Assembly (NCBI GenBank): GCA_018436095.1
Contig: JAHDMJ010000009.1
Span: 62,001 to 126,000, forward strand
Source of the DNA: Clostridia bacterium
GTDB taxonomy: Bacteria > Bacillota > Peptococcia > DRI-13 > UBA5745
Reading direction: 5' to 3'
DNA: 64,000 nt
Shown here: one piece after another, positions 1-64,000 of the stretch
How the letters are laid out: each line of letters opens with the position of its first letter
Numbering within the stretch: position 1 is the stretch's first letter
Translations under genes and position numbers: made by a program
The notes under the pieces: generated by a model
Seen by the model: the letters and a program-made list of their open reading frames with translations, nothing else
Told to the model about the DNA's origin: nothing
Databases searched by the model: none

Positions 1-465
1 ATGCAAGAAGCCCTTGGGGCCGGCCAGGCAGCTCTTGAGACTGCTGATGGAGTTCTATCCAGCCTTAATAGTGCGGAAGGATGGGGCACTTGGGATTTGC
101 TGGGCGGCGGGCTGCTGTCGGATATGATAAAGCATGGCCATTTGGATAAAGCCCAGCAGCAGGTTGAGCATTTGCAGGTGCAATTGCGCCGTTTTAAAAC
201 AGAGCTGACCGATGTGAGGATTTCTGCGGATATGCAAGTCAGCATTGATGGTTTTTTATTCTTTGCGGACTATTTTTTCGACGGCTTGTTTGCGGATTGG
301 GCTGTCCTGGATAAAATTAATCAATCCCAAGCTCAGGTACAGAATACCAAAAGCCAGATCCAACATGTTATAAGTCGTTTAACTGCCATGTTTATCGCTG
401 CTGATGAAAACCTGGAAAATGAAAAGACAGTACTGAATGATTTAATTACGAAGGCAGCAATATGA
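1..465 (+). CDS. Hypothetical protein, probably 3' part of a gene cut by the window edge
   Basis: The frame is open from base 1 with an ATG there, so it may be either a true start or an internal methionine of a longer gene; this cannot be decided here. The visible 154 residues contain a glycine cluster (WDLLGGGLLSD, about residues 31-41) followed by helical, Q/K/L-rich stretches (about 48-75 and 105-150) that could form coiled coils. No signal peptide, clear membrane segment or catalytic motif is visible, and I do not recognise the family with confidence. A hairpin terminator follows about 55 bases downstream, so it is transcribed separately from dprA. Confidence 0.6.
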   Translation: MQEALGAGQAALETADGVLSSLNSAEGWGTWDLLGGGLLSDMIKHGHLDKAQQQVEHLQVQLRRFKTELTDVRISADMQVSIDGFLFFADYFFDGLFADWAVLDKINQSQAQVQNTKSQIQHVISRLTAMFIAADENLENEKTVLNDLITKAAI

Positions 466-518
466 AATTGTGAATTTAACCAATGAGACCAATGCAATCA
501 ATGCAATCAATGGAAGCC

Positions 519-547
519 GGCGGGCGTCTCATAATGAGGCGTCCGCT
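519..547 (+). terminator. Hairpin terminator after the first gene
   Basis: A GC-rich inverted repeat (GCGGGCGTCTC / GAGGCGTCCGC, loop ATAAT) followed by a short T-rich stretch closes the first transcription unit. It contains wobble pairs and its T run is interrupted, so efficiency is uncertain. Confidence 0.6.
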
Positions 548-655
548 TTATATTTATATGTAGAGGGGAAGAAAAGAGAGGCTTAATAGCAGTGAGCTCT
601 GTCAGTAGCACTTTACCGGTCTGGTGTGGGCCGCTCGGCTGCTCCTTTGGAAAAC

Positions 656-918
656 GTGCAAAAATGCAGGTTTGTTAGCGTTCACAGTGGCTAACTGAGC
701 AAAAATGCAGGTTTGTTAGCGTTTGAAGACTAGTTTTCGGCTGTGGCCAGTCGCTTTTGCCTATATCTAGTGCTGCGGCGAGGAAGTACACTCTATTCCG
801 ATGGGGCGACACACTTTAAACTTGAAATTTTGCACAAAAACAACGGGACAGCAGATACAAAGTTGAAATTTTGCTCAGTTAGCTGCCGCAAATAACCGCT
901 AACCTGCAATTTGAGCAG
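656..918. repeat. Interspersed CAAAA-core repeat cluster A (5 copies)
   Basis: The 571-base gap 466-1036 holds no credible gene. It contains two forward copies (656-680, 690-721) and three inverted copies (810-835, 851-883, 897-918) of a motif with core CAAAA(A/T)TGCAGGTTTGT. The forward copy at 690-704 (GCTAACTGAGCAAAA) is perfectly complementary to the inverted copy at 869-883. The same motif recurs at 19.45, 23.8-24.1, 33.47 and 45.0-45.4 kb, always between genes. Function unknown. Confidence 0.75.
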
Positions 919-976
919 CTTGTCACTGCCGCCCCCTTGCCCCGGCGTAATAGCGGAAAGCCGGCTCAATAATGCC

Positions 977-1005
977 TTGCAATAATTGGTATAATATGGT
1001 ATATT
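977..1005 (+). promoter_or_regulatory. Probable sigma-A promoter of dprA
   Basis: TTGCAA (977-982) and TATATT (1000-1005) are separated by 17 bases and lie about 30 bases before the dprA start. An alternative TATAAT lies at 990-995 but lacks a well-placed -35. Confidence 0.5.
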
Positions 1006-1036
1006 TAAGCCATGACCAGTCAAGGAAGGAGAATTT

Positions 1037-2296
1037 ATGGAGCCGGCGGAGAAAATGTGTTGGATGGCGCTGCAAAAAGAGATAAATGGCGATATTTACC
1101 CTATAGCGGAGAAATTAACTGCTTATTACGGAAACTTGACAGAATTTTGGCAAAGGAAAGATAGTATAGCTTTACCGGAGCTGTCTGAGACGATGCGGCA
1201 GAAGCTTATTTTAGCCCGGCAGCATTGCAGCCCCCAGCAGCTTTGGGAGGAGTGCAGCCGCAAGAAGATAGGTGTGGTCTGCTGTTTGGAGGAAAGCTAT
1301 CCCAAAGAGTTGTTGCATTTTTCCGGCTATCCGGTTATTCTTTATTATTATGGCCGGCAAGAGCTGTGGCATCAGCCCGCAGCTTCCATTGTCGGTAGCA
1401 GACGCTCCACTGCCTATGGCCGGAAGCTGGCTGAGGAGTTTGCCATTGCTTTGGCCCGGGCCGGATTCTGTATTGTCAGCGGCATGGCCAAAGGCATTGA
1501 CGCCGTTGCTCATGAAGGGGCGTTAGCTGCGGGCGGAGACTCTATTGCCGTATTAGGTTGCGGGGTAGATGTGCCCTACCCGCCGGAGAACCGCAGGCTA
1601 TACTGGCGGCTGTGGGAGGAAGGCTTGATTATTAGCGAGTACTTCCCGGGATCAAAGCCTTTGTCTTGGCATTTTCCCCAGCGCAACCGGCTGATCAGCG
1701 CTTTAGGCCGCTTTTTGCTGCTGGTTGAAGGGGAGGCCAGAAGCGGCGCTCTGATTACCTGCCAGTGGGCTGCCGACCAAGGCAAAGATGTTTGGGCTTT
1801 GCCCGGGCCGGTCACAAACCCCTCCAGCATTGGCCCTTTGCAATTGATTCAAGACGGCGCCCAGCTTGCAATTACGCCGGAGGATATATTAAGAGCCTAT
1901 TTGCCTCCGTCTTACGGAATAATGGCAGCCGGCCATCAAAAAGAAAAAAGGAAACCGGACCAGGGGGATTGCCGAAAGGCAAACCCATATTCAAATCGAA
2001 ATACCAATTTAGGCAAAGGCTCAAATTCAAATTTAAATTCATTTTCAATTGCCAATTCAAGGTCAAAACCAAGCCCATGTCAGCAGCAGCTTTTTTTATC
2101 CCAGAAGGAGGCTTTAGCATCGGTATCACCGGAAGAAAAAGCGCTTTTTCAGGATATCAGCTACTCTCCGGTTCATATCGATACCCTGCTGGCAGACCGC
2201 CCGGCTTTGGCGGGCGATGTTTATTTAGGCTTGACAAATCTTCTTGCATTGCGTTTAATTGAGAAGTTACCAGGGGACTACTATCAGCGTATATAG
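1037..2296 (+). CDS. dprA: DNA processing protein DprA (Smf)
   Basis: DprA binds incoming single-stranded DNA in the cytoplasm and loads RecA during natural transformation; it is also widespread in non-competent bacteria. The Rossmann-like core is clear: IVGSRRSTAYGRKLAEEF (about residues 118-135), SGMAKGIDAVAHEGAL, LGCGVDVPYPPENRRLY, the FPQRNRLISALG segment and SGALITCQWAADQG. A C-terminal winged-helix-like region (about 365-415) follows. Between core and tail, about residues 310-345, lies an Asn/Ser/Lys-rich low-complexity linker (NPYSNRNTNLGKGSNSN) absent from most DprA proteins I know. A strong AAGGAAGGAG site precedes the ATG. It heads the dprA-topA-trmFO-xerC run as in Bacillus. Confidence 0.95.
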   Translation: MEPAEKMCWMALQKEINGDIYPIAEKLTAYYGNLTEFWQRKDSIALPELSETMRQKLILARQHCSPQQLWEECSRKKIGVVCCLEESYPKELLHFSGYPVILYYYGRQELWHQPAASIVGSRRSTAYGRKLAEEFAIALARAGFCIVSGMAKGIDAVAHEGALAAGGDSIAVLGCGVDVPYPPENRRLYWRLWEEGLIISEYFPGSKPLSWHFPQRNRLISALGRFLLLVEGEARSGALITCQWAADQGKDVWALPGPVTNPSSIGPLQLIQDGAQLAITPEDILRAYLPPSYGIMAAGHQKEKRKPDQGDCRKANPYSNRNTNLGKGSNSNLNSFSIANSRSKPSPCQQQLFLSQKEALASVSPEEKALFQDISYSPVHIDTLLADRPALAGDVYLGLTNLLALRLIEKLPGDYYQRI

Positions 2297-2381
2297 GAAA
2301 TAGAAGCCTGGTTTAAAATGATAGAGAGAAACGCGAAGTGAGAAAAGCGCAGAAATTTATTAAGACTGAGTAGGTGAGGGT

Positions 2382-4508
2382 ATGTCGAAAACCTTAGTTG
2401 TAGTAGAGTCACCGGCAAAGGCGAAAACCATAGGTAAATTCCTGGGGAAAAAATATACCGTGAAGGCTTGTATGGGCCATGTCCGGGATTTGCCCAAAAG
2501 CCAGTTCGGCATCGATATGGATAATGACCTGGCTTTAAAGTACATTACCATCAGGGGTAAAGGCGAGCTGGTTCAGGAATTAAAATCTATGGCGCAAAAA
2601 AGCGACCACGTCTTGCTGGCCACAGACCCTGACCGGGAAGGGGAAGCAATTGCCTGGCATTTGGGGGAGCTTTTACAGCTGGATACCCAGAAAAAATGCC
2701 GCATCGAATTCAATGAGATTACTAAGAAAACCGTAGAAGATGCGGTAAAACATCCCAGGCCCATCGATATTCACCGGGTGGAAGCCCAGCAGGCCAGAAG
2801 GGTATTAGACAGAATCGTGGGCTATAAACTGAGCCCTTTATTATGGAAAAAAGTTAGGAAAGGCTTATCGGCAGGCCGGGTGCAGTCCGTAGCCTTACGC
2901 TTGATTTGCGATAGAGAAAAAGAAGTCCAGGACTTTGTACCCGAGGAATATTGGGAGCTCAAAGCTAAGCTGGCCAAAGAAAAAGAGCAATTTTTCTCCC
3001 GTCTCCACCAAATTGATGGCAAAAAGGCCCGTTTAGGCACTGCCGCCGAGGTTGAGAAAGTAAAAAGTGATGTAGCTGATGAGCTTTTTACGGTCAAATC
3101 CGTAAAAATGAAGGCTCAAACCCGCAATCCATCTCCGCCCTTTACGACCAGCAGCTTGCAGCAAGAGGCTTTCCGCAAATTTAGCTTTACGGCCAAGCGT
3201 ACGATGATGATTGCCCAGCAGCTATATGAAGGTTTAGACCTGAGCAAGGAAGAAGGAACGGTAGGTCTGATCACCTATATCCGTACGGATTCCACCAGAA
3301 TCAGCGAGGAAGCTCAAACGGAAGCTCTGGAGTATATCGAAAAGACCTATGGCAGCAACTATCGTCCTAAGACGCCCCGGGTATACAGCAAAAAAGGCAA
3401 AATTCAGGATGCCCACGAAGGTATCCGGCCCAGCTCCGTCCATCGCAGCCCCGAATCGGTGAAGCCTTTTCTAACGGCGGAACAATATAAGCTATATAAA
3501 CTGATTTGGGAACGTTTTCTGGCTTCCCAAATGGCTTCCTTGGAGCAGGATGTCACTACGGCGGATTTCCAAGTGAAAAATTACACCTTTCGCAGCACCG
3601 GCATTATCGTCACTTTCCCCGGTTTTACCCGTTTATATGAGGAAGGGAAGGACGCTAAGGCCACAGGTACTGAGGGAGAAGGCGAGGAAGAAAGCGCTGT
3701 GGTTTTGCCTGCCCTGACAGAGGGGGAAAAGCTGCCCTTGAAAAAATGGCAGGAAAAACAAAACTTCACTCAGCCGCCCCCCCGCTTTACGGAAGCGTCG
3801 CTGATCAAAGCGCTGGAAGAAATCGGTGTGGGCCGGCCCAGTACCTATGCTCCCACTATCGATACCATTGTGACCAGGGGCTACGTACTAAAAGAGAAAA
3901 AAATGTTCCTGCCCACAGAACTGGGCGGCTTGGTTGTGGACCTGCTAAAGCAGCACTTTCCCAATATCATCGACAGGGAATTTACGGCCAATATGGAAAA
4001 ACAACTGGATGACATTGAAGAAGGGGACAGCCGCTGGAAAGAAATCATTTACGATTTTTATCATCCCTTCATCAAAGAACTGGAAGAAGCCGAAGCTAAA
4101 ATCGGCCACGTGGAGCTCACCGATGAAGTCACCGACGTCATCTGCGAAAAATGCGGCCGCAATATGGTTATCAAGCATGGGCGCTATGGCAAGTTCCTTG
4201 CCTGTCCCGGTTTTCCCGAGTGCCGCAATACTAAACCGATATTAAACACGCTAAAGGAAATCAAATGCCCCAAATGCGGCAAAGGCGATGTGGTGGTACG
4301 GCAGACGAAACGCAAGAAAAAGTTTTACGGCTGCAGCTTATTTCCGGAATGTGATTTTACCTCCTGGTATGAGCCTACAGGCCAGCTATGCCCCCTTTGC
4401 GGCAAGGCGTTGGTGAAAAAACCCACAAAAACAGAAACAAAAATTGTCTGCAGCGATGAAAAATGTACTTACCGGCACATAGCCGACGAAAAGTCTGAAG
4501 ACGAGTAA
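2382..4508 (+). CDS. topA: DNA topoisomerase I
   Basis: Type IA topoisomerase that relaxes negative supercoils by nicking one strand through a 5'-phosphotyrosine. The 708-residue protein starts with the TOPRIM domain (VVESPAKAKTIGKFLG, then DPDREGEAIAWH with its acidic metal ligands). The catalytic tyrosine is in GLITYIRTDSTRIS near residue 299. The C-terminus carries three four-cysteine zinc-ribbon modules (starting CEKCGRNM, CPKCGKGD and CPLCGKAL) that bind single-stranded DNA. It is essentially full length for a Firmicute TopA. It lies between dprA and trmFO, a conserved arrangement. Confidence 0.97.
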   Translation: MSKTLVVVESPAKAKTIGKFLGKKYTVKACMGHVRDLPKSQFGIDMDNDLALKYITIRGKGELVQELKSMAQKSDHVLLATDPDREGEAIAWHLGELLQLDTQKKCRIEFNEITKKTVEDAVKHPRPIDIHRVEAQQARRVLDRIVGYKLSPLLWKKVRKGLSAGRVQSVALRLICDREKEVQDFVPEEYWELKAKLAKEKEQFFSRLHQIDGKKARLGTAAEVEKVKSDVADELFTVKSVKMKAQTRNPSPPFTTSSLQQEAFRKFSFTAKRTMMIAQQLYEGLDLSKEEGTVGLITYIRTDSTRISEEAQTEALEYIEKTYGSNYRPKTPRVYSKKGKIQDAHEGIRPSSVHRSPESVKPFLTAEQYKLYKLIWERFLASQMASLEQDVTTADFQVKNYTFRSTGIIVTFPGFTRLYEEGKDAKATGTEGEGEEESAVVLPALTEGEKLPLKKWQEKQNFTQPPPRFTEASLIKALEEIGVGRPSTYAPTIDTIVTRGYVLKEKKMFLPTELGGLVVDLLKQHFPNIIDREFTANMEKQLDDIEEGDSRWKEIIYDFYHPFIKELEEAEAKIGHVELTDEVTDVICEKCGRNMVIKHGRYGKFLACPGFPECRNTKPILNTLKEIKCPKCGKGDVVVRQTKRKKKFYGCSLFPECDFTSWYEPTGQLCPLCGKALVKKPTKTETKIVCSDEKCTYRHIADEKSEDE

Positions 4509-4523
4509 AAAAGGGTGAACACA

Positions 4524-5855
4524 TTGAAAAAAAACTCTGGGGTAACCGTTATAGGCGCGGGCCTGGCAGGCTGCGAAGGAGCTTGGCAATTAGCCCGGCG
4601 TGGCATACCGGTGACTTTATATGAAATGAGGCCGGTAAAAAACACCCCTGCCCATCATACGGACCGTTTTGCGGAACTGGTTTGCAGCAATTCCCTGCGG
4701 GCAGCAGGCCTAACGAATGCTGTAGGTTTGCTGAAAGAGGAAATGCGGCGGCTGGGCTCTTTGATTATGGAATGCGCCGATGCTTGCCGGCTGCCGGCCG
4801 GTGAAGCCCTGGCTGTAGACAGACTAGGCTTTTCCCAAATGGTAACCGATCGGATTCTGGCCCATCCTTTGATTGAGGTAAGGCGGGAAGAGGTTTGCTG
4901 TTTGCCTGAGGAAGGGATTACGCTGCTGGCCAGCGGTCCCCTGACCAGCCCGGAACTGGCAGGCTATTTACAGAAATTGAATAGTTCTGAGGAACTTTAT
5001 TTTTACGATGCTGCCGCTCCCTTGATTGCGGTGGAATCCTTGGACCAGACTAAAGGTTTTTGGGCTTCCCGCTATGATAAAGGGGAGAAGGATTATTTTA
5101 ATTGTCCGCTAAGCAAAGAGGAATATCAGCAGTTTTATGAAGCCCTGATCGAAGCTCAGGTGACACCGGCCAGGGAGTTTGAGAAAGAGCGGTTCTTTGA
5201 AGGCTGTATGCCGGTGGAGGTTTTGGCCCGCCGGGGGCCTAAGACCCTGTTGTTTGGCACCATGAAGCCTGTAGGCTTAACCGACCCCCGGGATGACCGG
5301 CGGCCTTATGCCGTAGTGCAATTGCGGCAAGACGACCGGGCTTTGACGCTAATGAATATGGTAGGCTTCCAAACCCGTTTGACCCGCCCGGAGCAAAGAC
5401 GGGTTTTCCGGTTGATCCCGGCTTTGGCTAATGCAGAATTTGTCCGTTACGGCATGGTTCACCGCAATACTTTTTTAAATTCTCCTTGTTTACTGGGAGC
5501 CGACGGCCGGTTAAAAACCAAAAAAAATATTTTTGTGGCGGGTCAAATGACGGGAGTGGAGGGCTATGTAGAATCTGCCGCTTCCGGACTTGCCATGGGA
5601 ATCAACGCCGCTTTGGCCTATTGGGAAAGGGAGACAGTGACATTTCCTGTGGATACGGCTATAGGCGCTTTGCTCAATTATATTGTCACTGCCGAGCCGA
5701 AGCACTTTCAACCGATGAATGTCAACTTCGGCTTGATGCCGCCTTTAGAGTCGGCCCCGAAAGACAAAAAGCTAAGAAGTCAAATGATGGCCGACCGGGC
5801 CCTTAAGTCTTTAAGCACTTTTTTGGCAGAGGCCAAATGGAGCGAAGGCATATAA
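4524..5855 (+). CDS. trmFO: Methylenetetrahydrofolate-tRNA-(uracil-5-)-methyltransferase TrmFO
   Basis: Flavoprotein that methylates U54 of tRNAs to ribothymidine using methylene-tetrahydrofolate and reduced FAD. The N-terminal dinucleotide-binding fold is visible as [17 protein letters not shown], followed by LYEMRP and a conserved LVCSNSLR stretch; the catalytic-cysteine-type [14 protein letters not shown] segment and the C-terminal FAD-site [19 protein letters not shown] are present. I chose the TTG at 4524, which sits 6 bases after AAAGGGTG; the GTG at 4515 has no usable ribosome binding site. Only about 15 bases separate it from topA, so the two are probably cotranscribed. Confidence 0.95.
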
Positions 5856-5897
5856 AGAAATAAAAGTAAAAAGAGTATAGAAAAAGGGGTATAAAAA

Positions 5898-6803
5898 ATG
5901 AAGCTGGCTCAGGCTTTAGACCAGTTCTATTTTTATCTTCAGGACGAAAAAAACCTGTCGCCGTTAACCCTCTTATCTTACAGTAAAGATTGGAACAGCT
6001 TTTTAGGCTGGCTGGAAGAGCAGGGACAGGATATTTCCCTGCTGGAAGTTGAAAATATTACCGAGAATACGGTTCGCAAATATTTGTATTACATGAACCA
6101 AAAAGGGCGGTCCAGATCCACGATAAACCGCCATTTAGCAGCGATGAAAAGCTTTTATAAATTTATGCTGCGCAAAAGGTATTTACAAGACAGCCCTTTA
6201 CAAGACCTGGCTATGGGGAAGTTGCCAAAAAAATTGCCTCATTATTTGGACTTAAACGAAATGATTCGGGTAATTGAGGCTCCCGATGAAAGTACGGAAG
6301 GAGGGATAAGAGACCGGGCCATTATGGAAGTCCTTTATGGCAGCGGTTTACGGGTATCAGAGCTGGTGGGACTGACTTTGGAGGATGTGGATTTTACAGC
6401 GAATTGGGCCAGGGTATCCGGCAAAGGCGGCAGGCAGAGAATGGCGCCTCTAAGCAGTTTTGCTGTAAAATACCTGAAAATGTATAGAGATATTACCCAG
6501 GATAAACGGCAGCAAACGGGAGTCAAGAGCATATTTTTAAATTTGCGGGGGGGCTCCCTGACGGACCGGGCTGTACGGGATATCGTACATAAATACTGCC
6601 TGCAAACGGGCGCAAAAGAAATACTGTCGCCCCACGGCTTTCGCCATAGTTTTGCCACCCATTTGCTGGACAATGGGGCAGACCTGAGAGTGGTGCAGGA
6701 GCTTTTGGGCCACAGGCGTATTTCGTCTACACAGATTTACACCCATGTTTCCCGAACAAAACTGAAAAAAGTTTACCATTACGCCCATCCCAGGGCAAAA
6801 TAG
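5898..6803 (+). CDS. xerC: Tyrosine recombinase XerC/CodV family
   Basis: Site-specific recombinase expected to act with a partner Xer protein at the chromosome dif site to resolve dimers. The 301 residues comprise an N-terminal SAM-like DNA-binding domain (about 1-90) and a catalytic domain carrying the family residues: Arg in GSGLRVSEL (about 151), Lys in SGKGGRQR, His/Arg in HGFRHSFATH, His in LLGHRRISS and the nucleophilic Tyr in TQIYTHVS (about 280). The position between trmFO and codY matches Bacillus codV, but the usual downstream hslV and hslU genes are absent. XerD-type function cannot be excluded on sequence alone. Confidence 0.9.
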   Translation: MKLAQALDQFYFYLQDEKNLSPLTLLSYSKDWNSFLGWLEEQGQDISLLEVENITENTVRKYLYYMNQKGRSRSTINRHLAAMKSFYKFMLRKRYLQDSPLQDLAMGKLPKKLPHYLDLNEMIRVIEAPDESTEGGIRDRAIMEVLYGSGLRVSELVGLTLEDVDFTANWARVSGKGGRQRMAPLSSFAVKYLKMYRDITQDKRQQTGVKSIFLNLRGGSLTDRAVRDIVHKYCLQTGAKEILSPHGFRHSFATHLLDNGADLRVVQELLGHRRISSTQIYTHVSRTKLKKVYHYAHPRAK

Positions 6804-6844
6804 CAGAAAGAATAAGAAAATAGATATAATTCTAAAATCTTTTC

Positions 6845-6873
6845 TTGCACTTAAGAGAAATATCTCATATACT
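6845..6873 (+). promoter_or_regulatory. Probable codY promoter
   Basis: TTGCAC (6845-6850) and TATACT (6868-6873) are separated by 17 bases in the 184-base gap before codY. The spacer and flanks contain several copies of a GAGATATTT-like sequence. No good match to the AATTTTCWGAAAATT CodY box was seen. Confidence 0.6.
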
Positions 6874-6987
6874 GGAGTACAGATAAAAAAAATATCTCAA
6901 TAATACTGTTATCCATGTGCGAAAGCAAGGGATAGCCAATAGGTTAATGATTATAATAAATAAGGCTGAAGGCAGGAGGAATATTAG

Positions 6988-7782
6988 ATGAAAAATTTAT
7001 TAGAAAAGTCCAGGACATTAAACAAGTTATTGCAAAAGGCTTCGGGTCATCCGGTGGAGTTTACGGAAATGGCAAGGGTGCTGGGGGATTTAATCAATGC
7101 CAACATTTATATAGCCGGCAGAAGCGGTCATCTTTTGGGCTATTCATTTATGGATGAATTTGGCTGTCCGGCATTGGAAAGCTTTTTTGCCAATAACGGC
7201 GCTATTACGGAAAGCCACAATGAAGCCTTGCTGCGGGTACCGCAGACAGCTTTAAATATGCATAGTGAGCGCAAAGACTGTGTATTGGATGATATTGGGG
7301 ACGGCTGCAATTATGAGGGGAAAGTAACCACTATCGTACCCATTATTGTCAGCGGTCAGCGTCAGGGCACCCTGGTATTAACAAAGTTCGATAAGCAGGA
7401 ATTTGACTATGAGGACACAATTTTGGCAGAGTACGGTGCCATGGTTATCGGCATGGAAATTTTAAGGGCCCGTTCCGAGAGAATTGAGGAAGAGGCCAGA
7501 CAGAAGGCTGCCGTTCAAATTGCCATCGGCACTTTGTCTTATTCCGAGCAAGAGGCCATAGAACATATTTTTGAAGAGCTTAACGGCAAAGAAGCCTTAT
7601 TGGTGGCCAGCAAGATAGCCGACCGGGTAGGCATTACCAGATCCGTAATTGTCAACGCCTTGAGGAAATTCGAGAGCGCCGGCGTTATTGAGACGAAATC
7701 CTTGGGGATGAAAGGCACTTATATCCGGATCCTCAATGATAACCTTCTTGAAGAGTTAGAAAAAAGGCGCAAAAACAGATAA
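6988..7782 (+). CDS. codY: GTP-sensing global transcriptional repressor CodY
   Basis: CodY represses amino-acid, nitrogen and stationary-phase genes in Firmicutes when GTP and branched-chain amino acids are plentiful. The 264-residue length is typical. The N-terminal GAF effector domain spans about 1-155 ([28 protein letters not shown]), and the C-terminal winged helix-turn-helix is evident in [20 protein letters not shown] and [17 protein letters not shown] (about 205-245). A GCAGGAGGA site lies just before the ATG. It has its own upstream promoter, and its 3' end abuts the repeat-derived rpsB promoter hairpin. A CodY gene supports a Firmicute assignment. Confidence 0.96.
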
Positions 7783-7797
7783 AAAAATTCAAACCCC

Positions 7798-7826
7798 TTG
7801 TATTTTTTCTACTGATGCGTTATAAT
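7798..7826 (+). promoter_or_regulatory. rpsB promoter embedded in a partial copy of the tandem hairpin repeat
   Basis: TTGTAT (7798-7803) and TATAAT (7821-7826) are spaced by exactly 17 bases. The spacer is 16/17 identical to that of the rpsO promoter at 44355-44383, and the preceding A-rich arm and CCC loop match as well. Such spacer identity between unrelated promoters implies common descent from a repeat element. Confidence 0.8.
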
Positions 7827-7830
7827 AACC

Positions 7831-7960
7831 AGCGGTGTAAATCCACACGCCTTTGGACCGGAAGCCAAGTGCCCGTAAGGGTGGCGCGCCGGGTTGAAGA
7901 AGGCGGAGGCTTCGGCAGGGGAGATTCCCTGTTGCCGGAGAAAAACAAAAAATGAAGGAG
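7831..7960 (+). promoter_or_regulatory. Structured rpsB mRNA leader (candidate)
   Basis: The roughly 135 bases between the promoter and the ribosome binding site contain several hairpins: GTGT/ACAC at about 7838-7852, a CCCGTAAGGG tetraloop hairpin, and CGGCAGGG...CCCTGTTGCCG near 7912-7936. A leader of this kind is where ribosomal protein S2 could repress its own translation, but I could not match a known S2 leader family. Confidence 0.4.
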
Positions 7961-7968
7961 GTGTTCGT

Positions 7969-8712
7969 ATGGGCGTTATTTCCATGAAGCAATTATTGGA
8001 AGCAGGTGTGCACTTTGGTCATCAGACCCGCAGATGGTGCCCCAAAATGGCCCCATACATCTTTACGGAGAGAAACGGTATCTATATTATCGATCTGCAG
8101 AAGACCGTAAAGAAAGTTGATGAAGCTTACGAATTTATCCGTGCCACAGTTACCGAAGGCAAGCACATCATGTTCGTAGGCACTAAGAAGCAGGCTCAGG
8201 AGACCGTTAAGGAAGAAGCTGAGCGTTGCGGTATGTTTTACGTAAATGAGAGATGGCTGGGCGGCACCTTGACCAACTACCCCACCATCCAAAAGCGGAT
8301 CCAGCGTCTTAAAGAGCTGGAAAAAATGGAGGAAAACGGCACTTTTGATGTATTGCCCAAGAAAGAAGTGGCAAAACTTAAAGGTGAGATGGAAAAACTG
8401 GAACGTTTTCTGGGCGGTATCAAGGATATGCCCGGTTTGCCCGGCGCTATTTTCGTCATTGATCCCCGGAAAGAGCACATCGCCATTGCAGAGTGCCATC
8501 GTTTAGGTATTCCTATTGTAGCTATCGTGGATACCAACTGTGATCCCGATGAGATCGATTATGTTATTCCCGGCAACGACGACGCTATCCGGGCCGTAAA
8601 GCTCCTGGCTGCCAAAATGGCTGACGCTGTTTTAGAGGCTAACCAAGGTCAGGCTGCCGAAGAGGCTCAGATGATGGAAGAAGCGGCTATGGCTGCTGAA
8701 GAAGCGATGTAG
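7969..8712 (+). CDS. rpsB: 30S ribosomal protein S2
   Basis: Structural protein of the small subunit, needed for S1 or mRNA docking. The protein begins [20 protein letters not shown], with the family hallmarks [34 protein letters not shown] and [16 protein letters not shown], and ends in a Glu/Met/Ala-rich tail. The start at 7969 follows AAGGAGGTG by a normal distance; in-frame methionines further upstream would lie in the leader. It is 247 residues, typical in length. It precedes tsf as in almost all bacteria, but an intrinsic terminator lies between the two. Confidence 0.97.
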
Positions 8713-8824
8713 CCAGTCCAAACCGGACATAATACTAATCTGCAATTAAAACGAGGTTTTAATTTGCCGCACAAAGTGCGGCAGTAGGCAGAGTCCCACG
8801 CAGAATAGTATAAACTGCCAAACC

Positions 8825-8854
8825 GGGCGGGGGATAAGCCCCTGCCCTTTTTTT
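8825..8854 (+). terminator. Intrinsic terminator between rpsB and tsf
   Basis: GGGCGGGGG and CCCCTGCCC form a strong GC stem followed by seven T residues (8848-8854). The gap also holds a GCCGCAC/GTGCGGC hairpin near 8764. Together they could attenuate readthrough and lower tsf output relative to rpsB. Confidence 0.85.
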
Positions 8855-8893
8855 GAAAAGCGATGATGACAAGCAAGGGAGGATACCTATAGC

Positions 8894-9538
8894 ATGATTA
8901 CATCTGCAATGGTTAAAGAATTGAGAGAGCGTACCGGAGCCGGTATGCTGGATTGCAAAAACGCCCTGAACGAAAAAAATGGCGATGTGGAAAAAGCCAT
9001 TGAATACCTGAGAGAAAAAGGCCTGGCTGCCGCAGCCAAAAAATCCGGCCGTATTGCTGCCGAAGGGGTTTGTGAATCTTATATTCACGGCGGCGGACGG
9101 ATCGGCGTTTTGCTGGAGCTCAACTGCGAAACCGATTTTGTAGCCAAAACCGACGAATTCAAAGGCCTGGCCAAGGACATCTGCATGCAGATTGCCGCTT
9201 CCAAGCCCGAGTTTGTGCGCCGGGAAGATGTGCCTGCCGATGTGGTGGAAAAAGAAAAAGAAATTTTTACTTCCCAGGCCCTTAATGAAGGAAAACCTGC
9301 CAATGTTGTAGAAAAGATGATCGTGGGCAGAATTGACAAGTTCTTTAAAGAAATTTGCCTTTTAGAGCAGCCCTTCATTAAAGATCCCGACAAGACCATC
9401 AATCAGCTGCTGGTGGAGAGAATCGCCACCATCGGCGAAAACATTAATGTCCGCCGTTTTGTACGCTATGAGCTGGGCGAGGGTCTGGAAAAGAGGAAAG
9501 ACAACTTCGCCGAAGAGGTTATGGCTCAACTCAAATAA
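8894..9538 (+). CDS. tsf: Translation elongation factor Ts
   Basis: Guanine nucleotide exchange factor that regenerates EF-Tu-GTP. The N-terminal UBA-like domain and TDFV motif are clear: [20 protein letters not shown] and [15 protein letters not shown]. At 214 residues it is shorter than the 280-300 residue EF-Ts of Bacillus or E. coli, matching the compact single-core form found in many Clostridia. GGAGGATACCTATAGC precedes the ATG. It follows rpsB after a 181-base gap with a terminator and is closed by its own terminator. Confidence 0.96.
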
Positions 9539-9572
9539 TCAATATCATTCATTCCTTCGTGACAATAAAGAC

Positions 9573-9604
9573 AAAGAGAACACCAGTATCGTGTTCTCTT
9601 TTTT
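9573..9604 (+). terminator. Intrinsic terminator after tsf
   Basis: AAAGAGAACAC and GTGTTCTCTTT form a perfect stem around a seven-base loop, and the T run extends to 9604. Confidence 0.9.
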
Positions 9605-9606
9605 AA

Positions 9607-10377
<771 letters not shown>

Positions 10378-10382
10378 TCGAA

Positions 10383-10940
10383 ATGTTAACAGCTATTTTA
10401 ACGGATGCGGAAGACAGGATGCAAAAATCAGTAGAATTCTTCCGTAAAGATCTGGCTTCTGTCCGGGCTGGACGGGCTAATCCGGCCATATTGGACAAGA
10501 TCACTGTAGAATATTATGGTGCTGCCACCCCCCTTAACCAATTGGGAAATATTTCGGCGCCGGAGCCCCGGCTTTTGACAATCCAGCCCTGGGATAAATC
10601 TGCCTTGGCTGCCATCGAAAAAGCCATTTTAAAATCTGATCTGGGGTTAAATCCTAATAATGACGGTTCGATTATCCGCCTGGCCATTCCGCAGCTAACG
10701 GAGGAACGCCGGGCACAACTGGTCAAAGCCACCAAGAAAAAAGGCGAGGATTGCAAGGTCAGCATCCGCAATATTCGCCGGGATGTGGCAGACAAGATCA
10801 AGGCTGACGAAAAAGCCAAAACCTGTTCGGAAGACGAAGCAAAGAAAGCCAATGATGATTTGCAGAAAGCTACGGACAAATACATTAAAGAAATCGACAA
10901 AATCCTTGACGCTAAAGAGAAGGAGATTATGGAAGTCTGA
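10383..10940 (+). CDS. frr: Ribosome recycling factor
   Basis: RRF splits post-termination ribosomes together with EF-G. The 185-residue protein shows the expected three-helix-bundle signatures: FRKDLASVRAGRANPAILD, IQPWDKSALAAIEKAI and LTEERRAQLVKATKKKGED. GGGAGGTAATCGA precedes the ATG, only five bases after pyrH, so the two genes are translationally close. Its stop overlaps the ATG of the small downstream gene. Confidence 0.97.
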   Translation: MLTAILTDAEDRMQKSVEFFRKDLASVRAGRANPAILDKITVEYYGAATPLNQLGNISAPEPRLLTIQPWDKSALAAIEKAILKSDLGLNPNNDGSIIRLAIPQLTEERRAQLVKATKKKGEDCKVSIRNIRRDVADKIKADEKAKTCSEDEAKKANDDLQKATDKYIKEIDKILDAKEKEIMEV

Positions 10941-11140
10941 TGTGGTATGGACTGACCAGGGAGGAAGCTGCCTCACGTTGCCGGGACTTAGGTGTGTCTT
11001 GCCATTTTCTTGAGACCAGGGATCCCAAAGCTTTGACGGATTCCGGTATTGCCAGGGTCATCCGGGCCCGGGAAGAAAAAGGCGGCATCACTTTCTTGAT
11101 CGGTTATTTCGCAGAAGAAAAAAATAAACCGGGTCTTTAG
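10940..11140 (+). CDS. Small hypothetical protein between frr and uppS
   Basis: A 66-residue frame whose ATG overlaps the frr stop codon (TGATG), an arrangement typical of translational coupling. A GAAGGAG sequence inside the frr 3' end could serve as binding site, although it sits somewhat far upstream. The protein (MWYGLTREEAASRC... GITFLIGYFAEEK) has no recognisable catalytic motif or membrane segment. It is followed by an intrinsic terminator, so it closes the pyrH-frr operon. I do not recognise the family; the coupling and terminator placement are the main support. Confidence 0.6.
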   Translation: MWYGLTREEAASRCRDLGVSCHFLETRDPKALTDSGIARVIRAREEKGGITFLIGYFAEEKNKPGL

Positions 11141-11172
11141 TCCAAGGATAGGTGCTGTGATAGAATTGGAAT

Positions 11173-11214
11173 GAGCGTCCGGGATTTGTCCGCAAATCCC
11201 AGCGGCGCTCTTTT
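11173..11214 (+). terminator. Intrinsic terminator of the pyrH-frr operon
   Basis: GAGCG...GCGCTC outer pairs and an inner GGATTTG/CAAATCC stem with loop TCCG are followed by a T-rich stretch beginning TTTTC. Confidence 0.85.
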
Positions 11215-11314
11215 CTATTCTTTTTCCCAGCGGTTTTTGGTTTTGGGTAGTATTTTGTCAAGTCATTTAGTATAATGAAAGATAATCTAAAATGCTAAAA
11301 GCAGAGGATGTACG

Positions 11315-12025
11315 ATGAAAAAGGCTGTAAGCAAAGAGTTGACCCATTTAGCTATCATTATGGATGGCAATGGCCGCTGGGCTCAAAAAAGAGGCCTGCC
11401 CCGGGCTATGGGCCACCGGGCGGGCGTAGAAGCCCTGCGCAGGATCGTGGAGCTCTGTCCAGCCAATCGGATTGAGTATCTGACGGTATACGCTTTTTCC
11501 ACGGAAAACTGGAAAAGACCTCAGACAGAAGTACAAGCTTTAATGGCTTTGCTCAATGAATTTATTGATAAGGAACTAAATTTATTAAATCAAAAGGGTG
11601 TTTGCATTCGAGTTTTAGGCGATACCAAACCTCTTGCGCCGGTACTGCGGAAAAAAATTGATCATGCCCTGGAGACTACGGCGCAAAATAAGGAATTAGT
11701 CCTTTCCCTGGCCCTCAACTATGGCGGCCGCAGAGAACTGCTCCAGGCGGCTAAAGCATTGGCCTACCGGGCCTTGCAGGGAGAAGACCCGGAAGCCTGG
11801 CAGGAGGAAGATCTGGCAGCGGAGCTGTTTACTAAAGGGATACCGGAGCCTGATCTGCTAATTCGTACCGGCGGTGATTTGCGGATCAGCAACTTCCTGC
11901 TTTGGCAGGTAGCCTATACAGAATTATGGTGTACGGATATTTTCTGGCCGGATTTTGGAGAAAAAGAATTGTTGGAAGCATTGGCCGCCTTCAAAGGCAG
12001 GCAAAGACGTTTTGGAGGTGTCTGA
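11315..12025 (+). CDS. uppS: Undecaprenyl diphosphate synthase (isoprenyl transferase)
   Basis: Condenses isopentenyl diphosphate onto farnesyl diphosphate to make the C55 lipid carrier for cell-wall synthesis. The 236 residues contain the cis-prenyltransferase signatures: LAIIMDGNGRWAQKRGLPR with the catalytic Asp, GHRAGVEALRRIVE, YAFSTENWKRP, and the C-terminal PEPDLLIRTGGDLRISNFL and QVAYTEL. A TATAAT-like box at 11271-11276 precedes it but its -35 is unclear. It sits immediately before cdsA, as in other Firmicutes. Confidence 0.97.
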   Translation: MKKAVSKELTHLAIIMDGNGRWAQKRGLPRAMGHRAGVEALRRIVELCPANRIEYLTVYAFSTENWKRPQTEVQALMALLNEFIDKELNLLNQKGVCIRVLGDTKPLAPVLRKKIDHALETTAQNKELVLSLALNYGGRRELLQAAKALAYRALQGEDPEAWQEEDLAAELFTKGIPEPDLLIRTGGDLRISNFLLWQVAYTELWCTDIFWPDFGEKELLEALAAFKGRQRRFGGV

Positions 12026-12028
12026 TTC

Positions 12029-12832
12029 ATGATGACGAGAATCATTAGCGCAGTTGTAGGCATACCGCTTATTCTTTTGCTGGTTTATTTGGGCCAGGTT
12101 TATTTTTTGGCGGCAGTTATGCTTTTGTCTCTTTTGGCCGCTGCAGAATTAGGGAGGATGCTCAAGCGCATGGGGATTAAGGATATGCAGGTATTCCTTT
12201 ATACCGGCGCCTTGCTTTTCCCCTTATTGCTTTATTATGAGGCCTCCTGGCTGCCGAATTTTTTGGCCTTATTCGTTTTTTCCGGCGCTTTGATATCGTT
12301 AAATCAATACCCTGAATCAAAATTAGGCGACTTGGGAGCTAACTTTTTCAGCATACTATATATAGCTTTTGGTTTTTCTCATTTCGTGCTGCTTCGGCAA
12401 ATGGAACAGGGGCTGCTGCTGGTGATTTACGCCTTTGTTGTTATTTGGCTAACGGATACGGGCGCTTATTTTACCGGTACTTATTTGGGGAGGCGACCCT
12501 TTTTTCAAGAGATCAGCCCCAATAAAACCATAGAGGGAGCCGTGGGCGGTCTTGTTGCCGGCGTAATTGGCGCAATTGTGTTTTGCCTATTGGTAAATCG
12601 CAGGCTGAATTTGGATCATACGGGCTTTTTAATTCTATTGTCCCCTCTTTTGTCGGCTGCCGGCCAATTTGGCGACCTTTTCGAAAGCTCATTAAAGCGT
12701 CAGGCCAGAGTTAAGGATTCCAGCCGGCTGATTCCCGGTCATGGCGGTATTCTCGACCGTTTCGACAGCGCCTTATGGGTTATCCCCTTGCTCTACCATT
12801 TATTGCAGTTACGCATAAACATTTTTATGTAA
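12029..12832 (+). CDS. cdsA: Phosphatidate cytidylyltransferase
   Basis: Integral membrane enzyme that makes CDP-diacylglycerol from phosphatidic acid and CTP, feeding PgsA (encoded at 58.3 kb). The 267-residue protein has about seven or eight hydrophobic segments and the CdsA signature near its C-terminus (SSLKRQARVKDSSRLIPGHG followed by GILDRFDS). It starts four bases after uppS, with ATGATG offering two starts. The usual neighbour dxr is absent; only 77 bases separate cdsA from rseP. Confidence 0.95.
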   Translation: MMTRIISAVVGIPLILLLVYLGQVYFLAAVMLLSLLAAAELGRMLKRMGIKDMQVFLYTGALLFPLLLYYEASWLPNFLALFVFSGALISLNQYPESKLGDLGANFFSILYIAFGFSHFVLLRQMEQGLLLVIYAFVVIWLTDTGAYFTGTYLGRRPFFQEISPNKTIEGAVGGLVAGVIGAIVFCLLVNRRLNLDHTGFLILLSPLLSAAGQFGDLFESSLKRQARVKDSSRLIPGHGGILDRFDSALWVIPLLYHLLQLRINIFM

Positions 12833-12909
12833 ATCCGGCATAAACTATTGATAAAAGCTGAAATAGATTTGGCTAAAGCAGAAACAGGTTTAGCTAAAAA
12901 GGAGTGCTC

Positions 12910-13965
12910 ATGTTAATACAGGCCATTGCTATCGTATTTGTATTGGGAATTATTGTTTTAATCCATGAATGGGGTCATTTTATGGCTGCCAGAAGCATCG
13001 GTATTGCTGTACAGGAATTTGCCATCGGTGTGGGCCCTGCTCTTTGGAAAAAACAAGGCAAAAACACGCTTTTTTCCCTTCGCTGCCTGCCCGTAGGGGG
13101 TTATTGCCTCTTTGATTCCGATTTGGAAGGTGTGGATCACCGGGGGCGGCCCTTATCTATCTTAGGCAGGAAAGCACCGGCTAAAATCTATGTGTCTCTG
13201 GCAGGCCCGGTGATGAACTTTGTCTTAGCCTCATTGCTTTTTATGCTGCTTTTTTCTTTTATTGGTCTGACGGTAGGCTATGAAGCGGTAATTGGCGAGG
13301 TGCAGGCCGATTCCCCTGCCCAGGCTGCCGGCATTATGGCGGGAGACCGGATTTTATCTATTGATGGGCAGTCTTTGATTTCCTGGCAGGATCTCAGCAG
13401 GATATTGAGTGAAAAAGCCGGTCAGGAAAATCTGGAATTTGTTATGCAGCGGGGGGATCAGGAGGTTATTACCCAGGTAACGCCCCGTTACCACGAAGAC
13501 GAAGGCCGCATCCTTATAGGGGTGGTAGTGGACGCCAGTAAAACCATAGTGGAAAAAGTTAACCCTTTCCAAGCTGTGTTTTTGGGGCTGAAGCAAACCT
13601 TTGTCATGATAGCCGCTATGGTGGGGGCTATTATTCAGATGATTACAGGCCAGATCAGCGTCAGTGAAAACCTCTCCGGCCCGGTGGCTCTGGTTCAGAT
13701 TATTGGAGAAACTGCTTCCAGCGGCTTTGTCAACACTTTATTCTTGACGGCTTTTTTATCGGTGAATTTGGGGATTATGAACCTGCTGCCGGTACCGGCT
13801 TTAGATGGCGGCAAGATCGTTGTTTATATTATTGAGCTTGTGCGGCGCAAGCCCATGAAGCTGGAGGTGGAAGGCTGGCTCAATATGGTGGGCTTTGCCT
13901 TGTTGATTTCCTTGATGCTACTCTTGACGTTTAAGGACATTTTCAGAGTCTTTGGCGGTTCCTGA
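12910..13965 (+). CDS. rseP: RIP metalloprotease RseP/RasP
   Basis: Site-2-type intramembrane zinc protease that cleaves anti-sigma factors and leftover signal peptides. The zinc site HEWGH lies in the first membrane segment (about residues 19-23), a PDZ domain follows (ADSPAQAAGIMAGDRILSI, about 130-150), and the third zinc ligand is in NLLPVPALDGGK (about 290-302). The ATG at 12910 follows AAAAAGGAG; the GTG at 12904 lies inside that site. At 351 residues it is typical of the family. It overlaps ispG by one base, so the two are likely translated together. Confidence 0.95.
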   Translation: MLIQAIAIVFVLGIIVLIHEWGHFMAARSIGIAVQEFAIGVGPALWKKQGKNTLFSLRCLPVGGYCLFDSDLEGVDHRGRPLSILGRKAPAKIYVSLAGPVMNFVLASLLFMLLFSFIGLTVGYEAVIGEVQADSPAQAAGIMAGDRILSIDGQSLISWQDLSRILSEKAGQENLEFVMQRGDQEVITQVTPRYHEDEGRILIGVVVDASKTIVEKVNPFQAVFLGLKQTFVMIAAMVGAIIQMITGQISVSENLSGPVALVQIIGETASSGFVNTLFLTAFLSVNLGIMNLLPVPALDGGKIVVYIIELVRRKPMKLEVEGWLNMVGFALLISLMLLLTFKDIFRVFGGS

Positions 13966-15080
13966 TGACGAACAATTTACCTGAAGATCAAAATAGCTTT
14001 ATCATAAAACGGCGTACCAGCCGACGGCTGATGGTGGGCAACGTACCCGTAGGCGGCGATGCTCCCATTTCCGTTCAATCCATGACCAACACCCTTACTG
14101 CTGATGCTGCCGCCACCCTGGAGCAAATTCGGGGTCTGGCCGCCGCCGGCTGCCAGATCATCCGGGTGGCCGTACCGAGTCAGGCAGACGCTGAGGCCTT
14201 GACGGAAATAACGGCAGGCTCCCCCATACCGGTGGTAGCCGATATTCATTACGATTACCGTTTGGCTCTGGCGGCATTAAAAGCAGGAATAGCCGGACTG
14301 CGGATTAATCCCGGTAATATAGGGGCGGTCTGGAAGATCAAGGAAGTGGTGGCTGCCGCCAAAGAGAGAAAAGTGCCCATCAGGATCGGCGTCAACGGCG
14401 GTTCCCTGGAGCCGGTTTTACTGGATAAATACGGCGGTCCCACGGCAACCGCTATGGTGGAAAGCGCCATGAAGCATATCGGTATTTTAGAGGATTTGGA
14501 TTACCGGGATATCAAAGTTTCCCTGAAGGCCAGCCATTTGCCGGTGATGTTGGCGGCTTACCGGGAGATCGCCCTGAAAATCGAGTATCCTCTTCATTTA
14601 GGTGTTACGGAAGCGGGCCTTAAGTCCCAGGGTCTGGTCAAATCAGCAGTAGGAGTAGGGACACTCCTGGCCGAAGGCATCGGCGATACCATAAGGTTGT
14701 CCTTTACCGGCGATCCGCTGGATGAAGTCTATAGCGCCCGACAAATTTTAGCCGCCCTGGAGCTGATACCCGGCGGTCTGCAAATCATCGCCTGTCCCAC
14801 TTGCGGCAGGACGAAGATTGATTTGCCTGCTTTAGTGGAAGAAGCCCAGGAAAGGTTCCAGAGCTTGCCAATTCCCCAAGACAGAACCATAACCATAGCT
14901 ATTATGGGTTGCCCGGTCAACGGACCGGGGGAGGCCAAAGGCGCCGATTTTGGCATTGCCTGCGGTAAAGATGCCGGTATTTTATTTGCCAGCGGCAAGC
15001 AGATAGCCAGACTGCCGGCCGACCAATTGGTGGATTCATTGGTGGCCCTTGTTTCCCGGGATTTGAACCTTTCTACATAG
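13965..15080 (+). CDS. ispG: 4-hydroxy-3-methylbut-2-en-1-yl diphosphate synthase
   Basis: Iron-sulfur enzyme of the MEP isoprenoid pathway that converts MEcPP to HMBPP, the precursor for UppS. The N-terminal TIM-barrel (SVQSMTNTLTADAAATLEQI, RVAVPSQADAEAL, DIHYDYRLAL, RINPGNIG) and the C-terminal cluster-binding cysteines (IIACPTCGRTKIDL and IMGCPVNGPGEAKGADFGI) are intact. Length 371 residues, usual for the short bacterial form. It overlaps rseP. Its presence implies a complete MEP pathway, yet the dxr gene usually found in this cluster is not here. Confidence 0.96.
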   Translation: MTNNLPEDQNSFIIKRRTSRRLMVGNVPVGGDAPISVQSMTNTLTADAAATLEQIRGLAAAGCQIIRVAVPSQADAEALTEITAGSPIPVVADIHYDYRLALAALKAGIAGLRINPGNIGAVWKIKEVVAAAKERKVPIRIGVNGGSLEPVLLDKYGGPTATAMVESAMKHIGILEDLDYRDIKVSLKASHLPVMLAAYREIALKIEYPLHLGVTEAGLKSQGLVKSAVGVGTLLAEGIGDTIRLSFTGDPLDEVYSARQILAALELIPGGLQIIACPTCGRTKIDLPALVEEAQERFQSLPIPQDRTITIAIMGCPVNGPGEAKGADFGIACGKDAGILFASGKQIARLPADQLVDSLVALVSRDLNLST

Positions 15081-15089
15081 GGGGTAACC

Positions 15090-15806
15090 ATGGAAGAGCA
15101 ATTAATCATGGTGTTTCGCATACTGCTTGCCACTGTTTTAGGGGGTGTGGTGGGCTATGAGCGGGAGATGCATAATCGCTGGGCCGGTTTTCGCACCCAT
15201 ATTCTCGTTTGTGTAGGCTCCTGCCTGGTGATGATCACTTCTATTTATTTATCTACATCCTTTAAGATACCTGCCGGCGCCGACCCCGGCCGCCTGGCTG
15301 CCCAGGTTGTCAGCGGCATCGGTTTCTTAGGCGCCGGTACTATTTTACATTCCAGCTCCCATATCCGGGGCCTTACCACTGCCGCCAATCTGTGGATGAT
15401 TGCCGGCGTTGGCCTGGCCGTGGGCTGCGGCCTTTATATTCCCGCTATTGTCACCACCTTTCTCGCTTATGTGATCCTGGAATATTTCGGCCCTTTGGAA
15501 AGTAAGTTCCGCACGAAACGAGTGAAAATTCCCTGGCTGCTAAGCATTACTGCCCTGGGAGATTCCTCAAGTCATAGCGGCATCTTCGAGTTATTGGATA
15601 TTTACGAATTGGTAGTACAAAATTTGAAGATGGATAATATACCCGGCGGTGTTCAGATTACTATTGAAATCCAGGCCGGTACTGCCTTTGACAAAAAGCT
15701 TTTTCTGGCAAAGCTAGGCCAAATTGCCAGCGTTAAGGAGGCTAGCATCACCTGTCTCAAAGAGGACGATCCGGATGAAAAAAGCAAGGGTAAAAGCCGT
15801 AAATAG
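15090..15806 (+). CDS. MgtC/SapB family membrane protein
   Basis: The 238-residue protein has the MgtC hallmark near its N-terminus (VLGGVVGYEREMHNRWAGFR) and four or five hydrophobic helices (to about 140), including GIGFLGAGTIL. A soluble C-terminal domain of about 90 residues follows, which in related proteins has an ACT-like fold. Family members are linked to growth in low magnesium or to control of ATP synthase; a specific role here cannot be assigned. It starts ten bases after ispG and is probably cotranscribed, occupying the place where proS is often found. Confidence 0.85.
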   Translation: MEEQLIMVFRILLATVLGGVVGYEREMHNRWAGFRTHILVCVGSCLVMITSIYLSTSFKIPAGADPGRLAAQVVSGIGFLGAGTILHSSSHIRGLTTAANLWMIAGVGLAVGCGLYIPAIVTTFLAYVILEYFGPLESKFRTKRVKIPWLLSITALGDSSSHSGIFELLDIYELVVQNLKMDNIPGGVQITIEIQAGTAFDKKLFLAKLGQIASVKEASITCLKEDDPDEKSKGKSRK

Positions 15807-15841
15807 AGCATCTTAGGTATAAAAGGAGAATTAACATTACT

Positions 15842-18800
15842 ATGGTAAACCATCCCTGGCGCAATTTGCTTTTATCAGGCAAAATCCCCTTGCCTTATGA
15901 AAAAAGACTCGAGGGTTTGCAAATAAAAGAAGTGGTGATTTCCCAAGATAAGCAGACTTGGGAAATTGCTTTTCTCAGTAGTTTTTCCGTTACAGAAGAG
16001 GAACGCAGTCAGATTTTAGAGATATTGCGGCACAGTTTTGGCCGTCATTTTCAGTACAATCTGAGCATTGAGGAAAAAGATGTGGCTCCCGATGTAGGAG
16101 AAATGCTGAAAACAGTTTTATCCTCGCCGGAGATTGTGCCCAGCACCCTGGCCGATCCTGAAGAAGAGGAAGAACTGCTCAATCAAAGGCTGAAAGAGAA
16201 GCTTAACGGTACAAAAGACAAAAAACAAGGGCCCTGCCTGATTCTGGGCCGCAAAATCAGCGGCAGCCCCCGGCCTCTGAAAGAGATCCGGGAGGAGAGC
16301 ATGAATACGATTATTGAAGGCAAGGCTTTCCGGATCAATGATCAGCGTTTATTAAAGGCAGGTACTCAGCTTTACGATTTCGACATTACCGATTATACAA
16401 ACTCTCTCAAAGTCAAAGTCTTCCTCGACCCCAAAAGACAAAAAAGCCTTAAGGCCGATTGGCTGAAAAAGAACGCCTGGTACCGGATGAAGGGCAGCGT
16501 CAAATACGACCAATTCACAAAAGAACTGGCTTTTTTCCCTGACGATATTATGGAAGGGGATTTTAACCTCCGGCAGGATAATGCTCCCGAAAAACGGGTG
16601 GAGCTCCATCTCCATACAAAGCTTAGCGCCATGGACGCTATGTCCACACCGGAGGAATTGATCAGCCAGGCTATTTCCTGGGGCCACGAGGCTATAGCCA
16701 TCACGGATCACGGCGTGGTACAGGCTTTCCCCGAAGCCATGAAGATGGCTAAGGTTTCAAAAGACAAAAAGCCCCCCATAAAAATTATCTACGGCTTGGA
16801 AGGCTATCTTATTGAAGGGGATGGCAAGGCTTACATGGAGGAAGCCCGGCGGCCTAAAAAAGGGGTGCGGGGTCAAAAAGAGGAGCTTAGCGAAGGAGAA
16901 TTGCTGGATCAGGCGGAGCGTCAAGGGAGCTGGCATATTATCATTCTGGCTAAAAACGCTGCGGGCATCAAAAACTTGTACAAGCTGATATCTCTATCTC
17001 ATCTTGACTTCTTTTACAAAAAACCCAGAATTCCCCGCAGCGAGCTAATCCGTCTGCGGGAGGGGCTGATTATTGGTTCGGCCTGCGAAGCCGGCGAATT
17101 GTTTCAGCAAGTTCTGGCTGGCGCCGATGAGAGCACCTTAGAAAACACCGCCTCTTTTTATGATTACCTGGAAATTCAGCCCATTAAAAATAATGAATAT
17201 CTTCTGCGCAATGGCCGGGTAGCCGACGAAGAAAGTTTAAGAACGTTAAACCGGCGGATTTTGGCCTTAGGCAGAAGAATGGGCAAGCCGGTTGTGGCCA
17301 CGGGAGACGTTCATTTTTTGCAGCCGGAGGATGAGGTGTTCCGCCGGATATTGCAAGCCGGCCAGGGCTATAAAGATGCGGACCTCCAGCCTCCTTTGTA
17401 TTTGCGAACTACGGAGGAGATGCTCCAGGAATTTGATTACCTGGGAGAGGAAGAAGCTTATAAGGTAGTGGTGGAAGCTACCAGAGAGGTAGCCGCCCAG
17501 GTGGATTATTTAAATCCTATTCCAGGAGAATTGCAGACGCCAAAACTGCCCGGCGCCAAAGAGGAAGTAGAGCGAATGGTCCGGGAGAAGGCTGCGGCTC
17601 TCTACGGCGATGTTTTGCCTGATTGGATAAAAGAACGGCTGGAAAAAGAGATTAAATCCATTACGGAATACGGCTATGCCGATTTATATTATATTGCGCA
17701 CAAGCTGGTGAAATACTCCAACGAAAACGGCTATGTAGTAGGTTCCCGAGGTTCTGTGGGTTCATCCCTGGTGGCTTTCCTGACGGATATCACGGAAGTG
17801 AATCCATTGGCGCCTCATTACCGCTGCCCCAATCCGGCTTGCAAACATGTGGAGTTGGGGGATGCTTCCATCTATGGCTGCGGCGCCGACATGCCGGCCC
17901 TCAATTGCCCTGGTTGCGGCACTCTGCTGGTTAAAGACGGATTTAATATCCCCTTTGAAGTTTTCTTGGGCTTTGAGGGCGACAAAGTTCCGGATATAGA
18001 TTTGAATTTCTCCGGTGAATATCAAACTCAGGCTCAAAAATATACGGAAGAGCTTTTTGGCCGGGAAAATGTGTTTAAAGCCGGCACCATATCAACAGTG
18101 GCCGATAAAACGGCTTACGGCTTTGTCAAAAACTATTTTAAAGACAGATCTTTAGTGGTGAGGGAAGCGGAGGTGGAGCGTCTGGTTCAGGGCTGCGCCG
18201 GCGTCAGGAGAACCACAGGCCAGCATCCCGGGGGTATCGTCGTATTGCCCAAGGGTGATGAAATCACCAATTATACGCCGGTGCAGCGGCCGGCCGACGA
18301 TCCCAATTCCGAATTCGTCACCACTCATTTTGATTATCACGCCATCGACAATTGCCTGGTGAAACTGGATATACTGGGCCACGACGATCCTACAGTCATC
18401 CGTTTATTAGTACAAATGACCGGGAAAGATATTAGAGAGATTTACATGGATGACCCGGCAGTTATTTCTTTGTTTCAAAGTCCCGAGGCTTTAGGCATTG
18501 ATAAAAAAGAAAGCGGCATAGAAACAGGCTCTCTGGGCGTACCGGAATTCGGCACCAGCTTTGTCCGGGGTATGCTGCTGGATACTAAGCCTGCCACATT
18601 TTCCGATCTGGTGCGTATCAGCGGCTTTTCCCACGGCACCGACGTTTGGCTGGGTAATGCCAGGGAAATTCTCAAAGAAAACCTGGGCACCATGAAAGAG
18701 GTTATCGGCTGCCGGGACGATATTATGATTACCTTAATTCAGGCCGGCCTGAAACCCAAACACGCTTTTAAAATTATGGAACAGGTTCGCAAAGGCAAAG

Positions 18801-19414
18801 GCCTTTCCCGGGAGGATGTAGAGGCTATGGAGGCTGCCAATGTACCGGAATGGTATATCGGCTCCTGCCAAAAAATCAAGTATCTCTTTCCCAAGGCTCA
18901 TGCCGTAGCTTATGTAACTATGGCCTTTCGCATAGCCTGGTTCAAAGTCTTTGAGCCTCTATGCTTTTATGCCGCCACTTTTTCTGTCCGGGGAGGGTTG
19001 GACGGCACCATCGCTGCCGGCGGCAGAGCCAGAATCGAGGAGGCCATGGCCGATATCCGGGCTAAACGGGAGCGTAAAGAAGCCAGCGCCCGGGATGAGG
19101 ATCTTTTCACCTCTTTGGAGTTGGCCAGGGAAATGGTGCTGAGGGGCTTTTCTTTTGCGCCGGTAAGCCTGGAAAAGTCCAGCGCCAATCGTTTTTTGGT
19201 AGAAGAAAATCAATTGCGTCTGCCTTTTAATGCTTTGCCGGGGCTGGGCTTGAATGCGGCTCAAAGCATAGTGGAGGGACGGGAGGAGAAGCCTTACCGT
19301 TCTAAGGAGGACTTACGCCGCCGGGGCAAAGTAGGCAAATCCTTATTGGAGGTGCTGCAGCAGCACGGAGCTTTGGCAGGCTTGCCGGAAAGCGACCAGC
19401 AAACCATCTTTTAA
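15842..19414 (+). CDS. polC: DNA polymerase III PolC, lacking the embedded exonuclease domain
   Basis: Gram-positive replicative polymerase. The 1190 residues show an N-terminal domain, an OB fold (about 155-230), a PHP domain starting VELHLHTKLSAMDAMSTPEE (about 253), a zinc finger (CPNPACKH...CPGCGTL, about 662-695), the catalytic acidic pair in PDIDLNFSGEYQ (about 716), and fingers, beta-binding and C-terminal regions. Canonical PolC is about 1400-1460 residues because a DnaQ-type 3'-5' exonuclease (DxETTG motif) interrupts the PHP domain. Here YGLEGYLIEGDGK (about 317) passes through a charged linker of about 35 residues straight into HIIILAKNAAGIKNLY (about 364), and no exonuclease motif is visible. 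The reading frame is uninterrupted. Proofreading must come from elsewhere, or this PolC is not the sole replicase. Confidence 0.95.
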   Translation: MVNHPWRNLLLSGKIPLPYEKRLEGLQIKEVVISQDKQTWEIAFLSSFSVTEEERSQILEILRHSFGRHFQYNLSIEEKDVAPDVGEMLKTVLSSPEIVPSTLADPEEEEELLNQRLKEKLNGTKDKKQGPCLILGRKISGSPRPLKEIREESMNTIIEGKAFRINDQRLLKAGTQLYDFDITDYTNSLKVKVFLDPKRQKSLKADWLKKNAWYRMKGSVKYDQFTKELAFFPDDIMEGDFNLRQDNAPEKRVELHLHTKLSAMDAMSTPEELISQAISWGHEAIAITDHGVVQAFPEAMKMAKVSKDKKPPIKIIYGLEGYLIEGDGKAYMEEARRPKKGVRGQKEELSEGELLDQAERQGSWHIIILAKNAAGIKNLYKLISLSHLDFFYKKPRIPRSELIRLREGLIIGSACEAGELFQQVLAGADESTLENTASFYDYLEIQPIKNNEYLLRNGRVADEESLRTLNRRILALGRRMGKPVVATGDVHFLQPEDEVFRRILQAGQGYKDADLQPPLYLRTTEEMLQEFDYLGEEEAYKVVVEATREVAAQVDYLNPIPGELQTPKLPGAKEEVERMVREKAAALYGDVLPDWIKERLEKEIKSITEYGYADLYYIAHKLVKYSNENGYVVGSRGSVGSSLVAFLTDITEVNPLAPHYRCPNPACKHVELGDASIYGCGADMPALNCPGCGTLLVKDGFNIPFEVFLGFEGDKVPDIDLNFSGEYQTQAQKYTEELFGRENVFKAGTISTVADKTAYGFVKNYFKDRSLVVREAEVERLVQGCAGVRRTTGQHPGGIVVLPKGDEITNYTPVQRPADDPNSEFVTTHFDYHAIDNCLVKLDILGHDDPTVIRLLVQMTGKDIREIYMDDPAVISLFQSPEALGIDKKESGIETGSLGVPEFGTSFVRGMLLDTKPATFSDLVRISGFSHGTDVWLGNAREILKENLGTMKEVIGCRDDIMITLIQAGLKPKHAFKIMEQVRKGKGLSREDVEAMEAANVPEWYIGSCQKIKYLFPKAHAVAYVTMAFRIAWFKVFEPLCFYAATFSVRGGLDGTIAAGGRARIEEAMADIRAKRERKEASARDEDLFTSLELAREMVLRGFSFAPVSLEKSSANRFLVEENQLRLPFNALPGLGLNAAQSIVEGREEKPYRSKEDLRRRGKVGKSLLEVLQQHGALAGLPESDQQTIF

Positions 19415-19451
19415 ATTTGATTTAACAAGCTTTCGTCAGTGAGCGGCAGTT

Positions 19452-19470
19452 GAGCAAAAAACGAGGTAGT
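19452..19470 (+). repeat. Solitary diverged CAAAA-core repeat copy
   Basis: GAGCAAAAAACGAGGTAGT resembles the CAAAA(A/T)(T/C)GA(A/G)GTTGTG variant of the interspersed family found at 23.8-24.1 kb. It lies in the gap between polC and the TetR gene. A single diverged copy is weak evidence. Confidence 0.35.
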
Positions 19471-19519
19471 GCAGCAACATTGTTGCGATACAAAATAAAT
19501 TTGAAGCTATCATATTACA

Positions 19520-19561
19520 GAGAAGCGCCGAACGGTACAGACAGACCGCTCGGCGTTTCTC
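19520..19561 (+). terminator. Large hairpin after polC
   Basis: GAGAAGCGCCGA (19520-19531) pairs with TCGGCGTTTCTC (19550-19561), 12 pairs including wobbles. No T run follows immediately, so it may terminate inefficiently or act as a barrier to decay. Confidence 0.5.
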
Positions 19562-19639
19562 ATGGGGGACTTTGGGTTTTTCTTTGCCGGCATACCGCTT
19601 GACGGCCTCGCCGTTTAGCGGAAATGCTCGAAAACTCCA

Positions 19640-19703
19640 TTGACATTACACGCAAGAAGCCATATAATCCATATGACTAATAATAAACCTTTAGTCATAT
19701 GGA
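19640..19703 (+). promoter_or_regulatory. Consensus promoter with perfect TetR-type operator
   Basis: TTGACA (19640-19645), 17-base spacer, TATAAT (19663-19668): both hexamers match consensus. Overlapping the -10 and covering the transcription start is a perfect inverted repeat, TCCATATGACTAA (19668-19680) and TTAGTCATATGGA (19691-19703), with a 10-base centre. This is the expected arrangement for autorepression by the TetR protein encoded next. Confidence 0.9.
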
Positions 19704-19717
19704 TGGGAGGTGTATAT

Positions 19718-20311
19718 ATGCCACGTTTCAGCGAACAAGAAAAGGAAATCATTAAAAATAGACTGTTTAAAGAAGGCCAGCGGTTGTTTACCGCTTATGG
19801 CATAAAAAAGGTTTCCATTGATGAATTGGTACAGGCTACCGGCATAGGAAAAGGTTCGTTCTACTCTTTTTACCCGAGTAAGGAACACCTCTTTATGGAA
19901 ATCGTAATTGACATACAAGATAAAATCTGGGTGGAAATGGATAGTTTTTTACAGGCTCACTCAATCTTGCCCCCACGGGAGTTAGTGAAGCGGACTTTTA
20001 TCTGGATGATTGAACAGTCTGAACGCTATCCGCTCATACGAAAGGTAGATGGAGAAACTACTGATTACCTTTTTCGGAAATTGCCAAAAGAAGTGGTGGA
20101 AGCACATACCCGCGATGATGGAGAGGAATTATTAAAACTACAAAAATACGGCGTTCATTTTACCTGTGATATTCCGATAGCCGCAAAAATAATGCAAACT
20201 GTTGCATTGAGTTTTTTTAATTTGTCACAAGAAGATGAAACTACTCGAATAACAATAATGAATACAATTCTTAACGGTGTGCTAAAAGAGATTGTGAGTG
20301 ATGAAAAATGA
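19718..20311 (+). CDS. TetR/AcrR family repressor of the adjacent ABC exporter
   Basis: A 197-residue TetR regulator. The N-terminal helix-turn-helix is typical: ITKER-like start, KKVSIDELVQATGIGKGSFY and SFYPSKEHLFMEIV (about residues 30-65); the rest is the helical ligand-binding domain. I chose ATG 19718, preceded by GGGAGGT, because an upstream in-frame start at 19640 would begin inside the -35 box and is impossible for this transcript. The stop overlaps the ATG of the ABC gene (ATGA), so regulator and transporter form one autoregulated operon. Base composition is more AT-rich than the flanking housekeeping genes. Confidence 0.9.
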   Translation: MPRFSEQEKEIIKNRLFKEGQRLFTAYGIKKVSIDELVQATGIGKGSFYSFYPSKEHLFMEIVIDIQDKIWVEMDSFLQAHSILPPRELVKRTFIWMIEQSERYPLIRKVDGETTDYLFRKLPKEVVEAHTRDDGEELLKLQKYGVHFTCDIPIAAKIMQTVALSFFNLSQEDETTRITIMNTILNGVLKEIVSDEK

Positions 20312-21162
20312 TAGAGGTAAAAGATGTATTCCTCAAATATCCCAACGTCTCGAAGGACACCATACAGGGCATTAGTTTTAACGTGAAGCCAGGAGAAATA
20401 TTCGGCTTTCTCGGTCCGTCGGGGGCCGGCAAAAGTACAATGCAAAAAATCTTAACGGGTGTTCTTCGTAATTATCGGGGAAGCGTCCGCGTGTTTGACA
20501 TCGAAGTAAAAAACAGAACAACTGACTATTACGAAAGGATAGGCGTTGACTTTGAATTTCCAAACTTCTACAACAAGTTTACCGCACTTGAAAACCTTAA
20601 CTACTTCGCGTCCCTGTATGCGGCAAAACCTACTGACCCTATGCAACTATTGGCAAAGGTCGGACTTGAAAATGAAGCCGATAAAAAGGTGGGCAGCTTT
20701 TCAAAAGGGATGAAAATGCGGCTCGGGTTTATACGCGCTCTTATCCATAATCCACAGTTGCTTTTATTGGATGAGCCCACAAGCGGACTCGATCCTGCCA
20801 ATGCGAGAATACTAAAAGATATGGTGCTTGAGCAGAAACAAATGGGTAAAACCGTAATACTGACGACCCACAACATGCACGATGCGGAAGAACTTTGTGA
20901 TCGTGTCGCATTTATTGTTGACGGAAAAATCAGGGCTCTTGATGCTCCCTATGCCTTGCGTGAAACAAGTACGAATACACAAGTCGGCTATCGGTATATT
21001 TCTGATGGAAAAGAGATAAGCGGTTCCTGTGCGCTTGCCGAACTTGGCGTGTCGTCGGAATTTCAAAGCGCATTGCGATTGGGAACATTAAAGAGTATAC
21101 ATTCAAAGGAGCGGACGCTAGAAGATGTATTTATAGAATTGACAGGCAGGTATTTACAATGA
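20308..21162 (+). CDS. ABC transporter ATP-binding protein
   Basis: Cytoplasmic ATPase of a drug- or lipid-type ABC-2 exporter. The Walker A motif is GPSGAGKST (about residues 34-42), the signature is SFSKGMKMRLGF in place of the usual LSGGQ, the Walker B is LLLLDEPTSGLDPA and the switch His is in ILTTHNMHDAEEL. A C-terminal extension of about 70 residues follows the nucleotide-binding domain. It is coupled by overlap to the TetR gene and to the first permease. Family similarity suggests export of a toxic compound sensed by the repressor; the substrate is unknown. Confidence 0.93.
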   Translation: MIEVKDVFLKYPNVSKDTIQGISFNVKPGEIFGFLGPSGAGKSTMQKILTGVLRNYRGSVRVFDIEVKNRTTDYYERIGVDFEFPNFYNKFTALENLNYFASLYAAKPTDPMQLLAKVGLENEADKKVGSFSKGMKMRLGFIRALIHNPQLLLLDEPTSGLDPANARILKDMVLEQKQMGKTVILTTHNMHDAEELCDRVAFIVDGKIRALDAPYALRETSTNTQVGYRYISDGKEISGSCALAELGVSSEFQSALRLGTLKSIHSKERTLEDVFIELTGRYLQ

Positions 21163-21860
21163 GGTACTTAACCGCACTTGTGAACGATATTCGGTATCAA
21201 ATGAAATATGGCTTCCATTTTCTCTATGCGTTTATCAGCGTGATTTATGTGGTGATTTTGCTTATATGTCCTTCGGAGTATCGCAAAATAGTTGCGTCTG
21301 TTATCATTCTGACTGACCCTGCTATGCTCGGAGCGTTTTTTATCGGCGGGATATGGCTTTTGGAAAAAGGCGAAGGCTTGCATAGCTTTTGGGTGATCTC
21401 ACCACTTAAGCCGGCAGAATATGTTTTATCTAAAGCTGTTTCACTGGCGATTATTTCAACATTGGCTGCTAATGCTATCGCATTTGCCGGATTGAGGGAA
21501 AATGTTAATTACTTATTATTGTCATTCGGCATATTTATTGGTGCTATGACCTTTACGCTTATAGGACTTTTACTGGCGTCTTATGCCTGTTCAGTCAATC
21601 ACTATATGCTGATTGCCACGTTGCCATTGACCGTTTTGCTGACGCCGCCCATTATTGCGGCCTTTAGCATTTCTGTTCCGCTGCTGGACTTAACACCAGG
21701 CATGGCCCTTTGGCGTATTATCAGTCATTCCATCGGACTATCGGATATGGCAAGTATTTGGCCGTTCATCTTTTTGCTTACATGGTTCAGTGTTGGTGTT
21801 GTTCTTGCAAGTAAACGGATTCCAATCGCCATGCAGATGGAGGGCGGTGAAAAGGTATGA
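21159..21860 (+). CDS. ABC-2 type permease, first subunit
   Basis: A 233-residue membrane protein with about six hydrophobic segments (for example FHFLYAFISVIYVVILLICP, MLGAFFIGGIWLLEKGEG, FLLTWFSVGVVLASKRIP). The segment between helices two and three (GEGLHSFWVISPLKPAEYVLSKA) resembles the cytoplasmic coupling region of ABC-2 exporters. It overlaps both neighbours by four bases and is probably one half of a heteromeric pore with the next gene. No substrate can be inferred. Confidence 0.85.
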   Translation: MRYLTALVNDIRYQMKYGFHFLYAFISVIYVVILLICPSEYRKIVASVIILTDPAMLGAFFIGGIWLLEKGEGLHSFWVISPLKPAEYVLSKAVSLAIISTLAANAIAFAGLRENVNYLLLSFGIFIGAMTFTLIGLLLASYACSVNHYMLIATLPLTVLLTPPIIAAFSISVPLLDLTPGMALWRIISHSIGLSDMASIWPFIFLLTWFSVGVVLASKRIPIAMQMEGGEKV

Positions 21861-22567
21861 AACAAACAATAAAGCTATTTCAAATCGGCCTACGACAAAT
21901 TATGCGGGATGGGATGCTATTGGCGCTTATCCCTGCCCCCGTAATAATTGGCTTGTTCTTCAAACTGGTAATCCCCTTTACTAATAATATAATAGAGGAA
22001 AAACTGTCATTTTCTTTGTTGCCTTGGTATGGCCTTGTTGATGGTTTTTTAATCTGCTTAACGCCAATGCTTACAGCTATGATAACGGCATTTCTATTAT
22101 TAGAAGAACGGGATGAAGGAATAAGTTCATTTTATCAGGTTACGCCCACCGCAGGTTATTCGTATATGGTTGCGCGCATAGGTTTTCCTATGGTGTGGGC
22201 TATTTTTATGACAAACATAATCGTACTTATTTGCGGTATTTCCGGGTTATCTGTAATAGCGGTATTGTGTTGTTCACTAATCAGTACTTTAATGGGGATT
22301 GCCCTTGCCATGATGGTCGTAACAATAGCGACAAACCGTGTGGAGGGGCTTGCCATTTCTAAGCTTATGGGGATAAGCTTATTGGGCCTTATGGCTATAT
22401 GGGTTACCCCTGCCCCTTATGATTATCTGACTGCATTCCTTCCATCTTTTTGGATTGGCAAAATTATTGCGGAGGGATTAATGCCATTTTCCTTAGTAAT
22501 GGCATTATCATTGTGCTTTATGTGGATTGTCATTTTCACGAGGAGGTTTCTAACCCGCTTTGCATGA
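21857..22567 (+). CDS. ABC-2 type permease, second subunit
   Basis: A 236-residue polytopic membrane protein with about six helices. EERDEGISSFYQVTPTAGYS is the counterpart of the coupling motif in the preceding permease, and the paired genes look like an ancient duplication. It overlaps the previous gene by four bases, and a hairpin terminator follows about 60 bases downstream, closing the four-gene cassette. Confidence 0.85.
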   Translation: MKQTIKLFQIGLRQIMRDGMLLALIPAPVIIGLFFKLVIPFTNNIIEEKLSFSLLPWYGLVDGFLICLTPMLTAMITAFLLLEERDEGISSFYQVTPTAGYSYMVARIGFPMVWAIFMTNIIVLICGISGLSVIAVLCCSLISTLMGIALAMMVVTIATNRVEGLAISKLMGISLLGLMAIWVTPAPYDYLTAFLPSFWIGKIIAEGLMPFSLVMALSLCFMWIVIFTRRFLTRFA

Positions 22568-22627
22568 TAATGTAAGATAATTTCATACGCAAGTATGGGA
22601 ATACCGACAGCGGGATTTGTCAGCGTC

Positions 22628-22648
22628 AGGTGGCGTTGCCGCCTTTTT
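22628..22648 (+). terminator. Terminator of the TetR-ABC operon
   Basis: AGGTGGC, loop GTT, GCCGCCT, then a run of T residues. Confidence 0.8.
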
Positions 22649-22683
22649 CATGAAATCGCTCTTTACTAAATGTTAACAAATTG

Positions 22684-22712
22684 TTGCATATTTTCATTGT
22701 ATGGGCTAAAAT
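22684..22712 (+). promoter_or_regulatory. Promoter of the metallo-hydrolase gene
   Basis: TTGCAT (22684-22689) and TAAAAT (22707-22712) with a 17-base spacer, about 70 bases before the chosen start. Confidence 0.65.
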
Positions 22713-22783
22713 AACGAGTGAACTGAATATATCCTTTCTGCTGAGACGTTATTGTAATGACTCTTTTATTGGAGCTGATGAAA

Positions 22784-23614
22784 ATGACTTTTAAAATCAC
22801 CTCTTTGGTGGAAAATACAAAATCCCAGGATTGTTATTTAAGTGAGCCGGGCCTATCTCTGCTCATTGAATGGCAGGGCAAAAGCTTCTTGATGGATACC
22901 GGCGCTTCCGAAGCCTTTTTGGATAACGCCGATACCATGGAGAAGGACCTTTCCAAGGTGGATTATGTGATTCTCAGCCATGGCCATAGTGATCACAGCG
23001 GCGGCTTGCGTACCTTATGCCGCAGTACCAGAAGAAAGTTCAGCCTGGTGCTGAGTCCCCATTTCTTTGATAAGAAGTTTATCCGGGATCAGGAATATCT
23101 GCGGTATATCGGCAATGATTTTGCCGAAGAGTTTTTGCAGATAGAAAATGTGGCCACGATTTTCCCCATGATCGATACGTTTTCTCTGCTTGACGGTGTT
23201 TACATTATTTCCGATATCGAGCGCATTACTGATGTTGAAAAAGAGCCTACGGATTTTATTGTGCTGCGGGGCGGGGAGTATGCGGAGGATCAATTTGCCG
23301 ACGAGCAGGTTCTGGTCTTTGATTTGCCCCAGGGATTAGTCATTGTGACCGGCTGCGGTCACAGCGGCATCATTAATATTTGCGAAACCGTAAAGAAAAG
23401 ACTGCAAAAACCGATTTACGCTATTGTGGGCGGATTGCATCTGAAGAGCAGCGGCAATGAACGTATCGAGCAGACGGCGGCATATATTCGGGAGCAGGGT
23501 ATCGCCAAGCTGGCTTTAGGCCACTGCACCGGTGAAAGAAGTATGGCCTGCCTGGAAGCTGCCGGTACAGAGATTCATTCCCTGGCTGCCGGTACAGTTT
23601 TGGAATTTGATTAA
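22784..23614 (+). CDS. Metallo-beta-lactamase fold hydrolase, dihydropterin phosphate synthase-like
   Basis: A 276-residue cytoplasmic MBL-fold protein. The metal-binding HxHxDH motif is SHGHSDHSGG (about residues 65-74); further ligands lie in VTGCGHSGIIN and IVGGLHL, and ALGHCTGE is near the end. This set resembles the archaeal-type 7,8-dihydropterin-6-methyl-4-(beta-D-ribofuranosyl)aminobenzene 5'-phosphate synthase group, which in bacteria is mostly of unknown role. The ATG at 22784 lies nine bases after GGAG. It has its own promoter and terminator and no functional partner nearby. Confidence 0.85.
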   Translation: MTFKITSLVENTKSQDCYLSEPGLSLLIEWQGKSFLMDTGASEAFLDNADTMEKDLSKVDYVILSHGHSDHSGGLRTLCRSTRRKFSLVLSPHFFDKKFIRDQEYLRYIGNDFAEEFLQIENVATIFPMIDTFSLLDGVYIISDIERITDVEKEPTDFIVLRGGEYAEDQFADEQVLVFDLPQGLVIVTGCGHSGIINICETVKKRLQKPIYAIVGGLHLKSSGNERIEQTAAYIREQGIAKLALGHCTGERSMACLEAAGTEIHSLAAGTVLEFD

Positions 23615-23644
23615 GGCATAGTCTAAGAGACAAAAAAGCAAAAC

Positions 23645-23701
23645 AAACCGCACCCCTTTGTCAGGCAGTAGGGAATACTGAAAACAGAGTGCGGTTTTTT
23701 C
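23645..23701 (+). terminator. Terminator after the metallo-hydrolase gene
   Basis: AAACCGCAC (23645-23653) pairs with GTGCGGTTT (23689-23697), followed by T residues. The loop is long (35 bases). Confidence 0.75.
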
Positions 23702-23783
23702 TTTGAAACGGGTACTGTAGACCTGTTAAACCAAAATCCCGGCATCGGTAAAGCCATGCGCTGATCCACCGGCCAGGGCTGCT

Positions 23784-24104
23784 GCTCAAAATTGCCGCTG
23801 GGGCAAAATTGCAAGTTTAGCGAGGCCGCTGAAAAAGTCACAGTCCGTATAGTGGCTAAAACCGGATTCACTGTTGCCAACTGCTCAAAAATCGAGGTTG
23901 TGTGGCGGCAAGCAGGGGATTTAACCGTTTTTCGGTTCCAGATGCACAAAAATCGAAGTTGTGTGACGGATTATAGGGCAGTTCTTCGTAATCTGAGCCA
24001 ATTTGAAGGAAATCGTGCAACACAACTTCGATTTTTGTGCACTCCACCCCTAATTTCAGCTCAAATCCGCTGAGGGCCGGATCACAAGTTCGATTTTTGA
24101 GCAG
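23784..24104. repeat. Interspersed CAAAA-core repeat cluster C (6 copies, nested inverted repeats)
   Basis: The 893-base gap 23615-24507 contains no credible gene. Forward copies lie at 23784-23796, 23801-23820, 23881-23902 and 23943-23964; inverted copies at 24020-24041 and 24083-24104. The inner pair (23943-23964 with 24020-24041) is a perfect 22-bp inverted repeat; the outer pair (23881-23902 with 24083-24104) matches at 20 of 22. Most copies here carry the variant core CAAAAATCGA(A/G)GTTGTG instead of CAAAATTGCAGGTTTGT. Transcribed, this would fold as one long nested stem. Confidence 0.8.
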
Positions 24105-24181
24105 AGGCCCGGTATTCATTTTACCTCAGACCGGTAGGCGGTAAGCACACAAAATTTACACATTTAATTCAGGATTTTTAT

Positions 24182-24430
24182 GTTATAATGAGACGATACG
24201 AAACTATCACTATTTCCTATGCCCTTGAAGCGTTCATCACTAGCCTCCGTCTCATTGAAACGCACAGAGGAAAGAGCCATTTCTACAATCGAAATGGTTC
24301 TGCTGAGGCGTTATAATGAGACGATACGAAACTATCACTATTTCCCTATGCCCTTGAAGCGTTCATCACTAGCTTCCGTCTCATTGAAACGCACAGAGGA
24401 AAGAACAATTTCTACAATCGAATGATATTT
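24182..24430 (+). repeat. Tandem hairpin-promoter repeat, two 128-base units
   Basis: Each unit begins with TATAAT (24184-24189; 24312-24317), has a core closed by AATGAGACG/CGTCTCATT (24187-24195 with 24248-24256; 24315-24323 with 24377-24385), then GAAACGCACAGAGGAAAGA, a second hairpin (24274-24283 with 24291-24300, ten pairs) and CTGAGGCGTTATAAT leading into the next unit. The second unit's last hairpin is degenerate. The cores of the two units are almost identical. The related array at 44.2 kb keeps both stems with different bases. It lies upstream of the envelope cluster and may supply promoters for it. Confidence 0.8.
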
Positions 24431-24507
24431 TAAATAAGCTGCTCCAGCATATTATATAATTGTCGGGATTACAATAAAGCAAAACAAAGAAAAACAGGAG
24501 CCGTTAA

Positions 24508-25296
24508 ATGGAGCATACTCTTTTTGCCTCAGGCATGACTATACACTATTTTGATACGGACCCCGCCAATGAGCAGGAGCGCCAGATCTTAATTTTTCTT
24601 CATGGTTGGGGGGCTTGCAAGGAAACATTTAGCCCGGTTATTGCGTCGTTAAAAGAAAAGTACCGCATTATCGCTCCCGATTTGCCGGGCTTCGGCAAAA
24701 CCGGAGAGCCGTCCCGGCCTTGGACAGTGGCGGACTATGCCGATTTTTTTCAGGAGTTTCTCAAAGTCCTGGGCCTTGAAAACCAGGCTTTTTCCGCCTG
24801 CGGCCACAGCCACGGCGGCAGGCTGCTGATCAAATGGGCGGCCCGCCGGCCCAAAGGCCTAAAACGCCTTATTCTGATTGACAGCGCCGGTATTAAGCCA
24901 AAAAGGAGCCTTGGTTGGTATATAAAAGTCTACCGTTATAAAATCGGCAAAAGGCTTATCCTGCTGCCGGGACTAAACAAGCTCCTGGCGCCTTTGCTGG
25001 CGGATAAGATAGCAAAAGCAGGATCCACCGATTACCAGCAGGCCTCGCCCTTGATGAAGAGGACCATGGTTCTGCAATTGGATGAGGATTTAAAACCCTG
25101 TTTGCCCCGGATCAAGGTTCCTACGCTGCTTTTTTGGGGGGAGGGGGACCGGGATACGCCTTTGGAACAGGGGCAATTGATGGAAAAAGAAATACCCAAT
25201 GCCGGCTTGGTGGTACTGTCGCCGGCGGGCCATTACTCTTATCTGGATCAGCTTCCTCAATTTTTAGGGGCCTTAGCCTACTTTATGGAACATTAG
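24508..25296 (+). CDS. Alpha/beta hydrolase
   Basis: A 262-residue cytoplasmic-looking serine hydrolase. The oxyanion region is FLHGWGACKETF, the nucleophile elbow is CGHSHGGRLL (Ser about residue 97), the acid is probably in LLFWGEGDRDTP and the catalytic His in SPAGHYSYLDQ. The substrate is unknown. It is followed after 12 bases by the membrane-anchored Mur ligase and leads a five-gene envelope cluster, so an ester- or amide-bearing cell-wall or lipid substrate is plausible but not shown. Confidence 0.88.
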   Translation: MEHTLFASGMTIHYFDTDPANEQERQILIFLHGWGACKETFSPVIASLKEKYRIIAPDLPGFGKTGEPSRPWTVADYADFFQEFLKVLGLENQAFSACGHSHGGRLLIKWAARRPKGLKRLILIDSAGIKPKRSLGWYIKVYRYKIGKRLILLPGLNKLLAPLLADKIAKAGSTDYQQASPLMKRTMVLQLDEDLKPCLPRIKVPTLLFWGEGDRDTPLEQGQLMEKEIPNAGLVVLSPAGHYSYLDQLPQFLGALAYFMEH

Positions 25297-25308
25297 GGAG
25301 GAGTCGCT

Positions 25309-26952
25309 TTGTTTTCTGTTGTTTTATTTGTTCTGCTGGGAGCCTTTGTCTATTTCTTTTGGGGCGGCTTTCGTCAAAGCGTCCATATGCTGCAATTAAA
25401 CAGCTATTATCCCGAGCGCTTCCTCCAATGGCTGAAAGGCCAGCAGCGAAAAGAAGCTATTTATGTCATGGTGGCCATGGTGATTACCAGCCTTAGCTTA
25501 AGATATGGCTCTATGTCTTTGTATCTCTATTTGATTTTCCATGCCGTAATTTTTTTTGTGGTAGCGTTGATCAGAAAGAAACAGCCGGACAAAAAGCCTT
25601 TGGTTTACACCTGGCGGCTTAAGCGCCTGATGGTTACCGCCGCTCTGATCTGCATTGCTTTTATTTTGGGGCTGGGGGTATTATTCCGGGCTACCTTCTG
25701 GTGGGAGCTGCCTTTTTTATTGGCCTTTTTGAATCTGATGGTGCATACCATAGTTATTATAGCAAATTTCTTCAATGGCCCTATAGAAAAACGGATTGCC
25801 AAAGGCTTTACCGACGATGCCAAAAGAATTTTAGCCGGACACCCCGGTTTAAAAATCATCGGCGTCACCGGCAGTTACGGCAAAACCAGCACCAAGCACC
25901 TGATCAGCCAGCTTTTATCCTTGGATTATCAGGTTTTGGCCACGCCGGAAAGCTATAATACGCCTATGGGCGTGGTACGGACTATCCGGGAGAAGCTTTC
26001 TGCCACCCACCAGGTATTCATCGTGGAAATGGGGGCCAAAAAACCGGGGGATATTAAGGAAATTTGCGATATTGTCCAGCCCCATATGGGCGTTATATCT
26101 TCCATCGGCGAAATGCATCTGGATACCTTTCACAACCTGGATAATATCATCCGCACAAAGTTTGAATTGGCTGAGGCGGTAGCTAAAGAGGGCCTTGTAT
26201 TTCTGAATTACGACAACGAATATATCCGCAAGCAAAAGCTGTCCCAGCCTGTTGTCCGCTACGGATTGGGCAAGGCCGGCGAAGACAATCAGCAATTGGA
26301 TCTTTGGGCGGAAAATATAGTGTCCGGTCCCAAGGGGTCCCAATTTGATCTTTGTTTTTCCGACGGCAGAATCATAGCTTGCCAGACGAAGCTTTTGGGT
26401 AAACTTAATGTACTCAATATTGTTGCGGCAGCGGCAGTAGCCACCCGGCTGGGCGTAGAGCCCTCAAGGCTTGCTCAGGCCGTCAGCCGCCTGGAACCGG
26501 TACCTCACCGGCTGCAGCTCTTGCCTGCCGGACCCAGCTACCAAATCATTGATGACGCCTACAATTCCAATCCGGAGGGGTCCAGACAGGCTCTGGAAAC
26601 TCTGGCCTCTTTTCCGGGCTATAAAGTGATCATCACTCCCGGCATGGTGGAGTTGGGGGATCAGGAAGAAGAAATGAACCGCCGCCTGGGCCGCCATGCT
26701 GCCCGTTACTGTGATTTTATTATCATTGTAGGTCAAAACCGCAGTCCTGCCATTATGGATGGGGCCAGGCGGGCCGGGTACAATGAAAGCAATATTTATG
26801 TGGCTGATCATATTCATGATGCCCTGGAGAAGGCGGATCAGTTATCCAGGGACCTGACTGAGGAAGAAGGCCCCATGACGGTACTGCTGGAAAACGATTT
26901 GCCGGACAACTTTTTAGATAATGGCCAAGGTAAGCAAACGAGGAGGAAGTAG
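25309..26952 (+). CDS. Membrane-anchored MurF-like Mur ligase
   Basis: A 547-residue protein starting at TTG after GGGAGGAG. Residues 1 to about 155 hold four or five hydrophobic segments (first VVLFVLLGAFVYFFWGG). From about 180 the Mur ligase core is clear: ATP loop GVTGSYGKTSTKH (about 185), EMGAKKPGD, a metal-site-like SIGEMHLDTF, and the C-terminal ligase domain with IIDDAYNSNPEGSRQAL (about 413). These features match MurF, which adds D-Ala-D-Ala to UDP-MurNAc-tripeptide, but the usual soluble N-terminal UDP-binding domain is replaced by membrane helices. It is followed directly by a D-Ala-D-Ala ligase. It may act on a lipid-linked or modified precursor; whether it is the housekeeping MurF cannot be told here. 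Confidence 0.88.
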   Translation: MFSVVLFVLLGAFVYFFWGGFRQSVHMLQLNSYYPERFLQWLKGQQRKEAIYVMVAMVITSLSLRYGSMSLYLYLIFHAVIFFVVALIRKKQPDKKPLVYTWRLKRLMVTAALICIAFILGLGVLFRATFWWELPFLLAFLNLMVHTIVIIANFFNGPIEKRIAKGFTDDAKRILAGHPGLKIIGVTGSYGKTSTKHLISQLLSLDYQVLATPESYNTPMGVVRTIREKLSATHQVFIVEMGAKKPGDIKEICDIVQPHMGVISSIGEMHLDTFHNLDNIIRTKFELAEAVAKEGLVFLNYDNEYIRKQKLSQPVVRYGLGKAGEDNQQLDLWAENIVSGPKGSQFDLCFSDGRIIACQTKLLGKLNVLNIVAAAAVATRLGVEPSRLAQAVSRLEPVPHRLQLLPAGPSYQIIDDAYNSNPEGSRQALETLASFPGYKVIITPGMVELGDQEEEMNRRLGRHAARYCDFIIIVGQNRSPAIMDGARRAGYNESNIYVADHIHDALEKADQLSRDLTEEEGPMTVLLENDLPDNFLDNGQGKQTRRK

Positions 26953-26953
26953 C

Positions 26954-28159
26954 ATGAAGATCCAAATAGGCATTTTTTTTGGCGGCAAAAGTGTGGAGCA
27001 TGAGGTTTCCGTTATTACTGCGGCCCAAACAGCCGCTGCTATGGACGCTGCAAAATATGAGCTGATTCCTATATATATAACGAAAGACAATGAAATGTAC
27101 ACCGGCGCCGAACTTTTCGATGTAGTAAAATACAAGGATTTGCCGGGCTTGCTTTCCCGCAGCCAACGCATCCTGCTGATGCGGGAAAAGGGTAAGATTC
27201 AGTTGCTGCGTTATCCGGCCAAGCTTTTTGCCCAGCCCTTCATTGCCCAATTGGATCTGGCTTTTCCTATCGTTCATGGCACCAATGTGGAAGACGGCAG
27301 CCTTCAAGGATATTTCCAACTTCACGGCTTGCCTTACATCGGCTCTGACGTGGGGGCTTCGGCTTGCGGCATGGACAAATGGGTCACCAAGTGCCTGCTG
27401 CAGGGGGCCGGTTTGCCTGTATTGCCGGGATATTGCTTCCAAAGCTCTTACTATTACGGCGATCCTCAGCGAATCATCACTAAATTGGAAGAACTCTACG
27501 GCTATCCCTTGATGGTGAAGCCGGTAAATTTGGGCTCCAGCGTAGGGATCAGCGCCGCTCATGATCCGGAAGAGCTTAAAGAAAGCATTGAGCTGGCAGC
27601 CTCTTTTTCCGACCGTATATTGGCGGAGCCGATGCTGACCAATATGCGGGAAATCAATTGCGCCGTAATGGGTGATAGCGATTATACCGAAGCTTCCGCT
27701 TGTGAGGAGCCTCTTTCCACAGGTGAAATACTTAGCTACCAGGACAAATATCAGGGCGGCGGCAAAAGCCGGGCGGCTGCGGCAAAAAGCAGCGGCGGCG
27801 GCAAAGGCATGGGCAGCTCCCTCCGCAAATTGCCGGCTGATCTGGATATTGAGCAGGAAGAAGAGATCAAGATACTGGCTCAGAAGGCTTTCCTGGCTTT
27901 GAATTGCAATGGCGTTATTCGGGTTGACTTCCTGCTGGATCAGGAGGAAAATCAAATTTACATCAATGAAGTCAATACTATCCCCGGCTCTTTGGCCTTT
28001 TATCTTTGGGAAGCGGCTGGCAAACCTTTTCGTCAGATGACGGAGGAGTTAGTCCAACTGGCTCTTAAGCGCCAGCGGGCTCAGGAAAGGCTGATCTGGT
28101 CAAACGAAGTCAATATCTTATCCGGTATGCAATGGGGAACAAAAGGGGTTAAACAATAA
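26954..28159 (+). CDS. ddl: D-alanine-D-alanine ligase with enlarged omega loop
   Basis: ATP-grasp ligase that joins two D-Ala (or D-Ala to another D-residue). The N-terminal signature is FFGGKSVEHEVSVITA, the ATP-grasp region includes YPLMVKPVNLGSSVGIS, and the C-terminal metal site is INEVNTIPGSLAFYLWE. The omega loop, which sets acceptor choice, reads SYQDKY, then a Gly/Ser/Ala/Lys-rich insertion, then LPADL (about residues 261-293); the retained YxxKY favours D-Ala over D-lactate. The insertion brings the protein to 401 residues, longer than the usual 310-370. The ATG at 26954 follows GAGGAGG. It overlaps the next gene by one base. Confidence 0.92.
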   Translation: MKIQIGIFFGGKSVEHEVSVITAAQTAAAMDAAKYELIPIYITKDNEMYTGAELFDVVKYKDLPGLLSRSQRILLMREKGKIQLLRYPAKLFAQPFIAQLDLAFPIVHGTNVEDGSLQGYFQLHGLPYIGSDVGASACGMDKWVTKCLLQGAGLPVLPGYCFQSSYYYGDPQRIITKLEELYGYPLMVKPVNLGSSVGISAAHDPEELKESIELAASFSDRILAEPMLTNMREINCAVMGDSDYTEASACEEPLSTGEILSYQDKYQGGGKSRAAAAKSSGGGKGMGSSLRKLPADLDIEQEEEIKILAQKAFLALNCNGVIRVDFLLDQEENQIYINEVNTIPGSLAFYLWEAAGKPFRQMTEELVQLALKRQRAQERLIWSNEVNILSGMQWGTKGVKQ

Positions 28160-29952
28160 TGGTGCAAAAAACATGGTTTCAAGTTGGCTTAAGAGTACTG
28201 GAGTGCTTTATGGCCAGTATTTTTGGTCTGATCATATTAGAACGCTGCAATCAGGGAGGCACGGCGGCGGTTTACCAGTGGCTGATTCAATCTCCTTGGC
28301 TGGCTTGTCTTGAGATTGCCGTCTTAGCCCTTCTTTACGGCTTATTTCGAGCTTTCTTTCAGCGGCCCTTGCTGCCTTTTGCAATTTATGGCGCCCTAAT
28401 CTATTTTTTGGGGACCGCCAACTATTACAAGATTTTTTACCGCAGTGAGCCTCTGATTCCTTATGATGCCTTTAATTTGCCGGCGGCTGCTTCCATTGCC
28501 GATAATATGCACTTTTCTTTCGACCCCGGCTTACTGTTCAATTTACTGTTTTTTATTGTCTGCCTATTCTTGGTGTGGTTTGGACAAAAAAAACTGTATC
28601 AGTCTTTGCCGGTGAAGCTTATCTGGCGGGTGGCCGTAATATTCTGTATTGCCGTGCCTTTTTTCGGCTATTTTACCAAAATACCTCACCTGCAGGCTTT
28701 AGGCGTTGAAGATATCCGTTACAATCAATTTCTCAACTACCGGACTAACGGCTTTACTATTTCTATGCTGATGAATCTTTCCGACAGCGGGGTGGACATG
28801 CCCCAGGGATATGGAGCTAATACATTGCAGGCTGTCCGCCGGGAACTGCAGGATGCTGATGAGCCGGCGCCTCTGGGTCATCCGGAAGGACAACCCCATA
28901 TTATTGTTTTACAGATGGAGGCCTATGGGGACCCCCGTATAATCGATCCCAGAATCGAATACGGCAAAGATCCTTTTGAGCCATTGGCGCCTCATAGCGG
29001 AGAGATCCAGTTTTTTGACACAGTAACTTCAACCATTGGCGGCGGTACTGCCAATACGGAGTACGAGCTGCTTACCGGCTATAATATGTATTTCTGTCCG
29101 CCGGGGGTGACGCCCTTCATCCGCTATGTCAATAAGCCCAAACCCAGTTTAGTCCGGGAGCTGGCAGACCAAGGCTATAGAACGGTAGCCATGCATCCTC
29201 ATGTGGGCAGCTTTTATAACCGCAGCATTGTTTACCCCAATCTGGGCTTTCAGCGGTTTGTTACCCAGGAAGAGTTTGAAGATCCCCGTTATGTGGGTTA
29301 CTATATTTCCGACGAGGATTACAGCAAAAAAATTATTGAACTGTATGAAGAAGAAAAAGAGCAGGGGCCCCTTTTCCTCTTTACCGTATCCATCCAAAAC
29401 CATGGCCCCTACAGCTATCCGGAAATTCACCGGCCTTATCCTGTCAAGCTGAAGGATGGACTGGTTCTGGATGAGGTCCAAGTACAGGAGCTGGAGACCT
29501 ATGGAGCCAACATATGGGACAGCAGCGCTGCCTTGGCCTCACTGATGGACTACTTTTCCCAGGTGGAGGAGCCGGTATTGTTTTTGGTTTATGGTGACCA
29601 CCAGGCCTCCTGGTCCTGGGCTAAAGGCTTACCCAGCAGTCCGGAACAGGATTTGAAAAAATATATTACAAAAAGCTTTTTCTGGGCAAACTATCCTTTA
29701 GAAAGCGATGGCCGCGGTATGATCAGCTCTTCCGGTCTGGCTCCCGAAATCCTGCGGCGGGCGGGCTTGGATTTGTCATTATATAACAAAGGCATTGCCT
29801 TGCAATTTCAGGATATCTTGGCCTATAATGTTGCTGTGACGGTAGAAAATGATGGCGCCGTAGATTATGTTAATGCTGAAAGGCTGGACAAGTTCCATAT
29901 GATTCAGTATGATCGTATGTTTGGGAAAAACTATCTGGGCAAAGTCCGGTAA
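28159..29952 (+). CDS. LtaS-like sulfatase-fold membrane protein
   Basis: A 597-residue protein with an N-terminal membrane domain of about five helices (to about residue 180) and an extracellular alkaline-phosphatase-superfamily domain. Visible are the first metal ligand region IIVLQMEAYGDP, the probable nucleophilic Thr in GGGTANTEYELLTGY, and the late metal-binding VYGDHQASW. This is the architecture of lipoteichoic acid synthase and related phosphoglycerol transferases. Start and preceding stop overlap, so it is coupled to the ligase gene. The role is probably transfer of a polyol phosphate onto an envelope glycolipid, but substrate specificity is not visible. Confidence 0.88.
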   Translation: MVQKTWFQVGLRVLECFMASIFGLIILERCNQGGTAAVYQWLIQSPWLACLEIAVLALLYGLFRAFFQRPLLPFAIYGALIYFLGTANYYKIFYRSEPLIPYDAFNLPAAASIADNMHFSFDPGLLFNLLFFIVCLFLVWFGQKKLYQSLPVKLIWRVAVIFCIAVPFFGYFTKIPHLQALGVEDIRYNQFLNYRTNGFTISMLMNLSDSGVDMPQGYGANTLQAVRRELQDADEPAPLGHPEGQPHIIVLQMEAYGDPRIIDPRIEYGKDPFEPLAPHSGEIQFFDTVTSTIGGGTANTEYELLTGYNMYFCPPGVTPFIRYVNKPKPSLVRELADQGYRTVAMHPHVGSFYNRSIVYPNLGFQRFVTQEEFEDPRYVGYYISDEDYSKKIIELYEEEKEQGPLFLFTVSIQNHGPYSYPEIHRPYPVKLKDGLVLDEVQVQELETYGANIWDSSAALASLMDYFSQVEEPVLFLVYGDHQASWSWAKGLPSSPEQDLKKYITKSFFWANYPLESDGRGMISSSGLAPEILRRAGLDLSLYNKGIALQFQDILAYNVAVTVENDGAVDYVNAERLDKFHMIQYDRMFGKNYLGKVR

Positions 29953-29975
29953 AACCGGCAAGAGGGGATATGGTT

Positions 29976-31025
29976 ATGATAGGAAAGGAATGGAAGACGA
30001 TTGTACGGCTATTTACCTTGCCGGCGGTGATGGTGGTAGCTTTAGGGGGAATGATTTTTTGGTATGATGGGGTAGCCCTGGCAGCGGAACAGGTTTTGGA
30101 CCCGGATAAGGTGATGACAACCGTTGCCAAAGCCCATCCTATTGAGCCCCTGTTGCTGCCTGGTGAAGATAGCCGTTTTCCCACCGCATACCGGGAGGAA
30201 ACAAAGGATCTGGCAGTTACAGCCCATCAGATTTATCAAGGCTTTTTGATCCTGGTAAATTATGAGCATCTTTTGCCTGAGGATTTTCTGCCGGAGGAAT
30301 TAACCGTAGTCAATGATATGGTGGATGAAGCGGGAGAGTCACAATTCCGGGTTAACAAGGCCCGGCTCCAAGTCAATAAGACGGCGGCGGAGCAGCTTTT
30401 GGCCATGTCAAGATATGCTTATGAAAAGGACGGTATAACCGGCTACCTGCTGCAAAGCGGCCACCGGGATTTTTCTTATCAAAAGGCCTTGTATCACAAT
30501 AAAGTCCAATATTACAGAGGCCTGGGCTATGGTGACGGCGATGCTGCAACCGCCGCTGCTGTTTGGGTGGCCAGACCCTTCGAAAGTGAGCATCATACCG
30601 GCTTGGCCATGGATGTTTCCAGCCGCAGCCATCCCGGTTTGCAAACCTCTTATTATCAGACGGACAATGGCCTTTGGTTGGATGAAAATTGCTGGCGCTT
30701 TGGGTTTGTGGTCCGCTACCCTGAAGCAAAAACAGAAATCACAAAAATCGGCTATGAGCCCTGGCATCTTCGTTATGTGGGCCGGCCCCACAGCGACTAT
30801 ATCCGTCAGCAGGACTGGTGTCTGGAGGAGTATTACGATTTCTTATATAAAGAAGGGGGCTATACTTTCCGGGACGAAGAGGGTGATATCTGGCAGGTGG
30901 ATTACCAGCCTTTGGGCTCGGGCACCATTAAGGTACCTGCCCATAGGCCCTATACCATATCCGGTGACGGCAGCAAGGGCTTTGTTATCACCACTTTGTT
31001 GGAATCCGTTTCTGCCGCTCATTAG
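29976..31025 (+). CDS. VanY-like D-alanyl-D-alanine carboxypeptidase (M15)
   Basis: A 349-residue exported zinc peptidase. An N-terminal hydrophobic signal or anchor (VRLFTLPAVMVVALGGMIFW) is followed by a catalytic domain with the M15 zinc motifs SEHHTGLAMDVSS and EPWHLRYVG plus SGHRDFSYQ. Such enzymes trim the terminal D-Ala from peptidoglycan stems. The ATG at 29976 is eight bases after AGAGGGG; the ATG at 29970 is too close. As the last gene of the cluster with a D-Ala-D-Ala ligase and a MurF-like ligase, it recalls the logic of glycopeptide-resistance operons, but no VanH, VanX or two-component system is present. Confidence 0.9.
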   Translation: MIGKEWKTIVRLFTLPAVMVVALGGMIFWYDGVALAAEQVLDPDKVMTTVAKAHPIEPLLLPGEDSRFPTAYREETKDLAVTAHQIYQGFLILVNYEHLLPEDFLPEELTVVNDMVDEAGESQFRVNKARLQVNKTAAEQLLAMSRYAYEKDGITGYLLQSGHRDFSYQKALYHNKVQYYRGLGYGDGDAATAAAVWVARPFESEHHTGLAMDVSSRSHPGLQTSYYQTDNGLWLDENCWRFGFVVRYPEAKTEITKIGYEPWHLRYVGRPHSDYIRQQDWCLEEYYDFLYKEGGYTFRDEEGDIWQVDYQPLGSGTIKVPAHRPYTISGDGSKGFVITTLLESVSAAH

Positions 31026-31046
31026 GGTGATAAGAAGAAACACGAA

Positions 31047-31101
31047 GGGGGTGTCTCAAAACAGCGCTGAAAAGAGCTGAGGAGGGCCACCCTCTTTTTT
31101 T
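31047..31101 (+). terminator. Terminator of the envelope cluster
   Basis: GGGGGTG (31047-31053) pairs with CACCCTC (31088-31094), followed by seven T residues; the loop holds a smaller CAGCGCTG palindrome. Confidence 0.8.
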
Positions 31102-31182
31102 GTTTTTCGCTCTTTTCGGCATCCGCCAATCCCCTCTAGCCAGCTAAGACAAACTGTTGTGCTGAACTTTCTTAAAAGGCTA

Positions 31183-31220
31183 TTGACAATATGAAATCTA
31201 TTTTATATACTTTAAGTATA
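31183..31220 (+). promoter_or_regulatory. Promoter and palindromic operator of the second TetR gene
   Basis: TTGACA (31183-31188), 17-base spacer, TATACT (31206-31211). The -10 lies inside the palindrome TATACTT-T-AAGTATA (31206-31220), a plausible autoregulatory TetR site. Confidence 0.75.
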
Positions 31221-31242
31221 CTAATTAGATTGGGGAGTTGCG

Positions 31243-31911
31243 ATGATGAACGGATATCGCAGAGAGCGGGTAGCTACATTACATAAAGAGAACATCATGC
31301 GGGCGGCGGAGCATCTTTTTCTTGAAAAAAGCTTCATTCAGACGACTATCCAGGAAATATCCAAGCTGTCCGGCTATAGCCGGCGGACGATTTATGCTTA
31401 TTTTGTAAGTAAAGAGGATATTTTATATCACATTTCTCTGCAAAAGCTGTTGATTTTGCAGAAAGAGGTTATTGATATCATTGAGTCGGCGGCCAGCTTT
31501 CAAGAGAAATACGAGGAGTTTTGTGAGGCGATGACCCGGTTCCATCAGGCGTCGATCCAGTCTTTTAACGAATTGGGAGCTTATGGAGCTTACGGGACTA
31601 AAGATGCGGAGGGGCAGGAACCTGCGGTAATTGCCGATATCGTTGATTCTGTCACTGTGATATGCACCCTGCTGGCTGAGCTGATTGAAAACGGCAAAGA
31701 GCAGGGATTGGTAGCCGAGGATGTGGAGCCGGCGGCGGCGGGCCAAATCCTTTGGGCGGCTATTTCATCCCTGCTGGATTTAATCAAAGTCAAAAAGAAT
31801 TATATTACTGCCGGCCTGCAAATGGACGATAAACAGTTTTTATCCTATGGTTTTCACCAACTGCTTAATTCACTGCTGGCCCGGCGGCTGCCCTCTCTTA
31901 ACGGGATTTAA
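31243..31911 (+). CDS. TetR/AcrR family transcriptional regulator
   Basis: A 222-residue regulator. The DNA-binding domain is ENIMRAAEHLFLEKSFIQTT followed by IQEISKLSGYSRRTIYAYF and VSKEDILYHI (about residues 12-60). The C-terminal domain is helical and poorly conserved. GGGGAG lies before the ATGATG; either ATG could be used. It is convergent with the decarboxylase gene, the stops overlapping by four bases. Target genes besides its own palindromic promoter are not evident. Confidence 0.9.
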   Translation: MMNGYRRERVATLHKENIMRAAEHLFLEKSFIQTTIQEISKLSGYSRRTIYAYFVSKEDILYHISLQKLLILQKEVIDIIESAASFQEKYEEFCEAMTRFHQASIQSFNELGAYGAYGTKDAEGQEPAVIADIVDSVTVICTLLAELIENGKEQGLVAEDVEPAAAGQILWAAISSLLDLIKVKKNYITAGLQMDDKQFLSYGFHQLLNSLLARRLPSLNGI

Positions 31912-33323
31912 AACCGGCGGCTGATCACTTGGCGGGCAGATTCCTCCATGGAACGGTAGGCAGCTATCACATCGGCTTCTTCCGTCATCCAATTGGTTAT
32001 GCATACTCTGAGGGCCGGCTTATTTAAATAAGGCACATAATTGGAATAAGTAATTCCCGCCTTTTGTACTTCACCGAGGATCTCCTTAATCAGATCCTCG
32101 GTGATTTTTTCCGGGGAGAGATTCAGGGTGAACGCAACCACATTGCTTCTGACTTCATTTAACAGGCGAAAGCAGTCGCTGTTTTTGATCATCTCCCCAT
32201 AAAGGCGGCACATAGCTACATTGCGCCGGCAGATATCGGCATAACCGGCTTTGCCGTAGGCCAACATGGTAAACCAGGCAGGCAGTGCCCGCAGGCGGCG
32301 GGAGCCTTCCGGCGTCAGATGATGGTGAACGGTATTCTCAGAGGCCAAAGGGCCGGGAGTAAGCTCATTGCTAAAGCTTTGATACTGTTCATGGAGATGG
32401 CGGGTTAAAACGATAGCGCCATCATAGGGTACATTCAGCCATTTATGGGTATCCATGGTCAGAGAATCGGCAGAAGAAAGCAGCCGGAAACGGTCTTGCC
32501 ATTCCGGCACACAGGCCATTAAACCGCCAAAGGCCCCGTCTGCGTGCAGCCAAAAACCATAGCGCTCTTTGAGTTCGGCAATGGCATTTAAGTCATCGAT
32601 ATCACCGCTGTTTGCCGTGCCGATATTGGCAATGTAAATCAAGGGGCGGCTTTGATCCCTGGAAGCCAGATAATCCTTTAAAGCCTGAATATCCACAGCC
32701 TCCCGTCCCGGCAGCAGGGGAAGGGCATGGATATTGCGGCCAAAGCCGGCCATAGAGGCAGCCTTGTAGTTGGCCCCATGGGTCAAGCCGGAAGCGATAT
32801 CCGGGCGGGGTAAGCCGTATAGTCCTTCTTCGCTGGCGGAGTGGCCTTTTTGGGCGGCCGCCCATTGTCTGGCGCAGGTAAGGGCCACAAAAGCGCTGGT
32901 AGTGGCGCCGGAAACGAAAGCGCCCTGAAAGCTGCCGGGCAGCCCCAGAAGATCCCGGACAAACTGGAGGGCTTCCTGCTCAATTTGCCGGTCCAGGCTT
33001 CCCGGCTGTCCGAAGGCGTTTTGGTCGATCAGGGAAGTATACCAATCGCCGGCTAAAGCCGCCGGAGTGACGCCGCCGATAACGTAGCCGAAATAGCGGG
33101 AGCCGGAGCTGGCCGGTACCCAGGGCAGATAATGCTTGCGAAAAAAGTCCTGAACCTTTTCGGCGCCCAAGCCTTCGGCAGGCAAAGCCGAGGCAGGAGC
33201 GCCGGGAAAACCGGGCTCAACCTTTTGTTCCGAACGTTTTGCCAAAAAAGCCAAAGCATCCTCATAGGTCTGCTGCAGAATGGATTCTTGCTTTTCTAAA
33301 TCTTCTTTTAAAATAGGGTACAT
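31908..33323 (-). CDS. Pyridoxal-dependent group II decarboxylase
   Basis: A 471-residue PLP enzyme of the aromatic-L-amino-acid/glutamate decarboxylase family. The PLP lysine is in SLTMDTHKWLNVPYDGAI, the ring-stacking and Asp motifs are in WLHADGAFGGLMACV, and an early GGVTPAALAGDW matches the family N-terminus. The ATG at 33323 lies seven bases after AGGAGG; upstream in-frame codons fall in a structured leader. The substrate (aromatic amino acid, glutamate or another) cannot be told from sequence. It stands alone on the - strand, convergent with the TetR gene. Confidence 0.9.
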   Translation of the reverse strand: MYPILKEDLEKQESILQQTYEDALAFLAKRSEQKVEPGFPGAPASALPAEGLGAEKVQDFFRKHYLPWVPASSGSRYFGYVIGGVTPAALAGDWYTSLIDQNAFGQPGSLDRQIEQEALQFVRDLLGLPGSFQGAFVSGATTSAFVALTCARQWAAAQKGHSASEEGLYGLPRPDIASGLTHGANYKAASMAGFGRNIHALPLLPGREAVDIQALKDYLASRDQSRPLIYIANIGTANSGDIDDLNAIAELKERYGFWLHADGAFGGLMACVPEWQDRFRLLSSADSLTMDTHKWLNVPYDGAIVLTRHLHEQYQSFSNELTPGPLASENTVHHHLTPEGSRRLRALPAWFTMLAYGKAGYADICRRNVAMCRLYGEMIKNSDCFRLLNEVRSNVVAFTLNLSPEKITEDLIKEILGEVQKAGITYSNYVPYLNKPALRVCITNWMTEEADVIAAYRSMEESARQVISRRF

Positions 33324-33346
33324 AAAAAAACCTCCTGCCTTATTAA

Positions 33347-33387
33347 GAGACACCACATGCCAAGAGCATGAGTAACATTGATGTCTC
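33347..33387 (-). promoter_or_regulatory. Hairpin in the decarboxylase leader
   Basis: On the - strand GAGACA and TGTCTC enclose a second hairpin CATGC/GCATG, ending shortly before the AGGAGG site. Placement suggests control of translation or RNA stability; no known riboswitch class was recognised. Confidence 0.4.
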
Positions 33388-33470
33388 CTGCATGTCCCCA
33401 TTTTATCACATTAATTTAGGTTCGGCTGCAAAAAAACGGCTGCCGTTGAAGACAGGCCGTAAAATTTGCT

Positions 33471-33487
33471 GCTCAAAAATCGGCGCC
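33471..33487 (+). repeat. Solitary CAAAA-core repeat copy
   Basis: GCTCAAAAATCGGCGCC shares the GCTCAAAAATCG start of the copies at 23883 and 24085 (inverted), then diverges. It lies between the decarboxylase and DUF421 genes. Confidence 0.35.
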
Positions 33488-33490
33488 GGC

Positions 33491-34213
33491 TTAACTGTAG
33501 GGCGTATGCTTATACATATCTTGATTTTTGGGAAAAACGATTAACTGATTATCGCTGTTTAGCGTAGCATAAAAAACTTGCTTGGGACTGATGATGCCCT
33601 GGTTCAGAAGCTCGCTGGCCAGCCAATTTTCATCCAGGCCGGCACCGGCAAGGTTTTCCCGCATTATTACGCCGTCCATAATCAAGGAAAGGCCGGGAAC
33701 ATCCTGCTTGACCTGTAAAGCCATATCATTGGTGGTCAGAGGCCGGTTTTTGCTTTTGGGCAGAAAGCTGATTAAGCCGTTAGGCTCCATAATGGCGTAT
33801 TCCAGATCGTCAATATTGAAGTAGCCGGCGTTTCTGCACTGGGCAAGAAAATCGTGGATATCTACTTTTACTATTTTCATGTTGTTGGGCAAAAGCTTGC
33901 CTTTATCCATCAGGATAATGGGATTGCCGTTTAAAAACTTTCTCAGTTTCAAACTTTTTAGGGTAATCAAAGAAAAACTTACGGCAATCAGGAAATAGAC
34001 AGTCATGGCAATAACAAAATAGTGATAGGGCTGCTCCCGGTCAAAGGACATCTCAGCCGCTATGGAACCGATGGAAATACCGATACAGTAATCAAAGTAG
34101 GTTAATTGAGAAATCTGTTTATAGCCCATAATTTTTGTCAAAAGAAACAGGATTATTGCCGAAACTAACGCCCGCATGGAAATATCCAGGACGCCAATTA
34201 AAAATTCACCCAC
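33491..34213 (-). CDS. YetF/DUF421 family membrane protein
   Basis: A 240-residue protein starting at GTG. Three N-terminal hydrophobic helices (for example VSAIILFLLTKIMGYKQ, VIAMTVYFLIAVSFSLITL) are followed by the soluble YetF domain with NGNPIILMDKGKLLPNN, DIDDLEYAIMEPNGLISFLP and a C-terminal region. Several sporulating Firmicutes carry many such paralogues; some have been linked to spore properties, but function is poorly defined. It is read in the same direction as the two flanking - strand genes, with gaps that suggest separate promoters. Confidence 0.88.
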   Translation of the reverse strand: MGEFLIGVLDISMRALVSAIILFLLTKIMGYKQISQLTYFDYCIGISIGSIAAEMSFDREQPYHYFVIAMTVYFLIAVSFSLITLKSLKLRKFLNGNPIILMDKGKLLPNNMKIVKVDIHDFLAQCRNAGYFNIDDLEYAIMEPNGLISFLPKSKNRPLTTNDMALQVKQDVPGLSLIMDGVIMRENLAGAGLDENWLASELLNQGIISPKQVFYATLNSDNQLIVFPKNQDMYKHTPYS

Positions 34214-34293
34214 TGCTGACCCTCTTTTCCCGAAAATCCGCCGGCGCTATCCGTCATAAGCGGTGACTCTATTATGGGTTGGGGCAGGAAGAG

Positions 34294-35241
34294 TTATTCA
34301 TTGACGACAGGCAGATTTTTTTCTATCCGGGCAAAAAAATCCACGGTATTGATACCGGCAGCCCGGTTAAAGCGGCCCAAGGGCCGCAGGCAATCCTGGT
34401 TCCTGGCCAGCACATTGTAGATTTGGTGGGAGCAAAGGGTTACCTGAAAGCCCAGCTCATCCAAAATAGGCAAGGCATGCTCTTCCTGAATACCCAAGGG
34501 GAAGGCAAAGCATAAAGCCGGCGAGCCGCAAGCCGTCATCAGTTTTTTTTGTGTCAGCTCCAGGTCTTCCATTAAACGCTGCTGATACTCCTTGACGCTT
34601 TCTGTTTTCTTTTTTCTTATCCCTTGAATAGTCCGGTTTTTACTATGTAAATCATAGGTGTGATTGCCGAATTCAACAACGCCGCTTTCCTGCATTTCGA
34701 TGATCTGATCCCAGGTTAGGTAAGAGTAGCTTACGTTATGATCGGAGGCGGCGCTTTCCTGATCCGACAAAATGCCGATGATATTGATTACGGCTTTCAT
34801 GTTATATTTTTTTAAAAGCGGCCAGGCGTACACGTAATTGCTTTCATAGCCGTCATCAAAGGTGATCAATACCGGCTTGGCCGGCAGTTTGCCCTGATGA
34901 TAAACAAAATCAATAATTTCTTCTAGCGTCACTGCCTCATAGTTATTTTTGACTAGATACTGTAAATCATATTCAAATTGCCGGGGAGGAATAGCATAAG
35001 GACCCCAATGGTCTTCGTCTTCATCGAGATGATGGTAGAGCAAAACCAGCAGGGCCACTTGTTCACGGAGGTCCTCCTGATCAGCCGCCTTTTGCGCAGA
35101 CGAAACAGCTTCTTGATTCTGAAGGCCCCAGCCGTTAATGCGGGAAAACAAGAAAAAAATAGGGAGCAGCAGAAGAAGTAAAAGTATGCCTGCTCCGATT
35201 TTGATCCATTTGCGTTTATTGAATATAATAGACAAGAACAC
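34294..35241 (-). CDS. Polysaccharide deacetylase family protein
   Basis: A 315-residue protein with an N-terminal membrane anchor (IGAGILLLLLLLPIFFLFS) and an extracellular NodB-type domain. The metal and catalytic motifs are VLITFDDGYESNYVYAWPLL, the histidine motif FGNHTYDLHS, and FAFPLG near the C-terminal end. It starts at GTG after GAGGAGGGGG. It probably removes acetyl groups from a surface polysaccharide or peptidoglycan. It is divergent from the rimP-nusA operon. Confidence 0.9.
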   Translation of the reverse strand: MFLSIIFNKRKWIKIGAGILLLLLLLPIFFLFSRINGWGLQNQEAVSSAQKAADQEDLREQVALLVLLYHHLDEDEDHWGPYAIPPRQFEYDLQYLVKNNYEAVTLEEIIDFVYHQGKLPAKPVLITFDDGYESNYVYAWPLLKKYNMKAVINIIGILSDQESAASDHNVSYSYLTWDQIIEMQESGVVEFGNHTYDLHSKNRTIQGIRKKKTESVKEYQQRLMEDLELTQKKLMTACGSPALCFAFPLGIQEEHALPILDELGFQVTLCSHQIYNVLARNQDCLRPLGRFNRAAGINTVDFFARIEKNLPVVNE

Positions 35242-35317
35242 GTTGCCGCCCCCTCCTCAGTAGGATATGTAGCCGGATGAAGAATAATGTTTGCCCACTT
35301 TCCCGATAGTTTTGTTG

Positions 35318-35346
35318 TTGCATCATATAAAAATAAGTGTTATACT
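35318..35346 (+). promoter_or_regulatory. Promoter of the rimP-nusA-infB operon
   Basis: TTGCAT (35318-35323) and TATACT (35341-35346) with a 17-base spacer. Confidence 0.75.
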
Positions 35347-35374
35347 TCTTATGTAGAATTTGGTATGTGTGCAG

Positions 35375-35396
35375 AGAGTGGGTCTCCCCACTCTTT
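35375..35396 (+). promoter_or_regulatory. rimP leader hairpin
   Basis: AGAGTGGG (35375-35382) and CCCACTCT (35387-35394) form a perfect eight-pair stem followed by TTTCG. A similar GTGGG/CCCAC hairpin precedes rimP in other Firmicutes as far as I recall; it could be an attenuator for this translation operon, possibly tied to NusA levels. Confidence 0.55.
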
Positions 35397-35504
35397 CGTT
35401 TGTAAATGGGCATTCTACTCTCATAAAAGCAGTTATCCTTCTCTTGCAGGGGATGCTGATATTCTTTTTATTAATTGAAGAAAAAGCACGACGGAGGGAT
35501 AGGG

Positions 35505-35984
35505 TTGAAGGATAAGCTAGCAGAAAAAATTCAGGAAAAAGCGGTGCCGATTATCCGGGAGCTTGGTTACGATCTGGCGGATATGGAGCTGGTTAAAGAA
35601 GGCGCTAATTGGTATTTGCGTTTTTTTATCGAACATCTTGATGTTGAGAAAACCGTGGATATTGATGATTGCCAGAAGGTCAGCGAAAGGCTCTCCGATT
35701 GGCTGGATGAAACGGACCCTATACCTCAGGCTTATTTCTTGGAGGTTTCTTCGCCGGGTATTGAGCGGCCTTTAAAGAAAGAACAGGATTTTATTCGGTT
35801 TAAAGGCAGTATGGTGGAAGTAAGCCTCTTTGCTCCCTTTCAGGGAAAGAAAACTTACGTAGGTTCTTTAGGAACCCTGACGGCTAATGAATTATTCCTG
35901 GTACAGGATGACCGGGATTTAGGGATACCAAGGGCAATGATTGCAAGTGTCCGCTTATATTGGGATGAAAATGGGGAGGGATGA
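35505..35984 (+). CDS. rimP: Ribosome maturation factor RimP
   Basis: Needed for 30S subunit maturation. The protein starts at TTG 35505 (six bases after GGAGGG), giving MKDKLAEKIQEKAVPIIREL, 159 residues; an upstream in-frame TTG at 35475 lacks a binding site. Family motifs are GYDLADMELVKEGANWYLRF, DIDDCQKVSERLSDWLDE and YFLEVSSPGIERPLKKEQDF. It heads the rimP-nusA-ylxR-ylxQ-infB-rbfA operon and ends eight bases before nusA. Confidence 0.95.
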   Translation: MKDKLAEKIQEKAVPIIRELGYDLADMELVKEGANWYLRFFIEHLDVEKTVDIDDCQKVSERLSDWLDETDPIPQAYFLEVSSPGIERPLKKEQDFIRFKGSMVEVSLFAPFQGKKTYVGSLGTLTANELFLVQDDRDLGIPRAMIASVRLYWDENGEG

Positions 35985-35991
35985 AAAGGCA

Positions 35992-37185
35992 ATGAATAGT
36001 GAGTTGCTGTCTGCGCTGAAGGATCTGGAAAAAGAGAGAGGTATTGATTTTAACGTTCTGGTGGATGCCATTGAGGCAGCCTTGATTTCTGCTTATAAGA
36101 AAAATTTTGGCGCCTCACAAAACGTAAGAGTCCATATCGACAGGGAAACCGGTGAGTTCAAGGTTTTTACCCGCAAAACCGTTGTGGAGCCGGTGATGGA
36201 TTCAAAATCAGAAATTAGCCTGGAGGATGCCAGGAAGGAGCGGCCGGATTACGAGCTGGAGGATGTCATCGAATATGAAGTGACGCCGAAGGATTTCGGC
36301 CGGATTGCCGCTCAGACCGCCAAACAGGTGGTGGTGCAGCGGATTCGGGAAGCCGAGAGAGATATGATTTTTGACAAATATTATAGTCAAAAAGGGGATA
36401 TCATTACCGGCATTATCCACCGTTGTGAGAACCGCAATGTCTATATTGATATGGGCAATACGGAAGTTTGTCTAGGGCCTAATGAGCAGATGCCGGGAGA
36501 GAATTATGCCCCCGGTATGCGGATCAAGGCCTATATTATTGATGTGAAAAAAACCACGAAGGGACCTCAGATTCAGGTTTCCCGCACCCATCCCGGCTTT
36601 TTGGAACGTCTTTTTGAGCTTGAAGTGCCGGAGATCCAAGATGGCACTATCGAAGTAAAATCCGTTGCCAGAGAGGCCGGTTACCGCTCTAAGATCGCCG
36701 TATGGTCGGAAAACGAAAATGTGGATGCTTTGGGCGCCTGTGTGGGTCCTAAGGGCATGCGGGTTCAGGCCATTGTTAATGAGCTGAGGGGCGAAAAAAT
36801 CGACATCATCAAATGGAATGAAGAGCCCGCCGAGTTCATTGCCAGTGCCTTGAGCCCGGCAAAAGTGGTGTCCGTAGAGGTCTGGGACGGTGAAAAAGGA
36901 GCCCAGGTAGTGGTGCCGGATTACCAGTTGTCTTTGGCTATCGGCAAAGAAGGACAAAATGCCAGGTTGGCTGCCAAGCTTACCGGTTGGAAAATCGACA
37001 TCAAAAGCGAAAGTCAAATGAACCAGTTGCTTAATGTGATGCAGGAGGCCGGCGAAGGAGCAGGGGACGAAGGGCTCTGGGAAGAGGACTCCTGGCAGGA
37101 AGCGGCGGAAGATCCTGAAGCAGAAGAGAGTTTTGAAGCAATAGATGGCTTCGAAGAGACCGCGGATCCCGAAGAGGAGCAATAG
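35992..37185 (+). CDS. nusA: Transcription termination/antitermination factor NusA
   Basis: Binds RNA polymerase and nascent RNA to control pausing and termination. In order: the N-terminal RNAP-binding domain ([20 protein letters not shown]), an S1 domain (about residues 135-200; [20 protein letters not shown]), and KH domains with [37 protein letters not shown] and [18 protein letters not shown] highly acidic tail follows (about 345-397), a short extension common in Firmicutes rather than the repeats of E. coli. The 397-residue start at ATG 35992 follows GGGGAGGG. Confidence 0.97.
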
Positions 37186-37200
37186 GAAGGAGGCGAAGGT

Positions 37201-37479
37201 TTGATGGCTCAAAAACGAATACCACTTAGGATGTGTGCCATCTGCCGGCAGCAGTTTCCTAAACGAGAGCTGATCCGACTAGTAAAGAACGCCGAAGGCC
37301 AAGTTTCTTTGGACGAGACGGGCAAAAAACCGGGCCGGGGACTTTACGTCTGCCAGAGCAAGGATTGCCTGGCCCAGGCCCTTAAGGGCGGCAGGTTGGA
37401 TAAAGCGGCGGGAACCAGGATCGACGCCGATATATTGTCAAAGCTGAAAGAAAAGGTGGAGCATGAGCCTGAATCCTAA
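37201..37479 (+). CDS. ylxR: YlxR family nucleic-acid-binding protein
   Basis: A small basic protein (about 91 residues) with the YlxR hallmark RMCAICRQQFPKRELIRLV and GRGLYVCQSKDCLAQAL. Family members have been proposed to bind RNA and to modulate RNase P or transcription. The start is either TTG 37201, seven bases after AAGGAGG, or the next codon ATG 37204. It overlaps ylxQ by 17 bases and is part of the conserved nusA-infB operon. Confidence 0.93.
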   Translation: MMAQKRIPLRMCAICRQQFPKRELIRLVKNAEGQVSLDETGKKPGRGLYVCQSKDCLAQALKGGRLDKAAGTRIDADILSKLKEKVEHEPES

Positions 37480-37783
37480 AATCGCCGCCTTGATCGGTTT
37501 TGCCGCCAAAAGCGGCAAGCTGCTCCTTGGCACCTACTCGGTGGAAGAAGGTATACGGCGTCAGAAGGCCAAGCTGGTCTTGGCGGCCACGGATACAAAT
37601 CCCAAACGGATGGAGATACTTAAGCTATGGTGCGGGGATATGGAGATCCCTTTCTTATCCGTAGGGACGAAAGAAGATTACGGTGTTTTGCTGCGAAAAA
37701 AACCTTTGGGCTTATTAGCTTTAACCGATGAGCAAATGGCCTTGGGGATTGTGGAAGCGGCAAAAGCCAACGGAGGTGATTGA
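37463..37783 (+). CDS. ylxQ: L7Ae-family ribosomal-type protein YlxQ
   Basis: A 106-residue L7Ae/L30e/S12e/Gadd45-fold protein that binds kink-turn RNA in related cases. Typical sequence includes ALIGFAAKSGKLLLGTYSVE and KLVLAATDTNPKRMEILKLW. Its start overlaps ylxR and its stop directly abuts the infB ATG, indicating tight translational coupling. Confidence 0.93.
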   Translation: MSLNPKIAALIGFAAKSGKLLLGTYSVEEGIRRQKAKLVLAATDTNPKRMEILKLWCGDMEIPFLSVGTKEDYGVLLRKKPLGLLALTDEQMALGIVEAAKANGGD

Positions 37784-40700
37784 ATGGCTACTATTCGAGT
37801 ATACGAATTAGCAAAAGAAATGGACATGAACAGCAAAGTCTTGTTGGAAACCATGATTGAGTTGGGCCTGCCCATGAAAAATCATATGAGTACGATACCA
37901 GGTAACGAGGTGAACCGGATTAAAGCTATGGTACTTAAACACTTGGGAGATCCCAATGCCGAACCTATACCAAGACCTGTAGAAAAGAAAGAAAAGCCTC
38001 CCCTGTCGGGATTGAAGAATCGTCCTGCTGTACGGGAACCCGGCTTTGGCCAGGGTCAGCAGCAGAGCAATATCGGCGGCAATGCCGGTTCCGGCAGCGC
38101 CGGTGCAGGCTTAGCAGGGGGCGGACAGCGCCCTGCCGGGGCCAGGCCGGTAGCCGCCGGCAGCCAGCCCGGTCCGGCGGCCAGAAGCCGTCAGCCCGGT
38201 GATAGCATCAGCCCCCAGGCAGCTCAGGCTACGGCCAGAAGCTTTACTGCCGACAAGCAGAGAAATGCCGGCCCGGGAAACCGGAGCTTTAACCCGGGCG
38301 GACAGCCTGCCGGGACCCAGGGCCAAAGGCCGCAACCCCAGCAGCAGGGCCAAAGGCAGCAGCCGCAATCCCAGCAGCAGGGCCAAAGGCCTCAGCCTCA
38401 GCAGCAGCAACGCAGCGGCATGACTCAGGGGGGGCAAGGTGGACAGGGCGGTCAAGGCCCGCGCCAGGGCTTTGACCAAAACAGAAACCGCAGCCAAGGA
38501 CCCCGGCCTGCCGATCAAGGCAACAGGCCTGGGGCCAAACCCATGGGCCAAGGTCAGGGCAGACCCCAAGGCGGCGGTGCCCAGGCAGGAGATCAAAGCC
38601 AGCACCAGGGCCAACATCAGGGCCAGCACCAGAACCAGGGGCAGGCGCCCGGGCAGCAGGGCCAAGGACAGAACCAAGGCCGCAAGCCGGGCCAAGGCGG
38701 ACGCTTTGCCGGCCAGGGTCAAGGTCAGGGCCGGAACAATACGGATAAATATACGCAGGTTCCGGGGGCTGCACAGCAGCAAAAGCCCCGCCGTCCGGGA
38801 GCGCCTGTAGATAACCGTTCCAAAGGCTTTAATAAGGGGCCGAAAGCGCCGACTATCGGCCGGGATACTGCGGATCAATTGACCCATTTGGGCTCTGCCA
38901 CAGAGGAAGACAGCCGTTTTCTCAACAAGGTTGAGAATGCCGTAGGTGAAAAAGCCTACGACAGAGGCGGCATCTCCCGGACACCCAACCGTAAGCAGAC
39001 GCGGCCCGAGGACATAAGAAACAACCGCAACAGAGGCAAAGGCGGCCGGGACAGAGGAAAACCGCAGAGGCAGGAGCCGGCGCCGGTGGTTATTAAAAAT
39101 ATTACGCTGGAAGGGCCTACTACCGTTATGGAGTTTGCCCACCTTCTGGGCCGGAAAACGGGAGACATCATCAAAAAGCTGATTTCTCTGGGCGTTATGG
39201 CCAATATCAACCAGGAGCTGGATATGGATACCTTGATTCTCCTGGGCCAAGAGTTTGGCACCCAGGTAGAGGCCAAGGCCACCAAGGAAGATATCCTGAT
39301 TGCCGCAGAAGAGGCTGATGATCCCGCCAGCCTGAAAGAGAGGCCGCCGGTAGTCACCATCATGGGCCACGTAGACCACGGCAAAACCTCTTTGCTGGAT
39401 GCTATCCGCAAAGCCAATGTTCAGGCTTCCGAGGCCGGCGGTATTACCCAGCATATTGGCGCTTATCAGGTGGAAATCAACAATCGCAAAATTACCTTTT
39501 TGGATACGCCGGGTCATGAAGCCTTTACCGCTATGCGGGCCAGAGGCGCTCAGTGCACCGATATCGCTATACTGGTAGTGGCTGCCGACGACGGCGTCAT
39601 GCCGCAGACCGTAGAAGCCATCAATCATGCCAAAGGGGCCAAGGTACCTATTATCGTAGCCGTTAACAAGATTGATAAAGAAGGAGCCAATCCCGAGCGG
39701 ATCAAGCAAGAGCTGACGGAGCATGGCCTGGTTACTGAGGATTGGGGCGGCGATACGGTATTTGCGGAAGTATCTGCCAAGACCCATCAGGGCATCGATC
39801 AATTGCTGGAGATGGTTCTGCTGGTGGCGGATATGGGCGATTTAAAAGCCAATCCGGACCGCAAAGCCAAAGGCGTAGTCGTCGAGGCCAAATTAGATAA
39901 GGGCAGGGGCCCGGTGGCTACGGTACTGGTGCAAAACGGTACCCTGGATACAGGCGACTTCCTGATTGCCGGTACAGCCCAAGGCCGGGTCAGAGCCATG
40001 AATGACGAGCGGGGCAGGCTGCTAAAAAAAGCCGGTCCTTCCACACCGGTGGAAATTGTCGGTTTATCGGAAGTTCCTCAGGCCGGCGACATATTCCAGG
40101 CCGTAGCCGACGAACGTTTAGCCAAGCAAATTGCCAGCGAAAGGACGGCGGTAAAGCGGGAGGAAGTAATTCATTCCCGGAGCCGTATCTCTCTCGATGA
40201 TCTGTTTGCTCAGATTCAAACCGGTGAGGTTAAAGATCTGAATATCATCATCAAGGCCGATGTCCAAGGTTCTATCGAAGCTTTGAAATCTTCCCTGGAA
40301 AAGCTGTCCAACGACGAAGTAAGGGTGCAGACCATTCACCAGGGTGTGGGAGGTATTACCGAGGCCGACGTGGATTTTGCTTCCGCCTCCAACGCTATTA
40401 TCCTGGGCTTTAATGTGCGTCCCGATGTTAACGCCAGAAAGGCCGCCGAAGCAAACCAAGTAGATATCCGCTTATACCGGGTAATTTACAATGCCATCGA
40501 GGACGTAAAGTCTGCCCTTTCCGGTCTTTTGAAGCCGGAGATCAGGGAATCGGTTATCGGCCGGGCGGAGGTTCGCCAGGTCATTAAAGTGCCTAAAGTG
40601 GGTGCCATTGCCGGCTGTTATATTTTGGAGGGCAAAATTACCCGGGGCTGTCAAGTCAGGGTGATCCGGGATAATATCGTTATTTTTGAAGGAAGTTTAG

Positions 40701-40846
40701 GCTCGCTGCGCCGCTTTAAAGACGATGTCAAGGAAGTGGCCACAAACTTCGAGTGCGGTATCGGCATTGACCGGTTTAATGACTTCCAGATTGGGGATAA
40801 TATCGAAGGCTTTATTATGGAGGAAATCAAGAGAGAATTGACTTGA
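37784..40846 (+). CDS. infB: Translation initiation factor IF-2
   Basis: GTPase that delivers initiator tRNA to the ribosome. The 1020 residues begin with an IF2-N domain ([20 protein letters not shown]), then a long Gly/Gln/Arg-rich disordered linker (about residues 85-350, with many GQ and PQQQ repeats), a second IF2-N-like region (about 440-490), and the G domain: GHVDHGKT (about 527), [18 protein letters not shown]. Domains II, III and IV follow, including [12 protein letters not shown] and [12 protein letters not shown]. The linker is unusually glutamine-rich and repetitive. The stop overlaps an upstream rbfA codon region, so rbfA is coupled. Confidence 0.97.
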
Positions 40847-40872
40847 TGCTTCCAGAAAGGAAGGTTGGCGCT

Positions 40873-41235
40873 ATGACTTCTCATCGCAAAGACAGAGTGG
40901 CCGAGGAGATCAAACGAGAGCTGTCGGAAATCATCCGGGAGGATATGAAAGATCCCAGAGTCAAAAACGGGCTGGTTAGCGTTACCCATGTGGAGGTTAG
41001 CCGGGATATCAGTACTGCCACCATTTACCTAAGCTGTTTGGGCAATACCGAAGAGCAAGCTAGTATAGTTAAAGCTTTTAAACAGGCCGGCGGTTTTATC
41101 CGGGGAGAGCTGGCTAATCGCCTGAATTTGCGGTTTACACCGGAATTGACCTTTCGATCAGATCATTCTATTCAAGTGGGGGCCAGGATCAACGAGCTGT
41201 TAAACCAGCAGGCCCGCGAAGGGAAAGAGTCATGA
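40873..41235 (+). CDS. rbfA: Ribosome-binding factor A
   Basis: Cold-shock factor that assists maturation of the 16S rRNA 5' end on the 30S subunit. The 120-residue protein begins MTSHRKDRVAEEIKRELSEI at ATG 40873, eight bases after AAGGAAGG; the earlier in-frame ATG overlapping infB lacks spacing. Family motifs are DPRVKNGLVSVTHVEVSRDI and LRFTPELTFRSDHSI. It overlaps nrnA by four bases. Confidence 0.95.
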   Translation: MTSHRKDRVAEEIKRELSEIIREDMKDPRVKNGLVSVTHVEVSRDISTATIYLSCLGNTEEQASIVKAFKQAGGFIRGELANRLNLRFTPELTFRSDHSIQVGARINELLNQQAREGKES

Positions 41236-42197
41236 ATTGGCAGCAATTAGAGCCTTTTCTTTATCAGCAGCAGGATATTCTGATTATGGTTCACGAAAGG
41301 CCTGATGGCGACGCCTGGGGCTCCGGCTTAGGCTTGGGTCTGGTTTTGGAGTCTCTGGGCTATAAGCCCAGGCTCCCCAGGCCCTATCCTATAGCGGAAT
41401 CTTATTCCTGGATGCCGGGACAGCATCTGATTCAGCAGGTTCCCAAAGGTGAATTGCGTATACCCAGAGATTCCGCAGTGATTTTAGTGGACTGCGGGGA
41501 CCAGCAGCGCTGCGAGTATTTTCTGGGCACCAAAAAGGCGCTGTTAAATGCAGACCACCATATCAGCAATCCCAATTTTGGCATATTAAACTGGGTGGAT
41601 GCTCAAGCCGGGGCTACAGCCCAGATACTGTGCCGCTTGCTTTTTGAGGAAGGCGTGCCTGTACCGGCGCAAGCAGCTACCTGCTTTTATACGGCTTTAG
41701 TCACCGATACCGGCGGTTTTCGTTTCAGCAGTACCAGTAGTGAAACTTTGGACATAGCTTCCAAGCTGCTGGCTTGCGGCGCCGATTTGACGCTGATTCG
41801 GCAGAAGCTTTGGGAGAACCGTCCCAAAACGGAGCTGGTTTTGTTGCAGGAGGTTATGGAGCGCATAGAATATCTGGCGGCAGGCCGGGGGATTCTTTGC
41901 GCTTTGCCTTATGAATTGCTGACGGCTGGCGGACTCCAGGATACGGAAACAGACAACACCATTGAAGTATTGCGCAGTATTGAAGGCATTGAAGCCGTTC
42001 TGTTGCTGAAGGAGACTTCTCCGGGCCTGATTAAGGCCAGTCTGCGCAGTAAGAACTTTTTAGACAGCTCAGCCTTCATGGCCTCTCTAGGTGGCGGCGG
42101 CCATATCCGGGCAGCCGGTTGTACTCTTCAGGAGCCTTTTGAAAAGGCTAAAGAAAAAATCAGCCGATTACTGACGGAATCTTTGACCAATAGCTAA
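41232..42197 (+). CDS. nrnA: DHH-family bifunctional oligoribonuclease/pAp phosphatase
   Basis: Degrades short RNA oligomers (nanoRNA) and dephosphorylates pAp to AMP, and related proteins hydrolyse pApA. The 321-residue DHH/DHHA1 enzyme carries HERPDGDAWGSGLGLGL, VDCGD, the name-giving NADHHISNPNFG, VTDTGGFRFSSTSSETL and the C-terminal GGGGHIRAAGC. The position between rbfA and truB is conserved in Firmicutes. It starts by overlap with rbfA. Confidence 0.95.
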   Translation: MNWQQLEPFLYQQQDILIMVHERPDGDAWGSGLGLGLVLESLGYKPRLPRPYPIAESYSWMPGQHLIQQVPKGELRIPRDSAVILVDCGDQQRCEYFLGTKKALLNADHHISNPNFGILNWVDAQAGATAQILCRLLFEEGVPVPAQAATCFYTALVTDTGGFRFSSTSSETLDIASKLLACGADLTLIRQKLWENRPKTELVLLQEVMERIEYLAAGRGILCALPYELLTAGGLQDTETDNTIEVLRSIEGIEAVLLLKETSPGLIKASLRSKNFLDSSAFMASLGGGGHIRAAGCTLQEPFEKAKEKISRLLTESLTNS

Positions 42198-42214
42198 TCG
42201 GGGAGGTTTTTAAA

Positions 42215-43147
42215 GTGGAAGGTATCATCAATGTATTAAAACCCCCCGGTATGACCTCCCATGATGTCATATCTTTTTTAAGGCGGACATTGGGAGAAAA
42301 AAAAATAGGCCATTGCGGTACCCTGGATCCTCAGGCTGCCGGCGTGCTGCCGGTTTGCCTGGGTCAAGCCACAAAGCTGGCGGACTATTTGTCCGGCGGC
42401 GAAAAAAGCTATTATGGCGAACTGGAATTAGGCTACGAGACGGATACCCAGGATATCTGGGGGGAGAAGATAAGGTCTTTTTCCGTACCTGCTCTGGACC
42501 CTATTGCCGGCCTGGCAAGAGTGCAGCGGGCCGCCGGTTCTTTGGAGGGCCGGATCCTCCAGGAGGTGCCGGCCTTTTCCGCCGTCAAAAAACAGGGACA
42601 AAGCCTGCACCGCTTGGCCCGCAAAGGCGAAGTGGTCAGCGGTATGGCAAGAGAGGTGTTCATCCGCTCCTTTCAGATATTGGAATGCCGGGGCTCAACA
42701 ATCCGCTTTATTGTGGAATGCGGCAGTGGAACATATGTTCGCATGCTCTGCCGGGATTTAGCCCGGCTGCTGGACAGCGGCGGCGCCATGAGCTTTTTGC
42801 TGCGTTTGTCTGTGGGGCCTTGCTTTTTGGCAAACAGCTTTACTTTGGAGGAAATTCGGCAGCATAAAGAAGATAAGGGCAGCCTTCCCGAAGAGATGCT
42901 GGCTCCCAAAGAGCTGGCTTTATTTAGCCTGCCGCAAGCTATAGCGGCAGAAGGAGAGGCCGCAAGGCTTCGCCAGGGCCAAACCTTGTGGCTGCGGGCC
43001 CCCGGGTTTTCGGCCTCAGAGTCCCGAGCAAGCAAAGGCTGCGTCCTGGACCAGGGCAGCCGCTTAGTGGCTTTGGGTTCCTGGCAAGCCGGCTACGGTG
43101 ATAAACAAGGCTGGATTCTTTTCAAACCGGATAAAACCTTCAATTAG
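42215..43147 (+). CDS. truB: tRNA pseudouridine(55) synthase
   Basis: Converts U55 in the T loop of tRNAs to pseudouridine. It starts at GTG 42215 after GGGAGG. The catalytic region is KIGHCGTLDPQAAGVLPVCL with the essential Asp; further motifs are YYGELELGYETDTQDIWGE, VPAFSAVKKQGQSLHRLAR and CGSGTYVRMLCRDLA. The 310-residue length fits the family, with a divergent C-terminal PUA-like region. ribF follows after 17 bases. Confidence 0.95.
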   Translation: MEGIINVLKPPGMTSHDVISFLRRTLGEKKIGHCGTLDPQAAGVLPVCLGQATKLADYLSGGEKSYYGELELGYETDTQDIWGEKIRSFSVPALDPIAGLARVQRAAGSLEGRILQEVPAFSAVKKQGQSLHRLARKGEVVSGMAREVFIRSFQILECRGSTIRFIVECGSGTYVRMLCRDLARLLDSGGAMSFLLRLSVGPCFLANSFTLEEIRQHKEDKGSLPEEMLAPKELALFSLPQAIAAEGEAARLRQGQTLWLRAPGFSASESRASKGCVLDQGSRLVALGSWQAGYGDKQGWILFKPDKTFN

Positions 43148-43164
43148 AATACTTAGGAGAACAT

Positions 43165-44196
43165 ATGGTTGTACTGGACGAAAAAAATAAAATTGCAGCT
43201 TTTGCCGCCGCTCACGAGCTTCACGTTGCCCTGGGCTATTTTGATGGTCTGCATCTGGGCCATCAGACCCTCCTTGATTACGTGCTGCAGGCAGCCGGAG
43301 AAAAGGGCGGTCAGGCAGGCGTGCTGCTCATCGAGCCCCATCCTTTGAAAATATTAAGAGGTAATGGGGGCATCCGTAATCTTAATACTTTAGAGGATAA
43401 GATACGCTTAATTCAGGCTTATGGCGATATCCATGTTTTTATCCTGCCCTTTGACCGGGAATTTGCCGGGTTAAGCCCCGAGGCTTTCGTCCGGGATTAC
43501 CTGGCGGGCCTTTTGCAGATCAGAACGGCTGCCTGCGGCTTCAACTACAGCTTCGGCAAAGGCGGCGCCGGCAAAAGTGAGACTTTATGCCGGCTGGGGG
43601 AAATCTACGGCTTTTCCTGCGGTATTTTGCCGAAAATTACTTATAAAGGAAAAACCGTCAGTTCCACGGAAATCCGCCGGTTTATTGAGAAGGGGCATAT
43701 GAAAGAAGCTTGCTCCCTGCTGGGCCATAGCCATATTTATACGGGCAAAGTCATCGGCGGCAACAAGCTGGGTACCCGATTAGGCTTTCCTACGGCCAAT
43801 TTGGAGCTGAACCAGGAGCTGACTTGGCCGGCTTACGGCGTTTACGGCGGCTTTGTTCAAGAAGAGGACGGCTCTATTCACCGGGCTGTCATTAATGCAG
43901 GTATCCGGCCCACAGTGAAGCAGGAAGACAAAAAGCCAAGCTTTGAGGCCAACTTGATCAATTTTTCCGGTGACCTGTATGAGAAGACTTTGCGGGTGGC
44001 CTTAACGGACCGGCTGCGGCCGGAAAAGACTTTTGCCGATCTGGATGGCCTGCGCCGGCAAATAGCCATAGATGAAAAAAATGCGGTTGAAGCTTTAAAT
44101 AGCTGGGAAGCGGCTTTAGAGAAAAAGCATAAAACTATCGAAACAATTTTTTCGTATAATAAAGATTTCTATCATCATCTGCCTGTGCCTCGTTGA
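43165..44196 (+). CDS. ribF: Bifunctional riboflavin kinase/FMN adenylyltransferase
   Basis: Makes FMN and FAD from riboflavin. The N-terminal adenylyltransferase has HVALGYFDGLHLGHQTLLDY and STEIRRFIEKGHMKEACSLL; the C-terminal kinase has GNKLGTRLGFPTANLEL, YGVYGGFVQEEDG and LRGQKTF-like RLRPEKTFADLDGLRRQI. The family normally ends soon after that helix. Here about 22 further residues (HKTIETIFSYNKDFYHHLPV and PR) run into the hairpin-promoter repeat at 44150 and stop inside its CCTCGTTGA segment. The repeat therefore encodes the protein's C-terminus, probably having replaced the original stop. FAD made here also serves TrmFO. Confidence 0.95.
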   Translation: MVVLDEKNKIAAFAAAHELHVALGYFDGLHLGHQTLLDYVLQAAGEKGGQAGVLLIEPHPLKILRGNGGIRNLNTLEDKIRLIQAYGDIHVFILPFDREFAGLSPEAFVRDYLAGLLQIRTAACGFNYSFGKGGAGKSETLCRLGEIYGFSCGILPKITYKGKTVSSTEIRRFIEKGHMKEACSLLGHSHIYTGKVIGGNKLGTRLGFPTANLELNQELTWPAYGVYGGFVQEEDGSIHRAVINAGIRPTVKQEDKKPSFEANLINFSGDLYEKTLRVALTDRLRPEKTFADLDGLRRQIAIDEKNAVEALNSWEAALEKKHKTIETIFSYNKDFYHHLPVPR

Positions 44197-44383
44197 AACG
44201 CACAGAGGAAAGAAAAAAATTCACCCTTGAATTTTTTCTACTGAGGCGTTAGAACGAGGCGGTCTGCGGCATTCTCCATAGCTTTTAGCCTATATGCTGT
44301 CATCACATTCTCTTGCCTCGTTGAAACGCACAGAGGAAAGAAAAAAATTCACCCTTGAATTTTTTCTACTGAGGCGTTATAAT
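44150..44383 (+). repeat. Tandem hairpin-promoter repeat between ribF and rpsO
   Basis: Two copies of the element seen at 24.2 kb fill most of the 316-base gap 44197-44512. Features are TATAAT 44155-44160, GCCTCGTTGAAAC with CGCACAGAGGAAAG (44187-44212; 44315-44340), hairpin 44212-44223 with 44227-44238, GCGTTAGAAC (44246-44255), closing stem AACGAGGC/GCCTCGTT (44253-44260 with 44315-44322), and a last hairpin ending in CTGAGGCGTTATAAT (44383). TCATCA is conserved upstream of each GCCTCGTT. The stems pair with bases different from those at 24.2 kb, while GAAACGCACAGAGGAAAG is invariant. Confidence 0.8.
44355..44383 (+). promoter_or_regulatory. rpsO promoter within the repeat
   Basis: TTGAAT (44355-44360), 17-base spacer, TATAAT (44378-44383). 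The -35 and spacer form the right arm of the repeat hairpin, so hairpin and promoter overlap. The sister unit has TTGAAT (44227-44232) with a decayed TAGAAC (44250-44255). Confidence 0.8.
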
Positions 44384-44429
44384 TCAATACTGTCAATTGC
44401 TCTAAAAGCGAAAGCTTGAAGGAGCCTTA

Positions 44430-44474
44430 GCATTACCCGGTTTTACGAGTTACCGCCGTTTTACCTGGTATTGC
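44430..44474 (+). promoter_or_regulatory. Candidate rpsO (S15) leader structure
   Basis: GCATTACCCGG (44430-44440) pairs with CCTGGTATTGC (44464-44474) at nine of eleven positions, about 40 bases before rpsO. S15 autoregulates through leader structures in several bacteria; this stem could serve that role but was not matched to a known class. Confidence 0.4.
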
Positions 44475-44512
44475 CGGATGAATAAGGATAGGAAAAGAGA
44501 GGGGTATTAACC

Positions 44513-44782
44513 ATGGTAATGACAAAAGAATCAAAAACAGGTGTAATCGAAAAAAACCGGATTCACGAATCGGATACCGGTTCTCCCGAAGTGCAGATCG
44601 CCATTCTCACCGAACGCATCAACTACCTGACTGAGCATCTGAAGATCCATAAGAAGGATCATCATAGCCGCCGCGGTCTGTTGAAAATGGTCGGCGCTCG
44701 CCGGGGTCTGCTGAATTATGTCAAGAACAAAGACTATAACCGGTACAAAAACATTATCGAAGCTAACGGCATTCGCCGCTAA
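44513..44782 (+). CDS. rpsO: 30S ribosomal protein S15
   Basis: Primary 16S rRNA-binding protein of the small subunit. The 89 residues match the family throughout: [40 protein letters not shown] and [22 protein letters not shown] lies before ATG 44513; the third codon is another ATG. It is a single-gene unit with its own repeat-derived promoter and a strong terminator. Confidence 0.97.
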
Positions 44783-44795
44783 GAAGGAAACCGGG

Positions 44796-44846
44796 GAGCT
44801 GTCGCAAATTGGTTTAATCAAACCAAAGGGCGGCAGTTCTTTTTTT
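44796..44846 (+). terminator. Terminator of rpsO
   Basis: GAGCTGTCGC (44796-44805) pairs with GCGGCAGTTC (44830-44839), an inner TTGGTTT/AAACCAA stem extends it, and seven T residues follow. Confidence 0.9.
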
Positions 44847-44940
44847 GTTCAAAAAATGATAGATTTAATAGGTTATGGGAAAGCTTACAGTTGAAAAACG
44901 TTTTGCGGGCTGCGGCAGTCCGGGTGATAGTCCTAAGTAG

Positions 44941-45400
44941 CTTAGGCGGCAGGCCACTGAAAAGTTGGCCATGCCCTTGCGGTTTATCCAAAATTGCAAG
45001 TTTAAAGTGTGCTTCTCTTTAGGGCAGTGTCAATTTATTGATTTGCGTACTAAATACAGTGATGGATTAGTTGTGTAGTGGCGGAAAGTGGTAACCTAAT
45101 ACTTTAAACTCGCAATTTTGTCTATTTTTTCAGTGGCCTCCTTAGGCGGAGGTTATGGGGTGCAAAATTTCAGGTTTGTCCCCCTTTGCTAAGGCTAACT
45201 GAGCAAAATTGCAGATTTGTGACCTCCAAATCATTGCTTGTAACAGATCTGGCCCGAAAATGGGGTGAAAACCCTATTCCCATAACCCAAAACACATTCT
45301 ACAAACCTGCATTTTTGCACAAAAGGCATAGAAAATCTTTACAAACCTGCAATTTTGCTCAAAGCTACCCGGCGGCAGATACAAACCTGCAATTTTGAGC
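44941..45400. repeat. Interspersed CAAAA-core repeat cluster E (7 copies)
   Basis: The 839-base gap 44783-45621 has no credible gene. Copies: forward 44988-45012, inverted 45101-45120, forward 45160-45180 and 45194-45220, inverted 45301-45320, 45341-45360 and 45381-45400. Two nested modules are visible. In the first, GGCCACTGAAAA (44952-44963) pairs with 45127-45138 outside a 19/20 match between 44989-45008 and 45101-45120. In the second, two forward copies face three inverted copies of ACAAACCTGCA(A/T)TTTTG. GCTAACTGAGCAAAA at 45194 is identical to that at 690. Beyond 45400 the gap holds only a short AAGCAAACAATG duplication and the pnp promoter. Confidence 0.8.
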
Positions 45401-45545
45401 ATGGGTCCGGCTTTGAACAGCAAAGGGCTAAGCAAACAATGACGAAGCAAACAATGGCTAAGCCTGTAAGCTTTGTTCCACTGCCGGGAGAAAGCGGCAA
45501 AGTGGCAAAGCGGCGGCGCCTTCTTTCATTTATTTTAAATTACAA

Positions 45546-45574
45546 TTGCGGAAATCATAATCAACGTGTACAAT
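45546..45574 (+). promoter_or_regulatory. pnp promoter
   Basis: TTGCGG (45546-45551) and TACAAT (45569-45574) with a 17-base spacer, about 50 bases before the start. Confidence 0.7.
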
Positions 45575-45621
45575 ACGATTTAGAACAAAAAGAGACAGAA
45601 AGAAAATGGAGGAAATGTAAT

Positions 45622-47742
45622 ATGCCTTATAGTGATGCAACGGTGTTGCGAAAGGAGATGGAGCTGGCAGGGCGGACCTTAAGCCTGGAAACAGGCCGTC
45701 TGGCAAAACAGGCCGGCGGCGCCGTAATGGCCCGCTACGGCGATACCTGTGTACTGGTCAGCGCCACCGCTTCAAAATCCATCAGGGAGGGTATCGATTT
45801 TTTCCCTCTGGCAGTGGAGTATGAAGAAAAAATGTATTCCGTGGGTAAGATTCCCGGCGGATTTATCAAAAGAGAAGGACGGCCCAGCGAAAAAGCCATT
45901 TTATCGGCCCGGCTTATTGACCGGCCCATCCGGCCTTTGTTCCCTGAGGGCTTCCGCAATGAAGTTCAGGTAGTAGCTACCGTATTTAGTGTAGAGCAGG
46001 ACAATCCCCCGGAGATTCTGGCGGGTATCGGCGCGGCCGCCGCTTTGCATATTTCCAATATACCTTTCGACGGACCTACAGCTACGGTAGCGGTAGGTCT
46101 CATCGACGATGAGTTTATCTTAAATCCCACTTTGGCCCAAAACGACGAAAGCATGTTAAACCTGACGGTGGCCGGTACTGCCGATGCCATCATGATGGTG
46201 GAGGCCGGCGCTAAAGAGGTGTCCGAGGAAGCTTGCCTGGACGCCATGATGTTTGGCCATGACGCCATCAAAAAAATCACGGCTTTTATTAAAGAGTTCC
46301 GTCAAGAAGCCTTAGCTATGGGACTGGCCAAAGAAAAAATGGTACCGGTGCTGGCGGCTTTTGATCCGGAGCTGGCAGCGGCGGTCCGGGGCTTTGCCGA
46401 AGCCGATATGCTGACCGCTTTGCGGACGCCGGAAAAACTGGCCCGGGAAGCGGCTGTGGATCAGGTGAAAGTTTCTACTATGGAAAAATTCATCGAAGAA
46501 TTCCCCGAACGGGCCAAAGAGATTGCTGCTATCCTGGAGGATATTGAGAAGGATCATGTCCGCCGGCTGATCAGCATTGATAAAATTCGGCCTGACGGCA
46601 GGGCCACCGATGAAATTCGGCCCATTAAAGTAGAGGCCGGCGTATTGCCCCGGACTCACGGCAGCGGCTTATTTACCCGGGGTCAAACCCAGGTTCTTAA
46701 TGTCACTACCTTAGGTTCTTCCAGCGAGGATCAGCTTCTTGACGGTCTTGGCGTTGAGACTTCCAAGCGCTATATGCATCACTATAATTTCCCTCCTTAC
46801 AGCGTAGGGGAGACCAGGCCCATGAGAGGTCCCGGACGCCGGGAAATCGGCCACGGCGCATTGGCTGAACGGGCTTTGGAGCCTATGATACCTTCCCTGG
46901 AGGAGTTTCCTTACACGATCCGGCTGGTTTCCGAAGTCTTGGAATCCAACGGCTCCTCATCTATGGCCTCCGTTTGCGGCAGCACCATTTCTTTGATGGA
47001 TGCCGGTGTTCCCATTAAGCGGCCGGTGGCCGGTATCGCCATGGGCCTGATCAAGGAAGGCGAATATTACACGATTCTTAGCGATATCCAGGGCCTGGAA
47101 GATCACCACGGCGATATGGACTTCAAAGTGGCAGGTACGGCTCAGGGCGTTACCGCTTTGCAGATGGACATCAAGGTAGACGGCTTGTCCAGGGAAATTC
47201 TGGCCGATGCCTTGGCTCAGGCCAAGAAAGGCCGTATGCATATCATGGAGAAGATCCTGGAAGTTATCGGCAAGCCCCGTCCGGAAATGTCGCCTTTTGC
47301 GCCCAGAATTCTTACCATGACCATCGATCCCGATAAGATTCGGGAAGTCATCGGACCAGGCGGTAAAGTGATTAAAAAGATCATTGAGGAAACCGGCGTC
47401 AAGATTGACATCGAAGACAGCGGCCTGGTGATGATTGCCACCAGCGATGCGGCAGCAGGGGAACGGGCTATGCAAATCGTCCGTGACCTGACCAGGGAAG
47501 TGGAAGTCGGCGAAGTTTATACAGGGAAGGTCACCAGAATCATGAATTTCGGGGCTTTCGTGGAAGTTTTACCCGGCAAGGAAGGCCTGGTTCACATTTC
47601 CCACCTGGCAGAAGAACGGGTTAACAAGGTTGAGGATGTAGTCAATGTAGGCGATATCATCACGGTTAAAGTGACGGAAATCGACAGACAGGGCAGAGTC
47701 AATCTTTCCCGCAAGGAAGTTTTACGCCAGGAAAAAAAATAA
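45622..47742 (+). CDS. pnp: Polyribonucleotide nucleotidyltransferase (PNPase)
   Basis: Phosphorolytic 3'-5' exoribonuclease of mRNA decay. The start at 45622 ([20 protein letters not shown]) follows GGAGG by nine bases; longer in-frame extensions run into the repeat region and the promoter. The 706 residues contain two RNase PH domains ([57 protein letters not shown]), a KH domain ([20 protein letters not shown]) and a C-terminal S1 domain ([20 protein letters not shown]). Together with RNase J and RNase Y encoded nearby it forms the core Firmicute RNA-decay set. Confidence 0.97.
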
Positions 47743-47778
47743 GTCCAGCGGGCAATTTAAACCAGCCTGCCAAAAGAT

Positions 47779-47824
47779 CAAATTAACGAAAAGGGAGCAA
47801 TGCTGCTCCCCTTTCGTTAATTTG
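47779..47824. terminator. Long symmetric hairpin after pnp
   Basis: CAAATTAACGAAAAGGGAGC pairs almost perfectly with GCTCCCCTTTCGTTAATTTG around a short loop. There is no long T run, so it may be a terminator of moderate strength or a 3' stabiliser for pnp mRNA. Confidence 0.65.
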
Positions 47825-47900
47825 GAGATATAGACATAAGCTTATCCCTGCATAATGACGCCGTCTCACCCATAAAATGGGGAAAGAAGGGGGCGTTATT

Positions 47901-48614
47901 ATGCGCATTTGTTTATGGGAAAAAAGAAAAGTCAGGCTGACGGCGGCCGCCCTAGTGGCAATTTTAATCCTATGCATAGCCGCCAGTATCATGTGGTTGG
48001 CTGCAGCAGCCGACAATCCTGTCGTTGCTCCGATTTATCAGGCGCCGGCGGGAAAAAACCTGGTGGCTTTGATGATTAACGTAGATTGGGGCGAAGAAAT
48101 TTTACCGGCTATGCTGGAGGCTTTGGCCAAAGAAAAAATCAAGGCCACCTTTTTTATCAGCGGCCGCTTTGCGGAACGTCAGGCAGAGATGGTCAGGACA
48201 ATTGCCGCCGCCGGCCATGAAATTGCCAATCACGGCTATTCCCATCCTCATGTGGATCGGTTGAGTATCAACGAAAATCAAAACGAGATAATAAAAACCA
48301 GCGAGGCTTTAAAAGCGGCAGGGGTCACGGAAAGCCCCTATTTCGCCACACCTTACGGCGAAAAAAAAGAGCATGTGATTCAGGCTGCGGAAGCCTTGAA
48401 TTATAAAGTTATTTTCTGGACCTTGGATACGGTGGACTGGAAAGAGCCTTCCGTAGACACTATACTGCAGCGGATTGTGCCTAAGGCAGCAGACGGCACT
48501 TTAATTCTGGCCCACCCCAAAGCCTGTACCGTAGACGCTATACCCGGTCTGGCTGCCGGTATCCGGGAAAAGGGGCTGGAATTTGCCTCCCTCAGTGATA
48601 TATTGGCAGAATGA
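47901..48614 (+). CDS. YlxY-type polysaccharide deacetylase-like protein
   Basis: A 237-residue exported protein: signal or anchor (TAAALVAILILCIAASIMWL) and a NodB-like domain. The first metal motif reads MINVDWGEE instead of the usual TFDDG, keeping one Asp; ATFFISGRF and the histidine motif NHGYSHPHVDRL are normal, and LILAHPKACTVDAI is near the end. The same altered motif style occurs in YlxY, which follows pnpA in Bacillus, so synteny supports the call; activity as a deacetylase is uncertain. The ATG at 47901 lies seven bases after AAGGGGG. It is probably cotranscribed with the next gene. Confidence 0.88.
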   Translation: MRICLWEKRKVRLTAAALVAILILCIAASIMWLAAAADNPVVAPIYQAPAGKNLVALMINVDWGEEILPAMLEALAKEKIKATFFISGRFAERQAEMVRTIAAAGHEIANHGYSHPHVDRLSINENQNEIIKTSEALKAAGVTESPYFATPYGEKKEHVIQAAEALNYKVIFWTLDTVDWKEPSVDTILQRIVPKAADGTLILAHPKACTVDAIPGLAAGIREKGLEFASLSDILAE

Positions 48615-48624
48615 GGTAGTAAAA

Positions 48625-49578
48625 ATGGCGAAAAGCGTTCATACTACCTTTAAGGTTTTGGGAATCCTGCTATTTTTGTTCTTGTTGCTCTATTTTTTCT
48701 GGCCCTTAGCAGGGCCGGAAACGGAGACGGAGGCGGCTGCGGTAGCTGTTCAGGAGCCTGAGGCAGCGGGGGCGCCGGAGAGTATTCCCGTCCGTTCCAA
48801 AGCTTACGCCGTCATCGACGGCGCCGGCGGTCAGATCCTTTATGCACAGGAGTGCTATGAACCTCTGCCTCCGGCCAGCACCACAAAGGTACTGACAGCC
48901 ATCACCGCCCTGGATTCGGCGGCAAGCACAGAGCAATTGATTACCGTCAGTGCCCGGGCGGCCAAAACTGGAGAAGCTACCGTGCATTTAAGGGAAAATG
49001 ATGTGCTGACTCTGGAGGAGCTGCTTTATGGCGCCATGCTGGAATCCGGCAATGATGCTTGTGTGGCCATTGCCGAAGGTCTGGCCCCCAGTGAGGAGGA
49101 GTTTGTGGCCCGGATGAACCTGAAGGCTTTTACTTTAGGAGCTTACCGGACACGGTTTTATAACACCAACGGCCTGCCTGATCCTTTGCATGTAAGCTGT
49201 GCTGCGGATTTGGCCTTGATTGCCCGCTATGCTTTAGCAAATCCCACCTTTGCGGAAATTGTAAAAACCCAGAATCATACCATGAGCTGGGTAGAACCCG
49301 AGAGAAAACTGCGGCTGAAAAACCTCAACCTCCTTCTTTGGCTGGATACCAGGATTACCGGCGTGAAAACCGGCAGCACCAAAGCCGCCGGCCGCTGCCT
49401 GGTGGGTTCTATCGATATTGAGGGCCGTCAATTAATCGGGGTAGTGTTGAATTCTCAGGACCGTTATAGGGATATGCAAGCTTTGTTTAGCCACGGCAAT
49501 CAAAAACTGACGGGAGATGCGCCGGTGTGGACAGTACCGGTTTGGCGGGAACCGGATCAAGTGCTGATCCCGGATTAA
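48625..49578 (+). CDS. D-alanyl-D-alanine carboxypeptidase (S11, DacF-like)
   Basis: Penicillin-binding serine peptidase that trims the terminal D-Ala of peptidoglycan. A short cytoplasmic N-terminus and hydrophobic anchor (VLGILLFLFLLLYFFWPL) precede the catalytic domain with its three motifs: SxxK in PASTTKVLTAI, SGN in LESGNDACVAIAEG and KTG in GVKTGSTKAAGRCLVGS. At 317 residues it lacks the long C-terminal domain of DacA. ATG 48625 follows GAGGTAGTAAAA. It lies between the deacetylase and M16 peptidase genes, suggesting a sporulation- or growth-linked wall role. Confidence 0.92.
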   Translation: MAKSVHTTFKVLGILLFLFLLLYFFWPLAGPETETEAAAVAVQEPEAAGAPESIPVRSKAYAVIDGAGGQILYAQECYEPLPPASTTKVLTAITALDSAASTEQLITVSARAAKTGEATVHLRENDVLTLEELLYGAMLESGNDACVAIAEGLAPSEEEFVARMNLKAFTLGAYRTRFYNTNGLPDPLHVSCAADLALIARYALANPTFAEIVKTQNHTMSWVEPERKLRLKNLNLLLWLDTRITGVKTGSTKAAGRCLVGSIDIEGRQLIGVVLNSQDRYRDMQALFSHGNQKLTGDAPVWTVPVWREPDQVLIPD

Positions 49579-49631
49579 GGTCCGGGATCAGTCTGAAGGT
49601 TTATCAAAAAGGGGAAGGACTGATTACTATT

Positions 49632-50870
49632 ATGGTACAAGCAGCAGATATTCGTCTGCATACGATGGCAAACGGCATTAGAATTATTTCCGAAAAGATC
49701 GAAGGAGTCCGTTCCTGCTCCCTGGGTATTTGGGTAGGTACCGGCTCCCGTATGGAGCAACCTGGGGAGGAAGGCATTACTCATTTTATTGAGCATCTGT
49801 TGTTTAAAGGCACGGAAAAACGCTCAGCCAGGGCTATTGCCGAATCTTTGGATTCCGTAGGCGGTAATCTTAACGCTTTTACGGCCAAGGAAATGACCTG
49901 CTACTATGCCAGGGTCATGGGAGAGCATTTGCCTTTGGCGGTGGACGTGCTTACGGATATGCTTTTTCATTCCACGTTCAAAAAAGAGGCTATGGACAAA
50001 GAACGGGGCGTAATCAAAGAAGAAATCAGCATGTATGAAGACTCTCCCGACGAATTGATCCATGACGTTTTCCTTTCATCGGCCTGGCCGGATAATCCCT
50101 TAGGCAAGCCGATTCTTGGCACTGCCGCCTCCCTGGATAACATTGACCGGGATTTGGTGGTGAATTATATCAAGCGGCAGTATGTGCCTGAACGCATCGT
50201 GGTCTCCTGCGCCGGCAGCCTGGAGCACGATCAGATATTGGAGCTGTTGACTCCCATATTCGGCCAGATGCAGCCGGCAAAACAGCCGCCCCTGATTCCG
50301 GCGCCTGCCGCCTTATCGGGTAAAACCGCCCATGTAAAAAAAGACACGGGCCAGATGCAGATCTGCCTTGGTACAAGGGGTATTTCCATCGCAGACGACC
50401 GCAACTATCCTCTTTATATCTTAAACAATGTATTAGGAGGGGGCCTGTCCTCCCGGCTGGTTCAGTCTATCCGGGAAGAACGGGGTATGGCCTATTCCAC
50501 CTATTCTTTCAACAGCGCTTTTTCCGACGCCGGTATATTTGCTTTATACGCCGGTACATCGCCTCAGACGGCGGAGACGGTCATTAGTTTGCTCCGCCAG
50601 GAAATGGAACAGATTATGAAAGAAGGAATTACGGCCGAGGAGCTAAACAGAGCTAAGGAACAGGTGCGGGGCAGTTTGTTTATGGGACTGGAAAGTGTAA
50701 GCAACCGCATGAACCGCTTAGGCCGCAACCTGCTTTTGCTGGATAAGGTCATCCCGCCGGAGGCCACCATGGAAAAGGTGGCGGCAGTAACCTTGGAGGA
50801 TATCCCCCGGTTGGCGGAGTATTTGTTTGTGGAGCCCCATGTATTGGCTACTATAGGGCCCTCCGAATAA
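49632..50870 (+). CDS. M16 family zinc peptidase (MlpA/YmxG-like)
   Basis: A 412-residue soluble processing-peptidase-like protein. The inverted zinc motif HxxEH is in HFIEHLLFKGTEKRSA (about residue 54), with the downstream Glu in ERGVIKEEISMYEDSPDEL; the C-terminal half carries the R/Y-type GLSSRLVQSIREERGMAYST motif. The Bacillus counterpart lies in the same neighbourhood after pnpA-ylxY. ATG 49632 was chosen because the frame upstream overlaps the carboxypeptidase gene; GGGGAAGG is the likely binding site. Physiological substrates are not known. Confidence 0.92.
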   Translation: MVQAADIRLHTMANGIRIISEKIEGVRSCSLGIWVGTGSRMEQPGEEGITHFIEHLLFKGTEKRSARAIAESLDSVGGNLNAFTAKEMTCYYARVMGEHLPLAVDVLTDMLFHSTFKKEAMDKERGVIKEEISMYEDSPDELIHDVFLSSAWPDNPLGKPILGTAASLDNIDRDLVVNYIKRQYVPERIVVSCAGSLEHDQILELLTPIFGQMQPAKQPPLIPAPAALSGKTAHVKKDTGQMQICLGTRGISIADDRNYPLYILNNVLGGGLSSRLVQSIREERGMAYSTYSFNSAFSDAGIFALYAGTSPQTAETVISLLRQEMEQIMKEGITAEELNRAKEQVRGSLFMGLESVSNRMNRLGRNLLLLDKVIPPEATMEKVAAVTLEDIPRLAEYLFVEPHVLATIGPSE

Positions 50871-50976
50871 AAAAAGCGGGAACCAGGCGGCTAAAGCTGC
50901 CGCAGTCATTTATTTGCCGTCATGAAGGGGCAGGCCGGCGCATATAGTTTCTTAAGTGATAGAGGGAGGGAACTAT

Positions 50977-51321
50977 ATGCTGCCAACACTGCTTTTTTGG
51001 CTGGTTATGCTGACCTGCATTTTCTTGTCTTTATGGATTCGCAGCCGGAGGCTAAGGCGTTTTTGGCGCTATACCGGAGGGGAAGCAGCCGGCGAACAAG
51101 TATTTTCTCCCATTGCCCAAGCTTTGGGCAACCTGCTTTCGGCAGCCGGCGGCATCTATTTGTCGGGCCAGTTGCTGGTTGAATTCCTCAAGCTGCCGGA
51201 AATACCCCAGATTGTCTGGCAAGGTACTTCCGTGGACCTGCTGGCTCTGCTGTCCCTTTGGGCCGCTATTTTGCAGCCTTTCTTTATGTGGCTTGTGGGT
51301 TTGTTCCGGCGCAAGTCCTGA
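50977..51321 (+). CDS. Small membrane protein of unknown function
   Basis: A 114-residue protein with a hydrophobic N-terminal helix (LPTLLFWLVMLTCIFLSLWI), a basic stretch (RSRRLRRFWRY), a second weakly hydrophobic region (about 48-65) and a C-terminal helix (LALLSLWAAILQPFFMWLVG). ATG 50977 follows GGGAGGG by six bases. I do not recognise a family. It lies between the M16 peptidase and YmxH genes and may be part of the same sporulation-linked group. Confidence 0.75.
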   Translation: MLPTLLFWLVMLTCIFLSLWIRSRRLRRFWRYTGGEAAGEQVFSPIAQALGNLLSAAGGIYLSGQLLVEFLKLPEIPQIVWQGTSVDLLALLSLWAAILQPFFMWLVGLFRRKS

Positions 51322-51363
51322 TTGATACCGCCTGCAGAAGGTTTTGGATACGGGAGGATACGA

Positions 51364-51615
51364 ATGAGATTAAGTGAGTTAATCGGCAAAGATATTATTA
51401 ATTTGCAAAATGGCGGCCGCTTAGGCATGGCGGCGGATTCCGACCTGCTGATTCAGGAGGAAACGGGAATCATCGAATCGATTATTTTGCCGGGGCGGGG
51501 CAGTTTTCTCGGCCTCTGGGAAAAGGACGCCCTGACGGTGCCTTGGAGCGCCGTAAAGAAAATCGGTTCGGAAGTCATCATCATGGATCTGGATGAAACC
51601 ATACCGAGACGCTGA
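51364..51615 (+). CDS. ymxH: YlmC/YmxH family sporulation protein (PRC-barrel)
   Basis: An 83-residue PRC-barrel protein starting MRLSELIGKDIINLQNGGRL, with VPWSAVKKIGSEVIIMDLDE at the end. The family is limited to spore-forming Firmicutes; in Bacillus ymxH follows the M16 peptidase gene, matching this place. ATG 51364 follows GGGAGG. The molecular role is unknown. Confidence 0.9.
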   Translation: MRLSELIGKDIINLQNGGRLGMAADSDLLIQEETGIIESIILPGRGSFLGLWEKDALTVPWSAVKKIGSEVIIMDLDETIPRR

Positions 51616-51616
51616 C

Positions 51617-51645
51617 TTGCTATTTGTCAGTGAATCGAATATAAT
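51617..51645 (+). promoter_or_regulatory. Promoter of the RNase J gene
   Basis: TTGCTA (51617-51622) and TATAAT (51640-51645) with a 17-base spacer, immediately after ymxH. Confidence 0.7.
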
Positions 51646-51694
51646 AGCAAATGATGAGCGTTGATCGGTTTATTGAATGGCGTAGGACTGCATT

Positions 51695-51749
51695 GGCACT
51701 TCGCGGAAAGTGCCTTAATTTTGTTGTTGGCCCTTACCGGGCAAACAAC
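51695..51749 (+). promoter_or_regulatory. Two-hairpin leader of the RNase J mRNA
   Basis: GGCACTT/AAGTGCC (51695-51714) and GTTGTT with GCCC pairing GGGC and AACAAC (51723-51749) form consecutive stems between promoter and start codon. Such 5' structures often protect or expose an mRNA to RNase J or Y, so autoregulation by the encoded nuclease is plausible. Confidence 0.5.
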
Positions 51750-51809
51750 AGTATATATCTGTACAAAAAAGTAAAAAATTATAACCGGACAGGTTAAGGA
51801 GGTTATTTA

Positions 51810-53480
51810 ATGGCAAAAGCACAAATTCCCCTACAGATCATCCCTTTAGGAGGTCTGGGGGAAATAGGGAAGAACATGACGGTATTCCGTTACGATGACG
51901 AGATGATCGTGGTGGATGCCGGCTTGATGTTTCCCGGCGATGAGATGCTGGGTATCGATATTGTGATACCGGATTTTTCTTATTTATTGGAGAACAAGGA
52001 TCAATTGGTAGGCATCTGTCTTACCCATGGCCATGAAGATCATATTGGGGCTATGCCTTATGTTATGCGGGAGCTGGACGTGCCTGTTTACGGCAGCCGG
52101 CTGACCCTGGGACTACTCCAGGAAAAGCTGAAAGAAAACGGACTGAACAAGGTAAACCTGAATACGGTTAAGCCCCGCAGCATAATCAAACTAGGCAACC
52201 ACTTTCAGATAGAGTTTTTCCGGGTTACCCACAGTATTCCCGGTTGTTTCGGCATGGCCATTACCACGCCGGTGGGCACCGTGGTCCATACGGGAGATTT
52301 CAAGATGGACCAGACGCCGGTGGACGGCGAGGCCATGGATTTTGGCCGCCTGGCGGAGCTGGGCAAACGGGGGGTACTGGTGATGATGTCCGACAGTACC
52401 AATGTAGAAAAACCCGGCTTTACCCGCTCGGAAAAAGAAGTCGGCGTCGTTTTAAAAGAAGTATTTGGCCGCAGTGACGGCAGAATCATTCTGGCTACCT
52501 TCGCCTCCAATGTTCACCGCATTCAACAGGTGGTGGATGCGGCGGTGATGCATAACCGAAAAGTGGCCATCGTAGGCCGCAGCATGATCAACGTGGTAGG
52601 TATTGCCCAGGAGCTTCAGTATTTGAAGATACCGGAAGATACGATTATCGATATCGATGAGATTGGCCGCTATCCCAAAAACCGGGTAGCGGTGGTCTGT
52701 ACCGGCAGCCAGGGTGAGCCTATGTCGGCCTTGACCCGCATGGCCAACGACGACCACAGAAAAGTAGAAATCATGCCCGGCGATACGGTGGTTATTTCCG
52801 CCACTCCCATTCCCGGCAACGAAAAGCTGGTAGGCAAAACCGTCAATCAGCTCTACCGCCTGGGGGCCGAGGTGGTTCACGAATCTGCCGCCGGCGTTCA
52901 TACCTCCGGCCATGGCAGCCAGGAAGAGCTAAAAATGATGCTAAACCTGGTGAAACCCAAGTTTTTTGTGCCGGTTCACGGTGAATACCGTCATTTGGTC
53001 AAGCATGCCCAGTTGGCTAACCGCCTGGGCATTCCCAGCAAAAATATTTTTGTAGGGGAAAACGGCCAGATTATTGAATTCACTAAGGACAAGGGTGCCT
53101 TGGCCAAGAAAGTTACCGCCGGCCAGATCCTGGTGGACGGCCTGGGCGTAGGCGATGTGGGCAATGTGGTGCTTAGGGACAGGAAGCAGCTTTCAGAAGA
53201 CGGCATTCTCATTGTCCTCATGGGCATCGACAAGCGGTCCCACAGCGTCACTGCCGGACCGGACATCGTATCCCGGGGCTTCGTTTACGTGAAGGAGGCC
53301 GACCACCTCATGGAGGAGGTCAGGGAAAAGGTGGTGTCCATCCTCGAAAAATGCGACGAGAAAAACATCAACGATTGGGCCGGGATCAAATCCCAGGTCA
53401 GGGATGGCTTAAGCAAATACGTTTATGACAAAACCCGCCGCCGTCCCATGATTCTGCCTATCATCATGGAAGTCGATTAA
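51810..53480 (+). CDS. rnj: Ribonuclease J
   Basis: Endonuclease and 5'-3' exonuclease of the beta-CASP metallo-beta-lactamase group. The 556 residues include IIPLGGLGEIGKNMTVFRYD, the zinc motif LTHGHEDHIGAMPYV (about residue 72), MMSDSTNVEKPGFTRSE, CTGSQGEPMSALTRMANDDH and the beta-CASP histidines in HTSGHGSQEELKMML and PVHGEYRHL. It may be RNase J1 or J2; as the only copy seen it is named generically. AAGGAGG precedes the ATG. Its stop overlaps the upstream possible start of ftsK. Confidence 0.96.
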   Translation: MAKAQIPLQIIPLGGLGEIGKNMTVFRYDDEMIVVDAGLMFPGDEMLGIDIVIPDFSYLLENKDQLVGICLTHGHEDHIGAMPYVMRELDVPVYGSRLTLGLLQEKLKENGLNKVNLNTVKPRSIIKLGNHFQIEFFRVTHSIPGCFGMAITTPVGTVVHTGDFKMDQTPVDGEAMDFGRLAELGKRGVLVMMSDSTNVEKPGFTRSEKEVGVVLKEVFGRSDGRIILATFASNVHRIQQVVDAAVMHNRKVAIVGRSMINVVGIAQELQYLKIPEDTIIDIDEIGRYPKNRVAVVCTGSQGEPMSALTRMANDDHRKVEIMPGDTVVISATPIPGNEKLVGKTVNQLYRLGAEVVHESAAGVHTSGHGSQEELKMMLNLVKPKFFVPVHGEYRHLVKHAQLANRLGIPSKNIFVGENGQIIEFTKDKGALAKKVTAGQILVDGLGVGDVGNVVLRDRKQLSEDGILIVLMGIDKRSHSVTAGPDIVSRGFVYVKEADHLMEEVREKVVSILEKCDEKNINDWAGIKSQVRDGLSKYVYDKTRRRPMILPIIMEVD

Positions 53481-53500
53481 TGAAAAGAAAGGGGACAGCT

Positions 53501-55987
53501 ATGGCCCGGCCGCGAAAAAAAAGCAAAGCAAAAAAACAACCTGCTATGCGTTCCGAACTTAAGCAAGACTTAGTTGCTATCGCTTTGTTTGCCATAGGCA
53601 TTTTTGTGGCCTTCTGTCTCTGGCAGGTGCCGGCCAGCGGTGAAAAAAATCTCCTGGGCGCTTTAGGTTACGGTGTTTATGGTATCAGCCAGCTTTTATT
53701 CGGACAGGGCAAATGGTTTCTGGCTTTAGCCTTGATCTTTCTGGGCGCCAGCCAATGGCTGAAAGCCACGGAGCCGGGGAAATCCTTGTATCTGGCCTAC
53801 GGCGTTGTTACGGCCGCTAGCTGTGCTATTGCTCATTTGCGGTTGCCGGCAGACCGGCAGGTGCTGGAGGCCGGCCTTGACGGCTTAGGCGGCGGTATCA
53901 TCGGCGGCGCTTTGGTACAAGCCAGCAACCTGCTGGTCGGTATCACCGGCAGCTGGATTTTCTATGTGACCTTAGTCATCGCTTCCCTGCTGGTGATTAC
54001 CGGCAAGACCCTGCGGGAAGTAGTCACAGACGCCGGCAGCAAAGCCAGAGGTATAGCCCAATCCGCCCAAAGCGGATTGACGGTTTTGTCCAGCCGCCGG
54101 GAAGATGAGGACCGCTATCGGGAAAAAAATATCTTGAATAGTTTAAATCTGCCTATCGATACGGAGTTAAGAAGGGATAAAAAGGGTGCCGGAGTTAAAA
54201 AGGCTACACAGAATCCCTTTCATAAAGGGGAGCAGCAGCCGGACCAGGCTCCCGCCGACCAATCCCCTATGGATTCCCTAAGCCAGCGGGGAATTACCCT
54301 GCACTTATATAATGAGCGTCAGGAAGAGGAGGGGGCGGCCCCTGCAAAAACGGCGGAAACAACTCTCGCTGCCGGCGGCCATGCTCCTGTCCAAAATCAG
54401 CAGGCTGCCGGGGCTTTTGCCGGGCCGGTACAAAATGACAAGTCTAAGGCTGCCGGCGAAAAAGCAACAAAAGGGGAAGAGGATTTTAAACCTCAGGCCC
54501 AATTGATCAGCAGCGGCGGCGGCGGAAGCTTTCCGGAAATTCATCGCATCTACCGTCTGCCCAGTATGAACTTGCTGCAATCGGCCCCCAGAGTAAAAAG
54601 CCAGCGGCTTAATAAAGACATTACGGACAACGTGCGTATTTTGGAGGAGACCTTGGCCAGCTTCGGCGTAAAAGCCGTGGTGACCCAAGTCAACCGGGGA
54701 CCCAGTATTACCCGCTTCGAGCTGCAGCCTGCCGCCGGCGTAAAAGTAAGCAAGATTGTTAATTTATCTGACGATATCGCTCTTGCTTTGGCGGCAGCCC
54801 ATATCCGTATAGAAGCGCCCATTCCCGGCAAAGCTGCTATTGGTATTGAAGTTCCCAATGCGGAAAGAGCTTTGGTCAGCCTGCGGGAGATCTTGGAAGA
54901 TCAGGTCTTTAGCCAGTCCAAATCCAAATTGACCTTTGCTTTAGGACGGGATATTGCCGGCGCTCCTATTGTGGCCGATTTGGCCAGAATGCCTCATTTG
55001 CTGATTGCCGGTTCCACCGGTTCCGGCAAAAGCGTTTGCATGAATGCCCTGATCGCCAGCATTCTGTTTTCCGCTACTCCTGATGAAGTAAAGCTGATGA
55101 TGATCGATCCCAAAATGGTGGAGCTGTCCAACTATAACGGCATTCCTCATTTGATTCACCCTGTGGTTACCGACGCCAAAAAAGCGGCCAAAGCCCTGCG
55201 CTGGGCTGTCCATGAGATGGAAAAGCGCTACGACACCTTTGCCAAAGCGGGGGTGAAGGATATTGCCCGTTATAACGCCTGGCTGGCGGAGCAGGAGATG
55301 GAGGACAAGCCTTCTCCCATGCCCCAATTTGTGATTTTAATCGACGAGCTGGCCGATTTAATGCTGGTGGCGCCGGCGGATGTGGAAGACGCTATCTGCC
55401 GCCTGGCCCAGATGGCCCGGGCTGCCGGCATGCATCTGGTGGTAGCTACCCAGCGGCCCAGCGTAGATGTAATCACCGGCATCATCAAGGCCAACATTCC
55501 CTGCCGTATTGCCTTTGCCGTGTCCTCCCAAACGGATTCCCGGGTTATTCTGGATATGGCCGGCGCCGAAAAACTGCTGGGCCGGGGGGATATGCTTTAT
55601 TCCACCTTAGAAAATCCCAAGCCCGTCAGAGTTCAGGGCGTTTACGTCTCCGACAAGGAAATCGAAAGCCTTACTGAGTATATTAAAGCTGCCAATATTC
55701 AGCCGGAGTACAGGGAGGATGTGGTCAGCGGCGAAGAGGAAAGCCGGGAAGAAGAAAATGAAGAATTGGACAGCCTGCTGCCTGAGGCTGCCCGGATTTT
55801 TATTGAGAGCGGACAAGCCTCCATATCTCTTTTGCAACGGCGTCTGCGGATCGGTTATACCCGGGCCGCCAGGATCATCGACCAGATGGAGGAGCAAGGA
55901 ATTGTTGGCGGTTATGAAGGCAGCAAGGCCCGGGCCATCCGTATGACCATGGCCCAATATGAGGAGAGATTCGGCAAAAAAGAGTAA
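53501..55987 (+). CDS. ftsK: DNA translocase FtsK/SpoIIIE
   Basis: ATP-driven motor that moves DNA through the division or sporulation septum. In order: basic N-terminus, four hydrophobic helices (about residues 25-175), a variable linker (about 180-335), the alpha/beta motor with Walker A IAGSTGSGKSVCMNAL (about 505) and Walker B FVILIDELADLM, and a C-terminal gamma winged helix (ASISLLQRRLRIGYTRAARI). ATG 53501 follows AAGGGG; the ATG at 53480 overlapping the rnj stop has no good site. The 828-residue form fits SpoIIIE/FtsK of Clostridia. Confidence 0.95.
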   Translation: MARPRKKSKAKKQPAMRSELKQDLVAIALFAIGIFVAFCLWQVPASGEKNLLGALGYGVYGISQLLFGQGKWFLALALIFLGASQWLKATEPGKSLYLAYGVVTAASCAIAHLRLPADRQVLEAGLDGLGGGIIGGALVQASNLLVGITGSWIFYVTLVIASLLVITGKTLREVVTDAGSKARGIAQSAQSGLTVLSSRREDEDRYREKNILNSLNLPIDTELRRDKKGAGVKKATQNPFHKGEQQPDQAPADQSPMDSLSQRGITLHLYNERQEEEGAAPAKTAETTLAAGGHAPVQNQQAAGAFAGPVQNDKSKAAGEKATKGEEDFKPQAQLISSGGGGSFPEIHRIYRLPSMNLLQSAPRVKSQRLNKDITDNVRILEETLASFGVKAVVTQVNRGPSITRFELQPAAGVKVSKIVNLSDDIALALAAAHIRIEAPIPGKAAIGIEVPNAERALVSLREILEDQVFSQSKSKLTFALGRDIAGAPIVADLARMPHLLIAGSTGSGKSVCMNALIASILFSATPDEVKLMMIDPKMVELSNYNGIPHLIHPVVTDAKKAAKALRWAVHEMEKRYDTFAKAGVKDIARYNAWLAEQEMEDKPSPMPQFVILIDELADLMLVAPADVEDAICRLAQMARAAGMHLVVATQRPSVDVITGIIKANIPCRIAFAVSSQTDSRVILDMAGAEKLLGRGDMLYSTLENPKPVRVQGVYVSDKEIESLTEYIKAANIQPEYREDVVSGEEESREEENEELDSLLPEAARIFIESGQASISLLQRRLRIGYTRAARIIDQMEEQGIVGGYEGSKARAIRMTMAQYEERFGKKE

Positions 55988-56063
55988 TATTCCCCATAGG
56001 CAATTGGATAAAAATTTGATATAATAAATTAATAGGTAATAATATGAGCCGGAGGATCGATAA

Positions 56064-56858
56064 ATGGAAGGTGTCGGGGGGATCCTGCGGGAGGCTCGGG
56101 AAAGAAAAGGAGCCACCTTAGATCAAATTGAAGAGACCACCAAGATCAAAAAGCGCTACTTATTAGCATTGGAGCATGAGGAATGGGACCGCATGCCAGG
56201 CAAGGTATATGCTAAAGGCTTTTTACGCACTTATGCACGATACCTTGGCTTGGATGAGCATGCTTTAGGCGATATGTACGAACTATCCGTCAGGGAAACC
56301 GCTAAAGCCCAGGCAAACGCCGGCACGGCCCCAGCCGTTGCCCCGGAGGCGCCAAGGCGGCGGCGGGAAGTAGACCTGCAAAACAAGCCAAAACGAAAAT
56401 TGGTTTTGATCCTTTGTGTAGCTTCCGCCGTTGTCCTGTATTTTGCCCAATGGGCCTACAAGGCTTACTATTTAGCGGATCATGGTGATAAAGAGCCTAC
56501 CCCCCCGGCCATTATCCTGCCCCAGCCTGATCCTCTGCCCACGGAGCCCGTGGTGGAGACGGAACCCGTTATTCTTACCTCCTTTACGCTCAAGATGGTT
56601 GCCGCAGAAAATTGCTGGTTCAGGCTTAAAAACCAGGGCCAGCAGGTTCATGAGGGCACTATCCGGACAGGAGAGACTCTGGAGTTCCCCGAACTTCAGG
56701 AAATCGAGCTCAGAATGGGCAATGCCGGCGGCGTCACCATCAGCTTAAATGATTTGGAATTGCCGCCTTTAGGCAGGTCCGGCCAGACCATGACAAAATT
56801 TTATTCGATCAGAGACGGTATCATGTATGACGATGAAACCGGCGAAGCTGTTTCTTAA
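56064..56858 (+). CDS. RodZ-like cell-shape protein with HTH and membrane anchor (YmfM)
   Basis: A 264-residue protein: cytoplasmic helix-turn-helix (ILREARERKGATLDQIEETT, about residues 7-75), basic linker (RRRREVDLQNKPKRK), one membrane helix (LVLILCVASAVVLYFAQWAY, about 113-132), Pro/Glu-rich stretch and a C-terminal extracellular DUF4115-type domain. RodZ links MreB filaments to the elongation machinery. The place upstream of pgsA and recA matches Bacillus ymfM. Confidence 0.9.
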   Translation: MEGVGGILREARERKGATLDQIEETTKIKKRYLLALEHEEWDRMPGKVYAKGFLRTYARYLGLDEHALGDMYELSVRETAKAQANAGTAPAVAPEAPRRRREVDLQNKPKRKLVLILCVASAVVLYFAQWAYKAYYLADHGDKEPTPPAIILPQPDPLPTEPVVETEPVILTSFTLKMVAAENCWFRLKNQGQQVHEGTIRTGETLEFPELQEIELRMGNAGGVTISLNDLELPPLGRSGQTMTKFYSIRDGIMYDDETGEAVS

Positions 56859-56935
56859 GGATGCGCCGGATAATAAAATGTGATCATTTCACCCTGCGAA
56901 TTTCGCCGATGAAAGGGCAAGTGAAATCCCATTCA

Positions 56936-56973
56936 TAAAAAGGAGGTCCTGCCGGCGTACCGGCTTATTTACG
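56936..56973 (+). promoter_or_regulatory. Ribosome binding site separated from the rimO start by a hairpin
   Basis: A strong AAAAAGGAGG lies 28 bases before the rimO ATG, with no start codon between in frame. The gap contains GCCGG (56951-56955), loop CGTA, CCGGC (56960-56964). Folding this stem would bring the binding site to a normal distance, a possible structure-dependent initiation. Confidence 0.5.
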
Positions 56974-58344
56974 ATGAAAAAAACCTTACTTCATTTAATG
57001 ACCTTGGGCTGCCCCAAAAACCAGGTCGATAGCCGCCAAATCCAAGGGATGTTGCTTGAAAAGGGATATGTTTTCACCAACTCGCCGCAGGAAGCAGAGA
57101 TCATTCTCCTTAATACCTGCGGCTTTGTTGATGATGCAAAAGAAGAATCCATTCAAGCCATATTGGATTTATCCCGCTGGAAAAAGAAAGGCCGCTGCCG
57201 TTATTTAATCGTTTTAGGTTGTCTGGTCCAAAAATACGGCGATGAGCTGGCAGAAGCTTTACCGGAAGTGGATCTCTTTTTAGGGGTTACGGATTGGGTT
57301 AAGCTGCAGGTGCATTTGGATGCTTTAGCCTCCACATTAGGCGGAAAGCGGGGGGGTCAAAGGCTGCAAATCGGCGCTCCCGACCAGCATTTATTCTCTA
57401 ATGAATGGGCTGTGCAATCGGCAGAGGAGCCTTGCGATTACGTCAAGATTGCCGAAGGCTGCGATCACCATTGTACTTTTTGCGTGATTCCTCAAATCAG
57501 AGGGGGGTACCGCAGCCGGCCCTTAAACTCCATAAAGGAAGAAGTTGCCGCCCGGGTAGCCAAAGGCCTGCGGGAAGCGGTATTGGTTGCCCAGGATACG
57601 GGGGCTTACGGCAGGGATCTGACGCCGGCGGCCAGCCTGGCAGAGCTTTTGCAGGAGCTTTGCGCCATCCAGGGCTTAGAGAGGGTACGCATCATGTATT
57701 GCTACCCCGAAGGGGTGGATGAAGCCCTCCTTGAGGCCATGAAGCATCCCAAGGTCTGTCCCTATTTGGATATGCCCATCCAGCATGTGGATGATACTGT
57801 GCTGCGGACTATGGCCCGGCCTATCAGCAGCAGCCGGCTGAAAGACGTTATCACGTCCTTGCGCCGTCATATTCCCGATATTGTCATCCGCACCACCTTG
57901 ATGGTGGGCTTTCCCGGCGAGACGGAAAAGGCTTTCCAAGCACTGCTGGAGTTTTTGGAAGAATTCCATTTAGAACGGGTAGGTTTCTTTGCTTTTTCTC
58001 CTCAACCCGGTACGCCGGCGGAAAAGCTGCCTAACCAGATTGCCGAGGCAGAAAAGGAAAGGCGTCTGGAGTTGGCTCAGGAAAAGCAAAGCCAGGTTTT
58101 AGAGCAATGGCACGATTCTCTGGTAGGAAAGGTCCTGTCTGTTTTTATTGACGAAAGAGACCGGGATAAGGCTGATTTATACCATTACGAGGGCCGTACT
58201 TGCTGGGACGCCCCGGAAATCGACGGTTTGGTTACCTTCAGCAGCAAAGAGCTCTTGAGCCCCGGCCAGTTGGTTGACGTTAGAATCACTCATAGCAGGG
58301 ATTATATATTATCGGGAGAGATAGCCAATGAACCTAGCCAATAA
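56974..58344 (+). CDS. rimO: Ribosomal protein S12 methylthiotransferase RimO
   Basis: Radical-SAM enzyme that methylthiolates the conserved Asp of ribosomal protein S12. The N-terminal UPF0004 domain holds three cluster cysteines (TLGCPKNQVDS, LNTCGFVDDA, VLGCLVQKYG); the radical-SAM motif CxxxCxxC is in EGCDHHCTFCVIPQIRG; the TRAM domain forms the C-terminus. MGCPKN-type N-terminus and RSRPL distinguish it from MiaB. At 456 residues it is full length. It overlaps pgsA by 17 bases. Confidence 0.94.
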   Translation: MKKTLLHLMTLGCPKNQVDSRQIQGMLLEKGYVFTNSPQEAEIILLNTCGFVDDAKEESIQAILDLSRWKKKGRCRYLIVLGCLVQKYGDELAEALPEVDLFLGVTDWVKLQVHLDALASTLGGKRGGQRLQIGAPDQHLFSNEWAVQSAEEPCDYVKIAEGCDHHCTFCVIPQIRGGYRSRPLNSIKEEVAARVAKGLREAVLVAQDTGAYGRDLTPAASLAELLQELCAIQGLERVRIMYCYPEGVDEALLEAMKHPKVCPYLDMPIQHVDDTVLRTMARPISSSRLKDVITSLRRHIPDIVIRTTLMVGFPGETEKAFQALLEFLEEFHLERVGFFAFSPQPGTPAEKLPNQIAEAEKERRLELAQEKQSQVLEQWHDSLVGKVLSVFIDERDRDKADLYHYEGRTCWDAPEIDGLVTFSSKELLSPGQLVDVRITHSRDYILSGEIANEPSQ

Positions 58345-58867
58345 ATTAACATTGCTGCGGATTATCCTGATTCCTCTATTTATGGTTTTTGCCCTTGCGG
58401 ATTTCTCCCATAGTGACTTTTGGGCTGCTCTGCTTTTTATTCTGGCGGCCAGCACCGATGGTCTGGACGGTTATATTGCCAGAAAGCGCAAGGAAATAAC
58501 GAACTTAGGCAAGCTGCTGGACCCGCTGGCCGATAAGATGCTGGTTACCGCCGCATTGATCACTTTAGTGGAAATCGGCAGAATTCCTTCCTGGATATCT
58601 ATTGTGATTATCGGCCGGGAATTTTTGGTTACCGGTTTAAGAGGCGTATCGGCGGCGGAAGGTATTGTTATAGCTGCCAGTAAATTGGGCAAACTAAAGA
58701 CAGTCATCCAAATCGTAGCCCTTTCCGCCCTTTTGCTGGAAAACTATCTGACGCCTTTTATCGGTTTTTCTCTCGGTACCTGGCTGCTTTATCTGGCTCT
58801 TATTTTTACCGTCTATTCCGGCTACGATTATGTGGTGAAAACTTTCCAGAAAATCAAGATGATGTAA
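58328..58867 (+). CDS. pgsA: CDP-diacylglycerol-glycerol-3-phosphate 3-phosphatidyltransferase
   Basis: Membrane enzyme making phosphatidylglycerol phosphate from the CDP-diacylglycerol supplied by CdsA. The 179-residue protein has four or five hydrophobic helices and the CDP-alcohol phosphotransferase signature STDGLDGYIARKRKEITNLG, with the following KLLDPLADKML completing the DG...AR...G...D...D pattern. Its ATG lies inside the end of rimO after GGGAG. pncC follows after 12 bases, as cinA does in Bacillus. Confidence 0.95.
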   Translation: MNLANKLTLLRIILIPLFMVFALADFSHSDFWAALLFILAASTDGLDGYIARKRKEITNLGKLLDPLADKMLVTAALITLVEIGRIPSWISIVIIGREFLVTGLRGVSAAEGIVIAASKLGKLKTVIQIVALSALLLENYLTPFIGFSLGTWLLYLALIFTVYSGYDYVVKTFQKIKMM

Positions 58868-58879
58868 GGAGCCGGATTT

Positions 58880-59395
58880 ATGGACCAGCAATATCCTTCT
58901 CAATCCTGTCAACTGAACCGGGATCTTGAGGAGCTGGCAGCTCTGGCCACGGCAAAGGGCTTGACTGTCGTCACCGCCGAATCCTGTACCGGCGGACTGA
59001 TCGGCGGCTGTATCACCAGCTTGCCGGGATCCTCCGTTTATTATAAAGGCGGTATTATATCTTATGCCAACGCCATCAAGGAAAAATTATTGGGTGTAGA
59101 CGGCAAGATCCTTGCTGCGGCAGGAGCCGTAAGTCCCCAGGTGGCGGCAGCCATGGCGGCGGGGGCCGCCAAGACCTTGGAAGGCGATCTGGCCATTGCC
59201 GTTACCGGCATAGCCGGTCCCCAGGCCGACGGCACAGAAAAGCCCGTAGGCTTAGTATATATCGGTATTTTTTATCAAGGGCAAGAAAAGGTTTTCCCCT
59301 TTCAGTTTTCCGGCGGCCGGCAGGCTATCCGGCACCAGACTGCAGAAGCGGCAATAGCCCTGGCCCTTAAAGTATTACAAGGAAACTGGCAATAA
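58880..59395 (+). CDS. pncC: Nicotinamide-nucleotide amidohydrolase (CinA C-terminal domain only)
   Basis: Deamidates NMN to nicotinate mononucleotide, recycling pyridine nucleotide. The 171 residues correspond to the CinA C-terminal domain: TVVTAESCTGGLIGGCITSL, GGIISYANAIKEKLLGV, and AVTGIAGPQADGTEKPVGLV. The N-terminal molybdopterin-binding-like COG1058 domain found in two-domain CinA of Bacillus is absent. The gene occupies the usual cinA place before recA, though a DEAD-box helicase is inserted between them here. Confidence 0.93.
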   Translation: MDQQYPSQSCQLNRDLEELAALATAKGLTVVTAESCTGGLIGGCITSLPGSSVYYKGGIISYANAIKEKLLGVDGKILAAAGAVSPQVAAAMAAGAAKTLEGDLAIAVTGIAGPQADGTEKPVGLVYIGIFYQGQEKVFPFQFSGGRQAIRHQTAEAAIALALKVLQGNWQ

Positions 59396-59410
59396 AGAAA
59401 GGAGCATATT

Positions 59411-61003
59411 TTGGTTAATTCATTTTTCGGCGAACTTCAGATAGATCGCAAAATCGTCAACGCCCTGGAGGAAATGGGCTTTGAAGAACCTACGCCTATT
59501 CAGGCTCAGGCAGTGCCCTTGGTTACCCAAGGCCATGACTTGATCGGACAGGCTCAAACCGGTACAGGCAAAACGGCAGCCTTCGGTATTCCCATTGTAG
59601 AAAAGGTGGAGGCTTCCGTAAACAAGATCCAGGCTTTTATCCTGACGCCCACCAGAGAGCTGGCTATTCAGGTGGCCGGGGAGATAGCCAAGATCAGCAA
59701 ATTTAAGCATATTCGGGTGCTGCCGGTTTACGGCGGCCAGCCCATTGACCGGCAGATCCGCTCGCTGAGAAGCGGCGTCCATATCGTCATCGGTACTCCC
59801 GGCCGTATTTTGGATCATCTGGACCGCAAGACTTTGCGTCTGGACCACGTAAAAGTCATGGTTATTGATGAGGCCGACGAGATGCTGGATATGGGCTTTG
59901 TCGATGATATTGAAGCAATTATGGATCAGGCTCCCGAAGGCCGGCAAACCCTGCTTTTTTCGGCTACCATGCCTGATCCTATACGGCGTTTGGCCAATAA
60001 ATATTTAAAAGACCCCAAGTTTGTCAGCGTCAACAAGGAAACCGTTACCGTACCCAAAATTCAGCAGCGTTATTATGAGGTTAATCCTTCCAATAAGATC
60101 GAAACCCTCTGCCGCATACTGGATTGTGAGAACTACGACGGCGTCATTGTATTTTGCCGGACCAAAAGAGGGGTGGATGACCTGTCCTCGGCCCTGCAAT
60201 CCCGGGGCTATGAAGCCGAAGGCCTCCATGGGGACTTGACTCAGGCCCAGCGGGATAAAACCATGAAAAGCGTCCGCAGCGGCGATACGGATATTCTGAT
60301 TGCTACGGACGTGGCAGCCCGGGGTATTGACATTGACCGGATCAGTCACGTCATCAACTACGATATTCCTTTAGACCCGGAGTCTTACGTTCACCGCATC
60401 GGCAGAACCGGCCGGGCCGGCCGGGAAGGGGTGGCCATCACCCTTATTGTGCCCCAGGAATACCGGCATTTGCGGCTGATTGAGAAGCTGATCCGCAGCC
60501 GGATCACCCGTTCTTTGCCCCCTACGTTCAAAGAGATGCTGGATCTTCAGAAACGGGCGGTCCGGGAGAACGTAGAAAACATTTTGCAGGAAGAAAACCT
60601 GGAGCCTTACCGGGAAATTGCGGCGGAGCTCACCGAATACTTCGATAAAGAAGATGCTCTGGCAGCCTTAGTGCGTTATACCTTTAACCTGAGAGGCATC
60701 GATCTCATGGATAAGGAACAAGAGAAAGAACGGGCGGATTTCGGCAATACCGGCGCCAAAAACGGTATGGTCAGGCTTTTTATGACCATAGGACGGCAGC
60801 AAAACATCAAGCCCGGCGATTTGGCCAAGCTGATCAGCCAGGAGGTGGATATGCCCGCCCATTTGGTAAAAGGCATCAATATCTATGATAAGTTTACTTT
60901 TGTAGAAGTGCCGGAAGAGTTTGCCCACCGGGTAATTCATATTATGGACCGCATGCATATCAACGGCTGGCGGGTGGCGGTGCAGACGGCCAGAGCCCGT
61001 TAA
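59411..61003 (+). CDS. DEAD-box ATP-dependent RNA helicase
   Basis: A 530-residue helicase starting at TTG seven bases after AAAGGAG. It carries the Q motif (FEEPTPIQAQAVPL), motif I AQTGTGKT, PTRELAIQ, motif II VIDEADEMLDMGF, SAT, and motif VI HRIGRTGRAGREG. After the helicase core (about 1-370) a connecting region leads to a DbpA-type RNA-binding domain (about 445-525; VRLFMTIGRQQNIKPGDLAK). This resembles the CshA/DeaD group, which works in cold response, ribosome assembly and RNA decay with PNPase and RNases J and Y, all encoded here. Confidence 0.93.
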   Translation: MVNSFFGELQIDRKIVNALEEMGFEEPTPIQAQAVPLVTQGHDLIGQAQTGTGKTAAFGIPIVEKVEASVNKIQAFILTPTRELAIQVAGEIAKISKFKHIRVLPVYGGQPIDRQIRSLRSGVHIVIGTPGRILDHLDRKTLRLDHVKVMVIDEADEMLDMGFVDDIEAIMDQAPEGRQTLLFSATMPDPIRRLANKYLKDPKFVSVNKETVTVPKIQQRYYEVNPSNKIETLCRILDCENYDGVIVFCRTKRGVDDLSSALQSRGYEAEGLHGDLTQAQRDKTMKSVRSGDTDILIATDVAARGIDIDRISHVINYDIPLDPESYVHRIGRTGRAGREGVAITLIVPQEYRHLRLIEKLIRSRITRSLPPTFKEMLDLQKRAVRENVENILQEENLEPYREIAAELTEYFDKEDALAALVRYTFNLRGIDLMDKEQEKERADFGNTGAKNGMVRLFMTIGRQQNIKPGDLAKLISQEVDMPAHLVKGINIYDKFTFVEVPEEFAHRVIHIMDRMHINGWRVAVQTARAR

Positions 61004-61048
61004 GTCAAATCTCGAAATTTGCCGTAAATTCTTGAAAATACAGGAGAA

Positions 61049-61078
61049 CTGCCCCAAAAACAAAAGTGGGGCAGCCTC
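61049..61078 (+). terminator. Hairpin terminator after the helicase gene
   Basis: CTGCCCC (61049-61055) and GGGGCAG (61068-61074), followed by a weak T-containing tail. Confidence 0.65.
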
Positions 61079-61108
61079 TTGACAAGAATTGTAAGAATAT
61101 GGTATTTT
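61079..61108 (+). promoter_or_regulatory. recA promoter
   Basis: TTGACA (61079-61084), 18-base spacer, TATTTT (61103-61108). No Firmicute LexA box (CGAAC-N4-GTTCG type) is visible between 61000 and 61140, so SOS control is not evident. Confidence 0.7.
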
Positions 61109-61139
61109 AGTGATGAGTAAACCGGAAGGATGAGATAGG

Positions 61140-62177
61140 ATGGACGAGAAAAAAAGCAAAGCGTTGGAAGCTGCCTTAGCCGGTATTGAGCGCCAGTTTG
61201 GCAAAGGCTCCATTATGCGTATGGGAGAAGCCAGGGCCAAGATGCAGGTGGAGACCGTTCCCTCCGGTATTTTAAGTTTGGATCTGGCTTTAGGTGTGGG
61301 CGGCGTGCCCAGAGGCCGAATCATCGAAATCTTCGGACCGGAGTCCGGCGGCAAGACCACGGTGGCTTTGCATATGGTGGCGGAAGTCCAGAAGCTGGGC
61401 GGTATCGCCGCTTTCATCGATGCGGAGCATGCCCTTGATCCCGCCTATGCCGGCAAGCTGGGGGTAAATATAGACGATATGCTGATCTCCCAGCCGGATA
61501 CTGGAGAGCAGGCTTTGGAGATCTGTGAAGCCTTGGTCCGCAGCGGCGCTGTGGAGGTTATCGTCGTGGACTCCGTGGCAGCTTTAGTGCCCAGGCAGGA
61601 GATCGAAGGAGATATGGGCGATACCCACGTGGGTCTTCAGGCCCGGCTCATGTCCCAGGCTCTGCGGAAGCTGACGGCAGCCGTAGGCAAATCCAATACC
61701 ATTTGCATTTTCATCAACCAGATCCGGGAGAAGGTAGGCGTAGTTTACGGCAATCCAGAGACCACCAGCGGCGGCCGGGCTTTGAAGTTCTATTCCTCCG
61801 TGCGCCTTGAAGTCCGCAAAGGCGAAGCCATCAAGCAGGGCTCCGAGGTAGTGGGCAGCAAGACCAAGATCAAAGTGGTTAAGAATAAAGTGGCTCCCCC
61901 CTTCAAAGTGGCGGAGTTTGATATCATGTACGGCGAGGGCGTTTCCCGGGAGGGCAATATTTTGGATATGGCCACGGAGCTGGAGATTGTCCGCAGAAGC
62001 GGCACCTGGTATTCCTACGAGGAAAACAGGATTGGCCAGGGCCGGGAAAATGCCAAGCAGTTTTTGAAAGACAACCCTGAAATCCTCAAAGAAATCGAAG
62101 CCCGGGTCAAGAATCAGTTTCAGCCCGTTGAAGGAAAAGCCGAGGTTTTCGATGAAGGAGAGGCGGAAGTCGAATAA
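61140..62177 (+). CDS. recA: Recombinase RecA
   Basis: DNA strand-exchange ATPase for recombination and repair, and partner of DprA. The 345 residues show Walker [15 protein letters not shown] (about 66-79), Walker [14 protein letters not shown], the L2-region [19 protein letters not shown] and the lysine-rich core; the C-terminal tail is acidic ([15 protein letters not shown]). The frame is intact with no intein. It precedes rny as in Bacillus, with a 410-base gap that contains a candidate small RNA. Confidence 0.98.
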
Positions 62178-62205
62178 ATAGCGAGGCGGCAGGCACTCCT
62201 TGTCT

Positions 62206-62221
62206 GACGAGGCGTTATAAT
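62206..62221 (+). repeat. Fragment of the hairpin-promoter repeat
   Basis: GACGAGGCGTTATAAT matches the right end of the 24.3 and 44.4 kb units (CTGAGGCGTTATAAT). No matching -35 or hairpin arm is visible, so it is probably a relic. Confidence 0.5.
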
Positions 62222-62289
62222 TATACAAAATCAGCTTTAAATCCCCCGTTGCAAGAGCCTTGGGCCCTGTTGCCGAAAGGCCTTGCTAC

Positions 62290-62318
62290 TTGACAGATAA
62301 ACAGTTTAAGCGTAAAAT
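62290..62318 (+). promoter_or_regulatory. Promoter of the recA-rny intergenic transcript
   Basis: TTGACA (62290-62295), 17-base spacer, TAAAAT (62313-62318). It lies within a long inverted repeat: ATAAACAG...CTGTTTAT (62298-62350). Confidence 0.75.
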
Positions 62319-62321
62319 AAA

Positions 62322-62535
62322 TCCTGGTAGATAAGCTTATTTCTGTTTATGAATGATAGATTGGATAGGCCGCAGGCACCTATATATATCTTGATTTGGG
62401 GGTTTCCCATGTCCGGGTGGAACATATAAATTATGGTGAATGAGAACTTTTAGCAAAAAAGTTTTTGTTTATGCGCGGGTCGTCTAACTATGTTTCGGCA
62501 GAAATCAGGCCGGTTTTCAACCAGCCTGTTTTTTT
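62322..62535 (+). ncRNA. Candidate small RNA or long rny leader
   Basis: From the promoter above to a terminator (CAGGCCGGTT / AACCAGCCTG, 62506-62528, then seven T) runs a sequence of about 213 bases without a reading frame. It contains several local stems, such as ATAGG/CCTAT near 62376 and GGG-TTT-CCC near 62400. Length and unit organisation resemble a free-standing RNA of 6S size, but I could not confirm 6S features. It could instead be an attenuated leader of rny. Confidence 0.5.
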
Positions 62536-62587
62536 ATGCAATGATGTGTTTTTTGAAAAAGTATTTTTGAGGAAAGGAGGAGAAACG

Positions 62588-64000
62588 TTGCCTTATACAT
62601 CAATATTATTTGCTGTGGCCGTAGCAGTCGCTTTGGCTATCGGTACTTTGGCAGGTTATATTTTGCGGAAAAATATTGCGGAAGGTAAATTATCGGCCGC
62701 AGAGATCCAGGCCGAAAAAATACTGGATGAAGCCCGCAGGTCTGCCGAAGGGGTCAAGAAAGAAACTCTGGTTGAAGCAAAAGAAGAGGCCTATAAATTA
62801 AAAAATGACATGGAGCAGGAGATTCGTGAAAGAAGAAACGAAGCTCAGCGCCAGGAACGCCGCTTAGTCCAGAAAGAAGAGACCTTAGACCGCAAAGCGG
62901 ACCAAATGGAAAAGAAAGAAGAAGCCCTGCAGAAGGCGGAGCAGGAGCTGTCCAAGCAGAAAAAGAGCTTGACAGAGCTGATGCAAAAACAACTGGAGGA
63001 GCTTGAGAGAATTTCCGGACTCTCTTTTGATCAGGCCAAGGATCTGTTGCTTTCCCGGGTAGAATCGGAAATCAAACATGAAACGGCTATGATTATTAAA
63101 GAAAACGAAGCTCAGGTAAGGGAGGAAAGCGACCGCCGGGCCAGGAATATTATTTCTTTGGCCATTCAGCGCTGCGCTGCCGACCATGTGGCTGAGACTA
63201 CTGTTTCGGTAGTAGCCTTGCCTAATGATGAGATGAAGGGAAGGATTATCGGCCGGGAAGGCCGTAATATCCGGACTTTAGAGACCTTAACCGGTATCGA
63301 TTTGATCATCGATGATACGCCGGAGGCAGTAATCTTGTCAGGCTTTGATCCGGTACGCCGGGAAGTGGCCAGAATCGCTTTGGAAAAACTGATTTTGGAT
63401 GGCCGCATCCATCCCGGACGTATTGAGGAAATGGTGGAAAAGGCCAAGAAGGAAGTGGAGCAAAGCATCCGGGAAGAAGGTGAACAAGCCACCTTCGAGA
63501 CGGGAGTCAATGGCCTGCATCCTGAGCTGATCCGGCTTTTGGGCCGTTTGCGCTACCGTACCAGTTATGGCCAAAATGTGTTGAAGCACTCCATTGAAGT
63601 GGCTCATTTGGCCGGCATGATGGCAGCGGAAATCGGCGCTGATGTGACTTTAGCCAAACGGGCCGGTTTGCTGCATGATATCGGCAAGGCCATCGATCAT
63701 GAGATCGAGGGCTCCCATACGGCAATTGGCGCTGATTTAGCCAAGAAATACCGGGAATCCGAAGAAGTTATTCACGGCATTGCCGCCCATCATGGGGATG
63801 AGCCTTTCCGCTCTGTGGAAGCCGTTCTGGTGGCCGCCGCCGACGCTATATCGGCTGCCCGGCCCGGCGCCAGAAGAGAAACCCTGGAAGCTTATATTAA
63901 GCGTCTGGAGAAGCTGGAAGAAATCGCTAATGCCTTTGAAGGCGTGGACAAATCCTATGCTATTCAGGCCGGCCGGGAGATTCGTATAATTGTAAAACCC
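62588..64000 (+). CDS. rny: Ribonuclease Y (partial, runs off the window)
   Basis: Membrane-tethered endoribonuclease that starts mRNA decay in Firmicutes. Translation begins at TTG 62588, seven bases after AAAGGAGG; the first 471 codons are present and no stop is reached. N-terminal membrane helix ([20 protein letters not shown]), long charged coiled coil (about residues 30-170), KH domain ([20 protein letters not shown]) and HD domain with [12 protein letters not shown] and [15 protein letters not shown]. The last visible residues end EIRIIVKP. About 40-50 residues should remain. It functions with PNPase and RNase J encoded upstream. Confidence 0.96.

What the first reader, a model, noticed from the sequence alone, without database searches (positions are those of the whole stretch)
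24182..24430. Tandem 128-base unit with two covarying stems: a candidate new structured RNA or transposable promoter element
Two units here and two at 44150-44383 share an invariant GAAACGCACAGAGGAAAG, a TCATCA box and a terminal CTGAGGCGTTATAAT, but differ elsewhere. Stem 1 is AATGAGACG/CGTCTCATT here and AACGAGGC/GCCTCGTT at 44.2 kb. Stem 2 is a ten-pair GAGCCATTTC/GAAATGGTTC here and an A-rich GAAAAAATTCA/TGAATTTTTTC at 44.2 kb. Pairing is kept while the bases change, which selection on structure would produce. Each unit carries a -10-like box, so each could yield a short RNA of about 100 bases whose 3' hairpin overlaps the next promoter. This fits no riboswitch, CRISPR or small RNA family I can name.
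Basis: partly seen in the sequence, partly recalled or inferred. Interest (0 to 1): 0.85.

Follow-up and report, generated by a model that had tools for sequence, protein, structure and literature searches.

The report
Widespread promoter-carrying bacterial mini-transposon family
The repeated unit is one member of a previously unlisted family of very short mobile DNA elements spread through many Firmicutes bacteria, whose two ends both pair with one internal guide sequence and whose right end, in this bacterium, looks like a promoter aimed at the next gene.

Summary
The four units belong to a dispersed family of about 70-165 bp elements: about 28 copies in this genome, 16-17 in its sister species, and 40 or more near-identical copies in single genomes of another family (G285, G360). 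Copies also occur in Clostridium aminobutyricum and on a Selenomonas ruminantium plasmid. Rfam has no match. Only two of the four window units are complete.

Young copies share fixed ends, (T)AT|AACGAG...GGCGTT|ATAA, without long terminal inverted repeats. Both ends pair with one internal guide, GCCTCGTT-GA-AACGCC, the reverse complement of the end-to-end junction except for two core bases. The pairing covaries (39 double-change cells; permutation maximum 23).

Best reading: a non-autonomous mobile element mobilised in trans. The enzyme was not found; Y1 transposase and reverse transcriptase are each absent from several carriers. An RNA role is not supported: A.C mismatches equal G.T wobbles, and young copies show no orientation preference. 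In the window's genus, however, 23 of 25 copies point at a codirectional gene, with a sigma-A-like promoter (T(C/T)GAAA-17-TATAAT) at the right end. So 'transposable promoter' is supported by sequence evidence and 'structured RNA' is not.

The parts
24185..24317 (+). Complete element unit at 24 kb (ATAAT...GTTATAAT)
   Evidence: (R1 134 bits)
24187..24195 (+). Left end AATGAGACG, pairs with the left half of the internal guide (stem 1)
24248..24263 (+). Internal guide CGTCTCATT-GA-AACGC: reverse complement of the end-to-end junction 24308-24323 except the 2-nt core
   Evidence: I8, 16 nt, 88% complementary; covariation
24274..24300 (+). Stem 2 hairpin GAGCCATTTC-TACAATC-GAAATGGTTC
24308..24317 (+). 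Right end GCGTT + ATAAT; GCGTT pairs with guide AACGC
24289..24317 (+). Promoter-like TCGAAA-17-TATAAT at the right end, facing the alpha/beta hydrolase gene at 24508
   Evidence: 10 of 12 matches
24313..24422 (+). Second, tandem unit, right end and stem 2 decayed; guide at 24377-24392
   Evidence: 86.6 bits
44187..44254 (+). First 44-kb unit, left arm missing; its guide supplies the stop codon of the ribF ORF (ends 44196)
   Evidence: 73 bits
44251..44383 (+). Complete element unit at 44 kb, upstream of rpsO (44513)
   Evidence: (137 bits)
44253..44260 (+). Left end AACGAGGC
44315..44329 (+). Internal guide GCCTCGTT-GA-AACGC
44355..44383 (+). Promoter-like TTGAAT-17-TATAAT at the right end, facing rpsO

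Best explanation
A family of short non-autonomous transposable elements, mobilised in trans by an enzyme not identified here. SHOWN: dispersed copies, fixed ends (left AACGAGGC, right GGCGTT) between an invariant AT on the left and ATAA on the right, near-identical multi-copy sets in other genomes, and base pairing of both ends with one internal guide. SHOWN in this genus only: copies are aimed at a codirectional gene with a TCGAAA/TTGAAT-17-TATAAT box at the right end. INFERRED: the guide lines up the two ends (or the circular junction) as folded DNA for excision and insertion at (T)ATAA, much as guide and cleavage-site pairing works in IS200/IS605 elements; tandem units come from insertion or duplication at that junction; in the window's genus the old surviving copies act as promoters of downstream genes, which is why they were kept, or they landed in existing -10 boxes.
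For: Recent spread: 20+20 sampled copies with median identity 99.2% (G285) and 98.6% (G360), sharp boundaries, left AT 40/40, right ATAA 40/40. A copy in G438 is 99% identical to G285's, while coding DNA at the queried locus is about 78% identical. An alignable G431 locus shows no element where G285 has one. Ends pair with the guide: 39 distinct composites, 90% of cells paired, 39 double-change cells in 11 of 14 pairs; permutation mean 13.6, maximum 23; repeat finder (I7, I8). Hairpin covariation: (11 of 16 pairs with double changes). Orientation in the window's genus 23/25 codirectional with the downstream gene versus 17/39 in G285+G360. Promoter boxes. DNA-like rather than RNA-like pairing errors.
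Against: No mobilising gene found: no Y1 transposase (PF01797) in G000, G014 or G360, no RVT_1 in G014, G285, G325 or G071. No autonomous version was seen. The empty site was not resolved to the base, because relatives are too diverged. G325 elements keep only a partly paired left end (AACTCGGC). A variant in G285 and G360 has about 24 bp inserted between the two guide halves, so strict contiguity is not essential. The permutation test does not correct for shared ancestry. Promoter activity is inferred from consensus only.
Confidence: 0.72

Rival explanations
1. An IS200/IS605-derived miniature element (PATE-like): single-stranded insertion 3' of TATAA by a Y1 (HUH) transposase, with left and right guides and a right-end hairpin. 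This is a more specific version of the best explanation.
For: Guides pair with both ends on the same strand; a hairpin sits between the right guide and the right end; insertion next to a fixed AT-rich motif with the same motif at the right end; no long terminal inverted repeats. IS200/IS605 features as described in PMC8612924.
Against: No Y1 transposase in G000, G014 or G360, and only one fragment with an internal stop in G285, despite near-identical copies in the last two. Y1 loci examined in G004, G325 and G071 do not carry these ends. Orientation relative to genes is near random in G285/G360, whereas insertion on the lagging strand should give a strand bias.
Confidence: 0.3
2. An ordinary MITE of a DDE transposase with a very short terminal repeat (AACG) and a 2- or 4-bp target duplication (AT or ATAA).
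For: Target motif present on both sides; MITEs with sigma-70 promoters and in-frame insertions are well known (PMC10969869).
Against: Only about 4 bp of inverted repeat at the termini. Does not explain why both ends covary with one internal guide. No autonomous relative seen; DDE families were not searched for.
Confidence: 0.25
3. A cis-acting structured RNA or small RNA gene (riboswitch-like or sRNA).
For: Stable fold, covariation, a conserved unpaired AGAGGNAAG before the hairpin, and location upstream of codirectional genes in this genus.
Against: No Rfam match. G.T equals A.C among imperfect pairs. Downstream genes are unrelated (rpsO, alpha/beta hydrolase and others). The promoter-like box lies at the 3' end of the fold. 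Young copies have random orientation. One copy sits inside an ORF.
Confidence: 0.08
4. Local tandem duplications of a promoter region, not a mobile family.
For: Units are in tandem at two places, and the 24-kb pair is 95-100% identical.
Against: Dispersed single copies at unrelated loci with fixed ends in many genomes.
Confidence: 0.02

Closest known systems
MITEs with outward promoters, e.g. Correia elements of Neisseria (PMC10969869)
   Same: Short, non-coding, high copy, mostly intergenic, carry a sigma-70-like promoter near genes, occasionally in frame within genes
   Different: No long terminal inverted repeats; both ends instead pair with one internal guide; no parent transposon known
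IS200/IS605 elements and their non-autonomous derivatives (PATEs)
   Same: Insertion beside a short fixed AT-rich motif; guide sequences pair with both ends on one strand; hairpin beside the right end
   Different: One shared guide stretch for both ends; Y1 transposase missing from several carriers; no orientation bias seen
REP/REPIN sequences mobilised by RAYTs (PMC3733652)
   Same: Small dispersed palindromic DNA, often between genes, sometimes tandem or intragenic
   Different: Longer (70-165 bp) and asymmetric, two helices plus a hairpin; no invariant GTAG or CGTC tag seen in the aligned copies; found in Firmicutes
Rickettsia palindromic elements (PMC10969869)
   Same: About 150 bp, found in frame inside protein genes
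   Different: Here in-frame intragenic insertion is a single shared case (L025/L051); most copies are intergenic

Membership tests
MITE | Short non-coding element in many copies with sharp boundaries | tested here: met
MITE | Terminal inverted repeats matching a DDE transposon | tested here: not met
   Only AACG...CGTT shared at the termini; no parent seen, though DDE families were not searched
MITE | Target site duplication | tested here: inconclusive
   AT/ATAA on both sides of 40/40 copies, but invariant, so duplication and fixed target cannot be told apart; empty sites too diverged
IS200/IS605-derived element (PATE) | Ends pair with internal guides, with a hairpin beside them | tested here: met
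   Pairing and covariation only; recognition itself not tested
IS200/IS605-derived element (PATE) | Y1 HUH transposase with matching ends in the genome | tested here: not met
   (absent from G000, G014, G360; those found have other ends)
IS200/IS605-derived element (PATE) | Insertion biased to one replication strand | tested here: inconclusive
   No bias relative to genes in G285/G360; replication direction itself not mapped
Rfam RNA families | Covariance-model score above gathering threshold | tested here: not met
Structured RNA (general) | G-U tolerated over A-C on the transcribed strand | tested here: not met
   8 versus 8 in the hairpin
HEARO / IscB-associated element | HEARO RNA fold in Rfam | tested here: not met
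   No HEARO match even at E up to 10; insertion at ATAA is a resemblance recalled from memory only
Mobile promoter | Promoter activity | not testable with these tools
   Consensus boxes and orientation only

The most novel reading that the evidence does not exclude
The elements move by a so-far unknown guide-splinted recombination: a single internal sequence complementary to both ends brings them together as the circular junction forms, and changing the guide changes the ends (and possibly the target base) that are used, with a mobilising enzyme other than the known Y1, RT and DDE partners.
Probability: 0.2. Interest if true: 0.85.

Novelty: new variant of a known kind. Interest (0 to 1): 0.6.

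Why it matters
Very short mobile elements that carry promoters can rewire gene expression, and this family spans several groups of Firmicutes with bursts of 40 or more near-identical copies per genome. Its architecture (two ends sharing one internal guide, no long inverted repeats, no consistent known transposase) points to a mobilising system that may not have been described, and gives a direct handle for finding it: complete genomes of G285- or G360-like strains with fresh insertions.

Tried and rejected
Rfam at gathering and at E up to 10: nothing; c-di-GMP riboswitch resemblance (CGCACAG) judged coincidental because the rest of that motif is missing. CRISPR: weak CRISPR-DR16 hits are end-of-repeat look-alikes (GCCTCATTGAAAC), no arrays. 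Integron attC: considered because of TTATAAC/GTTATAA ends; the GTTRRRY core does not fit. IS110 bridge RNA: guides complement the same strand at both ends, unlike my recollection of bridge RNA guides; IS110 was not searched for. Y1 transposase as partner: absent from several carriers; a G004 IS200 with ATAACGAGA before its ATG is a coincidence. Reverse transcriptase partner: absent from G014, G285, G325, G071. Phage/virus carriage: none in IMG/VR (three patterns) or phage records. Plasmids: one match, Selenomonas ruminantium pSRC1, none for two other types. Literature searches gave no description of this element; most subscription papers are not in that library.

Full report
CHECK OF THE OBSERVATION. 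Only 24185-24317 and 44251-44383 are complete units. The second 24-kb unit has lost its right end and stem 2; the first 44-kb unit lacks the left arm and ends GTTAGAAC. Folding energies of the complete units lie well below dinucleotide shuffles.

A GENOME-WIDE FAMILY. A BLAST search with the unit already gave 17 places in the genome, and the 18-mer with up to two mismatches gave 12 against 0 for the reversed control. A covariance model built from eight copies finds 28 copies at E<0.01 in this genome, 17 in a species of the same genus (G004) and 2 in another family of the order (G014), and none in the other relatives searched. A second model of the 3' part only confirms this in the class. An exact pattern in named genomes hits Clostridium aminobutyricum, several Firmicutes MAGs, and a few records whose labels suggest contamination. 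The f38 form is 79.5% identical to a copy on Selenomonas ruminantium plasmid pSRC1.

BOUNDARIES AND MOBILITY. Forty sampled copies from G285 and G360 have median identities of 99.2% and 98.6% and identical ends: left flank (T in 36/40)AT then AACGAG..., right end ...GGCGTT then ATAA, all 40/40, with unrelated sequence beyond. One G285-type copy occurs 99% identical in G438, although coding DNA of the two at the queried locus is about 78% identical. At one locus alignable in G431 the element is absent, but the intergenic region is too diverged to read the empty site to the base. These facts are hard to explain without mobility. In the window's own genus the copies are old: the 24-kb site in G004 is a deleted remnant and the 44-kb site there holds one decayed unit.

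ANATOMY. The element has a left end (AACGAGGC), a loop of about 9 to 100 nt that differs between subtypes, an internal guide, a conserved AGAGGNAAG, a hairpin, and a right end (GGCGTT). The guide GCCTCGTT-GA-AACGCC is the reverse complement of the junction formed when right and left ends meet (GGCGTT-AT-AACGAGGC), apart from the two core bases; the repeat finder reports this independently for the tandem units in the window (I7 and I8). Across 39 distinct combinations of left end, guide and right end, anchored on the flank and not on complementarity, 90% of cells pair, and 39 cells in 11 of 14 pairs show compensating changes, against a mean of 13.6 and a maximum of 23 when guides are permuted 2000 times. 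The hairpin covaries as well. Relatedness is not corrected for. Exceptions: G325 elements have two unpaired positions in the left end, and a variant in G285 and G360 has about 24 bp between the guide halves.

DNA OR RNA. Rfam holds no such family. In the hairpin, imperfect pairs are G.T eight times and A.C eight times, so there is no sign that one RNA strand is under selection. Young copies show no preference for sense or antisense relative to neighbouring genes (17 of 39 downstream genes codirectional). I therefore read the pairing as a property of DNA, used for end recognition; this is inference.

PROMOTER ROLE IN THE WINDOW'S GENUS. There, 23 of 25 copies with a gene call have a codirectional downstream gene, most of them within about 200 nt. 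The right end reads TCGAAA or TTGAAT, 17 nt, TATAAT in many copies, with 10 of 12 consensus matches in both complete window units. Either the elements supply promoters, or they inserted into -10 boxes; both give the same picture. Promoter-bearing MITEs such as Correia elements are known (PMC10969869), so the kind is known; I found no description of this family or its end architecture.

WHAT MOVES IT. Guide pairing with both ends beside a fixed AT-rich motif resembles IS200/IS605 elements (features as in PMC8612924; guide pairing from general knowledge). But a Y1 transposase is missing from G000, G014 and G360 and those present elsewhere have other ends, and no strand bias relative to genes is seen. 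Reverse transcriptases are missing from four carriers. Assembly gaps could hide multi-copy genes, so absence is not final. I commit to a non-autonomous element mobilised in trans (0.72), with an IS200/IS605-like mechanism the single most likely route (0.3) and an unknown guide-splinted system possible (0.2).

AN IN-FRAME COPY. In both G000 (L025) and G004 (L051) a copy sits inside the N-terminal B12-binding domain of a radical SAM DUF4080 protein; the 129-bp period keeps the frame and both ORFs are open over the stretch held.

Noticed in passing
L025:1-1722 (-), L051: A copy of the element is read in frame inside a B12-binding radical SAM (DUF4080) gene in two species; the extra ~65 residues include IETHR(G/S)KKIFLQ.
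   Followed up: partly
window 23776-24110: A second dispersed repeat family with inverted arms (TGCACAAAAATCGAAGTTGTGT / ACACAACTTCGATTTTTGTGCA); part of it also matches other places in G004.
   Followed up: no
window 44983-45360: Intergenic A/T-rich repeat (e.g. CAAAATTGCAAGTTT) downstream of rpsO; part of it matches more than 15 places in G004; possibly related to the repeat at 23776-24110.
   Followed up: no
window 44187-44196: The element's guide supplies the stop codon of the ribF ORF, so the last residues of RibF are element-encoded; G004 differs here.
   Followed up: no
L140, L146 (G325:C15:142155-142417): Tandem array of ~73-bp minimal units with compensating changes in the right-end helix (AATGCC/GGCATT).
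   Followed up: partly
L223:15739-15910, L226, L224 (-) 5592-5755: Variant with about 24 bp inserted between the two guide halves, shared by two genera.
   Followed up: no
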